49,153 nt of DNA from Methylococcaceae bacterium. GTDB lineage: Bacteria > Pseudomonadota > Gammaproteobacteria > Methylococcales > Methylomonadaceae. A program made the position numbers and the translations under genes. Shown in pieces: positions 1 to 49,153 of the stretch. The notes below the pieces were generated by a model. The model saw nothing but the letters and a program-made list of their open reading frames with translations, ran no database searches and was not told where the DNA came from. The stretch covers positions 1 through 49,153 of the forward strand of contig CANNKG010000014.1 in the NCBI GenBank assembly GCA_947505105.1. Reading direction: 5' to 3'. The first letter of the stretch is position 1. The number at the start of each line of letters is the position of its first letter.

Positions 1-1
1 A

Positions 2-235
2 AATGGTTACCGGCTGAACTACATCCGCGCCAAGCGCGCCAACACCTCATTCGCCTGGATCAACACCATCTTCCTGGTCATGAACCTGTTGATCCTGGAA
101 AGGATCTTTTTTGCCTTCAGTAAATTCAGGCCTGCTGGTTTGATGCAAGCATTCGGACGAGTCCTTGAGCAGTGCTTTGTAATCCTGTGTGCCGATTTCA
201 AACTGTCCGCACGGCTACAGCATTCCAGTGGCTGA
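2..235 (+). CDS. C-terminal fragment of a probable transposase, cut by the window edge
   Basis: An open frame enters from the left edge and runs 77 codons to a TGA. The visible peptide begins NGYRLNYIRAKRA and continues into the hydrophobic stretch WINTIFLVMNLLIL. This basic-then-hydrophobic C-terminal pattern recalls DDE transposases of the IS4/IS5 type, but no catalytic residue lies in the visible part, so the family is uncertain. The opposite-strand ORF over the same bases is cysteine- and serine-rich without domain character and looks like its shadow. The frame may be a relic, because the last 30 codons no longer look like a typical transposase tail. Confidence 0.35.
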   Translation, partial: NGYRLNYIRAKRANTSFAWINTIFLVMNLLILERIFFAFSKFRPAGLMQAFGRVLEQCFVILCADFKLSARLQHSSG

Positions 236-331
236 TATACTGAGCAAACTCTATTTATATGTACTCGACAAAACAAAATTGACTGAGTACTAGCCTGATG
301 AGAACAATTAATCTTTGCGGGCGGATATCTA

Positions 332-3300
332 TTAGTTTGTTTTGATGCCGATTGCATCGCGTAGCTTATTTATTACTTGGCGAGCATCATCATACTTTAA
401 ATTAGCAATCAACTTGCTCAACTGAGCAAAGTCCTGAAGTTGATCGGCAGGCAATTGCACTCTAACCTCGTCAAGTGTCGCTTCGGTAATAAATTCATGC
501 TCGTCGAGTAACAATTCCAATTGCTTAACCGCCTGAAGCAAGGCATTCGCATCTAACTGAGCGCCGTCATGTTGAGACGTTACGGGTTGACTGGACTCAC
601 GTAAATGGGTAATCACTGCCATCGCCTGATCATAAGCCACCTGAAATTTTTTAAGTGATGGATGGATGCCTTGATTTAATTCATTTTCCAGTTGTTGCGC
701 AACGCCATTTAACACTACGGCGCCGACATTGCCGGCTGCACCTTTAAGTTTATGCACTAATTCAATAGCGGCAGTAAAGTCTCCAGCGTCAAGCGACAAG
801 GTAAGTTGCTCGGCTAAATCGCTCATATTATCCTGAAAAGTAAACAACATTCGTATTGCGTTTTTTTGATTATTACCAAACATCTTCAAAAGGTTACGAA
901 GATTGAATCCGGGTAAGTCACTTAACACGCCTCCAGAAACATCGCTTACTCGATGAATTTGTTCAAAATGCTTGGCAGGAGCTTTAAGCCACTTATCCAG
1001 CATCATCATAAGTTGATCAGGGTCGATAGGTTTGGCGATAAAATCGTTCATCCCTGATTGGATGCATTTTTCGCGTTCTTCATGAGTCACTCCGGCGGTT
1101 AACGCAATGATGGGAAGTTGATCAAATTCGGCCTGCGCTCTGATTTTCCGAGTCGCTTCATAACCATTGATGATTGGCATGTGTACATCCATCAGGACCA
1201 GATCAAAGCTAGCGTCTTGCAACAGCCTCAACGCTTCTTTGCCATTTTCGGCAATGGTCACCTCGATACCCGAAAGCTTGAGAAATTCTTCGACCACCTG
1301 CTGATTGATGACATTGTCTTCTGCCACCAATACCCGGACGCCTTGAAAAACCCACTGCTCATTAAATACCGCGCTTCGGTGCGCAACACCTAAAGGACCG
1401 CTCTCACGAGCAGCCAACGAAGCAATACCGAAATTAAGCGAAAAACTAAAGCAGCTACCTACACCCAGGGTGCTGGTCACGCTAAATTCACTTCCCATCA
1501 ATTCCAATAAATTTCGACTGATCGCAAGCCCCAAACCGGTTCCACCAAAACGTCGACTAATCGAGCCATCGGCCTGACAAAATGGTTGAAATAAGCGCTC
1601 GCAATCTTTGGCTGACATACCAATGCCGGTATCGGTCACGCTGAATAACAATCTGACTTGGGAACTATCCTGATGTTGCAGAGAAATGTTCAAGATTACT
1701 TGACCATGCTCGGTAAATTTGAAGGCATTACCAAGTAAATTAATCAATATTTGTTGCAAACGCATTGCATCGCCAACCAAACCACGCGGAATCTGCCCAT
1801 CCAACTCAATATGAAAATCAAGAAACTTTTCCAGCGCTCGATGACCAAATAAATTCCGCAAATTGAGAATGATGGAATCCAAATCGAATGGACTTGCTTC
1901 AATGAACAAGCGCCCGGCTTCGAGTTTAGAGAAATCCAGGATATCATTGAGAATGCTCAATAAGCTATTGGAGGCACTGTTTATTTTTTCAAGATAATCT
2001 CGAATAACCGGCGGCAGGGTTTTATTCAGAGCCAAATGCGACAGGCCTAGAATCGCATTCATCGGAGTCCGAATTTCATGACTCATATTGGCTAAAAATT
2101 CACTTTTGGCGCGATTAGCATTATCGGCGGCTTGTTTTGCCTGACGCAACACTTCTTCGATACTCTTGGATTCTGAAATATCTTCAACGATTGACCATAT
2201 ATAGTCCTGATTATCAGGTCCTTTGACAATCACCCCATTCAATCGCACCGGAATCAGCGCACCATTTTTATGCTGGTACTCTTTTTCATAAGGACCGTAA
2301 CGGCCATTCAAAGTCAGTGAATCAAGCTGGTTCTGTTCCAATTCGGCGTATTTATGCGGCGTCAATGCCCAATAATCCAAGGCATTAAGCTCATCCGTCG
2401 AATAACCGCAAATTTTGCGATATGCCTCGTTGAATTCGACAAAATGACCAGCCATGTCGGTCATTGCGATGCCCAAGGGCGATAAATCAAACAATGTGCG
2501 TAATTTGGCCTCGCTTTTCTCCAACGATTTCAGGGCAAAATATTGAAAAGTAATATCTTGAGCGATACTCAGATGACCGGTAGTCGTACCATTGCGATCA
2601 CGAATAAAAGCAACCACCAAATTTACCGTCAACCGTGAACCATTTTTGCGAACATAGGTCCATTCAAAGGCATCAGGCTCAGCAATCCGTGCATACTGGA
2701 TAAATATTTCAACCCCTGTAACCGGATGTCCTAAGACAGATGTCAGTTTTTCACTGCGTGCCTGAATTTCTTCGGGAAGATAAAAAAGTATTGGGGTTTG
2801 CTTTCCGACCACCTCTTCGGCGCTATAGCCAAGCATGTTCTCAGCGCCTTGATTAAACATCATAATCAGACCGTCGGCATTAGTGACAATAATTGCGATG
2901 CCGGTTGCGGCAGATAAGACATTTTCTAATACTTCTTTGGCTTTATTACTGTCTTCCAACGCGTGTTGCAGTGAATTTTCACTGGCCAGTAATGCAGCCG
3001 TTCGCTGGTCCACCAAAGCTCTCAAAATATTTTCACGTCCTGAAAACACCAGAGCGAAGAAACCTACTAAACTGGTCATTAGTAATCCGGCCAGTAAGAT
3101 CAACCAAGCTCGATCTGAATCGTAACGATTGAAATATTCCTGCGTCGGCGCTATCTGGAATTGCCAGCGCCGTCCACCGACCGAAAAAATACTATTTGCA
3201 ACGAGGGTTTTATTCGTACCATAAATGCTGAAGCGTCGATATACCATAGGCCATCGATTTTGTTCCATGCTGCTTGTAAACAATAATTGCTGATCAATCG

Positions 3301-4657
3301 GCGCCGATTCATCGGTTAACCGATAAAAAAATTGCCTCTGCTTGATATCTTTCAAAGCGGAATTGACGATATCACTGCCTCGAAACACACCCAGCACATA
3401 ACCTATCAAGTTCACACGACGTTGTTCGACAGTTTCATTCGGCATATCCTTGCGATAGATTGGTAAAAAGGCTAATACGCCATACTGTTCCTGATAGCCC
3501 TGTTCTTGAACCAAGAAAATACGCCCCGAAGTCGACATGGCTCCGGTATCTCGAGCGCGCTCAATCGCCTCCCGACGGACGGAATTTGAATATAAATCGA
3601 AGCCAAGCGCCGTTTCGTTACCTTTAAACGGAACCACATAACTCACCGGCACATATTCAGGGCGGATGCCCGCAGGAACAAATTGTTTACGCTCATTTCG
3701 TTCAGTGATTTGAAAATTACTAAATCCTTCCCGTCTAACCTGAGCTTCAAACGCTTCTCGCTCAGTCAAAGTAATTTTTGGACTCCACTCAAAGGCTTGA
3801 AATCCACTTAAGTTAATAAGCGTATGCTCGACAAAAGTAGTGAATTCTTTCCTGTCGACATGATCTGAAGCAAGATAAAAACTTTTCAACGAATAAAGAG
3901 CATTTAGATGAGCATTGAGCGTCTTCTCAAAACTGGCACTGAATGCCATCGAATCTTGCTCGAATTGCAGGTTGATTCGCTCCCGCTCTTTATCGATTTC
4001 ATTCATGACCATAAATATGGTTAGAACGAACGTCACCAAAATTGGAATGGTAATCAACAGGCGCCGCTTAAACCAGGGTTCTATGGGACGATGCATCCAA
4101 ACCAAAATCACCGGGGTGAAAATAAAAATGCCGATGGCATCGCCCAGCCACCAAGTTGCCCAATTCATCGAAAAATGAACCATATCTAATCGGCCCGCCC
4201 AAAACAAAGTCATCACCGAGCAGCTTGAATTGATCAGAGTGCTAAAAACACCACCAAAGAGCAAAAACAAAAAAACTTCTTTCTCTGAAGAGAGTGTATT
4301 TGGAAAACCCGCAAAGCGCCTAATCAAAAACGCTCCTGCGATAGCCTGTAAGGCGGCCCAGATACCAATCAATAACGACACAATGACCGAAGTGAACATA
4401 TTCGCAGTAGGATCAGTGTCCAGACCGACCAATAGATTGATCAAAAAGGACCCGATGGTGATTCCAGGCCAAATTCGATAACCGTAAATCAACAATGCCG
4501 CCAAGGCCAATCCTGAAGGCGGCCAGATTGCAGTTGCAAAACCCGGAGGAATTGCCAGAAAAAGGCCAAGTTTTCCGGTTATAAAATAACCCAGTGCCAA
4601 AATGATAACTTGTTTAACCCAACCAAATGTCTTAAGCGTTTTATCCGAAATAGCCAT
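332..4657 (-). CDS. MASE1-CHASE-PAS-PAS hybrid sensor histidine kinase with REC and HPt domains
   Basis: Membrane-bound hybrid kinase of about 1441 residues. Order seen: multi-helix MASE1 sensor (about 10-195, GKLGLFLAIPPGFATAIWPP), CHASE periplasmic domain (about 225-430), another membrane helix near 520, two PAS domains (about 585-710 and 720-845), HisKA with the phospho-acceptor His in SHEIRTPMNAILG, HATPase with DTGIGM and GGTGLGLAIS, receiver with the acceptor Asp in LVLMDVHMP, and a C-terminal HPt with HKLKGAAGNVG. All phosphorelay residues are present, so it should work as a complete His-Asp-His relay; the output partner is not next door. The ATG at 4657 was chosen; an in-frame TTG lies four codons upstream, and neither has a clear Shine-Dalgarno. 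It follows the HD-GYP gene by about 75 bases and is probably co-transcribed. The ligand is unknown. Confidence 0.93.
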   Translation of the reverse strand: MAISDKTLKTFGWVKQVIILALGYFITGKLGLFLAIPPGFATAIWPPSGLALAALLIYGYRIWPGITIGSFLINLLVGLDTDPTANMFTSVIVSLLIGIWAALQAIAGAFLIRRFAGFPNTLSSEKEVFLFLLFGGVFSTLINSSCSVMTLFWAGRLDMVHFSMNWATWWLGDAIGIFIFTPVILVWMHRPIEPWFKRRLLITIPILVTFVLTIFMVMNEIDKERERINLQFEQDSMAFSASFEKTLNAHLNALYSLKSFYLASDHVDRKEFTTFVEHTLINLSGFQAFEWSPKITLTEREAFEAQVRREGFSNFQITERNERKQFVPAGIRPEYVPVSYVVPFKGNETALGFDLYSNSVRREAIERARDTGAMSTSGRIFLVQEQGYQEQYGVLAFLPIYRKDMPNETVEQRRVNLIGYVLGVFRGSDIVNSALKDIKQRQFFYRLTDESAPIDQQLLFTSSMEQNRWPMVYRRFSIYGTNKTLVANSIFSVGGRRWQFQIAPTQEYFNRYDSDRAWLILLAGLLMTSLVGFFALVFSGRENILRALVDQRTAALLASENSLQHALEDSNKAKEVLENVLSAATGIAIIVTNADGLIMMFNQGAENMLGYSAEEVVGKQTPILFYLPEEIQARSEKLTSVLGHPVTGVEIFIQYARIAEPDAFEWTYVRKNGSRLTVNLVVAFIRDRNGTTTGHLSIAQDITFQYFALKSLEKSEAKLRTLFDLSPLGIAMTDMAGHFVEFNEAYRKICGYSTDELNALDYWALTPHKYAELEQNQLDSLTLNGRYGPYEKEYQHKNGALIPVRLNGVIVKGPDNQDYIWSIVEDISESKSIEEVLRQAKQAADNANRAKSEFLANMSHEIRTPMNAILGLSHLALNKTLPPVIRDYLEKINSASNSLLSILNDILDFSKLEAGRLFIEASPFDLDSIILNLRNLFGHRALEKFLDFHIELDGQIPRGLVGDAMRLQQILINLLGNAFKFTEHGQVILNISLQHQDSSQVRLLFSVTDTGIGMSAKDCERLFQPFCQADGSISRRFGGTGLGLAISRNLLELMGSEFSVTSTLGVGSCFSFSLNFGIASLAARESGPLGVAHRSAVFNEQWVFQGVRVLVAEDNVINQQVVEEFLKLSGIEVTIAENGKEALRLLQDASFDLVLMDVHMPIINGYEATRKIRAQAEFDQLPIIALTAGVTHEEREKCIQSGMNDFIAKPIDPDQLMMMLDKWLKAPAKHFEQIHRVSDVSGGVLSDLPGFNLRNLLKMFGNNQKNAIRMLFTFQDNMSDLAEQLTLSLDAGDFTAAIELVHKLKGAAGNVGAVVLNGVAQQLENELNQGIHPSLKKFQVAYDQAMAVITHLRESSQPVTSQHDGAQLDANALLQAVKQLELLLDEHEFITEATLDEVRVQLPADQLQDFAQLSKLIANLKYDDARQVINKLRDAIGIKTN

Positions 4658-4733
4658 AGTAAAATTCAATTAATATACATGTCGGTCAAAAATACCAAGG
4701 TGGTGTCAAACCCACGGAGAATCTGAATCAAAG

Positions 4734-6008
4734 CTATGAATACTCATTAAACAGCGTCAACCGTTGCAGAGAATTCTGCAACCAATCGGTCAATCCTGGA
4801 TATGAAATGCTTTGATCGATCATCGATCTACTCGTGATTCTGATGATGCGATTTAAGTGATAAATCGTTTCCCGAAGTAACATACTGGCTTCTATAAAAG
4901 CCGGTAAATCCTGTTCATATTGACGAACCGAAGTCGTCGTATCTAGCACCGAAATTCCTGCTCGATCTAGGATATGATGAAGATCGTCAATAGTGTTGAT
5001 CAGCTGATCGAAATTTTGCTGAAGCCCCTCATTCAGTAAACTGTCCCACCCCACAAAAATAAGGCTGATGGTTTCAGCCATCTTGAGCGTCTGTTTCATT
5101 TCGTTCATAGGAACCGGAGAGAAGGTGTGATGAATACGTCCCGCCAAACCGATCAAGTTAATTTGATAGAAGGCATGACACAGTAACTCTACAATTTCCT
5201 TATCTAGTTTATTTATGTCCGATTTCAAAATGGTGATCAAATATTCACATGACCCTTTCCGACTGATGCCCATAATGGTTTCTGCAATAGCAGTAATACG
5301 CCCCAGACGACTGAGATGAGGTGCTTTCAGCTGTCGTGGATAACCACTGCCGTCAATTCGTTCATGGTGTTCGAGTACCGCTCGACTGATCGCGGGTGGT
5401 AACTCTTGCTGCTCCTTCAAAATTAAACAACCAATAATTGGATGTGCATACACTTGTTTCCATTGCATAAAACTCAGGCATTTGGATTCATCGAAGATGT
5501 GTGGATCAATATGCAAGGTTCCCAGATCATGAAATAATCCAATACTCGCCAAGTAATGCATATCGGTCAGGGACATTCGACAAATATTGCCAATCAGTAG
5601 ATTCATCAAAGCAACCCACAGCGAATGAGTAAATTGATTGGGCAAACACTTTTGCATAATCGTCATCTTGTTGGCCAAGAACCTACTCAGCAACAAACTG
5701 CTAAAGTAATCCATTATCATGGAAATATCTGACAAACCATGAATCAACAAGCGGAGATTGGGCGAATCATCCAAAGATTTCAAGGCATAATATTTTAATT
5801 GAGTCACACTCAGTTGATCTGCAATTATCAACGAGTTATCAATCGGTTTAAGCAGTTTATGCTGTAACAAACGCTCAAGATGACTCCGATTAATTTCAGT
5901 ACCTCGAGCAATCAATTTTATGCCCTGAGCACTTTTAATGTCTTCAAAAGCACGAACGGATTGAACCTCACCAAGTTGTGTCAGATGTTCCAAAAAATAT
6001 CGATCCAC
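4734..6008 (-). CDS. HD-GYP-related protein with altered catalytic motif
   Basis: 424 residues. The central region (about 120-250) is an HD-GYP-type domain: H128, the H160-D161 pair, H189, and H214-H215 followed by ERIDGSGYP. The family degrades c-di-GMP. Two expected residues differ: HDxGK reads HDLGT (Lys to Thr at 164), and the late metal-binding Asp aligns with Glu243 in AETIM. Activity is therefore uncertain. The first 110 residues and the C-terminal 150 are helical without a recognised domain; no receiver domain or membrane segment is evident. The start is GTG with an AGGG about nine bases upstream. It is the first gene of a minus-strand pair with the hybrid kinase, which suggests a shared signalling output. 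Confidence 0.8.
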   Translation of the reverse strand: MDRYFLEHLTQLGEVQSVRAFEDIKSAQGIKLIARGTEINRSHLERLLQHKLLKPIDNSLIIADQLSVTQLKYYALKSLDDSPNLRLLIHGLSDISMIMDYFSSLLLSRFLANKMTIMQKCLPNQFTHSLWVALMNLLIGNICRMSLTDMHYLASIGLFHDLGTLHIDPHIFDESKCLSFMQWKQVYAHPIIGCLILKEQQELPPAISRAVLEHHERIDGSGYPRQLKAPHLSRLGRITAIAETIMGISRKGSCEYLITILKSDINKLDKEIVELLCHAFYQINLIGLAGRIHHTFSPVPMNEMKQTLKMAETISLIFVGWDSLLNEGLQQNFDQLINTIDDLHHILDRAGISVLDTTTSVRQYEQDLPAFIEASMLLRETIYHLNRIIRITSRSMIDQSISYPGLTDWLQNSLQRLTLFNEYS

Positions 6009-6406
6009 GTTAGCATCCCTAATCTACTGAAAATAAATCAAATCTCAGGATCTAGCTTTAACTGATTCATAAAAATTTCAATACTTTAGGATGATATTTG
6101 ATGAGTTATCATTGATTCTTAATTACTTAATAAATTGGTTATATTATCTACTGAAACCAACGACCTAAATAAAAAACGGCATCTGACCCATTCCGAATTG
6201 CGCAAAATCCCCCTCTTGGCCAACATTTCTTGCCCGCTTCTGCCACGATGATGTTCAGTCAAGGTTTAGCTCGAGCCGTGCTGGATTGTATGAGCTTTAA
6301 ATCCTACTCACTGATTTACGCTATAATTTCAACACAGTTGGCTGATCTTGACTTTTTTCACCCCATCTAATCATCCATAGAGAAAGTATAGTCGTGCAAA
6401 TCCAAT
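6009..6406. other. Intergenic region between divergent signalling and haem oxygenase genes
   Basis: About 400 AT-rich bases between the GTG of the HD-GYP gene and the haem oxygenase promoter. I see no credible reading frame with a ribosome binding site. It should hold the leftward promoter of the HD-GYP/kinase pair, but no clean -35/-10 pair stood out there. Confidence 0.5.
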
Positions 6407-6435
6407 TTGACTTGCTTACACTAGGGGAATATACA
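6407..6435 (+). promoter_or_regulatory. Predicted sigma-70 promoter for the haem oxygenase gene
   Basis: TTGACT at 6407-6412 and TATACA at 6430-6435 are separated by exactly 17 bases, close to the consensus spacing. The start codon is 47 bases downstream of the -10 box. Predicted from sequence only. Confidence 0.5.
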
Positions 6436-6481
6436 TTTTTAAATCTAATGTTTTGTTTAAATTAATTTCGAGGAATAAATT

Positions 6482-7141
6482 TTGATACCGGTTGCCCAAG
6501 AAGACTTAACATCTAATAACTGCGAACCGTCTAAGTCGATTCTTGACAAGGTAAAACAGGAAACCAAACTATTACATCAGGGGATGCACCAACATCCGTT
6601 AATGCTTAATCTATTGAGCCATACCTCAAGCCTTGAGCTATACCAGTGTTTATTATGCGCTTATTACGATCTCTATCGCCGAATAGAAGCGCAACTTGTC
6701 GCGTCCATCCAGCGTTTAAATATTGAGTTTGATTATGCGTCAAGAACAAAATTGCCTTGGCTTGAACAGGATTTGATTTTTTTTGGTATTAACCCCACCC
6801 GGACGCCAACTCTTGATCTAGCATTAAGTAACATCAATGACTTAAGTGAGTTCATCGCGATCCTCTATGTGATCGAAGGCTCTACTCAAGGCGGACAAGT
6901 GCTCGCCAAACAATTACAGTCACGACTTGGAATTGGCCCTGAATCGGGTGGACGTTTTTTCTCTGCCTATGGTGAATCGACAGCGCCAATGTGGGAAAAC
7001 TTCAAGCAGTTTGTCGAAAATTCAGCCGAATCATGTGATGAAGCCACCACAATCGTGATGGCAAAAACCACTTTTTTACATTTTCAGCAAACCCTGGATC
7101 ATTACTATTACGCTCAACAATCCCTTGTGAATACTGACTAA
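6482..7141 (+). CDS. Biliverdin-producing haem oxygenase (BphO/PigA-like)
   Basis: 219 residues, the usual length. It opens haem to biliverdin, CO and iron, either for phytochrome chromophore or for iron release. The likely proximal haem ligand is H32 in LLHQGMHQHP, matching the family pattern dHxxLExhPL, although the usual Glu after it is His here. Later conserved parts are YVIEGSTQGGQVLAKQL and GGRFFSAYGE followed by MWENF. The start is TTG at 6482, supported by AGGA at 6471-6474 seven bases upstream; no in-frame ATG fits better. No bacteriophytochrome gene lies in the window, so the role (chromophore or iron) stays open. It is transcribed away from the HD-GYP/kinase pair. Confidence 0.85.
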   Translation: MIPVAQEDLTSNNCEPSKSILDKVKQETKLLHQGMHQHPLMLNLLSHTSSLELYQCLLCAYYDLYRRIEAQLVASIQRLNIEFDYASRTKLPWLEQDLIFFGINPTRTPTLDLALSNINDLSEFIAILYVIEGSTQGGQVLAKQLQSRLGIGPESGGRFFSAYGESTAPMWENFKQFVENSAESCDEATTIVMAKTTFLHFQQTLDHYYYAQQSLVNTD

Positions 7142-7185
7142 ACCCTTGACGCTGTTGATTGTTATTTATTTAACTTTTGCTTGAC

Positions 7186-8238
7186 CTATATGCGTTGCTT
7201 GATTGCTTGCGCCAACTGATGCACCGCCATCGCATACTTTTTGCTATTGTTATAGCGTTTGATAACCTTGAAGTTATGATAGGTTTGCCAATACTCATCG
7301 CCTTCATAGGTACTCAAATCGATCACGGAATCACCTTGGGGACCGTTAACTTGATCAGCGACCGGACTGTTATATTCCCAGCCGCTCCGTGAAAAATAAT
7401 GCGCAACACTGCCGATGGCATCATGAGGTTGCCAAAGATCGCGGCGCCCGTTATGATCAAAATCAATCGCCAGACGTCTAAAACTACTCGGCATAAATTG
7501 CCCAAGTCCCATTGCCCCGGCCCAGGAACCGACCAGACTTCTTGGTGCATAGCTTTCTTCACGCGTCATCAACAGAAAATTTTCAAGTTCCGTTTTAAAA
7601 TATTTAGCACGTCGAGGTGTATCAAATGCCAAGGTTGTCAGGGAATCAAACACCCGTACTTTACCCAGATTCTTCCCAAAATAGGTTTCAACGCCAATAA
7701 TACCGACAATATATTCCGGATCGACACCATAAGTGACACTGGCTTTTTGTAATACATTCGCATTGGCACGCCAAAATTGCACACCATCTTGAATATGTTC
7801 TTCGGTCAAATAAACCGCGCGATAACGCGACCAACTTCCCACATGCGGCTTCGGTGGCCCGGAAGGTTTAGTATCCCCCATTTCTGAATGAATAACCGAC
7901 TCCAGGCGACTAGCCTCAGCAAACAAGTTTTCCAAATACGTCTGAGAAAAACCATGTTTCGATACCATTTGTTGAATAAAGCTTTGCACTTCAGGATATC
8001 GATGATAATTGGCAGGCGGCAAATTATCTGGCTCACTCGGCATCCACGCGTTCGCGACTACAGTTTGCTGTGTCGTCTGGGACTTTGGCAAATTACCTTG
8101 AGAGTGATCGACAGACTTTGTTATCGTCGGAATTTGAGTCGAGGGTCGGTCGGAAAACGTAACCTCAGGATCGCTCGCACACGCACTCAACAACAGAGTA
8201 GCAAGCATCAGTGAAAATGATTTTTTTTGGTTTAGCAT
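7186..8238 (-). CDS. mltB: Lytic murein transglycosylase B, lipoprotein
   Basis: 350 residues. A lipoprotein signal ends in LLLSACAS, which places it on the periplasmic face of the outer membrane. The catalytic domain (about 75-345) carries the catalytic Glu in GIIGVETYFGKNLG, followed by AGAMGLGQFMPSS and a DLWQPHDAIGSVAHYF segment, all typical of MltB/Slt35. The enzyme cleaves the MurNAc-GlcNAc bond of peptidoglycan, forming 1,6-anhydro ends. Residues 20-75 are a Ser/Thr/Pro/Gln-rich linker. It is convergent with the haem oxygenase gene, 44 bases apart, with no obvious terminator between them. Confidence 0.94.
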   Translation of the reverse strand: MLNQKKSFSLMLATLLLSACASDPEVTFSDRPSTQIPTITKSVDHSQGNLPKSQTTQQTVVANAWMPSEPDNLPPANYHRYPEVQSFIQQMVSKHGFSQTYLENLFAEASRLESVIHSEMGDTKPSGPPKPHVGSWSRYRAVYLTEEHIQDGVQFWRANANVLQKASVTYGVDPEYIVGIIGVETYFGKNLGKVRVFDSLTTLAFDTPRRAKYFKTELENFLLMTREESYAPRSLVGSWAGAMGLGQFMPSSFRRLAIDFDHNGRRDLWQPHDAIGSVAHYFSRSGWEYNSPVADQVNGPQGDSVIDLSTYEGDEYWQTYHNFKVIKRYNNSKKYAMAVHQLAQAIKQRI

Positions 8239-8309
8239 TAATTAAGGTACTTTTTGGTGATAATAAAGTCGAAAAAAACGTTCTGGATTGTTCTTAGGCG
8301 GTGTCCATC

Positions 8310-8373
8310 GTAACTATTCAGTATCCTTCCGTTGATGCCCTTCAGTCCGAGAGAGGCCTTGATGAATAGTTAC
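8310..8373. repeat. 11-bp inverted repeat with 42-base spacer
   Basis: GTAACTATTCA at 8310-8320 is exactly complementary to TGAATAGTTAC at 8363-8373. It sits in the 302-base gap between the divergent mltB and ung genes. The layout resembles a small interspersed palindromic element; no second copy was seen in the window. Confidence 0.5.
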
Positions 8374-8437
8374 CGTAAACTAGCCGCCAATAGAATAGCG
8401 CATTTTTGACCATTCTTCTATGATGCTTACTTTCACT

Positions 8438-8454
8438 CAGCAATTCTCAATTTG
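8438..8454 (+). repeat. 17-base repeat, copy 1
   Basis: CAGCAATTCTCAATTTG occurs here and again at 21427-21443, both times in gaps without genes. It lies about 85 bases before ung. Confidence 0.4.
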
Positions 8455-8540
8455 AAGCCAAATAAAGGTGCTAGGCAAGCACTCCCCCAAACACTCGTTA
8501 TGGATTTATAATAAGGCCTCATTATTTACTATCCTCCACT

Positions 8541-9224
8541 ATGTCCCAAGAAAAACCTGGTCAAATCCATCCATCCTGGCAAGCAGTGATTGGCGATGAG
8601 TTTAATAAGCCTTACATGCAAGCTTTACGGGCTTTTTTACGCCAAGAAAAAGCTGCCGGAAAAAGCATTTACCCATCAGGTTCATTGATTTTTAATGCCT
8701 TTAATCACACACCCTTTGAGCAGGTTAAAGTGGTGATCATTGGACAAGACCCTTATCACAGCCCGGATCAGGCGCATGGCTTAAGTTTTTCGGTGCCGCA
8801 CGGGATCGCCCTGCCGCCCTCATTGCAGAATATTTTTAAAGAGATTGCCGCTGATTTAAATATTCAGATGAGCGGAAATGGTGATTTAACCCCGTGGGCC
8901 ACTCAGGGAGTATTGCTACTCAATGCCACGCTTACCGTGGCGCAAGCCAACGCAGGTTCCCACCAAGGACGCGGCTGGGAAACCTTTACCGATGCGGCAA
9001 TTGCGGCATTAAACGCACACCGCGAAGGTTTGGTATTTGTGTTATGGGGCAGTTATGCGCAGAAAAAAGGCGCGTTTATTGATGCGAACAAACATCTGGT
9101 GCTAAAGTCGCCCCACCCTTCACCCCTGTCAGCGCATCGAGGATTTTTTGGCAACCACCAGTTTTCTAAGATTAATCAGTATTTAGCTCAGCATGGTCAA
9201 ACGCCGATTGATTGGCTGTTGTAG
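8541..9224 (+). CDS. ung: Uracil-DNA glycosylase
   Basis: 227 residues, full length for family 1 UDG. It removes uracil from DNA to start base excision repair. The water-activating motif GQDPYH (Asp at 70) is followed by AHGLSFSVP, and the DNA-intercalation motif [13 protein letters not shown] lies near the C-terminus; both are intact. The start is the ATG of [10 protein letters not shown]; a Shine-Dalgarno is not clear. Divergent from mltB. Confidence 0.97.
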
Positions 9225-9245
9225 ATACTGACTTTATCCAGAACC

Positions 9246-9372
9246 ATAGGATGTGCTGAGCGACAGCGAAGCGCATCATTCACGAGAAATATCAAAATAT
9301 TTAGGGATATTCCTGGAAATTTAATATTGACGGTAACTCGATCGATGCGCTTCGTTCCTCAGCACATCCTAT
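9246..9372. repeat. Inverted-repeat element in the gap after ung
   Basis: The left arm starts ATAGGATGTGCTGAG at 9246 and continues to GAAGCGCATC. The right arm, ending at 9372, reads GATGCGCTTCG then CTCAGCACATCCTAT, its reverse complement with a small internal mismatch. The arms (about 30 bases) flank an AT-rich centre of about 65 bases. Elements with this GATGTGCTGAG / GAAGCGCAT wording are, from memory, interspersed in several proteobacterial genomes; they carry no gene. Confidence 0.65.
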
Positions 9373-10222
9373 TATCGAATCTTATTGAGTTTCGGCGAAT
9401 CCCTCATTGGAAACGGAAACATCGCCGTGATCATTAACCCGGTGGTATAGTCGTTATATTATCTACTTTAGTCACTTGTCTAAATATGTATCTGTATGAA
9501 AAAACTTGTTTTTCGCCAGCCTTCAGCGTACCCACGTCAAATGCTCAGTTTATAGAATCATCAGCATAATTTAATGCCTGACCACAGGTTGGGGATAAAA
9601 TAACAGCGGGATTCGTTGTCCAGACCGAGCTAATACGAGTATCGTGTTTAACTGGATCAATAGAATAAAGAGCGACTCCTAGCTTACTGTTTCGGCCTTC
9701 AGCCCAGACGATATTTTGCGGACTCACTGTAATAGGTACCACGCCGATTGGGAAGGTATAACCTTTTCTGTTTAAAGTGGAAAAAGTTGTAGGCATATCT
9801 TGATCCGGATCCAATCCACGAGCAAAAGGTAGGTACAGAATATCGATAATTCATCGGCATTTCCGTGAGATAAATCACACACACAAAATTGAATATTCAC
9901 TTTATGGGTTGTGTCGCACAATTTGGTTCTTACTTAGGTCGCGTAAGCAACAATCGGCAGGAAAAAAAGTTTGCTTGCTGACGAAAATTTACCTTTATAC
10001 ACAGTTCTAAGTCTCGTTTATAAAGAAAACTCTCCGCTTTACCCTGCATAACTCAATTTTTATTTTATTCTTTATATCAATCTTTTAAGCATCAACAAGC
10101 TTAATATGCGGTCACTTTTTCCAACCCATAGCCGCTAACCCATCAATCTGGCATCAAAATTGTTAGCTTTAGACAAGCCCTAACATTACAACCATAGCGA
10201 TACTGACCGGGAATCCCAAACA
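9373..10222. other. Gene-poor gap before the ApaH-like gene
   Basis: Apart from the possible remnant at 9545-9850, I see nothing definite. The last 200 bases are AT-rich and should contain the promoter of the ApaH-like gene, but no strong -35/-10 pair stands out. Confidence 0.4.
9545..9850 (-). pseudogene. Possible remnant of an unknown protein gene
   Basis: An open frame of about 100 codons, bounded upstream by TGA, reads LYLPFARGLDPDQDMPTT and later TFPIGVVPITVSPQNIVWAE. It has protein-like composition but no Shine-Dalgarno and no good start (only a TTG inside). A second frame overlaps its upstream end (MNYRYSVPTFCSWIGSGS), as would be expected after a frameshift. I do not recognise the family. 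It could also be non-coding. Confidence 0.25.
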
Positions 10223-11032
10223 ATGACCACTTACGCCATCGGCAGTGTCAAAGGCTGTTATCAAACCCTTGTACACTTACTGGAAAAAATAGCCTTCGAT
10301 TCAGAAACCGACTGCCTATGGTTTGCCGGTAATTTAGTGAATGAAGGGCCTGATTCACTGGCGGTATTAAGATTGGTCAAAGGACTGGGAAAACAGGCAG
10401 TTATGGTGCTGGGTAATCAGGAATTGCATTTATTGCAGTTAGCCGATGGGCATATTCAGCCGGAAGTCGGTGATGCTTTGAATGAGTTATTGAATGCCCC
10501 GGATTGTGATGAGCTTCTAAAATGGCTACGCAGCAGGCCACTGCTTCATCACGATGCCACACTCAACTTTACTCTGGTGCATGCGGGTATTCCTGCTGAA
10601 TGGAGCTTTAGCCAAGCATTAACTTTTGCCTACGAAGTCGAGTCGGTCATCTCGCAGGGTAATGCTAAGTTATTGCTTGAAAATCTGACGCCAGACCAAT
10701 CACGTTGGCATGCCAAACTGCGCGGCTGGAAACGTCTGCGTTTCATCACCAATGCTTTTACCCTGATGAAATATTGCACTCCGCAAGGCAAGCTGGATTT
10801 CTATACCAGCGGTTCAATTACTTCACAATCCGCAGATTTAGTGCCGTGGTATCGGTTGTCAGAGCGCTTGACCACCCAGCTGAATATTATTTTTGCTGAC
10901 GATGCCGGTTTTCAGGACGAAGCGTTTCCGGGGATTTTTCCTTTACCGGCGCAAATACACTTGTCTGCCTTAACATTAGCGGCACCCCCTGAACTGATCC
11001 ATGTTGAACGGGTGGGACAAATTCCCTTATGA
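10223..11032 (+). CDS. ApaH-like protein lacking catalytic residues (predicted pseudoenzyme)
   Basis: 269 residues, aligning by eye along the whole length of ApaH (diadenosine tetraphosphatase). Shared landmarks are the start TYAIG, GPDSLAVLRLVK, DELLKWLRSRPLL, VHAGIPAEW, LRFITNAFT and the PWY segment. The metal and phosphate sites are almost all changed: the GDVHG motif reads GSVKG (D8S, H10K), GDLVxRG reads GNLVNEG (D37N, R41E), GNHD reads GNQE, and FGHW reads FADD. H120 in VHAG is retained. Hydrolysis of Ap4A by this protein is therefore unlikely; a binding or structural role is inference. It overlaps the next gene by ATGA, so the two are probably translated together. The reading frame is intact, which argues against simple decay. 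Confidence 0.85.
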   Translation: MTTYAIGSVKGCYQTLVHLLEKIAFDSETDCLWFAGNLVNEGPDSLAVLRLVKGLGKQAVMVLGNQELHLLQLADGHIQPEVGDALNELLNAPDCDELLKWLRSRPLLHHDATLNFTLVHAGIPAEWSFSQALTFAYEVESVISQGNAKLLLENLTPDQSRWHAKLRGWKRLRFITNAFTLMKYCTPQGKLDFYTSGSITSQSADLVPWYRLSERLTTQLNIIFADDAGFQDEAFPGIFPLPAQIHLSALTLAAPPELIHVERVGQIPL

Positions 11033-11517
11033 TATTTTTAAATAGTACAGCCAATATGAGCATCGAACAGGACAACACGGACTTCATTGCCGAACTTAAG
11101 CAGACCATTGTCGAACGAAAGCCCGAATTAAAAAAACACTATGAACGTTTGCTTGCGCAAGACCTTTCGCAGCAGCAATGGGATGGTTGCTTTCAACGCA
11201 ATATATTAATTGCATTGGAACAGTTTTACGCCGAAGCTCTGGCGCAGGTTAAAAGCCTACCCTTCGATACCAGTACCAGTCCCGTCAATCGAGGCTTATC
11301 GGCATTGACTCCACAAGTATTACAGGTTTTCGAAGGTTTTGTGGATGAGTTTTTACTGTTTGTGGTCGATAAGCATCGTACCTCCTGCGCACTCTCCAAT
11401 TTTCCGGATGAACATAAGCCGGATAAAACTTATGTAAATGAGGTAAGACATGCCATTGCTGAACTTTGGCAAAACTTCGCTATTGATGTTAATGCCCATT
11501 TTTTGGGTTCCTCTTAA
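11029..11517 (+). CDS. Uncharacterised helical protein coupled to the ApaH-like gene
   Basis: 162 residues, no family recognised. The sequence is mostly predicted helix, acidic to neutral, without signal peptide or membrane segment, so probably cytoplasmic. Features include an ELKKHYERLL helix near residue 35, QVFEGFVDEFLLFVVDKHR in the middle and RHAIAELWQNFAIDVNAHF near the end. The start overlaps the stop of the ApaH-like gene (ATGA at 11029); an internal ATG at 11056 (MSIEQDN) is the alternative. The overlap suggests a joint function with the ApaH-fold protein. Confidence 0.75.
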   Translation: MIFLNSTANMSIEQDNTDFIAELKQTIVERKPELKKHYERLLAQDLSQQQWDGCFQRNILIALEQFYAEALAQVKSLPFDTSTSPVNRGLSALTPQVLQVFEGFVDEFLLFVVDKHRTSCALSNFPDEHKPDKTYVNEVRHAIAELWQNFAIDVNAHFLGSS

Positions 11518-11536
11518 AGTCACCTAATCACAAGCT

Positions 11537-12160
11537 ATGATGAAATTTTATTTTACCCCCGGCTCCTGTTCGACAGGCATCCATATTTTATTGGAAGAAC
11601 TCGATCTGGTCTTTGAAGCACATCTCGTCAACCTGTTAAGCGGCACGCAACAGACACCTGAGTATTTAGCCATAAATCCAAAGGCAACTATTCCGACCCT
11701 GGTCCGTGATGACGGAACGGCGTTAACGGAATTTCAAGCTATCGCCTATTGGCTGGCGCGCAGTTATCCGAAAGCCAAATTGCTACCCGGCGACCCGGAC
11801 GGTGACGCTAAGGTCATTGAATGGATGGATTATGTGGTCGGCACGATTCATGGACAAGGCTTTACCCGAATTTTTACGACCGAAAAATTTACCCCCAACC
11901 CCGCTGATTACGAGGCGGTGAAGGCCCAAGGCATGGAAATTGTGACTCGAAGCTTTGCCATTGTTAACGCTAAGTTATCTTCATCAGGCTATGTGATGGG
12001 AAATTTCTGCATTGCCGATGCGGCGTTATTTTATGTCGAGTTTTGGGCCGACAAAATTGGGCTAACCTTGCCAGATAATTGTTTAAAGCATTATCAGTTG
12101 ATGCTGACACGGCCAGTGGTAAAGCGCGTTTTAATTGAAGAAGGATATCGGGTGGGTTAA
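11537..12160 (+). CDS. Glutathione S-transferase, beta class
   Basis: 207 residues. The N-terminal thioredoxin-like domain begins MMKFYFTPGSCS with Cys11 at the position of the beta-class catalytic cysteine, followed by the cis-Pro region ATIPTLVRDDG and LTEFQAIAYWLA. The C-terminal helical domain holds GNFCIADAALFYV, the family's structural motif. It conjugates or binds glutathione, in detoxification or redox repair. It follows the unknown gene by 19 bases on the same strand and may belong to the same transcript. Confidence 0.88.
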   Translation: MMKFYFTPGSCSTGIHILLEELDLVFEAHLVNLLSGTQQTPEYLAINPKATIPTLVRDDGTALTEFQAIAYWLARSYPKAKLLPGDPDGDAKVIEWMDYVVGTIHGQGFTRIFTTEKFTPNPADYEAVKAQGMEIVTRSFAIVNAKLSSSGYVMGNFCIADAALFYVEFWADKIGLTLPDNCLKHYQLMLTRPVVKRVLIEEGYRVG

Positions 12161-12210
12161 AGGAATTCAACTCTAAAAACGCAACTATATTGACCCATTA
12201 GGAGGTATCA

Positions 12211-12609
12211 ATGCCTTTGATTGAACCAAGCAAAAATTTGACAGTTGGCTATGATCTGATTGATCGTGATCATGATGAATTTATTACGCTATTAAACCAG
12301 CTGGATACTGCCAGTAATGCCGATTTTCCGGCCTTGTTTCAGCAATTGCAGGTGCATACTGAACAACATTTTGAACGGGAAAACCAGTTGATGCAGCAAT
12401 TTTCCTATCCGGGCGAACTTGAGCATAAAAGCGAGCATCAGCGAGTACTCGCCGAATTCAAACAATTTAGGACACGGGTTGATAAAGGCATGATTACCTT
12501 TGGTCGGTCATTTGTCCGAGAGCGCCTGCCGCAATGGTTTGGATTGCATGTAACGAATATGGACATTGCCCTAGTCATGTACCTTAACGCAAACTTCCCA
12601 GCGAAATGA
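12211..12609 (+). CDS. Bacteriohaemerythrin
   Basis: 132 residues, single domain. All seven di-iron ligands of haemerythrin can be placed: H21, H53, E57, H72, H76, H113 and D118. The family binds O2 reversibly; in methanotrophs it has been proposed to carry oxygen to methane monooxygenase, and elsewhere it acts in oxygen sensing. Start ATG follows AGGAGG with seven bases between, a strong ribosome binding site, which suggests high expression. It lies 50 bases after the GST gene and 190 before a c-di-GMP protein. Confidence 0.92.
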   Translation: MPLIEPSKNLTVGYDLIDRDHDEFITLLNQLDTASNADFPALFQQLQVHTEQHFERENQLMQQFSYPGELEHKSEHQRVLAEFKQFRTRVDKGMITFGRSFVRERLPQWFGLHVTNMDIALVMYLNANFPAK

Positions 12610-12799
12610 GGTGTTCAAAGTAAGTTACACATCAAAAATAACAAGCAAAACACAGATTAAGCTTAATTTAGTTCTGAATAGACAGTCAAAAAATTACAAC
12701 GTTTTTCATGCGGAAATTTATAAACAATGGAAGAGTTATGTCAAAATAGTTTATGATATTTTTTATATTACAAGCCTGCAACCATCTTGAACTCTCACA

Positions 12800-15025
12800 A
12801 TGTTGAACGCCAATTTAAACCCCGCTGAGATAGAGAATTTTCAGCTCTCACATGAAGAACAGGAAAAAATTCTTCAACTTCAGCAGGCAATTTTAGAATC
12901 CGTTGCCCATGGCGAAGATCACATGGCGGTGATCAACAATATTTGCCAACTCGAAGAACAACTTCTGCCGAATTCGGTCGGCTCAGTCATGCTGATGGAC
13001 GGTGCGTATGAATATCTCAACGTTTATGCGGCTCCCAGCATTCCAGCTCAGGGTATTTCAAGACTGAATGGTTTAAAACCGGGACCTGGAGGCGGTTCCT
13101 GCGGCAATGTCATTTATCGTCTTGAACCTCAATTCGTAAGCAATACCTTCACTGACCCACGCTGGCAGGATTTGCGCAATCTGGCCTACGACTTCAATAT
13201 CTGCTCCTGTTGGTCGGTCCCTATCTATTCGAGCGTTAAAAAAGTCATCGGTACCTTCGCACTTTCCAGCTTCGAACATCGCTCACCGACAACTTTTCAT
13301 CACCGCTTACTGGATATTGGCGCATCAATTATCGGCATCGTCCTGGATAGAAATAAATCGGAAGCGTCGGTAAGACTTTTTGAAAAAGTCTTTGAAGGCA
13401 GCGAGGAAGGGATCATGATTACCGATCCCAATAAATTTATCTTATCCGTAAATAATACCTTCACTAAAATCCTGGGCTATACCCTGGAAGATTTGCAGGG
13501 ACAAACGCCCAAAATGTTGTCCTCGGGTCAACACGACGAGCATTTCTACGCAAACATGTGGAAAAGTATTAATACCTTTGGACTCTGGCGCGGAGAAATC
13601 TGGAATCGGCGCAAAAATGGCGAAATTTTTCCGGAATGGCTCAGCATCTCGGCAGTGTACGATCAAAACGGCAATCTCTCCCACTATATCGGGATTTTAA
13701 GTGATATCAGTGACATCAAAACTGCGGAAGAACAGATTCAATTTCTCTCTTCGCATGATGCTTTGACCGGTCTGCCTAACTTGATGTTATTCAAAGATCG
13801 ACTCGACCATACCTTTAAAATAGCCAACTCAAACGGTCGAAAAGTTGCGCTGCTCAATATTGATATCGACAATTTTCAGCTTATTAATGATTCCTTGGGA
13901 CATACGATCGCTGATAAGCTGTTGTGCGACCTCGCCAAGCGATTGAGTCAAGGTATTACCGATACCGATACCCTTTGCCGCCATGGTGGCGATGAGTTTT
14001 TACTCGCCTTGACAAATATGGCGGATATTGAATCGATCCGAAGTAGCGTCGATCAAATTTTTGAACAAATTTCCCAACCGATCTTACTCACCCAAAGTCC
14101 AATATCCTTATCGAGTTCGATCGGAATTGCCTTGTATCCCGATGATGGAGACAACTTTGATACCCTGTTGAAGCAAGCAAATGTTGCAATGCAACAGGCC
14201 AAAAAAAATGGTCGGAACACCTATCATTACTACACTGAGAAACTTAATTCCAACAGCTTGGAATTTCTGCATTTTTCACATGGATTACGTAATGCTATTA
14301 AGCATGAACATTTTGTTCTGCATTATCAACCGCAATACGATCTAAACTCAGGCACGTTAATAGGTGCCGAAGCCTTGATTCGTTGGCAACATCCAGAGGA
14401 AGGCTTGATTTTCCCAGGTCGATTCATTGATATTGCCGAAAAAACCGGCCTGATCGTCGAAATCGGCGAGTGGGTCCTGAAAGAAGCGTGTCGGCAGGCG
14501 GTAGCGTGGCAGCGGGCCGGTTATCCTCCGATGGTCATGGCGGTGAATGTCTCGGTGTTACAACTGCGTAGAGGCAATATCAAAGCTTTGATCCAAAATA
14601 TTTTGCGCGAAACCGGTTTAGCTGCCGAATTTCTCGAAATAGAACTGACCGAATCCATCCTGCTCGATAGTATTGACCAAACCCTCATCATGTTGAAAGA
14701 GCTTAAAGATCTGGGGATTAAACTGGCCATTGACGATTTCGGGACTGGCTATTCAAGCCTCGCCTATCTGAAAAAATTTCGGATCGATAAACTGAAAATT
14801 GATCAATCTTTCGTGCGCGATATCGCAAACAATCCCAATGATGCCGCAATTATTCTGGCCATTGTCCAAATGGCCCATGCCCTAAATCTCAAGGTCATCG
14901 CGGAAGGCGTGGAAAATGAAGAAATGCTGACCCATCTTCTAAGTTGTCATTGCGATGAAGCGCAAGGCTATCATTTTGCCAAACCAATGACCGCCGAGGC
15001 CTTTGCCCAAATGTTGGATCATTAA
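12800..15025 (+). CDS. GAF-PAS-GGDEF-EAL c-di-GMP signalling protein
   Basis: 741 residues, soluble. Order: GAF (about 35-190), PAS (about 200-310), GGDEF (about 315-475) and EAL (about 490-735). The cyclase signature is intact as HGGDEF. The phosphodiesterase motifs are also intact: EALIRWQHP, DDFGTGYSS, KIDQSFVRDI and VIAEGVEN. Both c-di-GMP synthesis and breakdown are therefore possible. The GAF and PAS domains should bind a signal, which is unknown; the GAF has the cysteine-rich NICSCWS segment often seen in free-standing GAF domains of this type. ATG start without a clear Shine-Dalgarno. The neighbouring haemerythrin makes an oxygen-related input conceivable, as inference. Confidence 0.95.
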   Translation: MLNANLNPAEIENFQLSHEEQEKILQLQQAILESVAHGEDHMAVINNICQLEEQLLPNSVGSVMLMDGAYEYLNVYAAPSIPAQGISRLNGLKPGPGGGSCGNVIYRLEPQFVSNTFTDPRWQDLRNLAYDFNICSCWSVPIYSSVKKVIGTFALSSFEHRSPTTFHHRLLDIGASIIGIVLDRNKSEASVRLFEKVFEGSEEGIMITDPNKFILSVNNTFTKILGYTLEDLQGQTPKMLSSGQHDEHFYANMWKSINTFGLWRGEIWNRRKNGEIFPEWLSISAVYDQNGNLSHYIGILSDISDIKTAEEQIQFLSSHDALTGLPNLMLFKDRLDHTFKIANSNGRKVALLNIDIDNFQLINDSLGHTIADKLLCDLAKRLSQGITDTDTLCRHGGDEFLLALTNMADIESIRSSVDQIFEQISQPILLTQSPISLSSSIGIALYPDDGDNFDTLLKQANVAMQQAKKNGRNTYHYYTEKLNSNSLEFLHFSHGLRNAIKHEHFVLHYQPQYDLNSGTLIGAEALIRWQHPEEGLIFPGRFIDIAEKTGLIVEIGEWVLKEACRQAVAWQRAGYPPMVMAVNVSVLQLRRGNIKALIQNILRETGLAAEFLEIELTESILLDSIDQTLIMLKELKDLGIKLAIDDFGTGYSSLAYLKKFRIDKLKIDQSFVRDIANNPNDAAIILAIVQMAHALNLKVIAEGVENEEMLTHLLSCHCDEAQGYHFAKPMTAEAFAQMLDH

Positions 15026-15043
15026 CGAGCGATTATTATTCCT

Positions 15044-15697
15044 ATGTGCGGTCGATTTAACCTGCTAGCCACCCCGGAGCAACTGTGCGAAGCCTTTCAA
15101 CTGGCCGTCCTGCCCGCCTATCAACCGTGTTTTAATATTCCTCCCGGCCAAACGATTCTCAACATTACCTGCTTACCCGATAATAGCTATCAAGCGGCTT
15201 ATACGCATTGGGGACTGGTGCCGTCCTGGGCTAAAGATCCCAAAATGAGTAGCCACCTGATTAATGCGCGGGTTGAGACGCTTTCCGAGAAACCGTCATT
15301 TAGATCTGCCTACCAAAAGCGCCGCTGCTTGATTCCGGCAAGCGGATTTTACGAATGGGCATCCAGCGCACAAGGTAAGCAGGCTTATCATATTTTCCGG
15401 GAGGATCAACAAGTATTTGCCTTCGCCGGCTTATGGGAATATTGGGAACGTGAAGGAACGGCGCTATATTCGTGTACTATCATCACTACGGCGGCTAATG
15501 CCCTGATTCAGCCCATTCATGAACGCATGCCGATTATTATTGCCAGAGAACATTATCCGCAGTGGTTAAATAGCGGAGAATCCGGCGTTAATTTACAACA
15601 TCTGCTCAGCACCAACGATTATGCCGGTATGACATTGAAGCCGGTGAGTCCTTGGGTCAATAACCCGGCACACAATGATGCCAACTGTGTACATTAA
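15044..15697 (+). CDS. yedK: SRAP/HMCES-family abasic-site DNA-protein crosslink protein (YedK-like)
   Basis: 217 residues, standard length. The protein begins MCGRFNLL; Cys2, exposed after Met removal, forms the thiazolidine crosslink with abasic sites in single-stranded DNA. Conserved downstream parts are GLVPSWAKD, NARVETLSEKPSFR, RRCLIPASGFYEW and HERMPII, which contain the known active-site Asn, Glu and His. It shields abasic sites during replication. It starts 18 bases after the GGDEF-EAL gene. Confidence 0.93.
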   Translation: MCGRFNLLATPEQLCEAFQLAVLPAYQPCFNIPPGQTILNITCLPDNSYQAAYTHWGLVPSWAKDPKMSSHLINARVETLSEKPSFRSAYQKRRCLIPASGFYEWASSAQGKQAYHIFREDQQVFAFAGLWEYWEREGTALYSCTIITTAANALIQPIHERMPIIIAREHYPQWLNSGESGVNLQHLLSTNDYAGMTLKPVSPWVNNPAHNDANCVH

Positions 15698-15732
15698 TTT
15701 TCAATTGCCAGGGAATTCTGCTGGATAAGCTG

Positions 15733-16260
15733 TTGAACCTGCTACCTGAGTTGCCGATCCAGCACTGGACAGCTTATGGTGTCGGCAGCATCGGCATTCT
15801 TATCGAATGGCGCGCCTATCTGCTTACCTGCGGAATTGCCTTTCGACGCTGGTCGGCGGCAGGAGCTATTTTTTGGGCCATCCAATATTTTTTACTCAAT
15901 GCCCACACCGCCGGTTTAACCATGGCCAGCACCGCATTACGCACCTTAGTGTCCGATAACTTGGCAAGTGGCGCCCTTAAGCATGTCTCTGCCATTGGCT
16001 TTGTCGCGTTGTTTGCTCTACTGACGCTAAGTTCCTGGCAAGGCTTGGTTTCCTTACTTCCGGCATTTGCGGTTATCAATACTACGCTCGCACTGTTTTA
16101 TCTCGAAAATCGCTCAATGCGTATGATACTCCTCCTTTCAAGTGTCGCCTGGATCGTCAACGACTTGTACTGGCAGGCTTGGCCTGCTTTATTGGCTGAA
16201 TCCGTCGCGATGCTGCTGAATGGCTATACCATTTATCGCTTACTCACGCCAGAGTCATAA
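15733..16260 (+). CDS. YgjV-like inner membrane protein
   Basis: 175 residues with about five or six hydrophobic segments and few charged residues. The opening GSIGILIEWRAYLL and the pattern of short helices with RTLVSD between them match the YgjV family, whose function is unknown. The first good start is TTG at 15733; CTG codons at 15721 and 15718 sit closer to the GGGA at 15711-15714, so the true start is uncertain. It lies 35 bases after the SRAP gene. Confidence 0.7.
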   Translation: MNLLPELPIQHWTAYGVGSIGILIEWRAYLLTCGIAFRRWSAAGAIFWAIQYFLLNAHTAGLTMASTALRTLVSDNLASGALKHVSAIGFVALFALLTLSSWQGLVSLLPAFAVINTTLALFYLENRSMRMILLLSSVAWIVNDLYWQAWPALLAESVAMLLNGYTIYRLLTPES

Positions 16261-16428
16261 CAACCTGATGTAATCATTAAAAATGGCTCCAGAGTAAGGT
16301 TTGACCGTTACTATAAATCAACGATAAAATAATTTCGGCAAGAGCTAAACCGGATGATTTGAAATTATTTACTGCCGATTTCATCTAATTTTATTCTTAA
16401 CTTTTTTCAATTTTTTGGGATTTCATTT

Positions 16429-16872
16429 ATGCATTTAGGATTCGCTCACGTAAACAAGGTCTGCCGTTATTTAATACTCCTTACCAACATTCTGGCGCTT
16501 GCCGCCTGTTCATTTTCCGACAGCTCAGTCAGTATTTCCGACTCAACAAGTTCGATTATCAGTAGCCCTTCATCAATTTCAGGTGAAAGTAAAAAGTATC
16601 GAAATGAAATCGCCGACTACACCGTTGCCTATGTCAAATCTTCAAAATCCGATGTCGGTTATAGTAGTTATTTCAAAGGTATCAGCGAAATTGCTGCCAA
16701 ATCGGGTATTGCCAACTGGGATCAGGATCCATTAACCTACATGGGTATCGGTTTAGGACTCAAAAGAACTGGCGTTGAGGGCGTTGCCTACGAAACCTAC
16801 CGCAAGAACTTCGGCAATAACGACTACACCAAAATGGATAATATTCAAAAAGGTTATGAAGCTGGAGAATAA
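16429..16872 (+). CDS. Putative lipoprotein
   Basis: 147 residues. A lipoprotein signal with lipobox LALAACS ends near residue 27, followed by a Ser-rich linker (about 28-52). The mature domain has the conserved-looking words YRNEIADYTVAYVKSS, KGISEIAAKSGIANW, TYMGIGLGLKR and IQKGYEAGE, which I associate with a family of small putative lipoproteins of unknown role. ATG start in an AT-rich leader. It precedes a secreted protein by 47 bases on the same strand; the two are probably an envelope pair. Confidence 0.75.
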   Translation: MHLGFAHVNKVCRYLILLTNILALAACSFSDSSVSISDSTSSIISSPSSISGESKKYRNEIADYTVAYVKSSKSDVGYSSYFKGISEIAAKSGIANWDQDPLTYMGIGLGLKRTGVEGVAYETYRKNFGNNDYTKMDNIQKGYEAGE

Positions 16873-16919
16873 CATCCGGCGAATTTGATATAAATTTAAT
16901 TATCCACCTAGGCTTCAGC

Positions 16920-18851
16920 ATGACTGCGCTCCTGATGCACTCTCGTCTGAAGCCTATGTTTATCGGAGCGCTATTGTTACTGTTGCCGCTCGCGGTATTT
17001 TCAAGTTCGTTTGAATATCTCTATATTGAAGCTAATGAAGGCAATTCCAGCGGCGGGCATACCGCTATTCAATTTGGCGATGATGTCTTTCATTTCCAAC
17101 ATCATGACTCCGGCTTAATTCGTTTACTTAAGCAGAATCAAGCGGATTTTCATTTTCTCTATCGCTATCTACAAAACCGGCAAATTCACACCAGTCTAAT
17201 CAAGGTGCCTGAGAGAACTTACCAAGCGCTGAACAGCCATTTTAAATTGCAATTTCTCGCTCAGGAGCAACAATTCAAATTGCTCAATAATTTGCAGCAA
17301 GATCGTTTACTGTTAGAGTTCATTGAACAACAAAGCTTGCGCGCTTCGGGTAAAAGCCGGGATTTTTCGAATTTTGTTAAATTAAAAGGCGCCGGGCTTT
17401 TTTACCCGGAACACCCCATAGCGCTCCCCACCCAACCGAAAGCGACAACCGCAACCAAACTGACCAGGCTTATAGCAGCTCAATACGGTCAGGATTATTT
17501 AACAACGCGTTATACTCAAATTGAGCACGCTTTAACAGCCTTAAAACCTTATATCCTTCCTAGCTCCAGACCTATTCTATCGGAGGATAAATTTCCGCCC
17601 GTCCTCAATTCACTTGCCGAGGATTACTCCGATTATTTAACCGGTTTACTTGCCATTACCATTTTGCAAGAACATAAAACCCTTCAACCGAACGCCTTGC
17701 TGATCACGCAGGAACTGTTGAGCGCGGATGAGCGACGGATGTTAGAAAAGTTCCAGGCTCAATTACAAGATAGTTTGGTCCAAGCTTTTAGCGCCAACCG
17801 ACCCGATTGGGGGTATGCGGTCATCATCGACACCGCGCGTTTGTATGCTATCGAGCAAAGCTTGAAACTAGGCCGTTGGGTGTTTGTCGACGATTTTGCG
17901 GCAGAGAGCGAATGGGTGAGCGCAGCACAATTTGCGGCTTTTGCAGACGCAATGAACACCCAAATTATCGATGCTCAACATAATTTTGAGCAGGCTCGAA
18001 AAGCTCTACCCCATTATCAGAATTTTTTGGAATCTGGCTACAGCAAGCTGGAAATGTCCGCAAACCATTATTTCGAATTATTGAAAGGTAAACAACAGCA
18101 AGCAGTACGATTTATTGGTGAAAAAGCCCTACCTACAAAAACGCTGACCCTTTCAACCGCACCGCTGCCCGATTTGACACAACGAGAGCTTAATGAGGCC
18201 CTGAGCGCACTTGATCAATATCAACAACATTTGCTTGACGAACTGAACCAACACTACCAATATGACTTACTGACCCGTAACTGTGCCACCGAAATCTTTA
18301 GAACCATTGCCCAAACGCACTCGGCACAAAACGTCAGCAAACAGCCACATTCAAAATCCACCGAACCATTATCCGGCATACCCGGCGAGATGATTTCTGC
18401 GGAATATAACTTTATTCCGTTTTTATCATTTGAATCAGTTAAGCAGCATTATCCGGTCGAACGGAGCGCCGTTCTCGATTCATTTAGAACCCATCAGCTC
18501 AAAAAACTTGCCCAGCAAGACGATGCTTGGCTAAACCTGCTCCGTGAATCCAACACCTTTACGAGCAGTCTGTATACCCAAAATCCGGATGACTCTTTGT
18601 TTATTTTTTTTACGGAAGATCTCGTCTTGCTCCGACCGGTTTTTGGCGTGTTTAATACCTTCGCCGGAATCAGCGAAAGTGTGTATGGTTTGTTTAGCTG
18701 GCCGTTCGATAGCGAACCGCACCTAAAATCCGGCGCGATGGGAACCTTAATGAGCCTACCGGAGCTGATGTTTGTCAACATCCGCAAGGGAAGTTTCAAA
18801 TATTTGTCTTATCAACAATTTTTGCTAGAGCAAGCACTACCGACCGATTAA
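16920..18851 (+). CDS. Large secreted protein with permuted papain-like (NlpC/P60, DUF4105-like) features
   Basis: 643 residues with an N-terminal signal (residues 10-29). After it comes NSSGGHTAIQFGDDVFHFQ, with His47, and far downstream DLLTRNCATEIF with Cys455. His before Cys, in GHTAI and NCAT contexts, is what is seen in circularly permuted NlpC/P60 and DUF4105-type proteins. I infer a periplasmic thiol hydrolase or a thiol-dependent binding protein. The 400 residues between them are helical. A hydrophobic hairpin near 560-600 (FIFFTEDLVLLRPVFGVFNTF) may contact the membrane. Transcribed with the lipoprotein upstream; the substrate is unknown. Confidence 0.75.
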   Translation: MTALLMHSRLKPMFIGALLLLLPLAVFSSSFEYLYIEANEGNSSGGHTAIQFGDDVFHFQHHDSGLIRLLKQNQADFHFLYRYLQNRQIHTSLIKVPERTYQALNSHFKLQFLAQEQQFKLLNNLQQDRLLLEFIEQQSLRASGKSRDFSNFVKLKGAGLFYPEHPIALPTQPKATTATKLTRLIAAQYGQDYLTTRYTQIEHALTALKPYILPSSRPILSEDKFPPVLNSLAEDYSDYLTGLLAITILQEHKTLQPNALLITQELLSADERRMLEKFQAQLQDSLVQAFSANRPDWGYAVIIDTARLYAIEQSLKLGRWVFVDDFAAESEWVSAAQFAAFADAMNTQIIDAQHNFEQARKALPHYQNFLESGYSKLEMSANHYFELLKGKQQQAVRFIGEKALPTKTLTLSTAPLPDLTQRELNEALSALDQYQQHLLDELNQHYQYDLLTRNCATEIFRTIAQTHSAQNVSKQPHSKSTEPLSGIPGEMISAEYNFIPFLSFESVKQHYPVERSAVLDSFRTHQLKKLAQQDDAWLNLLRESNTFTSSLYTQNPDDSLFIFFTEDLVLLRPVFGVFNTFAGISESVYGLFSWPFDSEPHLKSGAMGTLMSLPELMFVNIRKGSFKYLSYQQFLLEQALPTD

Positions 18852-18883
18852 TTAATCATTGTAAACAGACTAAGCAATGTCGA

Positions 18884-18911
18884 CTGCGACCGTCAATGTT
18901 TTAGGTCGCAG
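18884..18911. terminator. Hairpin between convergent genes
   Basis: CTGCGACC at 18884-18891 pairs with GGTCGCAG at 18904-18911 over a 12-base loop. It lies between two converging genes and could end transcription in both directions; the T-run is weak. Confidence 0.5.
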
Positions 18912-18951
18912 CCTTTGAAATCTATTTCTAAACAACTTGATAGGTGATGCT

Positions 18952-21099
18952 TTAGTTTTTTAATTTTTCCTTTACCAACTCTGTCACTGCCGGGTAATTG
19001 GTTTTACCGGTTGCGAAGGCCGGTATTTGCTCCACGATCAAAATTTTGCGCGGCAGGCAGATCGTTGCAATCCCTTCAGCACTATCGCTAAGTTCTTTGA
19101 CGGTCGCACCTTTGTGGGTGGTCATCAAAATAATCTGCTCGCCTTTCTTTGGATCCGGCAGGCTGATCGCGGCATGATGCGCTTCAGGCCAAGCCGTAGT
19201 CGCTATTTGCTCAACCACGGTCAACGACACCATTTCGCCGCTAATTTTGGCAAAGCGTTTACTGCGTCCCTGAATGCTGACAAAGCCTTCGGTATCAACT
19301 TTGACGATATCGCCGGTATCGTACCAACCGGGTCCGTAAATCGAGGCAGGCGGCACTAATTGACCCGGATTATCGGGCAGTAAATAACCTTGCATGATAT
19401 TAGGGCCAGTTAGATGCAAACGACCGGCGTCTTCGATACCATCCACCGGTTCTAAGCGATAATCCATGGCCGGCAACAGACGACCGACCGACCCGGCTTG
19501 ATTAGCCATAGGGGTATTCACCGCTGCGACCGGGGCGGTTTCAGTTGCTCCGTAGCCTTCTAAAATTCGAATCCCAAATTTGTCGAGCCATAATTGTTTG
19601 GTGTTCTCTTGTAACTTTTCCGCACCGGCGACGACGTAACGCAGCTTGAAGAAATCATAAGGATGGGCTTTCTTGCCGTAAGCGGCAAAGAAGGTATTGG
19701 TTCCGAACATAATCGTCGCATTGACTTCATAGGCCATTTCCGGAATCACCGCAAAATGCAGCGGCGTTGGATAATAAAAAGTCTGCATGCCGTTCAATAA
19801 AGGCAATAACGAGCCGACACTAAAGCCAAACGAATGAAACATCGGCAGGAAGTTCAATACGACATCTTGCGCGTTAAAGTTAATAACGGCTTTGACTTGC
19901 TTATGGTTGGCAATAATATTGGAATGCGAAAGCACCACGCCTTTAGGTTCACCTTCCGATCCAGACGTAAATAGCACAACCGCCGGAGTATCCGGATCGC
20001 CTTGAATGGGTTGATAGTAAAAACGATACCATTGACTACTCACAAACGCCTGAACTTTATCGAGCAGCGTGATATTTTGGGCAAGATCTTCAAGATAAAT
20101 CAACTGCACTCTTTGACTTAATTGAGCGGCTTCTTCGGCAAGCGCCGCTTTTTCAATGAAGGTACGCGAAGTTAGCACCGTTTTAACTTGAGCGGTTTTA
20201 CATGCGGAAATCATCCCCGCGGAACCGGTTGAAAAATTCAGCATCGCCGGAACTCTGCCGGCGTATTGCAAGCCTAAAATTGTGCACAGCGTCGCGCAAG
20301 CGTTAGGCAGAAAAATTCCGACATTTTCACCTACGCCAGTGATTTTAGTCAGTTCATTGCCCAGCGCAATAGAGCGAGTAATCACCTCGTTATACGACAA
20401 GCGTTTCCGGGCGATGTCTTCGATAATCCGATAACTACCACCATGAATGCTTCGAGCTTCGAGCAAGGCAGTAAAAACGGTTTGTTGATAATTACTGGTA
20501 ACGAACATCATCTCGGTCATAATGTGTGTCAACACCTGACCGCTAAAATGTCGGCGCATTTTGCCGTGGAGTTCCTGAGGTGCATTAATATCGATTGCCG
20601 GCAGAATATGCAGGGTAATCTTCGGAAACAAGCGCAACCGAACAATCTTATGTAGTTTTGAAAAATGGGTATATTCGGCGCCTGAAATCCGAATCGGAAG
20701 AATTTTAGCGTTGGCCTTATCGGCGACCATGCCCGGACCATCATACACTTTCATTAACGAACCGGTCACCGTAATGCGGCCTTCCGGAAAGATCACGGTT
20801 TTTATATCTTGTTGTAAATAATGAATTAACTCTTTTAACGAGAGCGGATGGGTCGGATCCATCCGAAATACATGCGATAGCCCTAAAAAGGGTTTTAGCC
20901 ACCAACGATCGGCGATTTGGGTATTAATCGCAAAAGTAATATCATCGGGCAAAAACACCCAGAGCAAAACTGGATCCAGAAATGAAGTGTGATTGGCAAT
21001 GATCAATACCCGTTTGCCAGCTTGATGATAGTTGTCTAACCCGATAATTTCCACTCGGAAAATAAAAGTTAGTATTTTATTTACAATTTTTTTAAACAT
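18952..21099 (-). CDS. aas: Bifunctional lysophospholipid acyltransferase / acyl-ACP synthetase
   Basis: 715 residues, same architecture as E. coli Aas. Residues 1-200 are a PlsC-type acyltransferase with NHTSFLD and the FPEGRIT motif. Residues 215-715 are an AMP-forming acyl-activating enzyme with LFTSGSEGEPKGVVLSH, EGYGATET, YDTGD and a C-terminal ATGKTNYP lysine motif. It recharges and re-inserts fatty acids into lysophosphatidylethanolamine at the inner membrane. ATG start preceded by AGGAGG at a good distance. Monocistronic as far as can be seen. Confidence 0.94.
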   Translation of the reverse strand: MFKKIVNKILTFIFRVEIIGLDNYHQAGKRVLIIANHTSFLDPVLLWVFLPDDITFAINTQIADRWWLKPFLGLSHVFRMDPTHPLSLKELIHYLQQDIKTVIFPEGRITVTGSLMKVYDGPGMVADKANAKILPIRISGAEYTHFSKLHKIVRLRLFPKITLHILPAIDINAPQELHGKMRRHFSGQVLTHIMTEMMFVTSNYQQTVFTALLEARSIHGGSYRIIEDIARKRLSYNEVITRSIALGNELTKITGVGENVGIFLPNACATLCTILGLQYAGRVPAMLNFSTGSAGMISACKTAQVKTVLTSRTFIEKAALAEEAAQLSQRVQLIYLEDLAQNITLLDKVQAFVSSQWYRFYYQPIQGDPDTPAVVLFTSGSEGEPKGVVLSHSNIIANHKQVKAVINFNAQDVVLNFLPMFHSFGFSVGSLLPLLNGMQTFYYPTPLHFAVIPEMAYEVNATIMFGTNTFFAAYGKKAHPYDFFKLRYVVAGAEKLQENTKQLWLDKFGIRILEGYGATETAPVAAVNTPMANQAGSVGRLLPAMDYRLEPVDGIEDAGRLHLTGPNIMQGYLLPDNPGQLVPPASIYGPGWYDTGDIVKVDTEGFVSIQGRSKRFAKISGEMVSLTVVEQIATTAWPEAHHAAISLPDPKKGEQIILMTTHKGATVKELSDSAEGIATICLPRKILIVEQIPAFATGKTNYPAVTELVKEKLKN

Positions 21100-21720
21100 T
21101 AAACAATCCTCCTATGAGTTTATCTTACCAAACATTAAATCCACTCGTAGTGATAAAAATGTAATAACCCACTCATCAACCTAGCCGCACAGAATAAAGA
21201 AATAATCGGAAACATTTACCACTAAGGCAAACCATATACATTCCATAATTTCAAAAGCTTTGAAGAGATGGTAATTCTACACTGCTTTTATGATATGAAA
21301 CTTAACAAGGCAACAATGACCTTGGTTGCTTCGATACAGTCGAGTATGCTTAAAGCAAGGGCAGGTAAGATGGTGTGGTTTGACTATGCACGTTTATCGT
21401 GCTTGTCATGTAGAGATATTCTATAGCAGCAATTCTCAATTTGGACAGTCTGACGTCGGGAAGGAGTTGTAAATTAAGAGACGGCGCATTATTTATGACA
21501 AAACGCCGAGGAAACGACACCAAGGTACTATGGTTCCAGGCCGACAGATATGCTTGTCATCATGATCGTTTTTTTATCTTCAGTTCAAAACTGTAAATTT
21601 GTTCGACAAAGGTATGTTTTAAACTCGTTATTCAAAGGCATAGATTGCGATTTCGAGCCATGATTATTATCACGTTGTAATCCTAGAGATTCAACCACAG
21701 CTCCTATTCCAAAAACTAAT
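21100..21720. other. Gene-free region upstream of aas
   Basis: About 620 bases without a convincing gene. It should hold the aas promoter, but none was resolved. A 43-codon plus-strand frame at 21295-21426 has no ribosome binding site. A short hairpin GCACG-TTTAT-CGTGC is visible near 21388. The second copy of the 17-base repeat lies at 21427-21443. Confidence 0.4.
21427..21443 (+). repeat. 17-base repeat, copy 2
   Basis: CAGCAATTCTCAATTTG, identical to 8438-8454. The flanking bases differ between the two sites. Confidence 0.4.
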
Positions 21721-22260
21721 CTACTCAAATGATGATGAAGATGGCGGTAATATTTTTTTCTCGACGCCAATAATTGCGCGATTCAGCCAATATAGATTTC
21801 GCTCTTCTTTCATATGGATACCCATCATATAGAAAATGGGCATCCATAACGGATTGATCAAAATTCCACCCAAAATACTTTTAAGGGTACGTTTGGGATC
21901 TTTGAGGGGATTATAAGACTCCGATAGCGGCGGCATCGGATTTTTAACAAAAACTTCCGAAATGGGTGCCAGAATCTTTTGTTCGTGGCCTTCAAGCTGT
22001 GACATAGACTTGCCCAGTTTGCGCTCCATGCCATGATAATTCATACGCGCCAGACCACCCGTAATCGCAAACACTATTGCGACACAGGGAAGCAAAATAT
22101 GCGGCGGTAAAATTGGCGCAAACGAGGATGATAACATCACCACACAAAAGCCAAACATCAGCACATCTTCACCACGTTCGGTATCACGATCCAGTTCAGC
22201 AACGACTGCATGCAAGGTGTTTGCACATTTATTATTCAAAGAAGGGATTGGTTTTTCCAT
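21721..22260 (-). CDS. Membrane protein with two N-terminal helices, unknown function
   Basis: 179 residues from the ATG at 22260, which has AGGTG about eight bases upstream and opens MEKPIPSLNN; the longer frame adds seven residues without support. An amphipathic head (10-30) is followed by a hydrophobic hairpin (about 34-70, ending ITGGLARM), a charged stretch with LEGHEQKILAP, and a second hydrophobic segment near 130-145 (GGILINPLWMPIFYMMGI). No family recognised. It is the last gene of the minus-strand envelope cluster. Confidence 0.65.
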   Translation of the reverse strand: MEKPIPSLNNKCANTLHAVVAELDRDTERGEDVLMFGFCVVMLSSSFAPILPPHILLPCVAIVFAITGGLARMNYHGMERKLGKSMSQLEGHEQKILAPISEVFVKNPMPPLSESYNPLKDPKRTLKSILGGILINPLWMPIFYMMGIHMKEERNLYWLNRAIIGVEKKILPPSSSSFE

Positions 22261-22377
22261 CGAATACACCTGTAAAGTCACCAGAGAAAAGCATATTCTT
22301 TCGAATATATGCGGGACTCGACAATTGTCAAATTTTGACGGGTAATTGTCGAGCGTGAGCTACAAGGTGACGGTTGG

Positions 22378-22782
22378 TTAGCGTTGAACGTTGATTACGA
22401 TTCCCGCCCCGTCGACTGTTTTAAGTTTCTCTGCTTCTTGTTCTTGAGACATCAGAACTCGCCCGCCTAATTGAACATTACGTTTTTTAGCTTTATTTCC
22501 TGAAGAAAACAACAACGAATCTTTCGCTTCGTTTCTCATTTGGGTATCCAGCTCTATATTTGAGCCATGATCAGCTTTAAACGGCAGGGATAAATCCAGA
22601 GGATTTGAGGTGATAACAGGATCTTCGACATTCGCAGTTTGTGCAATGCTCTCCTGTTGGCTGACTTGTTCTATCGGTGGTTTTTTATGCTTCTTTTTGG
22701 CTGCCGCTAAGGCAACCGAGCTTGTGGTTGAAAAAAAAATCGCTAAACATACGCTTAACCCTATTACATAAAATTTTCTCAT
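22378..22782 (-). CDS. Small secreted protein, unknown function
   Basis: 134 residues from the ATG at 22782, supported by GAGG about nine bases upstream; the longer frame starts seven residues earlier. The signal peptide runs MRKFYVIGLSVCLAIFF to about SSVALA, with cleavage likely before the Lys-rich KKKHKKPP. The mature part is hydrophilic and low in structure, with a QLGGRVLMSQEQEAEKLK helix and a final AGIVINVQR strand. I do not recognise it. It lies 117 bases upstream of the two-helix membrane protein gene. Confidence 0.7.
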   Translation of the reverse strand: MRKFYVIGLSVCLAIFFSTTSSVALAAAKKKHKKPPIEQVSQQESIAQTANVEDPVITSNPLDLSLPFKADHGSNIELDTQMRNEAKDSLLFSSGNKAKKRNVQLGGRVLMSQEQEAEKLKTVDGAGIVINVQR

Positions 22783-22930
22783 GTCGAAGCCCTCTTCAAA
22801 CATTCAACAGACCTCATATTTAACATGAAGTTTGTTTGCTACTTACCTAAAACCTATATTAATCTAAAAATACGGTTTTTTATTTCAGGCTTAAGTCTAG
22901 CCTGAATTAACTTTTTGAGATAGTAATATT

Positions 22931-23095
22931 TTATTTTGAGTTGATTTGTGCAGAAATCGTCTGATCGGTTTCTGTTGGTTGGGAATCTGAATGCTGTTGT
23001 TGTGATAGATAAGTTCCGAGCATAATGAAACTCATAAACAGCACATAGACGACGGCCGCTATTCGTTTTGCTTTTTTGGTGTCATCTTCAAGCAT
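22931..23095 (-). CDS. 54-residue single-pass membrane protein
   Basis: Small gene: MLEDDTKKAKRIAAVVYVLF followed by MSFIMLGTYLSQQQ, then a polar tail rich in Gln, Ser and Thr ending AQINSK. Charge before the helix (KKAKR) and none after suggests the N-terminus stays in the cytoplasm. AAGGTG lies about seven bases before the ATG, a good ribosome binding site. It starts 35 bases after the hydrolase stop on the same strand, so it probably ends that operon. Function unknown. Confidence 0.7.
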   Translation of the reverse strand: MLEDDTKKAKRIAAVVYVLFMSFIMLGTYLSQQQHSDSQPTETDQTISAQINSK

Positions 23096-23130
23096 GGTTA
23101 TCACCTTTTTCGGATGAGGAGATTATTTAA

Positions 23131-23916
23131 CTAATTGCTATGTACTTCGTTGAGAAAATCATTCACCGATGTCAAAAAAGCTTCGGGGGCTTCGACATGC
23201 AGCCAATGTCCGGCATTGGCAATCGTCGCTACAATCGCATGGGGAAAGAATCTATAGACCTGTGTTTCGTGAACATAATTGGATTGTTCGCCTTTGATAA
23301 ACAAGGTCGACGCTTTTAACTGAAGAGATTCGGGTAGGTCAGGAAATCCCACGATGAAGGGACCTGCAGTCTTAAAATAATCCAGGTTAATTCGCCATTG
23401 AAAGCTTCCTTCCTGTAAGACGAGATTTTGTAATAAGAACTGTCTAAATTCGGCATTTTCAATGGCAGGACTCAACCATTCATCAGCTTGTTTACGATTT
23501 AACAACTGATTGAGCGGCAGCGCCTTCAATGCGTCAATAAGCGGGTCGAAACTGTGTTCATACGACATCGGCGCAACATCAACAACGATCAATTTTTGAA
23601 GCATTGCCGGGAAATGCAATGCAAACCACATTGCGACTTTTCCGCCCATGCTATGCCCCAAGATATGTGCCGGGGCCAAACCATGAGCATCGATAAAGGC
23701 TTTTAAGTCGTGAGCCATGGACGGATAGTCCATCAGCTCATGATGCAGAGAAGAACCGTGATTGCGCAGATCAACGTTGAAAACATGGTAACGATCCGAT
23801 AATTGTTTGGCAATAAAGCGCCAATTACGGTTGGAAGCAAAAAAACCGTGCAGAATAATCAGCGGAAACTCATTATCTGTACCGTATTCTTCAAAATGTA
23901 AGGAAACTGTCTGCAT
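23131..23916 (-). CDS. Alpha/beta hydrolase, YbfF-like esterase
   Basis: 261 residues from the ATG at 23916 (MQTVSLHFEEYG). Alpha/beta-hydrolase motifs are in order: oxyanion loop LHGFFASNRNW, VDLRNHGSS, nucleophile elbow GHSMGGK with the catalytic Ser, and a C-terminal NAGHWLH with the catalytic His; the acid is probably the Asp/Glu near LFIKGEQS. DLRNHGxS and the overall length fit the YbfF acyl-CoA/ester hydrolase group. The start codon overlaps the stop of the DUF445 gene (TAATG), so translation is coupled. The longer frame upstream lies inside that gene and was discarded. Confidence 0.85.
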   Translation of the reverse strand: MQTVSLHFEEYGTDNEFPLIILHGFFASNRNWRFIAKQLSDRYHVFNVDLRNHGSSLHHELMDYPSMAHDLKAFIDAHGLAPAHILGHSMGGKVAMWFALHFPAMLQKLIVVDVAPMSYEHSFDPLIDALKALPLNQLLNRKQADEWLSPAIENAEFRQFLLQNLVLQEGSFQWRINLDYFKTAGPFIVGFPDLPESLQLKASTLFIKGEQSNYVHETQVYRFFPHAIVATIANAGHWLHVEAPEAFLTSVNDFLNEVHSN

Positions 23917-24638
23917 TAAGCAAACACAACTAAACCACCGATCAGGCCACCGAAGATGCCGCCCCATACGACTAACCAACCCAGATGTTCCTGAATGATG
24001 GCTTCAACCATTTCTTTGACCATCTGTGGCGTTAATTCGCTCAAGCGTTTGTCGATAACAGTTTCAATTTTATCGACCAAATCAACACTTATTTTGTGTG
24101 CGTCCAGACCATGATGCAAGGCTGAAGTGAACTGTTCGGAGCCTGCGATTTCAGTCAACGTCAATTTCATCTTGGCGGTAAAAGGCTCTTTGATGGGCGC
24201 TAACGCTTGCTCTCCACCCACCATTAATAGCATCCCGGCAAAGGAAGATTCCATAATCGACGCCACTAAACTGGTGTAGATTTTGTCGTAATCGATAGCG
24301 TTCAACAATGGATCCAGGTTTAAAACTCTGGATCCTTGTTGTTCTTCAATCTCAATAAATTGCTCGATATTCTGAGGCGTAAAAAACTGCTGCATCATCA
24401 AATTCTTGATTGAAGCCTTAAATTCTTGAAATCGATTCGGGATAACCCCTGATCCATACAAAAAAGGCACCTTCTCAAACAACATGTAAATAGCTAACCA
24501 GTTAGTAATCGCCCCCGATAACGCAAAATAACCGATATTCTTAATCAACGCTTGCTGTACCGGACTGATATAACCGACAACAATCAACACTACCGATATA
24601 AAGTTGGTAACAAAACTTTTATTAAGAAATCTTTTCAT
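23916..24638 (-). CDS. DUF445 family membrane protein
   Basis: 240 residues. A helix at 10-30 (VTNFISVVLIVVGYI) and a second at about 35-55 carrying GAITNWLAIYMLFEKVPF are followed by YGSGVIPNRFQEFK, which is the DUF445 signature. The middle is a long helical region, and the protein ends with a glycine-rich membrane segment WVVWGG-type (GGIFGGLIGGLVVFA). Function of the family is unknown. It begins six bases after the NlpC-like lipoprotein gene and overlaps the hydrolase gene, so it lies in the middle of an operon. Confidence 0.85.
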   Translation of the reverse strand: MKRFLNKSFVTNFISVVLIVVGYISPVQQALIKNIGYFALSGAITNWLAIYMLFEKVPFLYGSGVIPNRFQEFKASIKNLMMQQFFTPQNIEQFIEIEEQQGSRVLNLDPLLNAIDYDKIYTSLVASIMESSFAGMLLMVGGEQALAPIKEPFTAKMKLTLTEIAGSEQFTSALHHGLDAHKISVDLVDKIETVIDKRLSELTPQMVKEMVEAIIQEHLGWLVVWGGIFGGLIGGLVVFA

Positions 24639-24644
24639 TACAAT

Positions 24645-25229
24645 TTAAGACTGGGTATCTTTGGGTCGAACGATTTGATAAACATTCGAAAGATCATACA
24701 CTTTATAGCGAGCCGGCTGTGCTTTACGCTCACCAGCATAGCTCAACATGATAGCTTGCTGTTGAGCAAAATCGTGCCAACCCACAAAGATCGCGCTGTG
24801 GACACTTTCGTGATGCGAGTGATTCACATGCGACAAAAAATCACCAGGTTTTATCCATTCGGGTCTTGCAAATGGACCGTGATTTGAACCAGTGAATACC
24901 ACTTGACGATCGGTTTTAGGATTATGAAAACCTGCCCGATTGTAGATAGCATTTGCATAATCCCAACAACTTCCCCGAATCACTGATTTTTCTTGTAATA
25001 CCATGCTGCGACCGGTTTTTAGAACAGCACGTCCTTCAGGAGTCGCCTGATTTTCCGCCTCTTCTAAAAATGCTTCGAAGCCTTGCTTTTTAACAGGAAC
25101 ATCCTGTTTTTTATAGATAATCGGACTTTCAACTTTTACTATTTCTTGAACCGGCATTTTTTCTGGAACTGTCTGGCATGCCGATAATAATATTCCTGCT
25201 GCAACCACCACTCCGACTTTTACAAACAA
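24645..25229 (-). CDS. NlpC/P60-like lipoprotein
   Basis: 194 residues. I placed the start at TTG 25229 because GGAGGG (25242-25237) lies seven bases upstream; this gives a clean lipoprotein signal MFVKVGVVVAAGILLSAC. An ATG five codons upstream (25244) is the alternative but lacks its own Shine-Dalgarno. The mature part has GSCWDYANAIYNRAG with a likely nucleophile Cys, then WIKPGDFLSHVN and ESVHSAIFVGWHD with a likely His, the arrangement of NlpC/P60 or CHAP-type papain-fold hydrolases. A cell-wall amidase or endopeptidase role is inference. It follows the Fae paralogue by about 60 bases and precedes DUF445 by six. Confidence 0.75.
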   Translation of the reverse strand: MFVKVGVVVAAGILLSACQTVPEKMPVQEIVKVESPIIYKKQDVPVKKQGFEAFLEEAENQATPEGRAVLKTGRSMVLQEKSVIRGSCWDYANAIYNRAGFHNPKTDRQVVFTGSNHGPFARPEWIKPGDFLSHVNHSHHESVHSAIFVGWHDFAQQQAIMLSYAGERKAQPARYKVYDLSNVYQIVRPKDTQS

Positions 25230-25292
25230 AACAACACCCTCCATATTATTAAAAAAAAGTTAATCCACTGTACACTGTCTAAGCGTCAAAAT

Positions 25293-25844
25293 CTACCATT
25301 GAGACTCGCCAGTCTCAGGATCATACATTTCATGTACAATTTTATTACGATTCGCAATTAACTTATCGATACTTGGCGAATTAGTCATCGCGCGCTGAAT
25401 AGCCAACTTCATCGCTTCATAATTGGTCCGATAAAGATCTTTACGATCAAGATCAGGATTAGTAGCACATTCCGGTGCAATCCAAATCATAGCAATAATG
25501 CATAAATCATTGGCTAAATCACGCGGAATAACGCCAGCAATCACGCTATCCAAAACGGCATCAGCAACAGCCGACTGAACAGGGCCGCCAAAAAGATTGA
25601 CATAAGCTGCTGATTTTATTGTGACCTTGGGCACCATGATCGTCGCAGGTCTGACTTGTTGATTACAAGCCCGAATAGCAAACATTCGTGTATGACCTTC
25701 TGTTTGCCCCATTAAATTAGCGAAAGCATGCCCAGCGGGTCCCTTTACGTCACCAATTAATATCTCCGGCATTGCATCAGTGCCTTGGCCATTACTTGAA
25801 AAAACGGTCGCCTCCCCCGTTCTAAACCAAATACTCTCTGACAT
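25293..25844 (-). CDS. Formaldehyde-activating-enzyme family paralogue without the catalytic His
   Basis: 183 residues. Matches to Fae by eye include GEATVFSSN, ILIGDVKGPAGHAFANLM, VPKVTIKSAAYVNLFGGPVQ, AVADAVLDSVIAGVIP and NYEAMKLAIQRA. Fae joins formaldehyde to tetrahydromethanopterin. In canonical Fae an essential His sits six residues before the IG of HIDLIIG; here that place is Met25 (AMPEILIG). The protein is therefore probably not a normal Fae; paralogues of this sort (Fae2/Fae3) exist in methylotrophs, with roles that are not settled. ATG with AGGGGA eight bases upstream. It is the first gene of a minus-strand run with a cell-wall lipoprotein and a DUF445 protein, and is divergent from the di-haem peroxidase. 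Confidence 0.85.
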   Translation of the reverse strand: MSESIWFRTGEATVFSSNGQGTDAMPEILIGDVKGPAGHAFANLMGQTEGHTRMFAIRACNQQVRPATIMVPKVTIKSAAYVNLFGGPVQSAVADAVLDSVIAGVIPRDLANDLCIIAMIWIAPECATNPDLDRKDLYRTNYEAMKLAIQRAMTNSPSIDKLIANRNKIVHEMYDPETGESQW

Positions 25845-26088
25845 TTAAAATCCCCTTTAAATTAGCACAAACGATCATTTTACGATGAAATTTAAAAATC
25901 GAGCAAGTCAAAAAACACAATTCGAATGATACCAATGTTATTGCCGACTTTTCTTAACAGAAATAACTAACCCAATAGAATTAGAGTTAGCAAAGACTTC
26001 AACTTAGATGCGCCTTACAAATTAAAACCCTACTTCTAGTGATAAAATTAATGTATTTCCAATAAAAAACTGATAACATAAGCTAGTC

Positions 26089-26107
26089 TTATGAACTAGT
26101 TTCATAA
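26089..26107. promoter_or_regulatory. Palindrome upstream of the di-haem peroxidase, possible operator
   Basis: TTATGAA (26089-26095) and TTCATAA (26101-26107) flank CTAGT. An interleaved CTAGT/ACTAG pair overlaps it. It is 35 bases before the ATG, a position suited to a repressor site. No binding protein can be named. Confidence 0.35.
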
Positions 26108-26141
26108 CTCAGTCTTGTCAACTTTTTTCAAAGGGTGATTT

Positions 26142-27416
26142 ATGCTAAAAATAAATAGAATTTCCAGCACCGTTGTTTGTTTGATTATGCTTTTCATGTC
26201 CTCTCATCTGTATGCAGGTGAAAATATTGCATCAAATAATACGGTGATACTGGGTGAACAGATCTTTTTTGATGAAAATTTATCCTATTTTAAAAATCAA
26301 TCCTGTGCCTCTTGTCATGACCCGGTTGCCGGCTGGACCGGTCCCGATGAACATTTCAATCAGGCCGGAGCGGTTTATGAGGGCTCGATCAGCGGTAAAT
26401 TCGGCAATCGAAAGCCACCAAGTGCTGCCTATGCGACTCTCAGTCCGGTTTTTCATATGACATGGGTCAATACCACTCCGTTATTTATGGGGGGGAATTT
26501 TTGGGATGGCCGTGCTACAGGCGACAAATTAGGCAACCCAGCCGCCGATCAAGCCCAAGGACCTTTCCTTAATCCCGCAGAGCAGGCGTTAAGTGGACCG
26601 GCGGATGTCGTAAACGAAGTGTGTAATTCTGATTACAGTAAACTTTTCAAAAAAGTGTGGGGAAAAGATATCTGTAAATCCGGCAAAGTCTTGCTTGCTT
26701 ACGACAAGATAGCACTCTCGATTGCAGCTTATGAAAATTCAGCACAAGTCAATGCTTTTAGTTCAAAATTTGACGCGTTCCTCAAGGGAAAAATTAATCT
26801 GACCAAGCAAGAGCAGCAGGGTTCAACGCTTTTTAACGGAAAAGCACTATGTTCTGCCTGTCATAGCTCAGCAGGTCCACAACCATTATTCACGGATTAC
26901 ACTTTCGATAACTTAGGAATTCCGCGTAACCCCGAAAATCCATTTTATGCCGAAAACAATACCTGGATAGACCAAGGTTTAGGGGCATTTTTAGCGAATC
27001 CTAATTCAGGATATACTGCTTATGCTAAAGAAAATATTGGAAAGCATAAGGTTCCAACCTTGCGTAATGTTGCGAAAAAACCGTATCCCGAATTTGTCAA
27101 AGCCTATGGACATAACGGTTATTTCAAAAGTCTGAAGAGTATTGTGAATTTTTACAACACCCGCGATACCAAACCACGCTGCGCAAATCCGTTTGCGAGT
27201 GAACAAGAAGCTTTGGCACTAAATTGTTGGCCAATACCTGAAGTTACCGATAATTTAAATATCAGTGAAATGGGCAACTTAGGATTGACGGCTATGGAAG
27301 AAGATGCACTCGTTGCATTTTTAGAAACACTCTCCGATGGCTTCAAACAAAGTTGTAGTTCAAAAAATACCAATCATTCCTCAGGGCGCTCCTCAGAATC
27401 GAGAAATCGTTGTTAA
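26142..27416 (+). CDS. Di-haem cytochrome c peroxidase family protein (CcpA/MauG type)
   Basis: 424 residues. The signal peptide ends near SHLYA-GEN (about residue 25), placing it in the periplasm or at the cell surface. Two haem c sites are seen: CASCH (C55, C58, H59) and CSACH (C237, C240, H241). Conserved surroundings include LGEQIFFDENLSYFKNQSC, FWDGRA, KVPTLRNV and a YGHNGYFKSL stretch. The family reduces H2O2 or oxidises proteins (MauG). The C-terminal 25 residues are Ser/Arg-rich and unusual. A palindrome lies upstream and a strong terminator follows. Methylococcus has surface-exposed relatives, so a surface location is possible. Confidence 0.9.
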   Translation: MLKINRISSTVVCLIMLFMSSHLYAGENIASNNTVILGEQIFFDENLSYFKNQSCASCHDPVAGWTGPDEHFNQAGAVYEGSISGKFGNRKPPSAAYATLSPVFHMTWVNTTPLFMGGNFWDGRATGDKLGNPAADQAQGPFLNPAEQALSGPADVVNEVCNSDYSKLFKKVWGKDICKSGKVLLAYDKIALSIAAYENSAQVNAFSSKFDAFLKGKINLTKQEQQGSTLFNGKALCSACHSSAGPQPLFTDYTFDNLGIPRNPENPFYAENNTWIDQGLGAFLANPNSGYTAYAKENIGKHKVPTLRNVAKKPYPEFVKAYGHNGYFKSLKSIVNFYNTRDTKPRCANPFASEQEALALNCWPIPEVTDNLNISEMGNLGLTAMEEDALVAFLETLSDGFKQSCSSKNTNHSSGRSSESRNRC

Positions 27417-27426
27417 TCAATTAAAA

Positions 27427-27486
27427 GCCGGGCTTTGTATAGCATCAGTCTATGCAAAGCCAATGGCAATAAGCTCGGCATTTTTT
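27427..27486 (+). terminator. Terminator of the di-haem peroxidase gene
   Basis: An outer stem GCCGGGCTT / AAGCTCGGC (27427-27435 with 27471-27479, one wobble) encloses an inner stem GGCTTTGTATAG / CTATGCAAAGCC that competes with it. Six T residues follow at 27481-27486. It starts ten bases after the stop codon. Confidence 0.75.
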
Positions 27487-27632
27487 ATCTTTCGCAGCAA
27501 TCTTTTCAGCCGACTATCAAGCTAAATCCCCTCGCCATTCTCTTAAAATTTTAATCCATATATTTTGCGCCAAGCTTGAAATTGTTAATATGTGCAATCC
27601 TTTCACCGTCCGTTACAAGGATCACAAGTTCA

Positions 27633-28238
27633 ATGTCTAGCATCACAATCAGCAGTAGTTTTTATGCCTATTTATCCAAACTCAGATGGATTAAACGCTG
27701 GGGACTCAAGCGCAACGCTCATGAAGAAAACGTTATGGAACATAGCTGGGAAGTTGCGGTGATTGCACATACCCTGGCCTTGATTAAAAATCGCTACTAT
27801 GGGGGCAATATTGACGCCAACGCGGTAGCAACCGCAGCGCTGTACCACGATATCACCGAAGTCATTACCGGCGATCTGCCGACCCCGATTAAGTATCATT
27901 CGCCGGAAATCAATCGCGCCTATAAACAAATCGAGCAGCAAGCGGAAATGGAATTACTGAATCTGCTTCCGGATCAATTGCGTGCTGACTTTGAAGACTT
28001 GATTCAACATGAACGTCTTCCGATCGAACAAGTAAAAATTATTAAAGCGGCCGACAAAATATCGGCTTACTTGAAATGCCAAGCGGAGCTAAAGGCAGGC
28101 AATAAGGAATTTGAAACGGCCGCTGAGCAATTAGCGCAAACCATTGCTGAAACAGAACAAGCAGAAGTGATTTTTTTCATGCAGGCCTTCGTTCCAAGCT
28201 GTGGTCTGACCTTGGATGGTTTGATGAAGACGAACTAA
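27633..28238 (+). CDS. yfbR: 5'-deoxynucleotidase
   Basis: 201 residues from the ATG at 27633 (MSSITISSSFYAYL); the frame extends 19 codons upstream, but those residues are not part of the family and AAGGA precedes this ATG. HD-domain residues are in place: H37 in MEHSWE, H72-D73 in YHDITEV and D81 in TGDLPTP. A later Asp in KAADKISAYLKC and the FVPSCGLTLD tail match E. coli YfbR closely. It removes phosphate from dNMPs and helps balance the thymidylate route. Convergent with phoU. Confidence 0.93.
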   Translation: MSSITISSSFYAYLSKLRWIKRWGLKRNAHEENVMEHSWEVAVIAHTLALIKNRYYGGNIDANAVATAALYHDITEVITGDLPTPIKYHSPEINRAYKQIEQQAEMELLNLLPDQLRADFEDLIQHERLPIEQVKIIKAADKISAYLKCQAELKAGNKEFETAAEQLAQTIAETEQAEVIFFMQAFVPSCGLTLDGLMKTN

Positions 28239-28270
28239 CGTTGGTCCTATATACGTCCATGGATCAGCTA

Positions 28271-28300
28271 CCTGTAGCCAGTGACCACTTAAGCTACAGG
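28271..28300. terminator. Hairpin between convergent yfbR and phoU
   Basis: CCTGTAGC (28271-28278) is perfectly complementary to GCTACAGG (28293-28300), with a 14-base loop. There is no clear T-run, so termination is only a suggestion. Confidence 0.35.
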
Positions 28301-28322
28301 CAAACAACCGAAAGAGCAGCGA

Positions 28323-29054
28323 TTATTCCTTACCTTTGCGTCCGCTCACCACCGCAACGAACTCCTCATGTGAGATATGCCGCACATCTTCACCCAAAAT
28401 CATATAAGTCACATATTCACACACATTGCAGGACATATCAGCAACACGTTCCAGCGCCTTTGAAACGGTCAGCACATCCAGAGAGCGCGTAATATTGCGT
28501 GGATCTTCAAACATTTGAGTAATCAACTGACGCACTATCGCCGAATACTCACGGTTGACAACTTTTTCCTGCTCGGTAATCGCCAGAATGCCATCCAGCG
28601 ACATTCTCGCAAAAGCATCGAGCGAATCATGCAACATCAAAATGACCAGTTCAGAAAGATGTTGAACTTCGTAATAATCATCACGTTTACCGGTATCGTT
28701 GTTGAATAACTGGACCGTCATGTGCGCAACGCGCGTCGCTTTATCGCCGATCCGTTCAAGTTCGGGAATCATTTTGATACAGGAAATCAATAAACGTAAA
28801 TCAAAGGCAGCCGGCTGCCGAAGTGCCAGAATTTGCATACATTCCTTGTCGATGATCAACTCAAGCTCATTAATCTGCTCATCATTCTGAATAATCTGTT
28901 CGGCCAAATCGATATCACCCAATTTGAAAGCCTTCATGGCCATTTCAAGTTGTTGTTCGACTAGGCCTCCCATAGTTAATACTTTATGACGAATATCTTC
29001 AAGCTCTTCATTAAATTGCTTGGAAATGTGCTGACCAATATGTTTTTTATCCAT
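28323..29054 (-). CDS. phoU: Phosphate transport regulator PhoU
   Basis: 243 residues, two PhoU three-helix repeats (about 15-110 and 120-215). Metal-binding helix motifs are visible as ELERIGDKATRVA and ALERVADMSCNVCEYV. PhoU links the Pst transporter to the PhoR/PhoB system and represses the Pho regulon in high phosphate. ATG with AGGA nine bases upstream. It lies 67 bases after pstB and ends the operon; phoR and phoB are not in the window. Confidence 0.96.
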   Translation of the reverse strand: MDKKHIGQHISKQFNEELEDIRHKVLTMGGLVEQQLEMAMKAFKLGDIDLAEQIIQNDEQINELELIIDKECMQILALRQPAAFDLRLLISCIKMIPELERIGDKATRVAHMTVQLFNNDTGKRDDYYEVQHLSELVILMLHDSLDAFARMSLDGILAITEQEKVVNREYSAIVRQLITQMFEDPRNITRSLDVLTVSKALERVADMSCNVCEYVTYMILGEDVRHISHEEFVAVVSGRKGKE

Positions 29055-29121
29055 GGGTATTCCTACGCTGTCTCAAAATAAAAATGTCATCGATTGATTT
29101 GATTGCCAAACTAAATCGAAA

Positions 29122-29952
29122 TTAACCATAGCGTCCGGTGATGTAGTCTTCAGTTTGCTGCTTAACCGGATTAGTAAATAATTCGGTCGTACGACCAAAT
29201 TCGATCAGTTCACCCATATACATAAATGCCGTGTAATCAGAAACGCGGGCGGCCTGCTGCATATTATGGGTCACAATCACAATCGTATACTTTTCTTTGA
29301 GTTCATTGATCAGCTCTTCAATTTTGAGCGTTGAAATCGGATCCAAAGCCGAAGCCGGTTCGTCCAGTAATAATACCTCAGGCTCTATCGCAATGGCCCG
29401 CGCAATCACCAGACGCTGCTGTTGACCACCCGATAGGCCAAAGGCATTATCGTTCAACCGGTCCTTAACCTCGCCCCACAGAGCGGCGCCTTGCAGCGAT
29501 TGCTCGACTGCTTCATCAAGGGTGTGTCTATCGTTGATTCCCTGAATACGCAAGCCGTAAGCAACATTTTCGTAAATAGATTTTGGAAACGGATTGGGTT
29601 TTTGGAACACCATCCCAACTCGCCGCCTCAAAGCAGCCACATTAACCGATTTAGCATAGATATCTTGATCATCTAAATTGATCTTACCTTCGATACGTAC
29701 CCCATCAATCAAATCATTCATACGATTGATACAACGCAACAAAGTCGATTTGCCACAGCCGCTCGGGCCAATATAGGCCGTGACGCGCTGCTTGGGCATG
29801 ACCATGTTGATATTGAATAATGCCTGTTTTTGCCCATAAAACAAATTCAAATTTTCAACGTGTAAACAGGGATCTTCTTTACCCGGATTGTGCGAAATGG
29901 TTCGGATTGAACTGATATCAATCGCGTGTCTACGTTCTGCTTGATTTTCCAT
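29122..29952 (-). CDS. pstB: Phosphate ABC transporter ATPase PstB
   Basis: 276 residues. Walker A is GPSGCGKST, the Q-loop is [20 protein letters not shown], the signature is LSGGQQQR and Walker B is [12 protein letters not shown]. The [16 protein letters not shown] wording is specific to PstB. It powers phosphate import through PstA-PstC. The first 30 residues are an extra, less conserved N-terminal stretch. It starts four bases after pstA. Confidence 0.97.
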
Positions 29953-29956
29953 TCGA

Positions 29957-31618
29957 TTAACCTTCTAAAGCACGATATTTTTCGCGCAAATGATTTCTGA
30001 TCGTGACTGCGGCTAAATTGAGCCCGACAATGACAATCACTAATAACAATGAAGTCGCATAAACAAGCGGTCTTGCGGCTTCAACATTTGGACTCTGGAA
30101 ACCCACATCGTAGATATGAAAGCCCAAGTGCATAAATTTTCGATCCAGATGTAAAAAGGGGAAATTACCATCAAGAGGCAATGCGGGTGCTAATTTTACC
30201 ACACCCACCAGCATTAACGGTGCGACCTCGCCAGCCGCTCGCGCCACCGCCAGAATCAATCCGGTCATCATCGCAGGACTTGCCATCGGTAAAACAGTGA
30301 GCCATAAAGTCTCAAACTTGGTAGCGCCTAAAGCCAAGCTTCCTTCTCGAATCGATTTAGGGATTCGGGATAAACCTTCTTCGGTTGCGACAATCACGAC
30401 CGGCAAAGTTAACAGCGCCAGGGTAATCGATGCCCACATCAAACCCGGTGTACCAAACACGGGTGATGGCGCAGATTCGGGATAAAATAATTGATCAATA
30501 TTTCCTCCCAGAATGTACACAAAAAAACCCAAGCCAAACACCCCATAAACAATGGAGGGAACGCCGGCCAGATTGTTGACTGCAATTCTGATCAAACGTG
30601 TCGTAAACCCCTGTTTCGCATATTCGCGTAGATAAACCGCGGCAACAACACCGAACGGCGTCACCATAATCGCCATCAGTATCACCATTAATACTGTTCC
30701 GTAGATCGCCGGAAAAATTCCGCCCTCAGTATTGGCTTCGCGAGGATCATCACTCAAAAACTCACCCAGTTTGGCAAAGTAATGACCAATTTTGGTAAAC
30801 ACGCTCATCGCGTTCGGCTGAAATGCATTAACCACTTTGCCGACCGGAATAGCAACTTCATGACCATCGCCGGTTTTAAAGACCAAACTTTGCTCATTGC
30901 CCTTCGCGTATAACTGTTTCAAACGACTTTGATAGGATTGATACTCCGTTTGCAAAGTCGATTTTTCAGCCGCTATCTCCTTTTTGGCTTCATCAGTCCA
31001 TTGATTTTTCAACTCCAGGCTACGCTGTTTTAAACGCAAACGTTCCAGTGCATAATTGATTGCGCCGATTTCCTTCTTTTCGAGCTGCTTAATTTCTTTG
31101 AACACTTGAGCTGTGTCGGCAATACTTTTTTGTGCCGCCTCCCAGACATTCGGACCATTCGCAACGATTTGTCCTGACGCCTTAAGCGCCACTAAAAAAC
31201 CGTAGAAGTTACCATATTCACGCCGCTCAACCACCACCAAGGCTTCAGGATATTCCTCCTTCTGGATATTTTTGGCCAGTAACCAGCGAAAATCCATTGC
31301 ATTGAGTTCACGATTGCCGATTTTAACCAGCTTTTGTTCAACTTCTAAATCATCACCGATATCTGTCGCAGCATATCCCGCATCTTTAGCGCGCTGGGCC
31401 GAGACCTCATTGCTATCGACAAATTCCCCCGTAATATCCTGCATTTGGCCATCTTTATCTCGATACTGCAGGTGAGCGACATTCGAAGGCCAGTAATGCC
31501 CAAGACCTCGCACCGCAATCAAGCCTAAAATGCCGACGACCAAAATCAGCGACATACTGACTGCCGAGGCATTGAGCCATATCCACGGCGAACCACTCTT
31601 AAACCATTGTTTAATCAT
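29957..31618 (-). CDS. pstA: Phosphate ABC transporter permease PstA, large form
   Basis: 553 residues, nearly twice the E. coli protein. One membrane helix (about 15-40) is followed by a periplasmic insertion to about residue 290 with a Lys/Glu/Gln-rich coiled-coil ([21 protein letters not shown]). The C-terminal part is the normal permease (about 295-550) with the EAA-type loop [18 protein letters not shown]. Large PstA proteins of this kind occur in several gammaproteobacteria. Its start overlaps the pstC stop by ATGA. Confidence 0.93.
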
Positions 31619-33888
31619 AATGAACTGTATTTTTCACGTAAACGCTGCCGAATCACTTCAGCGAGAGTATTAAAAATAAAGGTAAACATAAATAGCACCA
31701 ATGCCGCCAAAAACAGGACCCGGTAGTGAGTGCTGTTAACCTCCGATTCGGGCATCTCGACCGCAACATTCGCCGCCAGTGTGCGCATACCTTCAAAGAC
31801 GCTCATATCCATGACCGGGGTATTACCGGTCGCCATTAGCACAATCATGGTTTCACCAATCGCCCTGCCCAAACCGATCATCACGGCAGAAAAAATGCCC
31901 GGACTGGCGGTTAACAATACGACACGGGTCATTGTTTGCCAGGGCGTTGCCCCTAGCGCCAAGGAGCCGACCGTCAGGTGCTTAGGCACACTAAAGATGG
32001 CATCTTCGGCAATGGTAAAGATGGTCGGAATCACCGCAAAACCCATCGCAATACCTACCACGAGAGAATTTCGTTGATCATAGCTAATACCATATTCGTT
32101 ATTAAGCCATGCCTTTAAATCACCATTAAAAAACAGACGCTCCAAGCCTGGACTCAAGGCAAAAGTCAACCATACGATAGTGATGATCACCGGAATTAAA
32201 ATCAACGCCTCCATACCGTCAGGCACATTGACACGGACACTTTTAGGTAAATACTGCCACGCCAAGGCAGTCGCCATTACGCTTAGCGGTAATACTAATA
32301 AGGTCAGGAAGATACCTAATAGATTTTCTTCCAAAAAAGGCGCCAACCAAAGTCCCGCGAGGAATCCTAAAATAACGGTTGGCAGCGCTCCCATTAATTC
32401 AATGGTCGGTTTCACATAATTACGCATTCCCGGCGCCATAAAGTAAGCGGCATACATGGCGCCCATCAACGACATCGGAATTGCAAATAACATTGCGTAG
32501 AATGCCGCTTTCAAGGTTCCGAAAACCAGAGGCGTCAAACTATATTTCGGCTCAAAATCGCTGCTGGAAGAAGAAGATTGCCAAATAAAATCGGGCTTGG
32601 GATAACTTTCATACCAGACCTTGCTCCACATTGATTTGAATGAAACTTCTGGGTGTTCATTATCGACTTTCCAGAAATGTAATTGACCATCAGCCGATTG
32701 AATAAGAAAAGCATTAGCACGGGGCGCCACTGTAAATGCTACCGGTTGATGCACTACATGAGGCAATTTGAGCAATTCACGCTCTGCCGTGGTGTTATAG
32801 ATACCGACCCCACCTTGTTGATCAACGGTCAGAAAACCTTTTCTACGTTGTTCATGGACTAGAAAATTAATTTGTTGGTCAGAAACTTTAAAACTGCGTA
32901 ATTTTATAATGCTGCTTAAATTTTGCTCATTGCGAACTTTACTCCACTGTGAAACTACCCCGGAAGAATCGCCGACCAAAAGAGAAAGCCCGCCGTTCAA
33001 CAAGGCTAAGCTTGTAATCTTTTGGCCCTCCGGTATTAAGGTCAATTGCTGCTTTAACACCGGCGCTGATTTATCCCGAATATCATACTGAGTCAATTCA
33101 CCACGTTCACTCGCGAGATAGAGATTATTCAGTTCTTGATCGATCAAGACATGGGCAATATTTTCAACGGGTAACTCCAACTCTGCGACGGTTCGTTCCA
33201 ATTTTCCCTCGCCAAATAACGATTTTGTTCGGATCAAGCCTACTACAAAAAGTTTATGTGCAGTCGCCGCCACTAAGGTAGTTTCATCTTTCGCAATTCC
33301 TACAGCCACCTTGTCTAAAGCAACTCCTTGAGGATCAATAACTACAACCGGTTCTTCGAGAGGGTAAGTGATAGATGGCGTAATCGTGCGCACATTATCC
33401 GGATAGGTGATTTCGTAGTGTTGCTTGGCAACTAACATCCGTCCATCAGCTAGGCCATAGGCAATTGCACCTTCGCCACCACTCTGGGCAGAAAAACTGA
33501 CGATTTTAGTGTCGGCTGGAATTGCTAAAGTTTGATCAAGAATGGTCTGACCGGTTTTGACATTAAAAAATAACGCCCCTCCTCGATCAGTAAATCTAAC
33601 GCCTATTTCATTCTGCTCTTCCATCGCTAGCAACATCGTTTTACCCTTGTCACCACCTGGCACACTGTAATTGGCAATCGATTGAGCACTAGCCGGTATG
33701 AACAGCGGAATAACAACGTAAAGTAGATAGAAAAAAATAAGGACTATAGCGACAATAATGGCCCAGCCGCCCACAACGATAGCATAACGCGCCAAACTAT
33801 CCTTGATGAGGCGCCAACGTTGGTAATAGCTTGCAGAGGCTATCTCGAGTTCTGATTTTAATGATTTTGGTGTGATGATTTCGGTCAT
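31615..33888 (-). CDS. pstC: Phosphate ABC transporter permease PstC, large form
   Basis: 757 residues. After a first helix (about 35-65) comes a beta-rich periplasmic insertion of roughly 370 residues that reads like WD/propeller repeats (ISLALLNGGLSLLVGDSSGVV-like strands near 300). The permease domain (about 455-755) carries the EAA-type loop [19 protein letters not shown] and GRAIGETMIVLMATGN. It forms the membrane channel with PstA. Upstream lies a 214-base gap to pstS with a hairpin, which may set the ratio between the binding protein and the channel. Confidence 0.93.
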   Translation of the reverse strand: MTEIITPKSLKSELEIASASYYQRWRLIKDSLARYAIVVGGWAIIVAIVLIFFYLLYVVIPLFIPASAQSIANYSVPGGDKGKTMLLAMEEQNEIGVRFTDRGGALFFNVKTGQTILDQTLAIPADTKIVSFSAQSGGEGAIAYGLADGRMLVAKQHYEITYPDNVRTITPSITYPLEEPVVVIDPQGVALDKVAVGIAKDETTLVAATAHKLFVVGLIRTKSLFGEGKLERTVAELELPVENIAHVLIDQELNNLYLASERGELTQYDIRDKSAPVLKQQLTLIPEGQKITSLALLNGGLSLLVGDSSGVVSQWSKVRNEQNLSSIIKLRSFKVSDQQINFLVHEQRRKGFLTVDQQGGVGIYNTTAERELLKLPHVVHQPVAFTVAPRANAFLIQSADGQLHFWKVDNEHPEVSFKSMWSKVWYESYPKPDFIWQSSSSSSDFEPKYSLTPLVFGTLKAAFYAMLFAIPMSLMGAMYAAYFMAPGMRNYVKPTIELMGALPTVILGFLAGLWLAPFLEENLLGIFLTLLVLPLSVMATALAWQYLPKSVRVNVPDGMEALILIPVIITIVWLTFALSPGLERLFFNGDLKAWLNNEYGISYDQRNSLVVGIAMGFAVIPTIFTIAEDAIFSVPKHLTVGSLALGATPWQTMTRVVLLTASPGIFSAVMIGLGRAIGETMIVLMATGNTPVMDMSVFEGMRTLAANVAVEMPESEVNSTHYRVLFLAALVLFMFTFIFNTLAEVIRQRLREKYSSL

Positions 33889-33968
33889 AGACGCCGGCTT
33901 GATAAACTTGCTAATTATGATTTTAGAGTGATTTCAGGTAGAGACATCTTGGACAAATAGCATACTGA

Positions 33969-33989
33969 GGGATCACTTAGGATGATCCC
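33969..33989 (-). terminator. Hairpin between pstS and pstC
   Basis: GGGATCA and TGATCCC pair over a 7-base loop. No T-run follows, so it may protect the pstS message or cause partial termination, as is common after binding-protein genes. Confidence 0.4.
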
Positions 33990-34102
33990 CAGTTTACTAT
34001 CAGTCACAAACTCACCGATCGATGTTTGATAAGATCTCGGCAAGTTTGAAAAACATCCCTGTTGTGCATCCTTACACATTATGTAAGCAAATTAACCAAA
34101 GT

Positions 34103-35092
34103 CTATTTGATTAAAGCTTTTGATTTTTGAGCAATAGCCGCTGTCAATGGAATATAGCCGTCTTTAATAACGACTTCTTGACCTTCTTTAGACAACACCA
34201 TATTTAGGAACTCAGCTTCAAGTGGAGCTAATGGCTTATTTGGCGCTTTATTAACATAGATATACAAATAACGCGCCAAAGGATATTCGCCGGAGAGTGC
34301 ATTTTCTGCAGTAGCTTCTTTGAAGGGTTGACCTTCTTTTTTAGCCAAAGGCACTGCCTTGACACCAGAAGTTTTGTAACCCACGCCTGAATAGCCGATA
34401 CCATTTACTGATGAAGTGACCGACTGCACGACCGATGCAGAACCTGGCTGTTCATTCACGTTACTTTTGAAATCACCCTTACACAAGGCGTATTCTTTAA
34501 AATAACCATAGGTTCCCGATACCGAGTTACGGCCATAGAGCTGAATCGGTTTACTTTGCCAAGCGCCCGTCAAACCGGCCTGTCCCCAAGTTTCAATGTC
34601 GGCTTCATGACCACATTTGCGCGTCGATGACATAATCGCATCAACCTGAGCTACAGTTAAACCTGTAATTGGATTGTCTTTATGTACAAATACCGCGAGC
34701 GCGTCAATGGCAACAGGAATAGCGGTCGGTTTATAGCCGAACTTGCCTTCGAAGGCTTCCAATTCGTCATCTTTCATTTCACGACTCATCGGCCCCAAAT
34801 TAGAAGTACCTTCCGTTAACGCAGGCGGCGCGGTCGAAGAACCTGCCGCTTGAATTTGAACATTGACGTTCGGATAATTTTTATTAAACGTTTCCGCCCA
34901 AAGTGTCATCAAGTTAGCCAGCGTGTCTGAACCGACACTAGAAATATTTCCGGAAACGCCTTCAATTTTTTGATAGGCTGACAGTGCAGGATCAACTTTT
35001 AAAACTTTTTCAACAGCAAGCGCATAGTCTGATATTAATGCCAGCGTAACGAATCCGATACCTGCCTTCAATGATTTTGAACTCAAATTCAT
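34103..35092 (-). CDS. pstS: Phosphate-binding protein PstS
   Basis: 329 residues with a signal peptide ending near ISDYALA (about residue 26). Phosphate-binding motifs are [35 protein letters not shown] and [14 protein letters not shown]. It captures periplasmic phosphate for PstCAB. The ATG has only a weak GAG upstream. A Pho box lies about 70 bases upstream. Confidence 0.95.
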
Positions 35093-35161
35093 AATTTTTT
35101 CTCGAAATGTAAAATGTATAAACAGTGTAGATACTTAACGTGTCAACTATATTAATATATT

Positions 35162-35179
35162 ATGACAATAATGTGACAA
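35162..35179 (-). promoter_or_regulatory. Pho box upstream of pstS
   Basis: On the minus strand TTGTCAC-ATTA-TTGTCAT: two 7-base repeats with 4 bases between, the 11-base spacing required for PhoB. AT-rich sequence that can serve as a -10 region follows. This predicts induction of the pst operon under phosphate limitation. Confidence 0.85.
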
Positions 35180-35518
35180 CCGTTTTTTCACTTGGTGCTT
35201 TGATAAATCCACACTTAGGGACAGCAATCTCAAAATGATGCTCTCAATTCTCTTTTGCCAGCTTGTGTTTTTGGGTTTTTTAAGTAGCACGGGGATTGCC
35301 AATCGACGTCTGACCTGAATTTTTTTCACTAAATAAAATAAATTGCTTTGCTTTACTACAGTAGACTTTGGATAATGGGCGCTGTTTTCGAATAATACTT
35401 TAATGTTGAAGATTAATAACGACGTGTTCTTGCCATTCTTGATTTAAGCCGGATAAAAGCCTGAACCTGCTCTGGAATCAATTAAATGAGTAGTGTTTGA
35501 CTGACACGAGACAAAAAT
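35180..35518. other. Intergenic region between divergent pstS and glgX
   Basis: About 340 bases without a credible gene. It must hold the glgX promoter; no clear -35/-10 pair or activator site was recognised. Confidence 0.4.
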
Positions 35519-37615
35519 ATGCAAAAAAAAGAATATAAAACCAAACACGGAAATCCTTATCCTCCCGGATCAAAAGCCAATTCCGGGGGCGTAAATTTTT
35601 CAATTTTTAGTCGTTATGCGACCCATGTTGAACTGCTCCTGTTTGAATCATCTGAATGTGAAGAACCATTTCAGACGATTACCCTCCAAAAAGAGACTGA
35701 TCGAACTTTTTTTTCGTGGCATGTCTATGTCATCGGTTTACCAGTAGGCACTTGGTATACCTGGCGCATGGATGGCCCCAATCAGCCTCATGAATTGGGT
35801 CTGCGCTTTGATAGCGAAAAACAATTAATCGACCCGTGCGCACATGCGATCAGCGATAAGCGTTGGAGCCGTGAAGCCGCCTGTCGGCCGGGCAATAACG
35901 GCAAAACTGCAATGCGCTGTGTTGTTGCCGATGAGCATTATGACTGGGAGGGCGATACTCCCTTGCGCATTAGCAGTGAAAAAGCGATTATTTATGAACT
36001 ACATGTGGGCGGTTTTACCCGAGATCCTTCCTCTCAAGTCACTCATCCAGGAACGTTCGTCGGGCTCATCGAAAAAATTCCCTACCTTAAGGATTTGGGT
36101 ATTTCTCACGTCGAATTACTTCCGGTCATGGCTTTTGATGAACAGGACGTACCAAGAGGAACATCTGCTCTAGGCCTAAAAAACTATTGGGGCTATAGCA
36201 CTCATAGTTTTTTTAGCCCACATCCTGGCTATTGTGTTACACCGGAACTTGGCACACACATTAGAGAATTCCGCGACTTGGTTAAAGCCCTGCATAAAGC
36301 CGGAATCGGCGTTATCATGGATGTGGTGTTCAATCACACCTCCGAATCGGGCGACAAAGGTCCAATCATTAATTTCAAGGGCCTCGGTGGTAATATTTTT
36401 TACCATCTGGACAAATACGACCAAAATATTTTCCATGACTACACCGGTTGTGGCAACACCGTTAATGCCAATCATCCGTTAGTTGCTGATTTTATTATCA
36501 GTTGCCTGGAATATTGGGTCAAAGAAATGCATGTTGACGGTTTTCGCTTTGACTTGGCCAGCGCAATGGCCAGAGGCGATGGCGGCGTGGTATTACAAGA
36601 TCCTCCCGTACTATGGGGCATCGAGTTATCCAAACAACTCGCCAAGACCAAACTGATCGCCGAAGCCTGGGATGCTTCCGGCCTCTATCAAGTGGGCAGT
36701 TTCCCCGGTTATCGCTGGGCCGAATGGAATGGTAAATATCGTGATACGGTGCGTGAGTTTTTGCGCGGCGATAAAGGATTAATCAGTGAATTTGCCACGC
36801 GGATTAGCGGCAGTAGCGACCTCTATGAACATCAAGGCCGCCTGCCGATCAGCAGTGTTAACTTTGTAACCTGCCATGATGGTTTCACCCTCTATGATTT
36901 ATTCAGTTACAACCAAAAGCATAATGACGCCAATGGTGAAGAAAATAGGGACGGTTGTAATAACAACATCAGCTATAACTGTGGCGTTGAGGGACCTACG
37001 GATAACCTGGAGATTCTTGCGCTCCGCAAACGCAAAGCCAAAAATGTTTTTGCAATACTCATGTTAAGCCAGGGTGTCCCAATGATTCTGGCTGGTGATG
37101 AACTATTACAAACACAACAAGGCAATAATAACTGTTACTGCCAGGACAATGCCCTCACCTGGATTAACTGGCATAAAGTAGATCAAAATGCCGATATGTT
37201 GCGTTTTGTCAAAATGGTCATCGCCTTCCGCAAACGCCATCCATCCCTGATGCGCCGCCGCTTCCTGACCGGAAAAATCCTTGAAGGAAGAGATATCCCC
37301 GACATCTCTTGGCATGGGACAGAACTTAATAAACCATTCTGGAATGACCCAGAGGCTCGACTGATTGCTTATACTCTGGCAGGTGTCCAACCCCACGAGT
37401 CGGATTTATATATCGCGATGAACATGTCCGACCAGACTTTGACCCTCCAATTACCGGGAATCGAAGGCAAATATTGGCGTTTAGCAATCAACACCGCGTC
37501 GAACTCTCCGCATGAAATTTTTGAATTTCAGGACCAGCCAATGGTCGATCAATTGACCTTCAATATCCAGCCGTATACGGTCATAGTGCTTGAGAACAAT
37601 AGCCATCAAGGCTAA
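35519..37615 (+). CDS. glgX: Glycogen debranching enzyme (isoamylase type)
   Basis: 698 residues. An N-terminal CBM48-like domain (about 10-100, NPYPPGSKANSGGVNFSIFS) precedes a GH13 barrel. Catalytic-region motifs are DVVFNHT, DGFRFDLAS with the nucleophile Asp, LIAEAWD with the acid Glu, and FVTCHDGFTLYDLF. A C-terminal beta domain closes the protein. It cuts alpha-1,6 branches of glycogen after phosphorylase has shortened them. Stand-alone here: no other glg gene is in the window. The end is followed by a perfect hairpin. Confidence 0.94.
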   Translation: MQKKEYKTKHGNPYPPGSKANSGGVNFSIFSRYATHVELLLFESSECEEPFQTITLQKETDRTFFSWHVYVIGLPVGTWYTWRMDGPNQPHELGLRFDSEKQLIDPCAHAISDKRWSREAACRPGNNGKTAMRCVVADEHYDWEGDTPLRISSEKAIIYELHVGGFTRDPSSQVTHPGTFVGLIEKIPYLKDLGISHVELLPVMAFDEQDVPRGTSALGLKNYWGYSTHSFFSPHPGYCVTPELGTHIREFRDLVKALHKAGIGVIMDVVFNHTSESGDKGPIINFKGLGGNIFYHLDKYDQNIFHDYTGCGNTVNANHPLVADFIISCLEYWVKEMHVDGFRFDLASAMARGDGGVVLQDPPVLWGIELSKQLAKTKLIAEAWDASGLYQVGSFPGYRWAEWNGKYRDTVREFLRGDKGLISEFATRISGSSDLYEHQGRLPISSVNFVTCHDGFTLYDLFSYNQKHNDANGEENRDGCNNNISYNCGVEGPTDNLEILALRKRKAKNVFAILMLSQGVPMILAGDELLQTQQGNNNCYCQDNALTWINWHKVDQNADMLRFVKMVIAFRKRHPSLMRRRFLTGKILEGRDIPDISWHGTELNKPFWNDPEARLIAYTLAGVQPHESDLYIAMNMSDQTLTLQLPGIEGKYWRLAINTASNSPHEIFEFQDQPMVDQLTFNIQPYTVIVLENNSHQG

Positions 37616-37656
37616 CCTCAATCCATTTTCTCGTAGAACCAAGTATCTTCGCTTAA

Positions 37657-37702
37657 GCAATCCACCCCAACGAAACATCAGTGTTTCGTTGGGGTGGATT
37701 GC
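37657..37702. terminator. Perfect 21-bp hairpin with TCAG loop between convergent genes
   Basis: GCAATCCACCCCAACGAAACA and its exact complement flank TCAG. It is placed between the ends of glgX and the secreted-protein gene and probably stops transcription from both sides, although neither flank has a long T-run. Confidence 0.65.
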
Positions 37703-37715
37703 TACTGATAATTAA

Positions 37716-39155
37716 TTATTCAATACTAAAAATATTTTTAAATTGGCCCTTGTTGAGCATGTCGCTTGCACTTCTACCAAAACCGGCATAAATATTCAGG
37801 CCATGAAAAGGACTCAGATCACCTAATCTTATTGACCACGTTTGAGCATTGAAGCTATTGGCAGTGTCTGGCTGATACAAATCGGTACCGTTGGCGATCG
37901 CATAGACTGGAAATTCTCCGCCAAGATAAGGCACGATAACGAGATTACCGTTGTTTAGCGTAGCGAAAAAAAGTTGTCCCTGATACCAACCTGCAATGTA
38001 TAAGTTATAGCTACCATTACGCTCATCAACCGGCGGGGCGAAGATCAGTTGCAAGTTCACTTGGCTTGCTCCAGATCCCAGATTAGTAGCGGAAATTGAC
38101 CATGGCTTAGCCTGAAGCGTGACAAACCCCGTGCCGCTTAGTGCAACTTCTGCATGGGTGGCATCAAAATTAACCCTAAGTGTTCCGAGGTGTTCGCCGG
38201 TAGTAGATGGCGTAAAACCAACATTGAGCTGACAGCTCTGCCGGGGTTGCAGTAAGGTCGGGCAGAGATTTTGTACCCGAAAATCTCCATTGAGATTAAT
38301 GCCGGAGATATTAGCGGCACTAGTACCGACATTGTTCAGGGTGATCGATTGCGAAGCCACACTACCGACTTCCTGATGACCGAACGCCAGATTTTTGCTG
38401 CTGAATTCCAGCGTGGCGTTAGTTTTTGCGGTTGGCGTAAATATAAGCCGGGCGCTATACCCGCCGTATGCCCAGGCATTATTGACCCATATCCGCAGAT
38501 AATATTTGCCAGCCGGAAGCATTGTATCGGGATCCCGGATCAAGGTATCGCCATCAGCAAGATAGAGATAAGCGCCGAAAGCTCCAGAACTGGAAAGCGT
38601 TTTTTCGGTATCGGTCAGAATTTTGAGCATACCCGCTTCCAAGGTGGTCACTTGATAATAGTCAGTCCAATCATGATCAAGACGGACACCACCGTAATAT
38701 CCCAAATGCCCGGTAAATTCTTGCTCAATTACAACGGGGAGCGCCGATTGAATATCATCGTTCGGTTCATTATCATTGGCAAGCGATGCAGCTTTAATGT
38801 CGATAGTAGTTTTGTAGCTGCCGCTATTACTCGCATTATTCCATATTTTAAGGACATAGGTCCCGGCTTTCAATGCCCACGGTCCTTCAATATCGCCAGG
38901 ATGCGCCCAGCTAGAACGAACGATCTCGGCGCTTCCATCTGCCGACGTAATACCAAAACCAGAGTTTCCACCATTCAAAGTACCGTTTAGGCTTGAAATC
39001 AGCGTTACTTCGCTGTCGTTGGCTAGGTTGAATTGAAAAGCATCACTGCTGTGGGTCGGGGTGATATTGCTCACAAAATCGATGGCCATGGCAGATGTGC
39101 TAGTCAGGGTGCAGATCAAGCAAGCGGTAATCGATAAAAGCTGATAGATGCGCAT
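37716..39155 (-). CDS. Secreted beta-rich protein with pre-peptidase-like and choice-of-anchor D domains
   Basis: 479 residues with a signal peptide ending STSAMA (about residue 24). Two PPC-like beta domains (about 30-125 and 135-245) contain AGTYVLKIWNN and AGKYYLRIWVNN repeats. A choice-of-anchor D (ASPM/SPD-2/Hydin-like) domain follows at about 250-345, with LAFGHQEVGSVASQSITLNN and CQLNVGFTPSTTGEHLGTL. The last 130 residues are an unassigned beta domain. No catalytic motif and no PEP-CTERM or sorting tag is seen. Probably extracellular, binding or structural. Confidence 0.8.
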   Translation of the reverse strand: MRIYQLLSITACLICTLTSTSAMAIDFVSNITPTHSSDAFQFNLANDSEVTLISSLNGTLNGGNSGFGITSADGSAEIVRSSWAHPGDIEGPWALKAGTYVLKIWNNASNSGSYKTTIDIKAASLANDNEPNDDIQSALPVVIEQEFTGHLGYYGGVRLDHDWTDYYQVTTLEAGMLKILTDTEKTLSSSGAFGAYLYLADGDTLIRDPDTMLPAGKYYLRIWVNNAWAYGGYSARLIFTPTAKTNATLEFSSKNLAFGHQEVGSVASQSITLNNVGTSAANISGINLNGDFRVQNLCPTLLQPRQSCQLNVGFTPSTTGEHLGTLRVNFDATHAEVALSGTGFVTLQAKPWSISATNLGSGASQVNLQLIFAPPVDERNGSYNLYIAGWYQGQLFFATLNNGNLVIVPYLGGEFPVYAIANGTDLYQPDTANSFNAQTWSIRLGDLSPFHGLNIYAGFGRSASDMLNKGQFKNIFSIE

Positions 39156-39250
39156 AATTTATCTCTATGATTTATATAGAATTAGCGATTATTTATACCT
39201 TTATTAGGCTACTAACTTAAGGTGGAGCAATCACTCAAACAAGGATTAAC

Positions 39251-39276
39251 CGTTCGTCCTGAGCCTGTCGAAGGAT
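39251..39276. repeat. Interspersed repeat core (CGTTCGTCCTGAGCCTGTCG type)
   Basis: CGTTCGTCCTGAGCCTGTCG followed by AAGGAT is, from memory, a very widespread intergenic repeat in bacterial genomes. It lies between the secreted-protein gene and the end of the RND operon. Only one copy is in the window. Confidence 0.5.
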
Positions 39277-39296
39277 GCCTTTTATTATCACAACCA

Positions 39297-42200
39297 TCAA
39301 TCGGCATTATCAATAGCCTTATGATGGTGAGCGCCCAGCATCATATACACCGCCGGCACGACAAACAAGGTAAATAAAGTCCCAATCGCAATACCCGTTG
39401 CAATCACCAAGCCCATATTGAAGCGCGACACGGCACCTGCGCCGGTCGCCATAATTAAGGGCATAACCCCTAAGACCATCGCGGCGGTGGTCATCAAAAT
39501 CGGGCGTAATCGAATGCTCGCCGCATGCTCAATCGCTTCACGCTTGGTCTGTCCTTCCTTTTGCAGATTATTGGCGAATTCGACAATCAAAATTCCATGT
39601 TTGCTGATCAAACCCATCAAGGTCACTAAACCCACTTCGGTATAAATGTTGAGGGTCGCATTGCCGATGCCGAGCGCGATAAAAATTAACGCCCCGGCAA
39701 TCGACATCGGCACCGAAACCAGGATGATTAAGGGGTCGCGAAAGCTTTCGAACTGGGCCGCGAGCGCCAAGAAGATGATAATCAACGCAAACAAAAATGT
39801 ATAGACAAAGCCGCTCGATTCCTTAACCAATTGCCGTGACTGGCCGGCATATTCAATCGTATAACTCGACGGTAGCACGCGCTTGGCGATGTCCTGCAAG
39901 GTTACCAGCGCATTGCCAAGCGTCACCCCCGGAAACGGCACCCCTGAAACGGTCGCGGCGTTAAGTTGCTGAAAATGATTCAGCGACTGCGGAACGGTTT
40001 TGGTGCTGATCGTCGCAATTGACGCTAACGGCACAGTTTTGCCGCTGGCGGTGCGAATCGGATAATCGCGCAATTGTTCGACATTCAAGCGAAAGCCCTG
40101 TTGCACTTGCGGAATCACTTTGTAGGAGCGCCCGGCCAAACTGAAATAATTAACGTAACCGCCGCCTAGCATCGACGCCAGCGACGAGCCGATATCCTGC
40201 ATGTTCAAACCCAACAAGGAAGCCTTATCGCGATCAATTTCGACTTGCGATTGGGGTTGATCGTATTTTAAATCACTGTCGGTAAACATAAACATCCCGC
40301 TTTTTTGCGCTTCACGCATAAATAGCTGAGTAAGTTCATTCAATTGTTCAAACGATTCGGTCGAGCTGATTACGAATTGCACCGGCATACCGCTGCTGCC
40401 CGGTAATGGTGGCGGCTGAAATGCCGCGAGGCGCGCGCCCGCGATATTGTTCATTTCCTTTTGCACGATCGGCTGTAATTGATCGGCAGTTTGGGTGCGC
40501 TGATCCCAAGGCTTCAAAACCATCCCCGACACCGAACGCCCCGGCGTATCGAGCTGAAACACATGATCGGTTTCCGGGTGGGTCATAAATTGTTCGAAAA
40601 CCTGCCGCGAATACATTTGCCGTTGCTGCAGCGTCGAATCGGGCGCTGAGGTCGACATGGTAATAATAATGCCCTGATCTTCTTGCGGAGCGAGTTCATT
40701 ATTCGCGCTGCCGTACAGAAAATAAATGCTGCACAAAATAATCAGTGCGAACACCGCGGTCACCGGCAAATAATTTAGCGAGCCATGCAAGGTTCTACCG
40801 TACCATCCACTCAAACGATTAAAAGTTTTATCGATCCAGTCGACCACTCGTTCTTCGAGGCCGCTCCGATCACCCGTATGCTCCTTCAACAAGCGTGAAC
40901 ACATCATTGGCGAAAGCGTCAAGGCCACAATCGCTGAAACCGTCACCGCGCCAACCAAGGTGAAGGCAAATTCTGAAAATAAGGCGCCGGTCAAGCCACC
41001 CTGAAAACCGACTGGAATATACACTGCAATCAACACAATCGTCATCGCGATAATTGGCCCAGTCAATTCACGCGCCGCTTGCAGCGCCGCCGGAATCGGA
41101 TGCATGCCATCTTCGAGATGGCGATTGACGTTCTCGACGACGATAATCGCATCATCCACCACCAAGCCAATCGAGAGCACCAAGGCCAGTAAGGTCAGGA
41201 GATTGATCGAGAAACCGAACATCAACATCATCGTAAACGTGCCGATCAACGACAGCGGAATCGCAATCACCGGAATCAGCACCGAATGCGGCGAACCCAG
41301 AAAGGCAAACACCACCAAGGTCACAATGATCAAGGCTTCGAATAGGGTATGCACAACTTCATGAATCGAACTATCGACGAATTTAGTCGAATCGTAAACG
41401 ATTTTGGCATGCATCCCTTCCGGCAAATGCTTTTGAATGTCCGGGAACACTTCTTTGACTCGCCCAATCACTTCCAGCAAATTCGCACTCGGCGCGACCT
41501 GGAGACCAATATACACGGCCTTATCGCCATCGAAAGACACCGTCGACTCGTAATCATCCGAACCGAGCGTCACTTTCGCAACGTCTTTGAGTCGAATAAT
41601 CGCGCCTTCTTGCTGCTTGATAATCAGATTTTCAAATTCTTCAACCGAATGTAGATTGGTCGATGCGGTCAGGTTGACCTGCACCATTAAGCCCTTGGTG
41701 CGACCTAAACCGGCGATAAAGTTATTATTCGCCAGGGCCGCGCTGATATCGGCGGCGGTCAATGAGTACGCGCGCAATTTGTTCGGATCAAGCCAGGCGC
41801 GCAGCGAGAAATACTTACTACCGAGCAATTCCGCCAATTGAATACCGTCGACCGATTGCAACTTGGGCTGGACGCTTCGAATCAGATAATCGGTGATCTT
41901 GTTCGGCGGTAGTGCGTCGCTCGAAAAGCCGATATACATCGAATCGATGGTCTGTCCAATCGCAATATTCAACACCGGTCGTTGTGATTCGGGCGGCAGT
42001 TGATTCAAAATCGAATTGATTTTCGAATTGATCTCGGTCAGTGCTTTGTTCGGATCGAAATTAAGGCGTAAATTCGCGGTGATCGTACTCAGACCACTTT
42101 GACTGGCCGAGGTGATGTAATCGATCCCATTGGCCTGCGAAATAATGTTTTCGAGCGGCGTGGTGATAAAGCCGGCAATAATATCCGGGTCCGCGCCGTA

Positions 42201-42353
42201 ATAAGCGGTCGTGACCGTCACCACCGCGTTTTCGGTGCGCGGATATTGCAAGACTGGCAAACTGCTCAGCGAACGCAGTCCCAGTACCAGTAATAACATA
42301 CTAACCACAGTCGCCAAGACCGGACGACGAATAAAAATATCGGTAAAATTCAT
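39297..42353 (-). CDS. RND efflux pump inner-membrane permease (HAE-1 type)
   Basis: 1018 residues with the two-fold RND plan: 12 membrane helices and two large periplasmic loops. It opens MNFTDIFIRRPVLATVVSML. The proton-relay helix 4 reads LVLSIGLVVDDAIIVVENV with the paired Asp residues, and helix 10 carries the matching Lys region. A GFQGGLTGALFSEFAFTLVGA helix 5/6 region and a second-half LMGLISKHGILIVEFANN are also present. The wording is closest to the MexI-like branch, but substrates cannot be told. It follows the adaptor by six bases. By eye it looks more GC-rich than its neighbours. Confidence 0.94.
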   Translation of the reverse strand: MNFTDIFIRRPVLATVVSMLLLVLGLRSLSSLPVLQYPRTENAVVTVTTAYYGADPDIIAGFITTPLENIISQANGIDYITSASQSGLSTITANLRLNFDPNKALTEINSKINSILNQLPPESQRPVLNIAIGQTIDSMYIGFSSDALPPNKITDYLIRSVQPKLQSVDGIQLAELLGSKYFSLRAWLDPNKLRAYSLTAADISAALANNNFIAGLGRTKGLMVQVNLTASTNLHSVEEFENLIIKQQEGAIIRLKDVAKVTLGSDDYESTVSFDGDKAVYIGLQVAPSANLLEVIGRVKEVFPDIQKHLPEGMHAKIVYDSTKFVDSSIHEVVHTLFEALIIVTLVVFAFLGSPHSVLIPVIAIPLSLIGTFTMMLMFGFSINLLTLLALVLSIGLVVDDAIIVVENVNRHLEDGMHPIPAALQAARELTGPIIAMTIVLIAVYIPVGFQGGLTGALFSEFAFTLVGAVTVSAIVALTLSPMMCSRLLKEHTGDRSGLEERVVDWIDKTFNRLSGWYGRTLHGSLNYLPVTAVFALIILCSIYFLYGSANNELAPQEDQGIIITMSTSAPDSTLQQRQMYSRQVFEQFMTHPETDHVFQLDTPGRSVSGMVLKPWDQRTQTADQLQPIVQKEMNNIAGARLAAFQPPPLPGSSGMPVQFVISSTESFEQLNELTQLFMREAQKSGMFMFTDSDLKYDQPQSQVEIDRDKASLLGLNMQDIGSSLASMLGGGYVNYFSLAGRSYKVIPQVQQGFRLNVEQLRDYPIRTASGKTVPLASIATISTKTVPQSLNHFQQLNAATVSGVPFPGVTLGNALVTLQDIAKRVLPSSYTIEYAGQSRQLVKESSGFVYTFLFALIIIFLALAAQFESFRDPLIILVSVPMSIAGALIFIALGIGNATLNIYTEVGLVTLMGLISKHGILIVEFANNLQKEGQTKREAIEHAASIRLRPILMTTAAMVLGVMPLIMATGAGAVSRFNMGLVIATGIAIGTLFTLFVVPAVYMMLGAHHHKAIDNAD

Positions 42354-42359
42354 AACGGT

Positions 42360-43490
42360 CTACTGGTCCTCAGGTTTAGGCGCAGCTTCATTAGTGGGTT
42401 GTACGCTGTTATTGATCTTGACCGGCGAGCCGTTATGCAGCTTGAGCTGCCCAGAAGTCACCACGGCATCGCCCTCCTTAACCCCGTTCAACACCGCAAT
42501 TTGGTCGCCACGGGTTTCACCAGTCGTCACAAAAGTTTGCTTGGCAATGAATTTTTCTTTGCCATCGGCGGTGGCTTCGGCTTTATGCACCATATAGACA
42601 GTCGATCCGAACGGATTGAAAGTAATCGCCGAACGCGGCAGCGTAATATAACGTAGCGCAGCGCCGGTTGAGATACTGACTGTCGCATACATGCCGGGCA
42701 ACAAACGATGCTCCGGATTTTTCATGATGGCCCGGATCAGCACATTGCGCGTGTCAAGATCGACTTTCGGATTAATGACGCTGATCGTGCCGCTAAATTT
42801 TTGCTCCGGAAAGGTGTCGATATGAATACTGACCTGCTGCCCAAGTTTTACGACTGATAAACTTTGCTGCGGAACATAGAAGTCGACATAAATCGGATCG
42901 AGCGCTTGCAGGGTCGCAATTGCTGCGCCTTCTTTCAAATATTGACCGACATCGACTTGGCGAATTCCGATCACCCCCGCAAACGGCGCACGCACGGTTT
43001 TCTTGGCAATCAAGGCCTGCTGCTGGGCAACGTTTGCTTGCGCGACCAATAAATTAGCCTTTTCAACATCGACATTTTGCTGACTGATCGCATGCACGTT
43101 GAACTGCGCTTGGGCGCGTTGATAAGTCACTTTAGCCAATTCCACGGTGGCATTTAAAGAGGCGAGTTTGGCGTTGTCATCGTTTAAACGTAGCTGTAAT
43201 AACGGGGTATTCGGTACAATAGCATCGCCCTGCTTGAAATGAATGTCGCTGACAATACCCGCCACTTCCGAACTTAAATCAATTCCCTGCATGGCATGCA
43301 GACTTGCTACCGATTCGAGTGACGGCGACCATTCCAAATAACCGGCAGTAATCGTCGAGACCGTTTGAACCGGTTCGCCCTGGGCGGTCATCGCCTGTTT
43401 AATCATTTTGCCTTTAAAGTCGATAAACCAAAACACCCCGCCGAGGACTAGGCCTACGACGATGAGCATGATAAACATTCGCTTGATCAT
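42360..43490 (-). CDS. RND efflux periplasmic adaptor (membrane fusion protein)
   Basis: 376 residues with an N-terminal anchor helix (about 5-25). A biotinyl-lipoyl half appears as SSEVAGIVSDIHFKQGDAIVPNTPLLQL, then a short alpha-hairpin (about 110-150), the second lipoyl half VRAPFAGVIGIRQVDVGQYLKEG, and beta-barrel and membrane-proximal domains. It joins the inner pump to the outer-membrane channel. Its start overlaps the stop of the OMF gene by ATGA. Confidence 0.93.
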   Translation of the reverse strand: MIKRMFIMLIVVGLVLGGVFWFIDFKGKMIKQAMTAQGEPVQTVSTITAGYLEWSPSLESVASLHAMQGIDLSSEVAGIVSDIHFKQGDAIVPNTPLLQLRLNDDNAKLASLNATVELAKVTYQRAQAQFNVHAISQQNVDVEKANLLVAQANVAQQQALIAKKTVRAPFAGVIGIRQVDVGQYLKEGAAIATLQALDPIYVDFYVPQQSLSVVKLGQQVSIHIDTFPEQKFSGTISVINPKVDLDTRNVLIRAIMKNPEHRLLPGMYATVSISTGAALRYITLPRSAITFNPFGSTVYMVHKAEATADGKEKFIAKQTFVTTGETRGDQIAVLNGVKEGDAVVTSGQLKLHNGSPVKINNSVQPTNEAAPKPEDQ

Positions 43491-45055
43491 TTCAGTTTCC
43501 TAAATCTGGGGAATTCAAAGATTGTCGTGTATTTGCTGTCGAGCGTCGGTTCAAACGCGACCAATTTACTTAATGGACCGCGATTCCACCAGCCGCCACC
43601 AAGCGCCTGCATCAAAGCCGCACTATCCACATAACGCAAGGTTTTAGCTCTGATCTGCCCGATCCGGGTCTGCTGATAAGCACGTTCGGCCACCAATAAA
43701 TCCAAAATACTCGCAGCACCCACTTGCATCTGGCCGCGCGTCAATTCCAACGTTTCGGCGGCAGCGGCATTGGCGGCGTTCTGCGTTTTGAGCTCCGCAT
43801 AATCGTATTCGAGTGCGCTCAACACATCGGCCACATTTTGGAAGGCTTTGAGCAAAGTAGAACGGTATTCGGCAGCCATTTGTTCAAAGGTCGCAATGGC
43901 GGCTTTTTTCTGATGCAAAAATTGCGCGCCATGAAAGATCGGTTGCACTAAGGCACCATTTAACGCCCATACCGCCGACCCCGGCGAAAACAGGCTGCTA
44001 GCAGCGACTGCAATAGTACTGACGTTGGCGTTAATACTTAAATCGGGAAAAATATTGGTTGCCATTTCGCCAACTTGAGCGCTGGCCGCATGTAAAATGG
44101 CCTCCTGCGCCCGAATATCCGGACGTTGCTCAAGCAACTTACCCGGCACGCTCAAGGGGAGTTGTTCGGGTAAATGCAAATCATCAAGGGTAAATTCGGC
44201 GAGTAGCGCATTACTCCCCGGAATGTCGCCCACCAGAGCGCTTAATTCATGCCGAATTTGGGCCAGTTGTTTATGCAACGGCGGCAAAGTGGTACGAATC
44301 TGTTCCAATAGCGTTTGTTGGTTAAGTAAGGAGATTTTGGAAATGCTGCCAATATCCAATTGTTGCTGCATAATCGCCAACTCATCTTCATAAGCCTGGA
44401 TAATTTCCTCGGTCGCCTTGATCTGATCACGCAAAGAAGCTTCTTGAATTGCTGCGGTGACAATATTGCCCGCCAACGTCAAAAATGCGCCTTCGAGCTG
44501 GAATTTCTGATATTCGATCTCCGCATCCATACCTTCGAGTTCGCGCTGCAACTTGCCGAACACATCCAGCGTATAAGTCACACCGACCGAAGCGTTATAC
44601 AGCGTAAATACCGAGCCAGTAAAATTAGGATTGCCGAACTGCGCGCCTGAGACTTTCTGATGCCGGACCGAAAGAGTCGCATCCAGCGCCGGTAAAAGTT
44701 CTGAGGCTTTTGCCAGTCGATTTTCTTGCGCCGACACTAACACGGCCTGTGCAGATTTCAGCGAGGGATTACGCTTAAGTGCTTGTTCAATCAGAGCATT
44801 TAATGGTTTGGATTTAAACAGCTCCCACCATTGCCCAGGAATATCCTGTCCCAGCACCAGCTTTTGCCCTTGGTCGCTCGCAATTTGCGTTACTTGCTCC
44901 GCAGTCACCAATCGTTCAGGGGATTCAGTGACAGGACGCTTAAAATCCGGGCCTAAAGTACAGCCCGAAATCAGTGCCGCCAAAAGCCCACTCAAAATAA
45001 ATTTTCGGGACCTGCGCATTATTGATTGATTAATAGTAAAAGATAAGACACTCAT
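43487..45055 (-). CDS. RND efflux outer-membrane factor lipoprotein (OprM/NodT family)
   Basis: 522 residues. The lipobox LLAALISGC precedes TLGPDFKRP, a typical NodT/OprM opening. Two OEP repeats follow with PGQWWELFKSKPLNALIEQAL and EQRPDIRAQEAILHAASAQVGEM. The start at 45055 overlaps the tetR stop (ATGA) and has AGGTCAGG close upstream; an internal ATG at 45019 (MRRSRK) would give a shorter, more usual signal. It forms the trimeric exit duct of the pump. Confidence 0.92.
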   Translation of the reverse strand: MSVLSFTINQSIMRRSRKFILSGLLAALISGCTLGPDFKRPVTESPERLVTAEQVTQIASDQGQKLVLGQDIPGQWWELFKSKPLNALIEQALKRNPSLKSAQAVLVSAQENRLAKASELLPALDATLSVRHQKVSGAQFGNPNFTGSVFTLYNASVGVTYTLDVFGKLQRELEGMDAEIEYQKFQLEGAFLTLAGNIVTAAIQEASLRDQIKATEEIIQAYEDELAIMQQQLDIGSISKISLLNQQTLLEQIRTTLPPLHKQLAQIRHELSALVGDIPGSNALLAEFTLDDLHLPEQLPLSVPGKLLEQRPDIRAQEAILHAASAQVGEMATNIFPDLSINANVSTIAVAASSLFSPGSAVWALNGALVQPIFHGAQFLHQKKAAIATFEQMAAEYRSTLLKAFQNVADVLSALEYDYAELKTQNAANAAAAETLELTRGQMQVGAASILDLLVAERAYQQTRIGQIRAKTLRYVDSAALMQALGGGWWNRGPLSKLVAFEPTLDSKYTTIFEFPRFRKLK

Positions 45056-45642
45056 TGCCTGACCTGGGGAATATTTAAACCGTTTAACAATAAAGTAGTA
45101 ATGTGTTCTGCAATGACTTCAAGCTGTTCATGCTCTGGCTTCCAGCCAGGAAAATGTCGATGCAGCGGTTTGTTATCGAGATAATGTTTCACCAAACCGA
45201 TGATTGACGTTGCCACCAAATGCGCATCCAGTTCCGGTGCGAGTTCCCTAGCCAATTGCATCAATAAACTGAATTGCTTTTGAAACACCCCTTGCGCCAA
45301 CAACTGCATACGTTCAGCATCAGCTTCCATGATTTCTCGTTGCATCAAGCGATGAAAGTCCGGATCCAACGTAATAACATCAATCAACGAACGGACGAAT
45401 TTGCCGAGCTTTTCAACCGGTGTGCTATCAGATTCCCATACCTGACTAAAGATAAGCTCCTTGCCTGAAAAAGCATAACTCACCGCCTCAAGATACAGAG
45501 CATCTTTATCGGGAAAATGGTGATAAATCGAGGCGACACTCATATTGACAGCCGTTGCAAGCATGCGCATCGACAGACCTGAATAGCCTTTATCAGCAAA
45601 CAGCACAATCGCTTTGCTTAGAATTTTTTCTTTTGTGTTCAA
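45052..45642 (-). CDS. TetR-family regulator of the efflux operon
   Basis: 196 residues. The helix-turn-helix is near residues 25-47 (LSMRMLATAVNMSVASIYHHF), and a YFPDKDALY-type end (HHFPDKDALYLEAV) marks the family. The C-terminal ligand domain is not specific. The start is TTG at 45642 (no ATG fits), with a GAGA upstream. As first gene of the operon, overlapping the OMF gene, it probably represses its own pump through the palindrome just upstream. Confidence 0.9.
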   Translation of the reverse strand: MNTKEKILSKAIVLFADKGYSGLSMRMLATAVNMSVASIYHHFPDKDALYLEAVSYAFSGKELIFSQVWESDSTPVEKLGKFVRSLIDVITLDPDFHRLMQREIMEADAERMQLLAQGVFQKQFSLLMQLARELAPELDAHLVATSIIGLVKHYLDNKPLHRHFPGWKPEHEQLEVIAEHITTLLLNGLNIPQVRQ

Positions 45643-45655
45643 AATAATCTCTTAC

Positions 45656-45673
45656 CTAACGAACGTTCGGTAG
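45656..45673. promoter_or_regulatory. Candidate TetR operator
   Basis: CTAACGAACGTTCGGTAG has a perfect 10-base core CGAACGTTCG and near-symmetric arms. It sits 13 bases before the regulator start codon, where a repressor would block transcription or translation initiation. Confidence 0.6.
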
Positions 45674-45929
45674 AAAGCATATCAGCAATTATTTATCGAA
45701 GCAAATTTATTAGACGATTCGGCGAAAAACTTGTAACTATGGATTTATATCGATAGCAATAAAGCTATGGATCGATGAACACACTTAAAGGGTGAACTCA
45801 AACGCTATAAGTAACGTCTTGATGTATTCATAGCGTTGTGAACTTTTGATGGACTGAGGGGAATAAGAAATAACGAATAATTTAGTAATTTGCACGAAAA
45901 ATCTGGGCGATTAAATACCCTCACCCCAA
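45674..45929. other. Intergenic region upstream of the efflux operon
   Basis: About 250 AT-rich bases that should hold the leftward promoter of the tetR operon. No gene and no clear promoter hexamers were recognised. Confidence 0.4.
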
Positions 45930-45958
45930 CCCTCTCCCAACGGGAGAGGGAGCTTTTT
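45930..45958 (+). repeat. GC-rich hairpin of a common intergenic repeat
   Basis: CCCTCTCCC and GGGAGAGGG pair around AAC, then five T residues follow at 45954-45958. The wider text CACCCCAACCCTCTCCCAAC is, from memory, a common proteobacterial repeat. It lies after the stop of the minus-strand NAD(P)-binding gene and could end its transcript. Confidence 0.55.
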
Positions 45959-45969
45959 GTGTATGTGGC

Positions 45970-46581
45970 TTAGTAACCCACAGTGAAACGTTGACGCGAA
46001 TGCTGCGGATTTTCCAATTCATCGGCAAAAGCGATCGCATAGTCTTCCATTGATATCCAACTGCGTCCTGCGCTATCAATCAGCAATTGGTCACGGCCAA
46101 GGCGATAGTTGCCGGTCCGGACTCCTGGATCAAACTCAGCCGACGGGGCAATAAACGTCCAATCCAGCTCTGTTTCTGAATTTAACACCTTTAAAAACTC
46201 GATACCTCCGAGCGCCTCCGGCATATAAGCTTCCGGAAAGTCAGGGGCATTAATGAGAGCGATACCCGGCGCAACTTCAAGACCACCAGCACCACCGACA
46301 ACCATAAGACGAGGAGTACCCGCTTTTTTTACCGCATCAATGACCACCGCTGGCTCCGTAAAGGTGAAACTAGTGCTACTGATAACCACATCATGCTGTG
46401 CAAGCACAGGAGTTAACGATTCACGCAGGTTCGCGTCGGCTTTCTTTAGACTAAGGCCTGACTTCGCTTCCACCTTCGAAATGTCGCGGGCGATACCGGT
46501 TAATTGATGTCCGCGCATAAGCAGCTCCGCTGCTAAGCGTGAGCCAACCCGACCACTAATTCCTATCAATGCAATTTTCAT
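45970..46581 (-). CDS. NAD(P)-binding Rossmann protein (atypical SDR, YwnB-like)
   Basis: 203 residues. The dinucleotide-binding loop is MKIALIGISGRVGSRLAAEL, followed by KADANLRESL, VVISSTSFTF and VVGGAGGLEVAPG, as in atypical short-chain dehydrogenases with an NAD(P)H-binding (PF13460-like) domain. The catalytic Tyr-x-x-x-Lys is not evident. The role is probably quinone- or flavin-type reduction or sensing, not assigned. ATG with GGGGAT upstream. Single gene. Confidence 0.82.
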   Translation of the reverse strand: MKIALIGISGRVGSRLAAELLMRGHQLTGIARDISKVEAKSGLSLKKADANLRESLTPVLAQHDVVISSTSFTFTEPAVVIDAVKKAGTPRLMVVGGAGGLEVAPGIALINAPDFPEAYMPEALGGIEFLKVLNSETELDWTFIAPSAEFDPGVRTGNYRLGRDQLLIDSAGRSWISMEDYAIAFADELENPQHSRQRFTVGY

Positions 46582-46765
46582 AAATCCCCTATCAGTTTAA
46601 AAATGCTGGAGGTATTCGACAGGTGCATCGACTATTTGAGGCAGTAACCTAAATGCCAATTTTCACCACCCGAAATGTCACTTGTAAAACTGTTGTTCAT
46701 CACAACAAACCTATGTGCTCATCAATATTTTAAATTTTTAAAATGAAAAAATTATTAACTTGTAC
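46582..46765. other. Intergenic gap upstream of the NAD(P)-binding gene
   Basis: About 180 AT-rich bases with no credible gene; the longest new frame found is 26 codons and lacks a ribosome binding site. Confidence 0.4.
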
Positions 46766-46804
46766 CAAAAACACAGCGTGGGCAGGAAAAATGCTGTCCA
46801 CGCT
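46766..46804 (-). terminator. Terminator of the FAD oxidase gene
   Basis: On the minus strand AGCGTGGACAG pairs with CTGCCCACGCT (one G-T wobble) around an AT-rich loop, followed by GTGTTTTT. It lies 54 bases past the stop codon. Confidence 0.65.
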
Positions 46805-46858
46805 ATATTTTGTTTAGGTTATTTTATTTTCATTCCTAAACATAAGCACATTGAGGAG

Positions 46859-48892
46859 TTAACTGCGCTCTACAGTAAATTTTTTATCAAAACGTCCGTT
46901 AGGATCATACTTGGCCTTAACCTGCTGCAAACGCTTGTAATTGTCTCCGAAGTAACCGTACTGCCAATTTGGAAAGTTTTCTTGCTGATAGTTAACGTAT
47001 GCCGCCTGATTGAGGGTCTCGGGCGGCGAAAACAGGTGCAACAATTGGTCCGCAAGCGCTCTTCCCAACTTGTATTGGTCGTCGTCGAGGATTTCCCTAT
47101 ACCCAGGCGGGAGTTGAAACGCAAAAAAGAATACAAACATTTTATCGCGCCAGAAGAAAGCTGTATCGCTTGGGCGTCGCTGAGCATAAGCCCCGCCAAG
47201 CATGTGACCGCCGACATAAACCAGACCATGCACGGCACTGCCTGCAATGCAGGCTCTGGAAAGCTCAAGGAAAAAGTCGGCGACTTTTTCGATTGTGCGG
47301 AGCGGGATTTTATCCAAAAAGCGATTATTGACATACCAGTTGCCATGGTAGTACTTGCCGCCCACGACCTGAGTACCGAGAAATGGGCTAGATGGCAAGC
47401 CATTCACCTTCACTTGACCATTGTACAAAGACTCGCCTATCGCCTGATTCTGCATCGCCTGGAGCATTAAAGGTTGGCCATAGGCATTCGATGAAAGACC
47501 GTTGATAACGGCATTGGGCGTTGCCGGCTTACCAGCTCCGCCCAGCCAAGTAGTGAGCAGGGTATCGGCGTACCAAGCATGATAACTATCATACTGCCCC
47601 ATTTCGACAAAGTTGACACTGCCACCCACATCAAACAACAGCCCGGCTGCTTTTAATTGCGCGACCGCTTCATCCCCAGGTCCAAAATAAAAGGCTAAAA
47701 AGTTAAAAGAGGGATTCGGCGTACCTGATTTAACCGGTGCCATACCCGGTAAGTCGAAGCCCCATAAGTCACCTGCCATTGGAAATGCATCTTGAAATGC
47801 ACTAAAGCCCTTGATAAAAGCTTCTCTTCCTGTGTAGGTGAGCGAGTAAGCATTGAGCTTGCCTTGGTTAGGAAGAATATGCAGTTTGACCGTGACCGAG
47901 GTGACGATGCCGAAAGTACCACCTCCCCCGCCGCACGATGCCCAAAACAGATCAGAGTTATTTTGCTGATCGGCTTGGACGATACTGCCGTCCGCCAAGA
48001 CCATCTGCAAGCTGACCAGATTGTCACAGCCAAGACCCAAACGATGCCCCAAAAAGCCCAAGCCCCCGCCAAGCGTGAACGGAACCACCCCGACGAAGCC
48101 ACAAACTCCCGATGCAATCGTCAGTCCCGGAATGCCGGTCGCAAATACTGCATCGTTAATCATAGGCCCAGTCGCGCCAGGACCAGCCGTGGCTAGCATA
48201 TTAGGAAGGTCTAAAGAGAGATTTTTCATATGCGAAAGGTCGATGACCACAAAGCCATCGGGGGTAGCCATACTCAGGAAGCTGTTACGCCCACCGGCAG
48301 CACTGACTTGGAGACCCAATTGCGCGGCAGAAAGCACTGCCGCTTGGACTTGACTGGTGTTCAAGGCATAAAAAATCGCGACCGGATAGCGCTGGTAACG
48401 AGTATTGAAGGTCTGACGTGCATCCTCGTAAATCATGCCATCGGAAGGAACCACGATCTGCGGATAAGCTGCCGCGGTATAATCAGGGCGCAAAGCCTCT
48501 GGAGGCCATAGCGTTTTATCCAGCTTTGACTGCAAAAGCTCTTTGAATTTATCACCAGGTGATGAACTATAATATCCGGGTGTCGGGCCATAATACCAAG
48601 GATTACGCGAGGAATTGTCAGCTACAACAGCAGCATTTTCAGCAGGCCGATCAAGAATAAGCGCCTTTGGCTCAGCATGAGCAAGCTCTGCAACGGTAGT
48701 CAGCGCACCGCCCGCTATCACCATGTTCTGCAAGAAGCGTCGGCGCCCGCCTGATTCGATGGCGATACTTTCATCGCTCAGACTATCAGAATCGGTCGGG
48801 TCTATGACCGGCAATGCCGCCTCTTCTTCATTTTCAGACAGATGATGTTGCGAAGAGATGTGAGAGCTCTTCAAGCTAAAGCGTTTTTTCAT
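46859..48892 (-). CDS. Tat-exported FAD-linked oxidase (BBE/PCMH family) lacking the flavin-linking His
   Basis: 677 residues. A Tat signal with RRRFLQ (50-55) and a hydrophobic run ends AHA-EP (about 73), so the folded flavoprotein goes to the periplasm. The FAD-binding domain (about 155-340) has AAGGRNSFLSM where relatives have GG(R)HS: the usual flavin-linked His is Asn. The second anchor Cys is kept in SGVCGFVGVVPFTLGGGLGFLG. The C-terminal BBE motif is YVNYQQENFPNWQYGYFGDN and YDPNGRFDKKF. The family oxidises sugars, alcohols or alkaloids with O2; the substrate is unknown. ATG preceded by GAGGAG. The N-terminal 48 residues are an unusual acidic extension before the Tat motif. Confidence 0.88.
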   Translation of the reverse strand: MKKRFSLKSSHISSQHHLSENEEEAALPVIDPTDSDSLSDESIAIESGGRRRFLQNMVIAGGALTTVAELAHAEPKALILDRPAENAAVVADNSSRNPWYYGPTPGYYSSSPGDKFKELLQSKLDKTLWPPEALRPDYTAAAYPQIVVPSDGMIYEDARQTFNTRYQRYPVAIFYALNTSQVQAAVLSAAQLGLQVSAAGGRNSFLSMATPDGFVVIDLSHMKNLSLDLPNMLATAGPGATGPMINDAVFATGIPGLTIASGVCGFVGVVPFTLGGGLGFLGHRLGLGCDNLVSLQMVLADGSIVQADQQNNSDLFWASCGGGGGTFGIVTSVTVKLHILPNQGKLNAYSLTYTGREAFIKGFSAFQDAFPMAGDLWGFDLPGMAPVKSGTPNPSFNFLAFYFGPGDEAVAQLKAAGLLFDVGGSVNFVEMGQYDSYHAWYADTLLTTWLGGAGKPATPNAVINGLSSNAYGQPLMLQAMQNQAIGESLYNGQVKVNGLPSSPFLGTQVVGGKYYHGNWYVNNRFLDKIPLRTIEKVADFFLELSRACIAGSAVHGLVYVGGHMLGGAYAQRRPSDTAFFWRDKMFVFFFAFQLPPGYREILDDDQYKLGRALADQLLHLFSPPETLNQAAYVNYQQENFPNWQYGYFGDNYKRLQQVKAKYDPNGRFDKKFTVERS

Positions 48893-48984
48893 GATGTAAA
48901 TCTCCTCAATAATTCGTCATTTACAGTATTTGCAAGATAACAATATATATTTTTATGATTATAGGAAAGAAAAAATAAGGCCAA

Positions 48985-49021
48985 AGTTGAATTCGTGTCA
49001 AATAAATAGGCGGATTCAACT
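48985..49021. repeat. Short inverted repeat near the end of the window
   Basis: AGTTGAAT (48985-48992) and ATTCAACT (49014-49021) are complementary. They lie about 100 bases before an IS30-like reading frame and could belong to an IS end, but the true end cannot be fixed from one side. Confidence 0.35.
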
Positions 49022-49106
49022 CCGAAGTGCAATCGCCAATAATAGGATATTAAGGAAGGCTAACTGATATAGTGCCAAGCTTTTTTCTATCCGACTAAAG
49101 ACGAGA

Positions 49107-49153
49107 ATGAACTTGAAAGACTACCATCAGTTAACCCAAGCACTAAGATACCA
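49107..49153 (+). CDS. Start of an IS30-like transposase, cut by the window edge
   Basis: Fifteen codons, MNLKDYHQLTQALRY, match the IS30 opening pattern (Y-x-x-LT-x-x-x-RY). The ATG has ACGAGA shortly upstream. The remaining gene lies outside the window, so the call rests on a short motif. Confidence 0.45.
   Translation, partial: MNLKDYHQLTQALRY

Follow-up and report, generated by a model that had tools for sequence, protein, structure and literature searches.

Among described systems, the closest to the gene studied here is ApaH, represented by the NCBIfam models TIGR00668 and NF001204 and by the structures PDB 9ojd and 2dfj. From the PPP superfamily, pseudophosphatases are known in which the phosphatase fold is kept and metal-binding residues are replaced, and which are maintained under purifying selection. 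Further relevant for comparison are the nif accessory genes, among which we count nifX, the nif flavodoxin and the LRV-FeS4 protein. Aerobic methanotrophs fix nitrogen yet need oxygen for methane oxidation, and the accessory genes of methanotroph nitrogenase are therefore of interest. Searches of the open-licence literature returned no paper combining “ApaH” and “pseudoenzyme”, nothing relevant for apaH and methanotroph, only an endophyte genome paper for apaH and nif, and no paper for diadenosine tetraphosphatase and nitrogenase or for methanotroph, nitrogen fixation and tetraphosphatase; for the module genes treated below, no open-licence paper was found either. In the available excerpt of a review, ApaH enzymes are described as Mn- or Co-dependent with a conserved metal site (PMC10148737).

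The window, i.e., the whole analysed stretch of 49,153 nucleotides, contains at 10223–11032 (+ strand) an open reading frame of 269 amino acids with an ATG start and no internal stop codon, which is called pseudo-ApaH here and appears to be a catalytically degenerate paralogue of ApaH. The encoded protein passed both ApaH equivalog models, NF001204 with 253.4 bits (cut-off 176) and TIGR00668 with 232.3 bits (cut-off 222.85), and the intact reading frame for an ApaH homologue given in the preliminary description is thereby borne out. It also scored 35.1 bits against Pfam PF00149 (Metallophos, gathering cut-off 21.5), which places it in the PPP/metallophosphoesterase superfamily. With ApaH it shares its length, 39–42% identity, the VHAG motif and the predicted fold: an AF2 model (pLDDT 88.5, pTM 0.87) was superposed on E. 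coli ApaH (PDB 9ojd) over 262 residues with a Z of 37.3 and 1.4 Å, which predicts an ApaH fold. The alignment with ApaH of E. coli/Shigella spans residues 1–241. A second, normal apaH, whose presence had been proposed as a check, exists elsewhere in the same genome (match G000:C9:43253–43927, full ORF in locus L002), and its motifs GDIQGC, GDLVNRGP, GNHD, HAG and GHW are all intact.

All substitutions listed in the preliminary description are present in comparison to E. coli/Shigella ApaH, namely D8S, H10K, D37N, R41E, GNHD to GNQE and GHW to ADD, and VHAG is indeed kept in the window protein, the E. coli chain reading MAHAG at this place. The motifs GDxxG, GDLVxRG, GNHD and GHW are disrupted in the window protein by replacement of D8, D37, R41, H66, D67 and the GHW histidine, which we take to be metal ligands and catalytic residues of the PPP/ApaH family. 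Two of the original points have to be restricted. The substitution of H10 is real but not diagnostic, since all 40 canonical ApaH proteins sampled have Q at this position, and its loss was rejected as a sign of inactivation. Further, the ApaH landmarks said to run from end to end cover most of the chain, but the clade of related proteins lacks the C-terminal GC(V/L)WGG block seen in canonical ApaH.

Residues were counted in 40 distinct clade members and in the 40 sampled canonical ApaH. The members are distinct proteins of at least 200 amino acids (29 family loci, ten further loci and the window; the short pieces L090–L093 were excluded) and should not be equated with the 40 carrier genomes mentioned below, as not every carrier copy is included. 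D8, D37, N65, H66 and the GHW histidine are invariant in the canonical proteins. In the clade, D37 is replaced by N and the GHW histidine by D (D226) in all 40 members, D8 by S (34) or N (6), and H66 by Q (33), R (4), A (2) or E (1), while position 67 is E in 38 members and D in two. R41 has become E in 20 members and seven other residues in the remainder, and ten residue types occur at N65. H120 of HAG is kept in 37 members and is N in three of Methylomonas type (L028, L029, L080). Of 87 positions invariant in canonical ApaH (≥97%), the clade keeps 52 in at least 90% of its members and 35 are not kept in this way; at 19 positions the clade has a fixed residue that is rare in canonical ApaH. 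The most conserved stretches are 119–143, with VHAG inside, and 159–178.

A divergent but working ApaH, with Ap4A hydrolysis retained, is very improbable in view of these counts. The NF001204 cut-off was passed by all 11 clade members tested (TIGR00668 by three of them) and H120 is largely kept, but the four catalytic motifs around D8, D37, H66 and the GHW histidine are altered in every member, the C-terminal GCVWGG block is missing, and PDB entry 9oly is, by its title, a D37A mutant of E. coli ApaH, a position at which the whole clade has N. Annotation by these models would name the clade members ApaH. Thus, a likely mis-annotation can be flagged, in which NF001204 takes all 11 tested members as symmetrical tetraphosphatases.

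Residual or novel chemistry is conceivable, given the retained H120 and the acidic residues E67 and D226 at former catalytic positions. A re-purposed active site may be considered, in which S8, N37, Q66, E67, H120 and D226 form a rebuilt pocket with different chemistry and possibly a different metal, and the near-fixation of these replacements in the counts given above is in its favor. However, the change of H120 to N in three members and the free variation of N65 and R41 argue against a shared metal site, and we regard this explanation as unlikely. Somewhat better placed, albeit still tentative, is a nucleotide sensor: the old pocket might bind Ap4A, ATP/ADP or another nucleotide uncut and thereby couple nitrogen fixation to the energy or stress status of the cell, which is a sub-case of the binding role favored below. 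The predicted intact ApaH fold, the strong conservation of 119–143 (VHAG) and 159–178, and the fixed polar residues N37, E67 and D226 refilling former catalytic positions would fit such a sensor, but the loss of R41 and the free variation at N65 speak against it, both residues lying, presumably, in phosphate/metal-binding motifs of PPP enzymes.

The distribution of pseudo-ApaH was assessed in 201 genomes, i.e., the genome of the window and 200 others of its family, which we take to be methanotrophs of the order Methylococcales (GTDB Methylomonadaceae). Some ApaH-type match with E ≤1e-20 was found in 195 of the 201 genomes, and pseudo-ApaH in 40, its copies being the window's own or 56–77% identical to it, compared with about 40–47% for canonical apaH. 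Named carriers are Methylovulum miyakonense HT12, Methylovulum psychrotolerans, Methylobacter luteus, M. marinus and M. tundripaludum SV96 as well as Methylomonas sp. LW13, M. koyamae, M. methanica and M. fluvii. Each carrier has at least two ApaH-type matches, and the motifs of the second copy were read as canonical in 13 of them. Two carriers are incomplete, with pseudo-ApaH split over two contigs in G116 and in two frames in G193; the two overlapping frames of the latter (G193:C344:4062–4848) reflect either a damaged gene or a fault in the assembly. Six ApaH pieces from five genomes with a weak best match (G073, G132, G169, G172 and G190) were rejected as signs of further carriers: those covering the motifs are canonical, and the count of 40 therefore stands. 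When a clade profile was applied to a class sample of 369 genomes, more than 300 bits were reached in the window's own genome only (next best 288 bits), and the 19 matches in other genomes that were inspected are canonical ApaH. Hence, the clade seems confined to the family, at that sampling.

In a maximum-likelihood tree of 80 proteins, the 40 distinct pseudo-ApaH proteins form one branch with a support of 100/100, whereas 21 canonical proteins of the family lie on a separate branch. A clade sharing the substitutions, as anticipated, therefore exists and is monophyletic; the opposite case, that no other genome has these changes, did not hold. An origin within the family's own canonical apaH was not supported by this tree; since its root is not fixed, the clade may derive either from an ancient duplication or from an early acquisition.

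The pairwise dN/dS of the clade has a median of 0.14 (94 pairs with dS 0.1–1.2). For 12 genomes with both genes (66 pairs), the median pN/pS was 0.251 for pseudo-ApaH and 0.211 for canonical apaH; dS was below 1.5 for both genes in just two pairs, with values of 0.141 and 0.119 for pseudo-ApaH versus 0.062 and 0.094 for canonical apaH. A decaying pseudogene duplicate would explain the loss of many catalytic residues and the two frames in G193, but it is hardly credible for a gene that has an open frame of 200 residues or more in each of 40 distinct members, a dN/dS of about 0.14, a conserved upstream element and a single clade across ten genera. On the grounds of open frames, dN/dS and single clade, a pseudogene or sequencing artefact was rejected for the clade. 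With the shared substitutions, a constraint near that of canonical apaH and a separate normal apaH, the proposal of a pseudoenzyme under selection is well supported as far as sequences can tell: by its sequence, pseudo-ApaH looks like a catalytically dead ApaH paralogue under strong constraint. Its pattern of a kept fold with replaced metal residues is the same as in the PPP pseudophosphatases, from which it differs by its link to nitrogen-fixation genes.

Unlike ApaH, pseudo-ApaH has its own upstream element and a nif-linked distribution. A sigma54-like −24/−12 element (TGGCATCAAAATTGTT) is located at 10149–10164 (+), 74 bp 5′ of the ATG. The clade form of this conserved element is TGGCAT[CT]A[AT]AATTGAT, and the window copy has GT at the −12 position where the clade has GA. 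Using the strict pattern TGGCAT[CTA]A[AT]AATTG[AT]T, the element was found in 26 of 40 upstream regions, with sharp conserved edges and unconserved flanks, and in 28 of 40 using the loose pattern TGGCAT-N5-TTG; upstream of canonical apaH, it was found in 0 of 40. The −24 half and the spacing equal those of the sigma54 promoter TGGCAY-N5-TTGC, and the −12 half is TTGAT, with GA for the consensus GC. In the 12 genomes examined for nifH, this gene has TGGCA[CT]-N5-TTGC at −60 to −65, with an exact TGT-N10-ACA upstream in 11. As the −12 box is TTGAT instead of the TTGC of nifH, the sigma factor assignment remains putative. We read the elements of pseudo-ApaH and of the downstream gene c2 as probable sigma54/enhancer promoters in which the −12 box is a variant, though recognition by some other factor is conceivable.

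An enhancer-like site (GGTCGCGTAAGCAACA) with one mismatch to TGT-N10-ACA lies at 9937–9952 (+), 212 bp 5′ of the −24/−12 element. It is weak in the window and clearer in relatives, often resembling GGTCAT-N4-ATGACA: at a distance of 155–225 bp upstream, 24 of 25 cases had a site with at most one mismatch to TGT-N10-ACA (eight exact, 16 with one mismatch), compared to 11/25 and 2/26 in two other distance intervals, the interval 155–225 having been chosen after a first look. Twelve of the 40 upstream regions are devoid of the −24/−12 element. In three of them the gene closely follows a 2OG oxygenase gene (L012, L017, L019) and in five the NifX-linked gene c18 (L014, L027, L030, L074, L076; L074 was judged from the upstream letters only and L030 via its duplicate, locus L078). 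In L077 the sequence ends 27 bp upstream of the gene; for L081, L084 and L089 there is no explanation.

When 16 carrier genomes were scanned with the exact pattern TGGCATNANAATTGAT, 14 of the 17 matches were at pseudo-ApaH; a reversed control pattern had no match. The three matches of TGGCATNANAATTGAT away from pseudo-ApaH are on G003:C12, G038:C33 and G041:C193, and G125 had no such match; the one at G041:C193:5743–5758 is a perfect copy of the element and the sole exact match in G041. With a looser pattern, six matches were found in the window's own genome, one of them at pseudo-ApaH and the other five read by their flanking bases only. A large regulon behind the element was thus not seen in this genome and 16 relatives. 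Separately, seven of 12 flavodoxin genes of the cluster (L034, L038, L040, L041, L043, L046, L048) have the same sigma54-like element, TGGTTTAAATATTGCT, 48–53 bp upstream.

In the same 201 genomes, nifH was called above the TIGR01287 cut-off and was present in 98. It occurs in 36 of the 40 carriers but in 62 of 161 non-carriers (Fisher p = 2e-9), and in 34 of 34 carriers with a completeness of at least 90%. The carriers without nifH over the cut-off are G004 (41-residue fragment only), G187, G196 and G197, with 76–80% completeness. Two results count against a role in nitrogen fixation: stratified by genus, the association with nifH is weak (CMH p = 0.04), and only 36 of the 98 nifH-positive genomes have pseudo-ApaH.

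More informative are the gene neighborhoods, which were compared for 39 of 42 distinct loci, excluding three shorter than 6 kb. At 22 of the 39 loci, at least one gene of a recurrent set lies within 5 kb of pseudo-ApaH, and 17 have none, some of them being ended by contig edges. The set comprises c2 (17 loci), a glutathione S-transferase (GST; 16), an Fe(II)/2OG oxygenase (15), a hemerythrin (14), a long-chain flavodoxin (13), a NifX-like gene coding for a FeMo-co-family protein resembling NifX and the C-terminus of NifB (7), c18 (7) and the LRV-FeS4 protein (2). c18, of about 120 amino acids and located after the NifX-like gene, matched nothing in Pfam or NCBIfam at E 0.001 in the one member searched (L042:6839–7204). 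Pseudo-ApaH directly follows the nifX-like and c18 genes in L039, L050, L076 and L078, and the 2OG oxygenase gene in L037, L042 and L044. In the window, members of the set are found 3′ of pseudo-ApaH, all on the + strand: c2 (11029–11517), a GST-like protein (11537–12160) and a hemerythrin-domain protein (12211–12609). Like nifX, nif flavodoxin and LRV-FeS4 genes, with which it shares neighborhoods, pseudo-ApaH is mostly found in nifH-positive genomes, but it is not homologous to these accessory genes and its −12 promoter box is unlike that of nifH. From the genome context, the setting of pseudo-ApaH is more likely nitrogen fixation than the general metabolism of Ap4A.

The co-inherited partner c2 is an uncharacterized, predicted helical protein with a conserved loop (DKHRTSCALSNFPDEHKP). 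Its ORF, from 11029, overlaps the stop codon of pseudo-ApaH by 4 bp; judging from a comparison with relatives, its start is likely at ATG 11056. Of the 40 carriers, 37 have c2, compared with 10 of the 161 other genomes (p = 1e-27), and c2 is the strongest co-inherited partner. This association holds within genera (CMH p = 7e-10), in nifH-positive genomes only (34 of 36 carriers versus nine of 62 others, p = 1e-15) and also in genomes with a large distance between pseudo-ApaH and c2, e.g., G061, G074, G134 and G135. Carriers without c2 are G146, G175 and G187, and of the ten non-carriers with c2, seven have it at 49–69% identity and three have distant forms at 37–44%. c2 is therefore likely to be a partner of pseudo-ApaH, as suggested by this pattern of co-occurrence.

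The window c2 had no match in Pfam or NCBIfam at E 0.001, and 26 members gave merely five scattered weak matches against Pfam at E ≤0.1. A structure model (pLDDT 91.5) retrieved generic helical bundles in a fold search (best Z 9.8), and the fold is thus uninformative on function. A distant c2 domain is fused C-terminally to FAD amine-oxidase-like proteins (L192:4161–5891, L193:6045–7661, L194:6093–7658). Just upstream of c2, L169 and L171 encode an oxidoreductase as a protein of its own, and its N-terminus is similar. In L195 and L196, a distant c2 lies beside GST, c18, flavodoxin, LRV or NifX-like genes in the absence of pseudo-ApaH.

Since pseudo-ApaH travels with nifH and with the set of NifX-like, flavodoxin, LRV-FeS, hemerythrin, GST, 2OG oxygenase and c2 genes, we propose that it is a non-catalytic binding or scaffold protein with an ApaH fold which acts in nitrogen fixation and is kept in one methanotroph family; we give this reading a probability of roughly two in three. 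Such a protein would have no Ap4A hydrolysis, and a sigma54-type, enhancer-driven promoter would transcribe it together with nif functions. Its mode of action would be binding, whether of a protein partner (most likely c2), of a nucleotide-like ligand in the former active-site pocket, or of the two together, and the outcome could be help with nitrogenase assembly, electron supply or oxygen protection. More speculatively, and rather doubtful at present, pseudo-ApaH and c2 may bind a nucleotide signal and gate, assemble or oxygen-protect nitrogenase in aerobic methanotrophs. What is new here is that pseudo-ApaH looks like a nitrogen-fixation accessory. If true, an Ap4A enzyme family would be tied to diazotrophy, and an enzyme would have turned into a helper within a housekeeping family that is widespread among bacteria; its job could be tested, and a set of co-inherited genes, including that of the orphan protein c2, is named here.

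The upstream regions of c2 were inspected at 33 loci. At 11 of these (5/13 and 6/20), an element of the type TGGCC-N6-TTGAA, similar in kind to that of pseudo-ApaH and with the same variant −12 box, is present together with an exact TGT-N10-ACA 82–128 bp upstream, and four more have the element without its TGT-N10-ACA partner. At 18 loci (7/13 and 11/20), no element was recognized, including loci where c2 closely follows another gene. Elsewhere in the window, judged from translations only, 28323–35092 likely represents a phosphate-uptake operon in the order PhoU, PstB, PstA, PstC, PstS, and 39297–45642 apparently encodes an RND efflux system (inner membrane pump, adaptor and outer membrane channel) with a TetR-type regulator.
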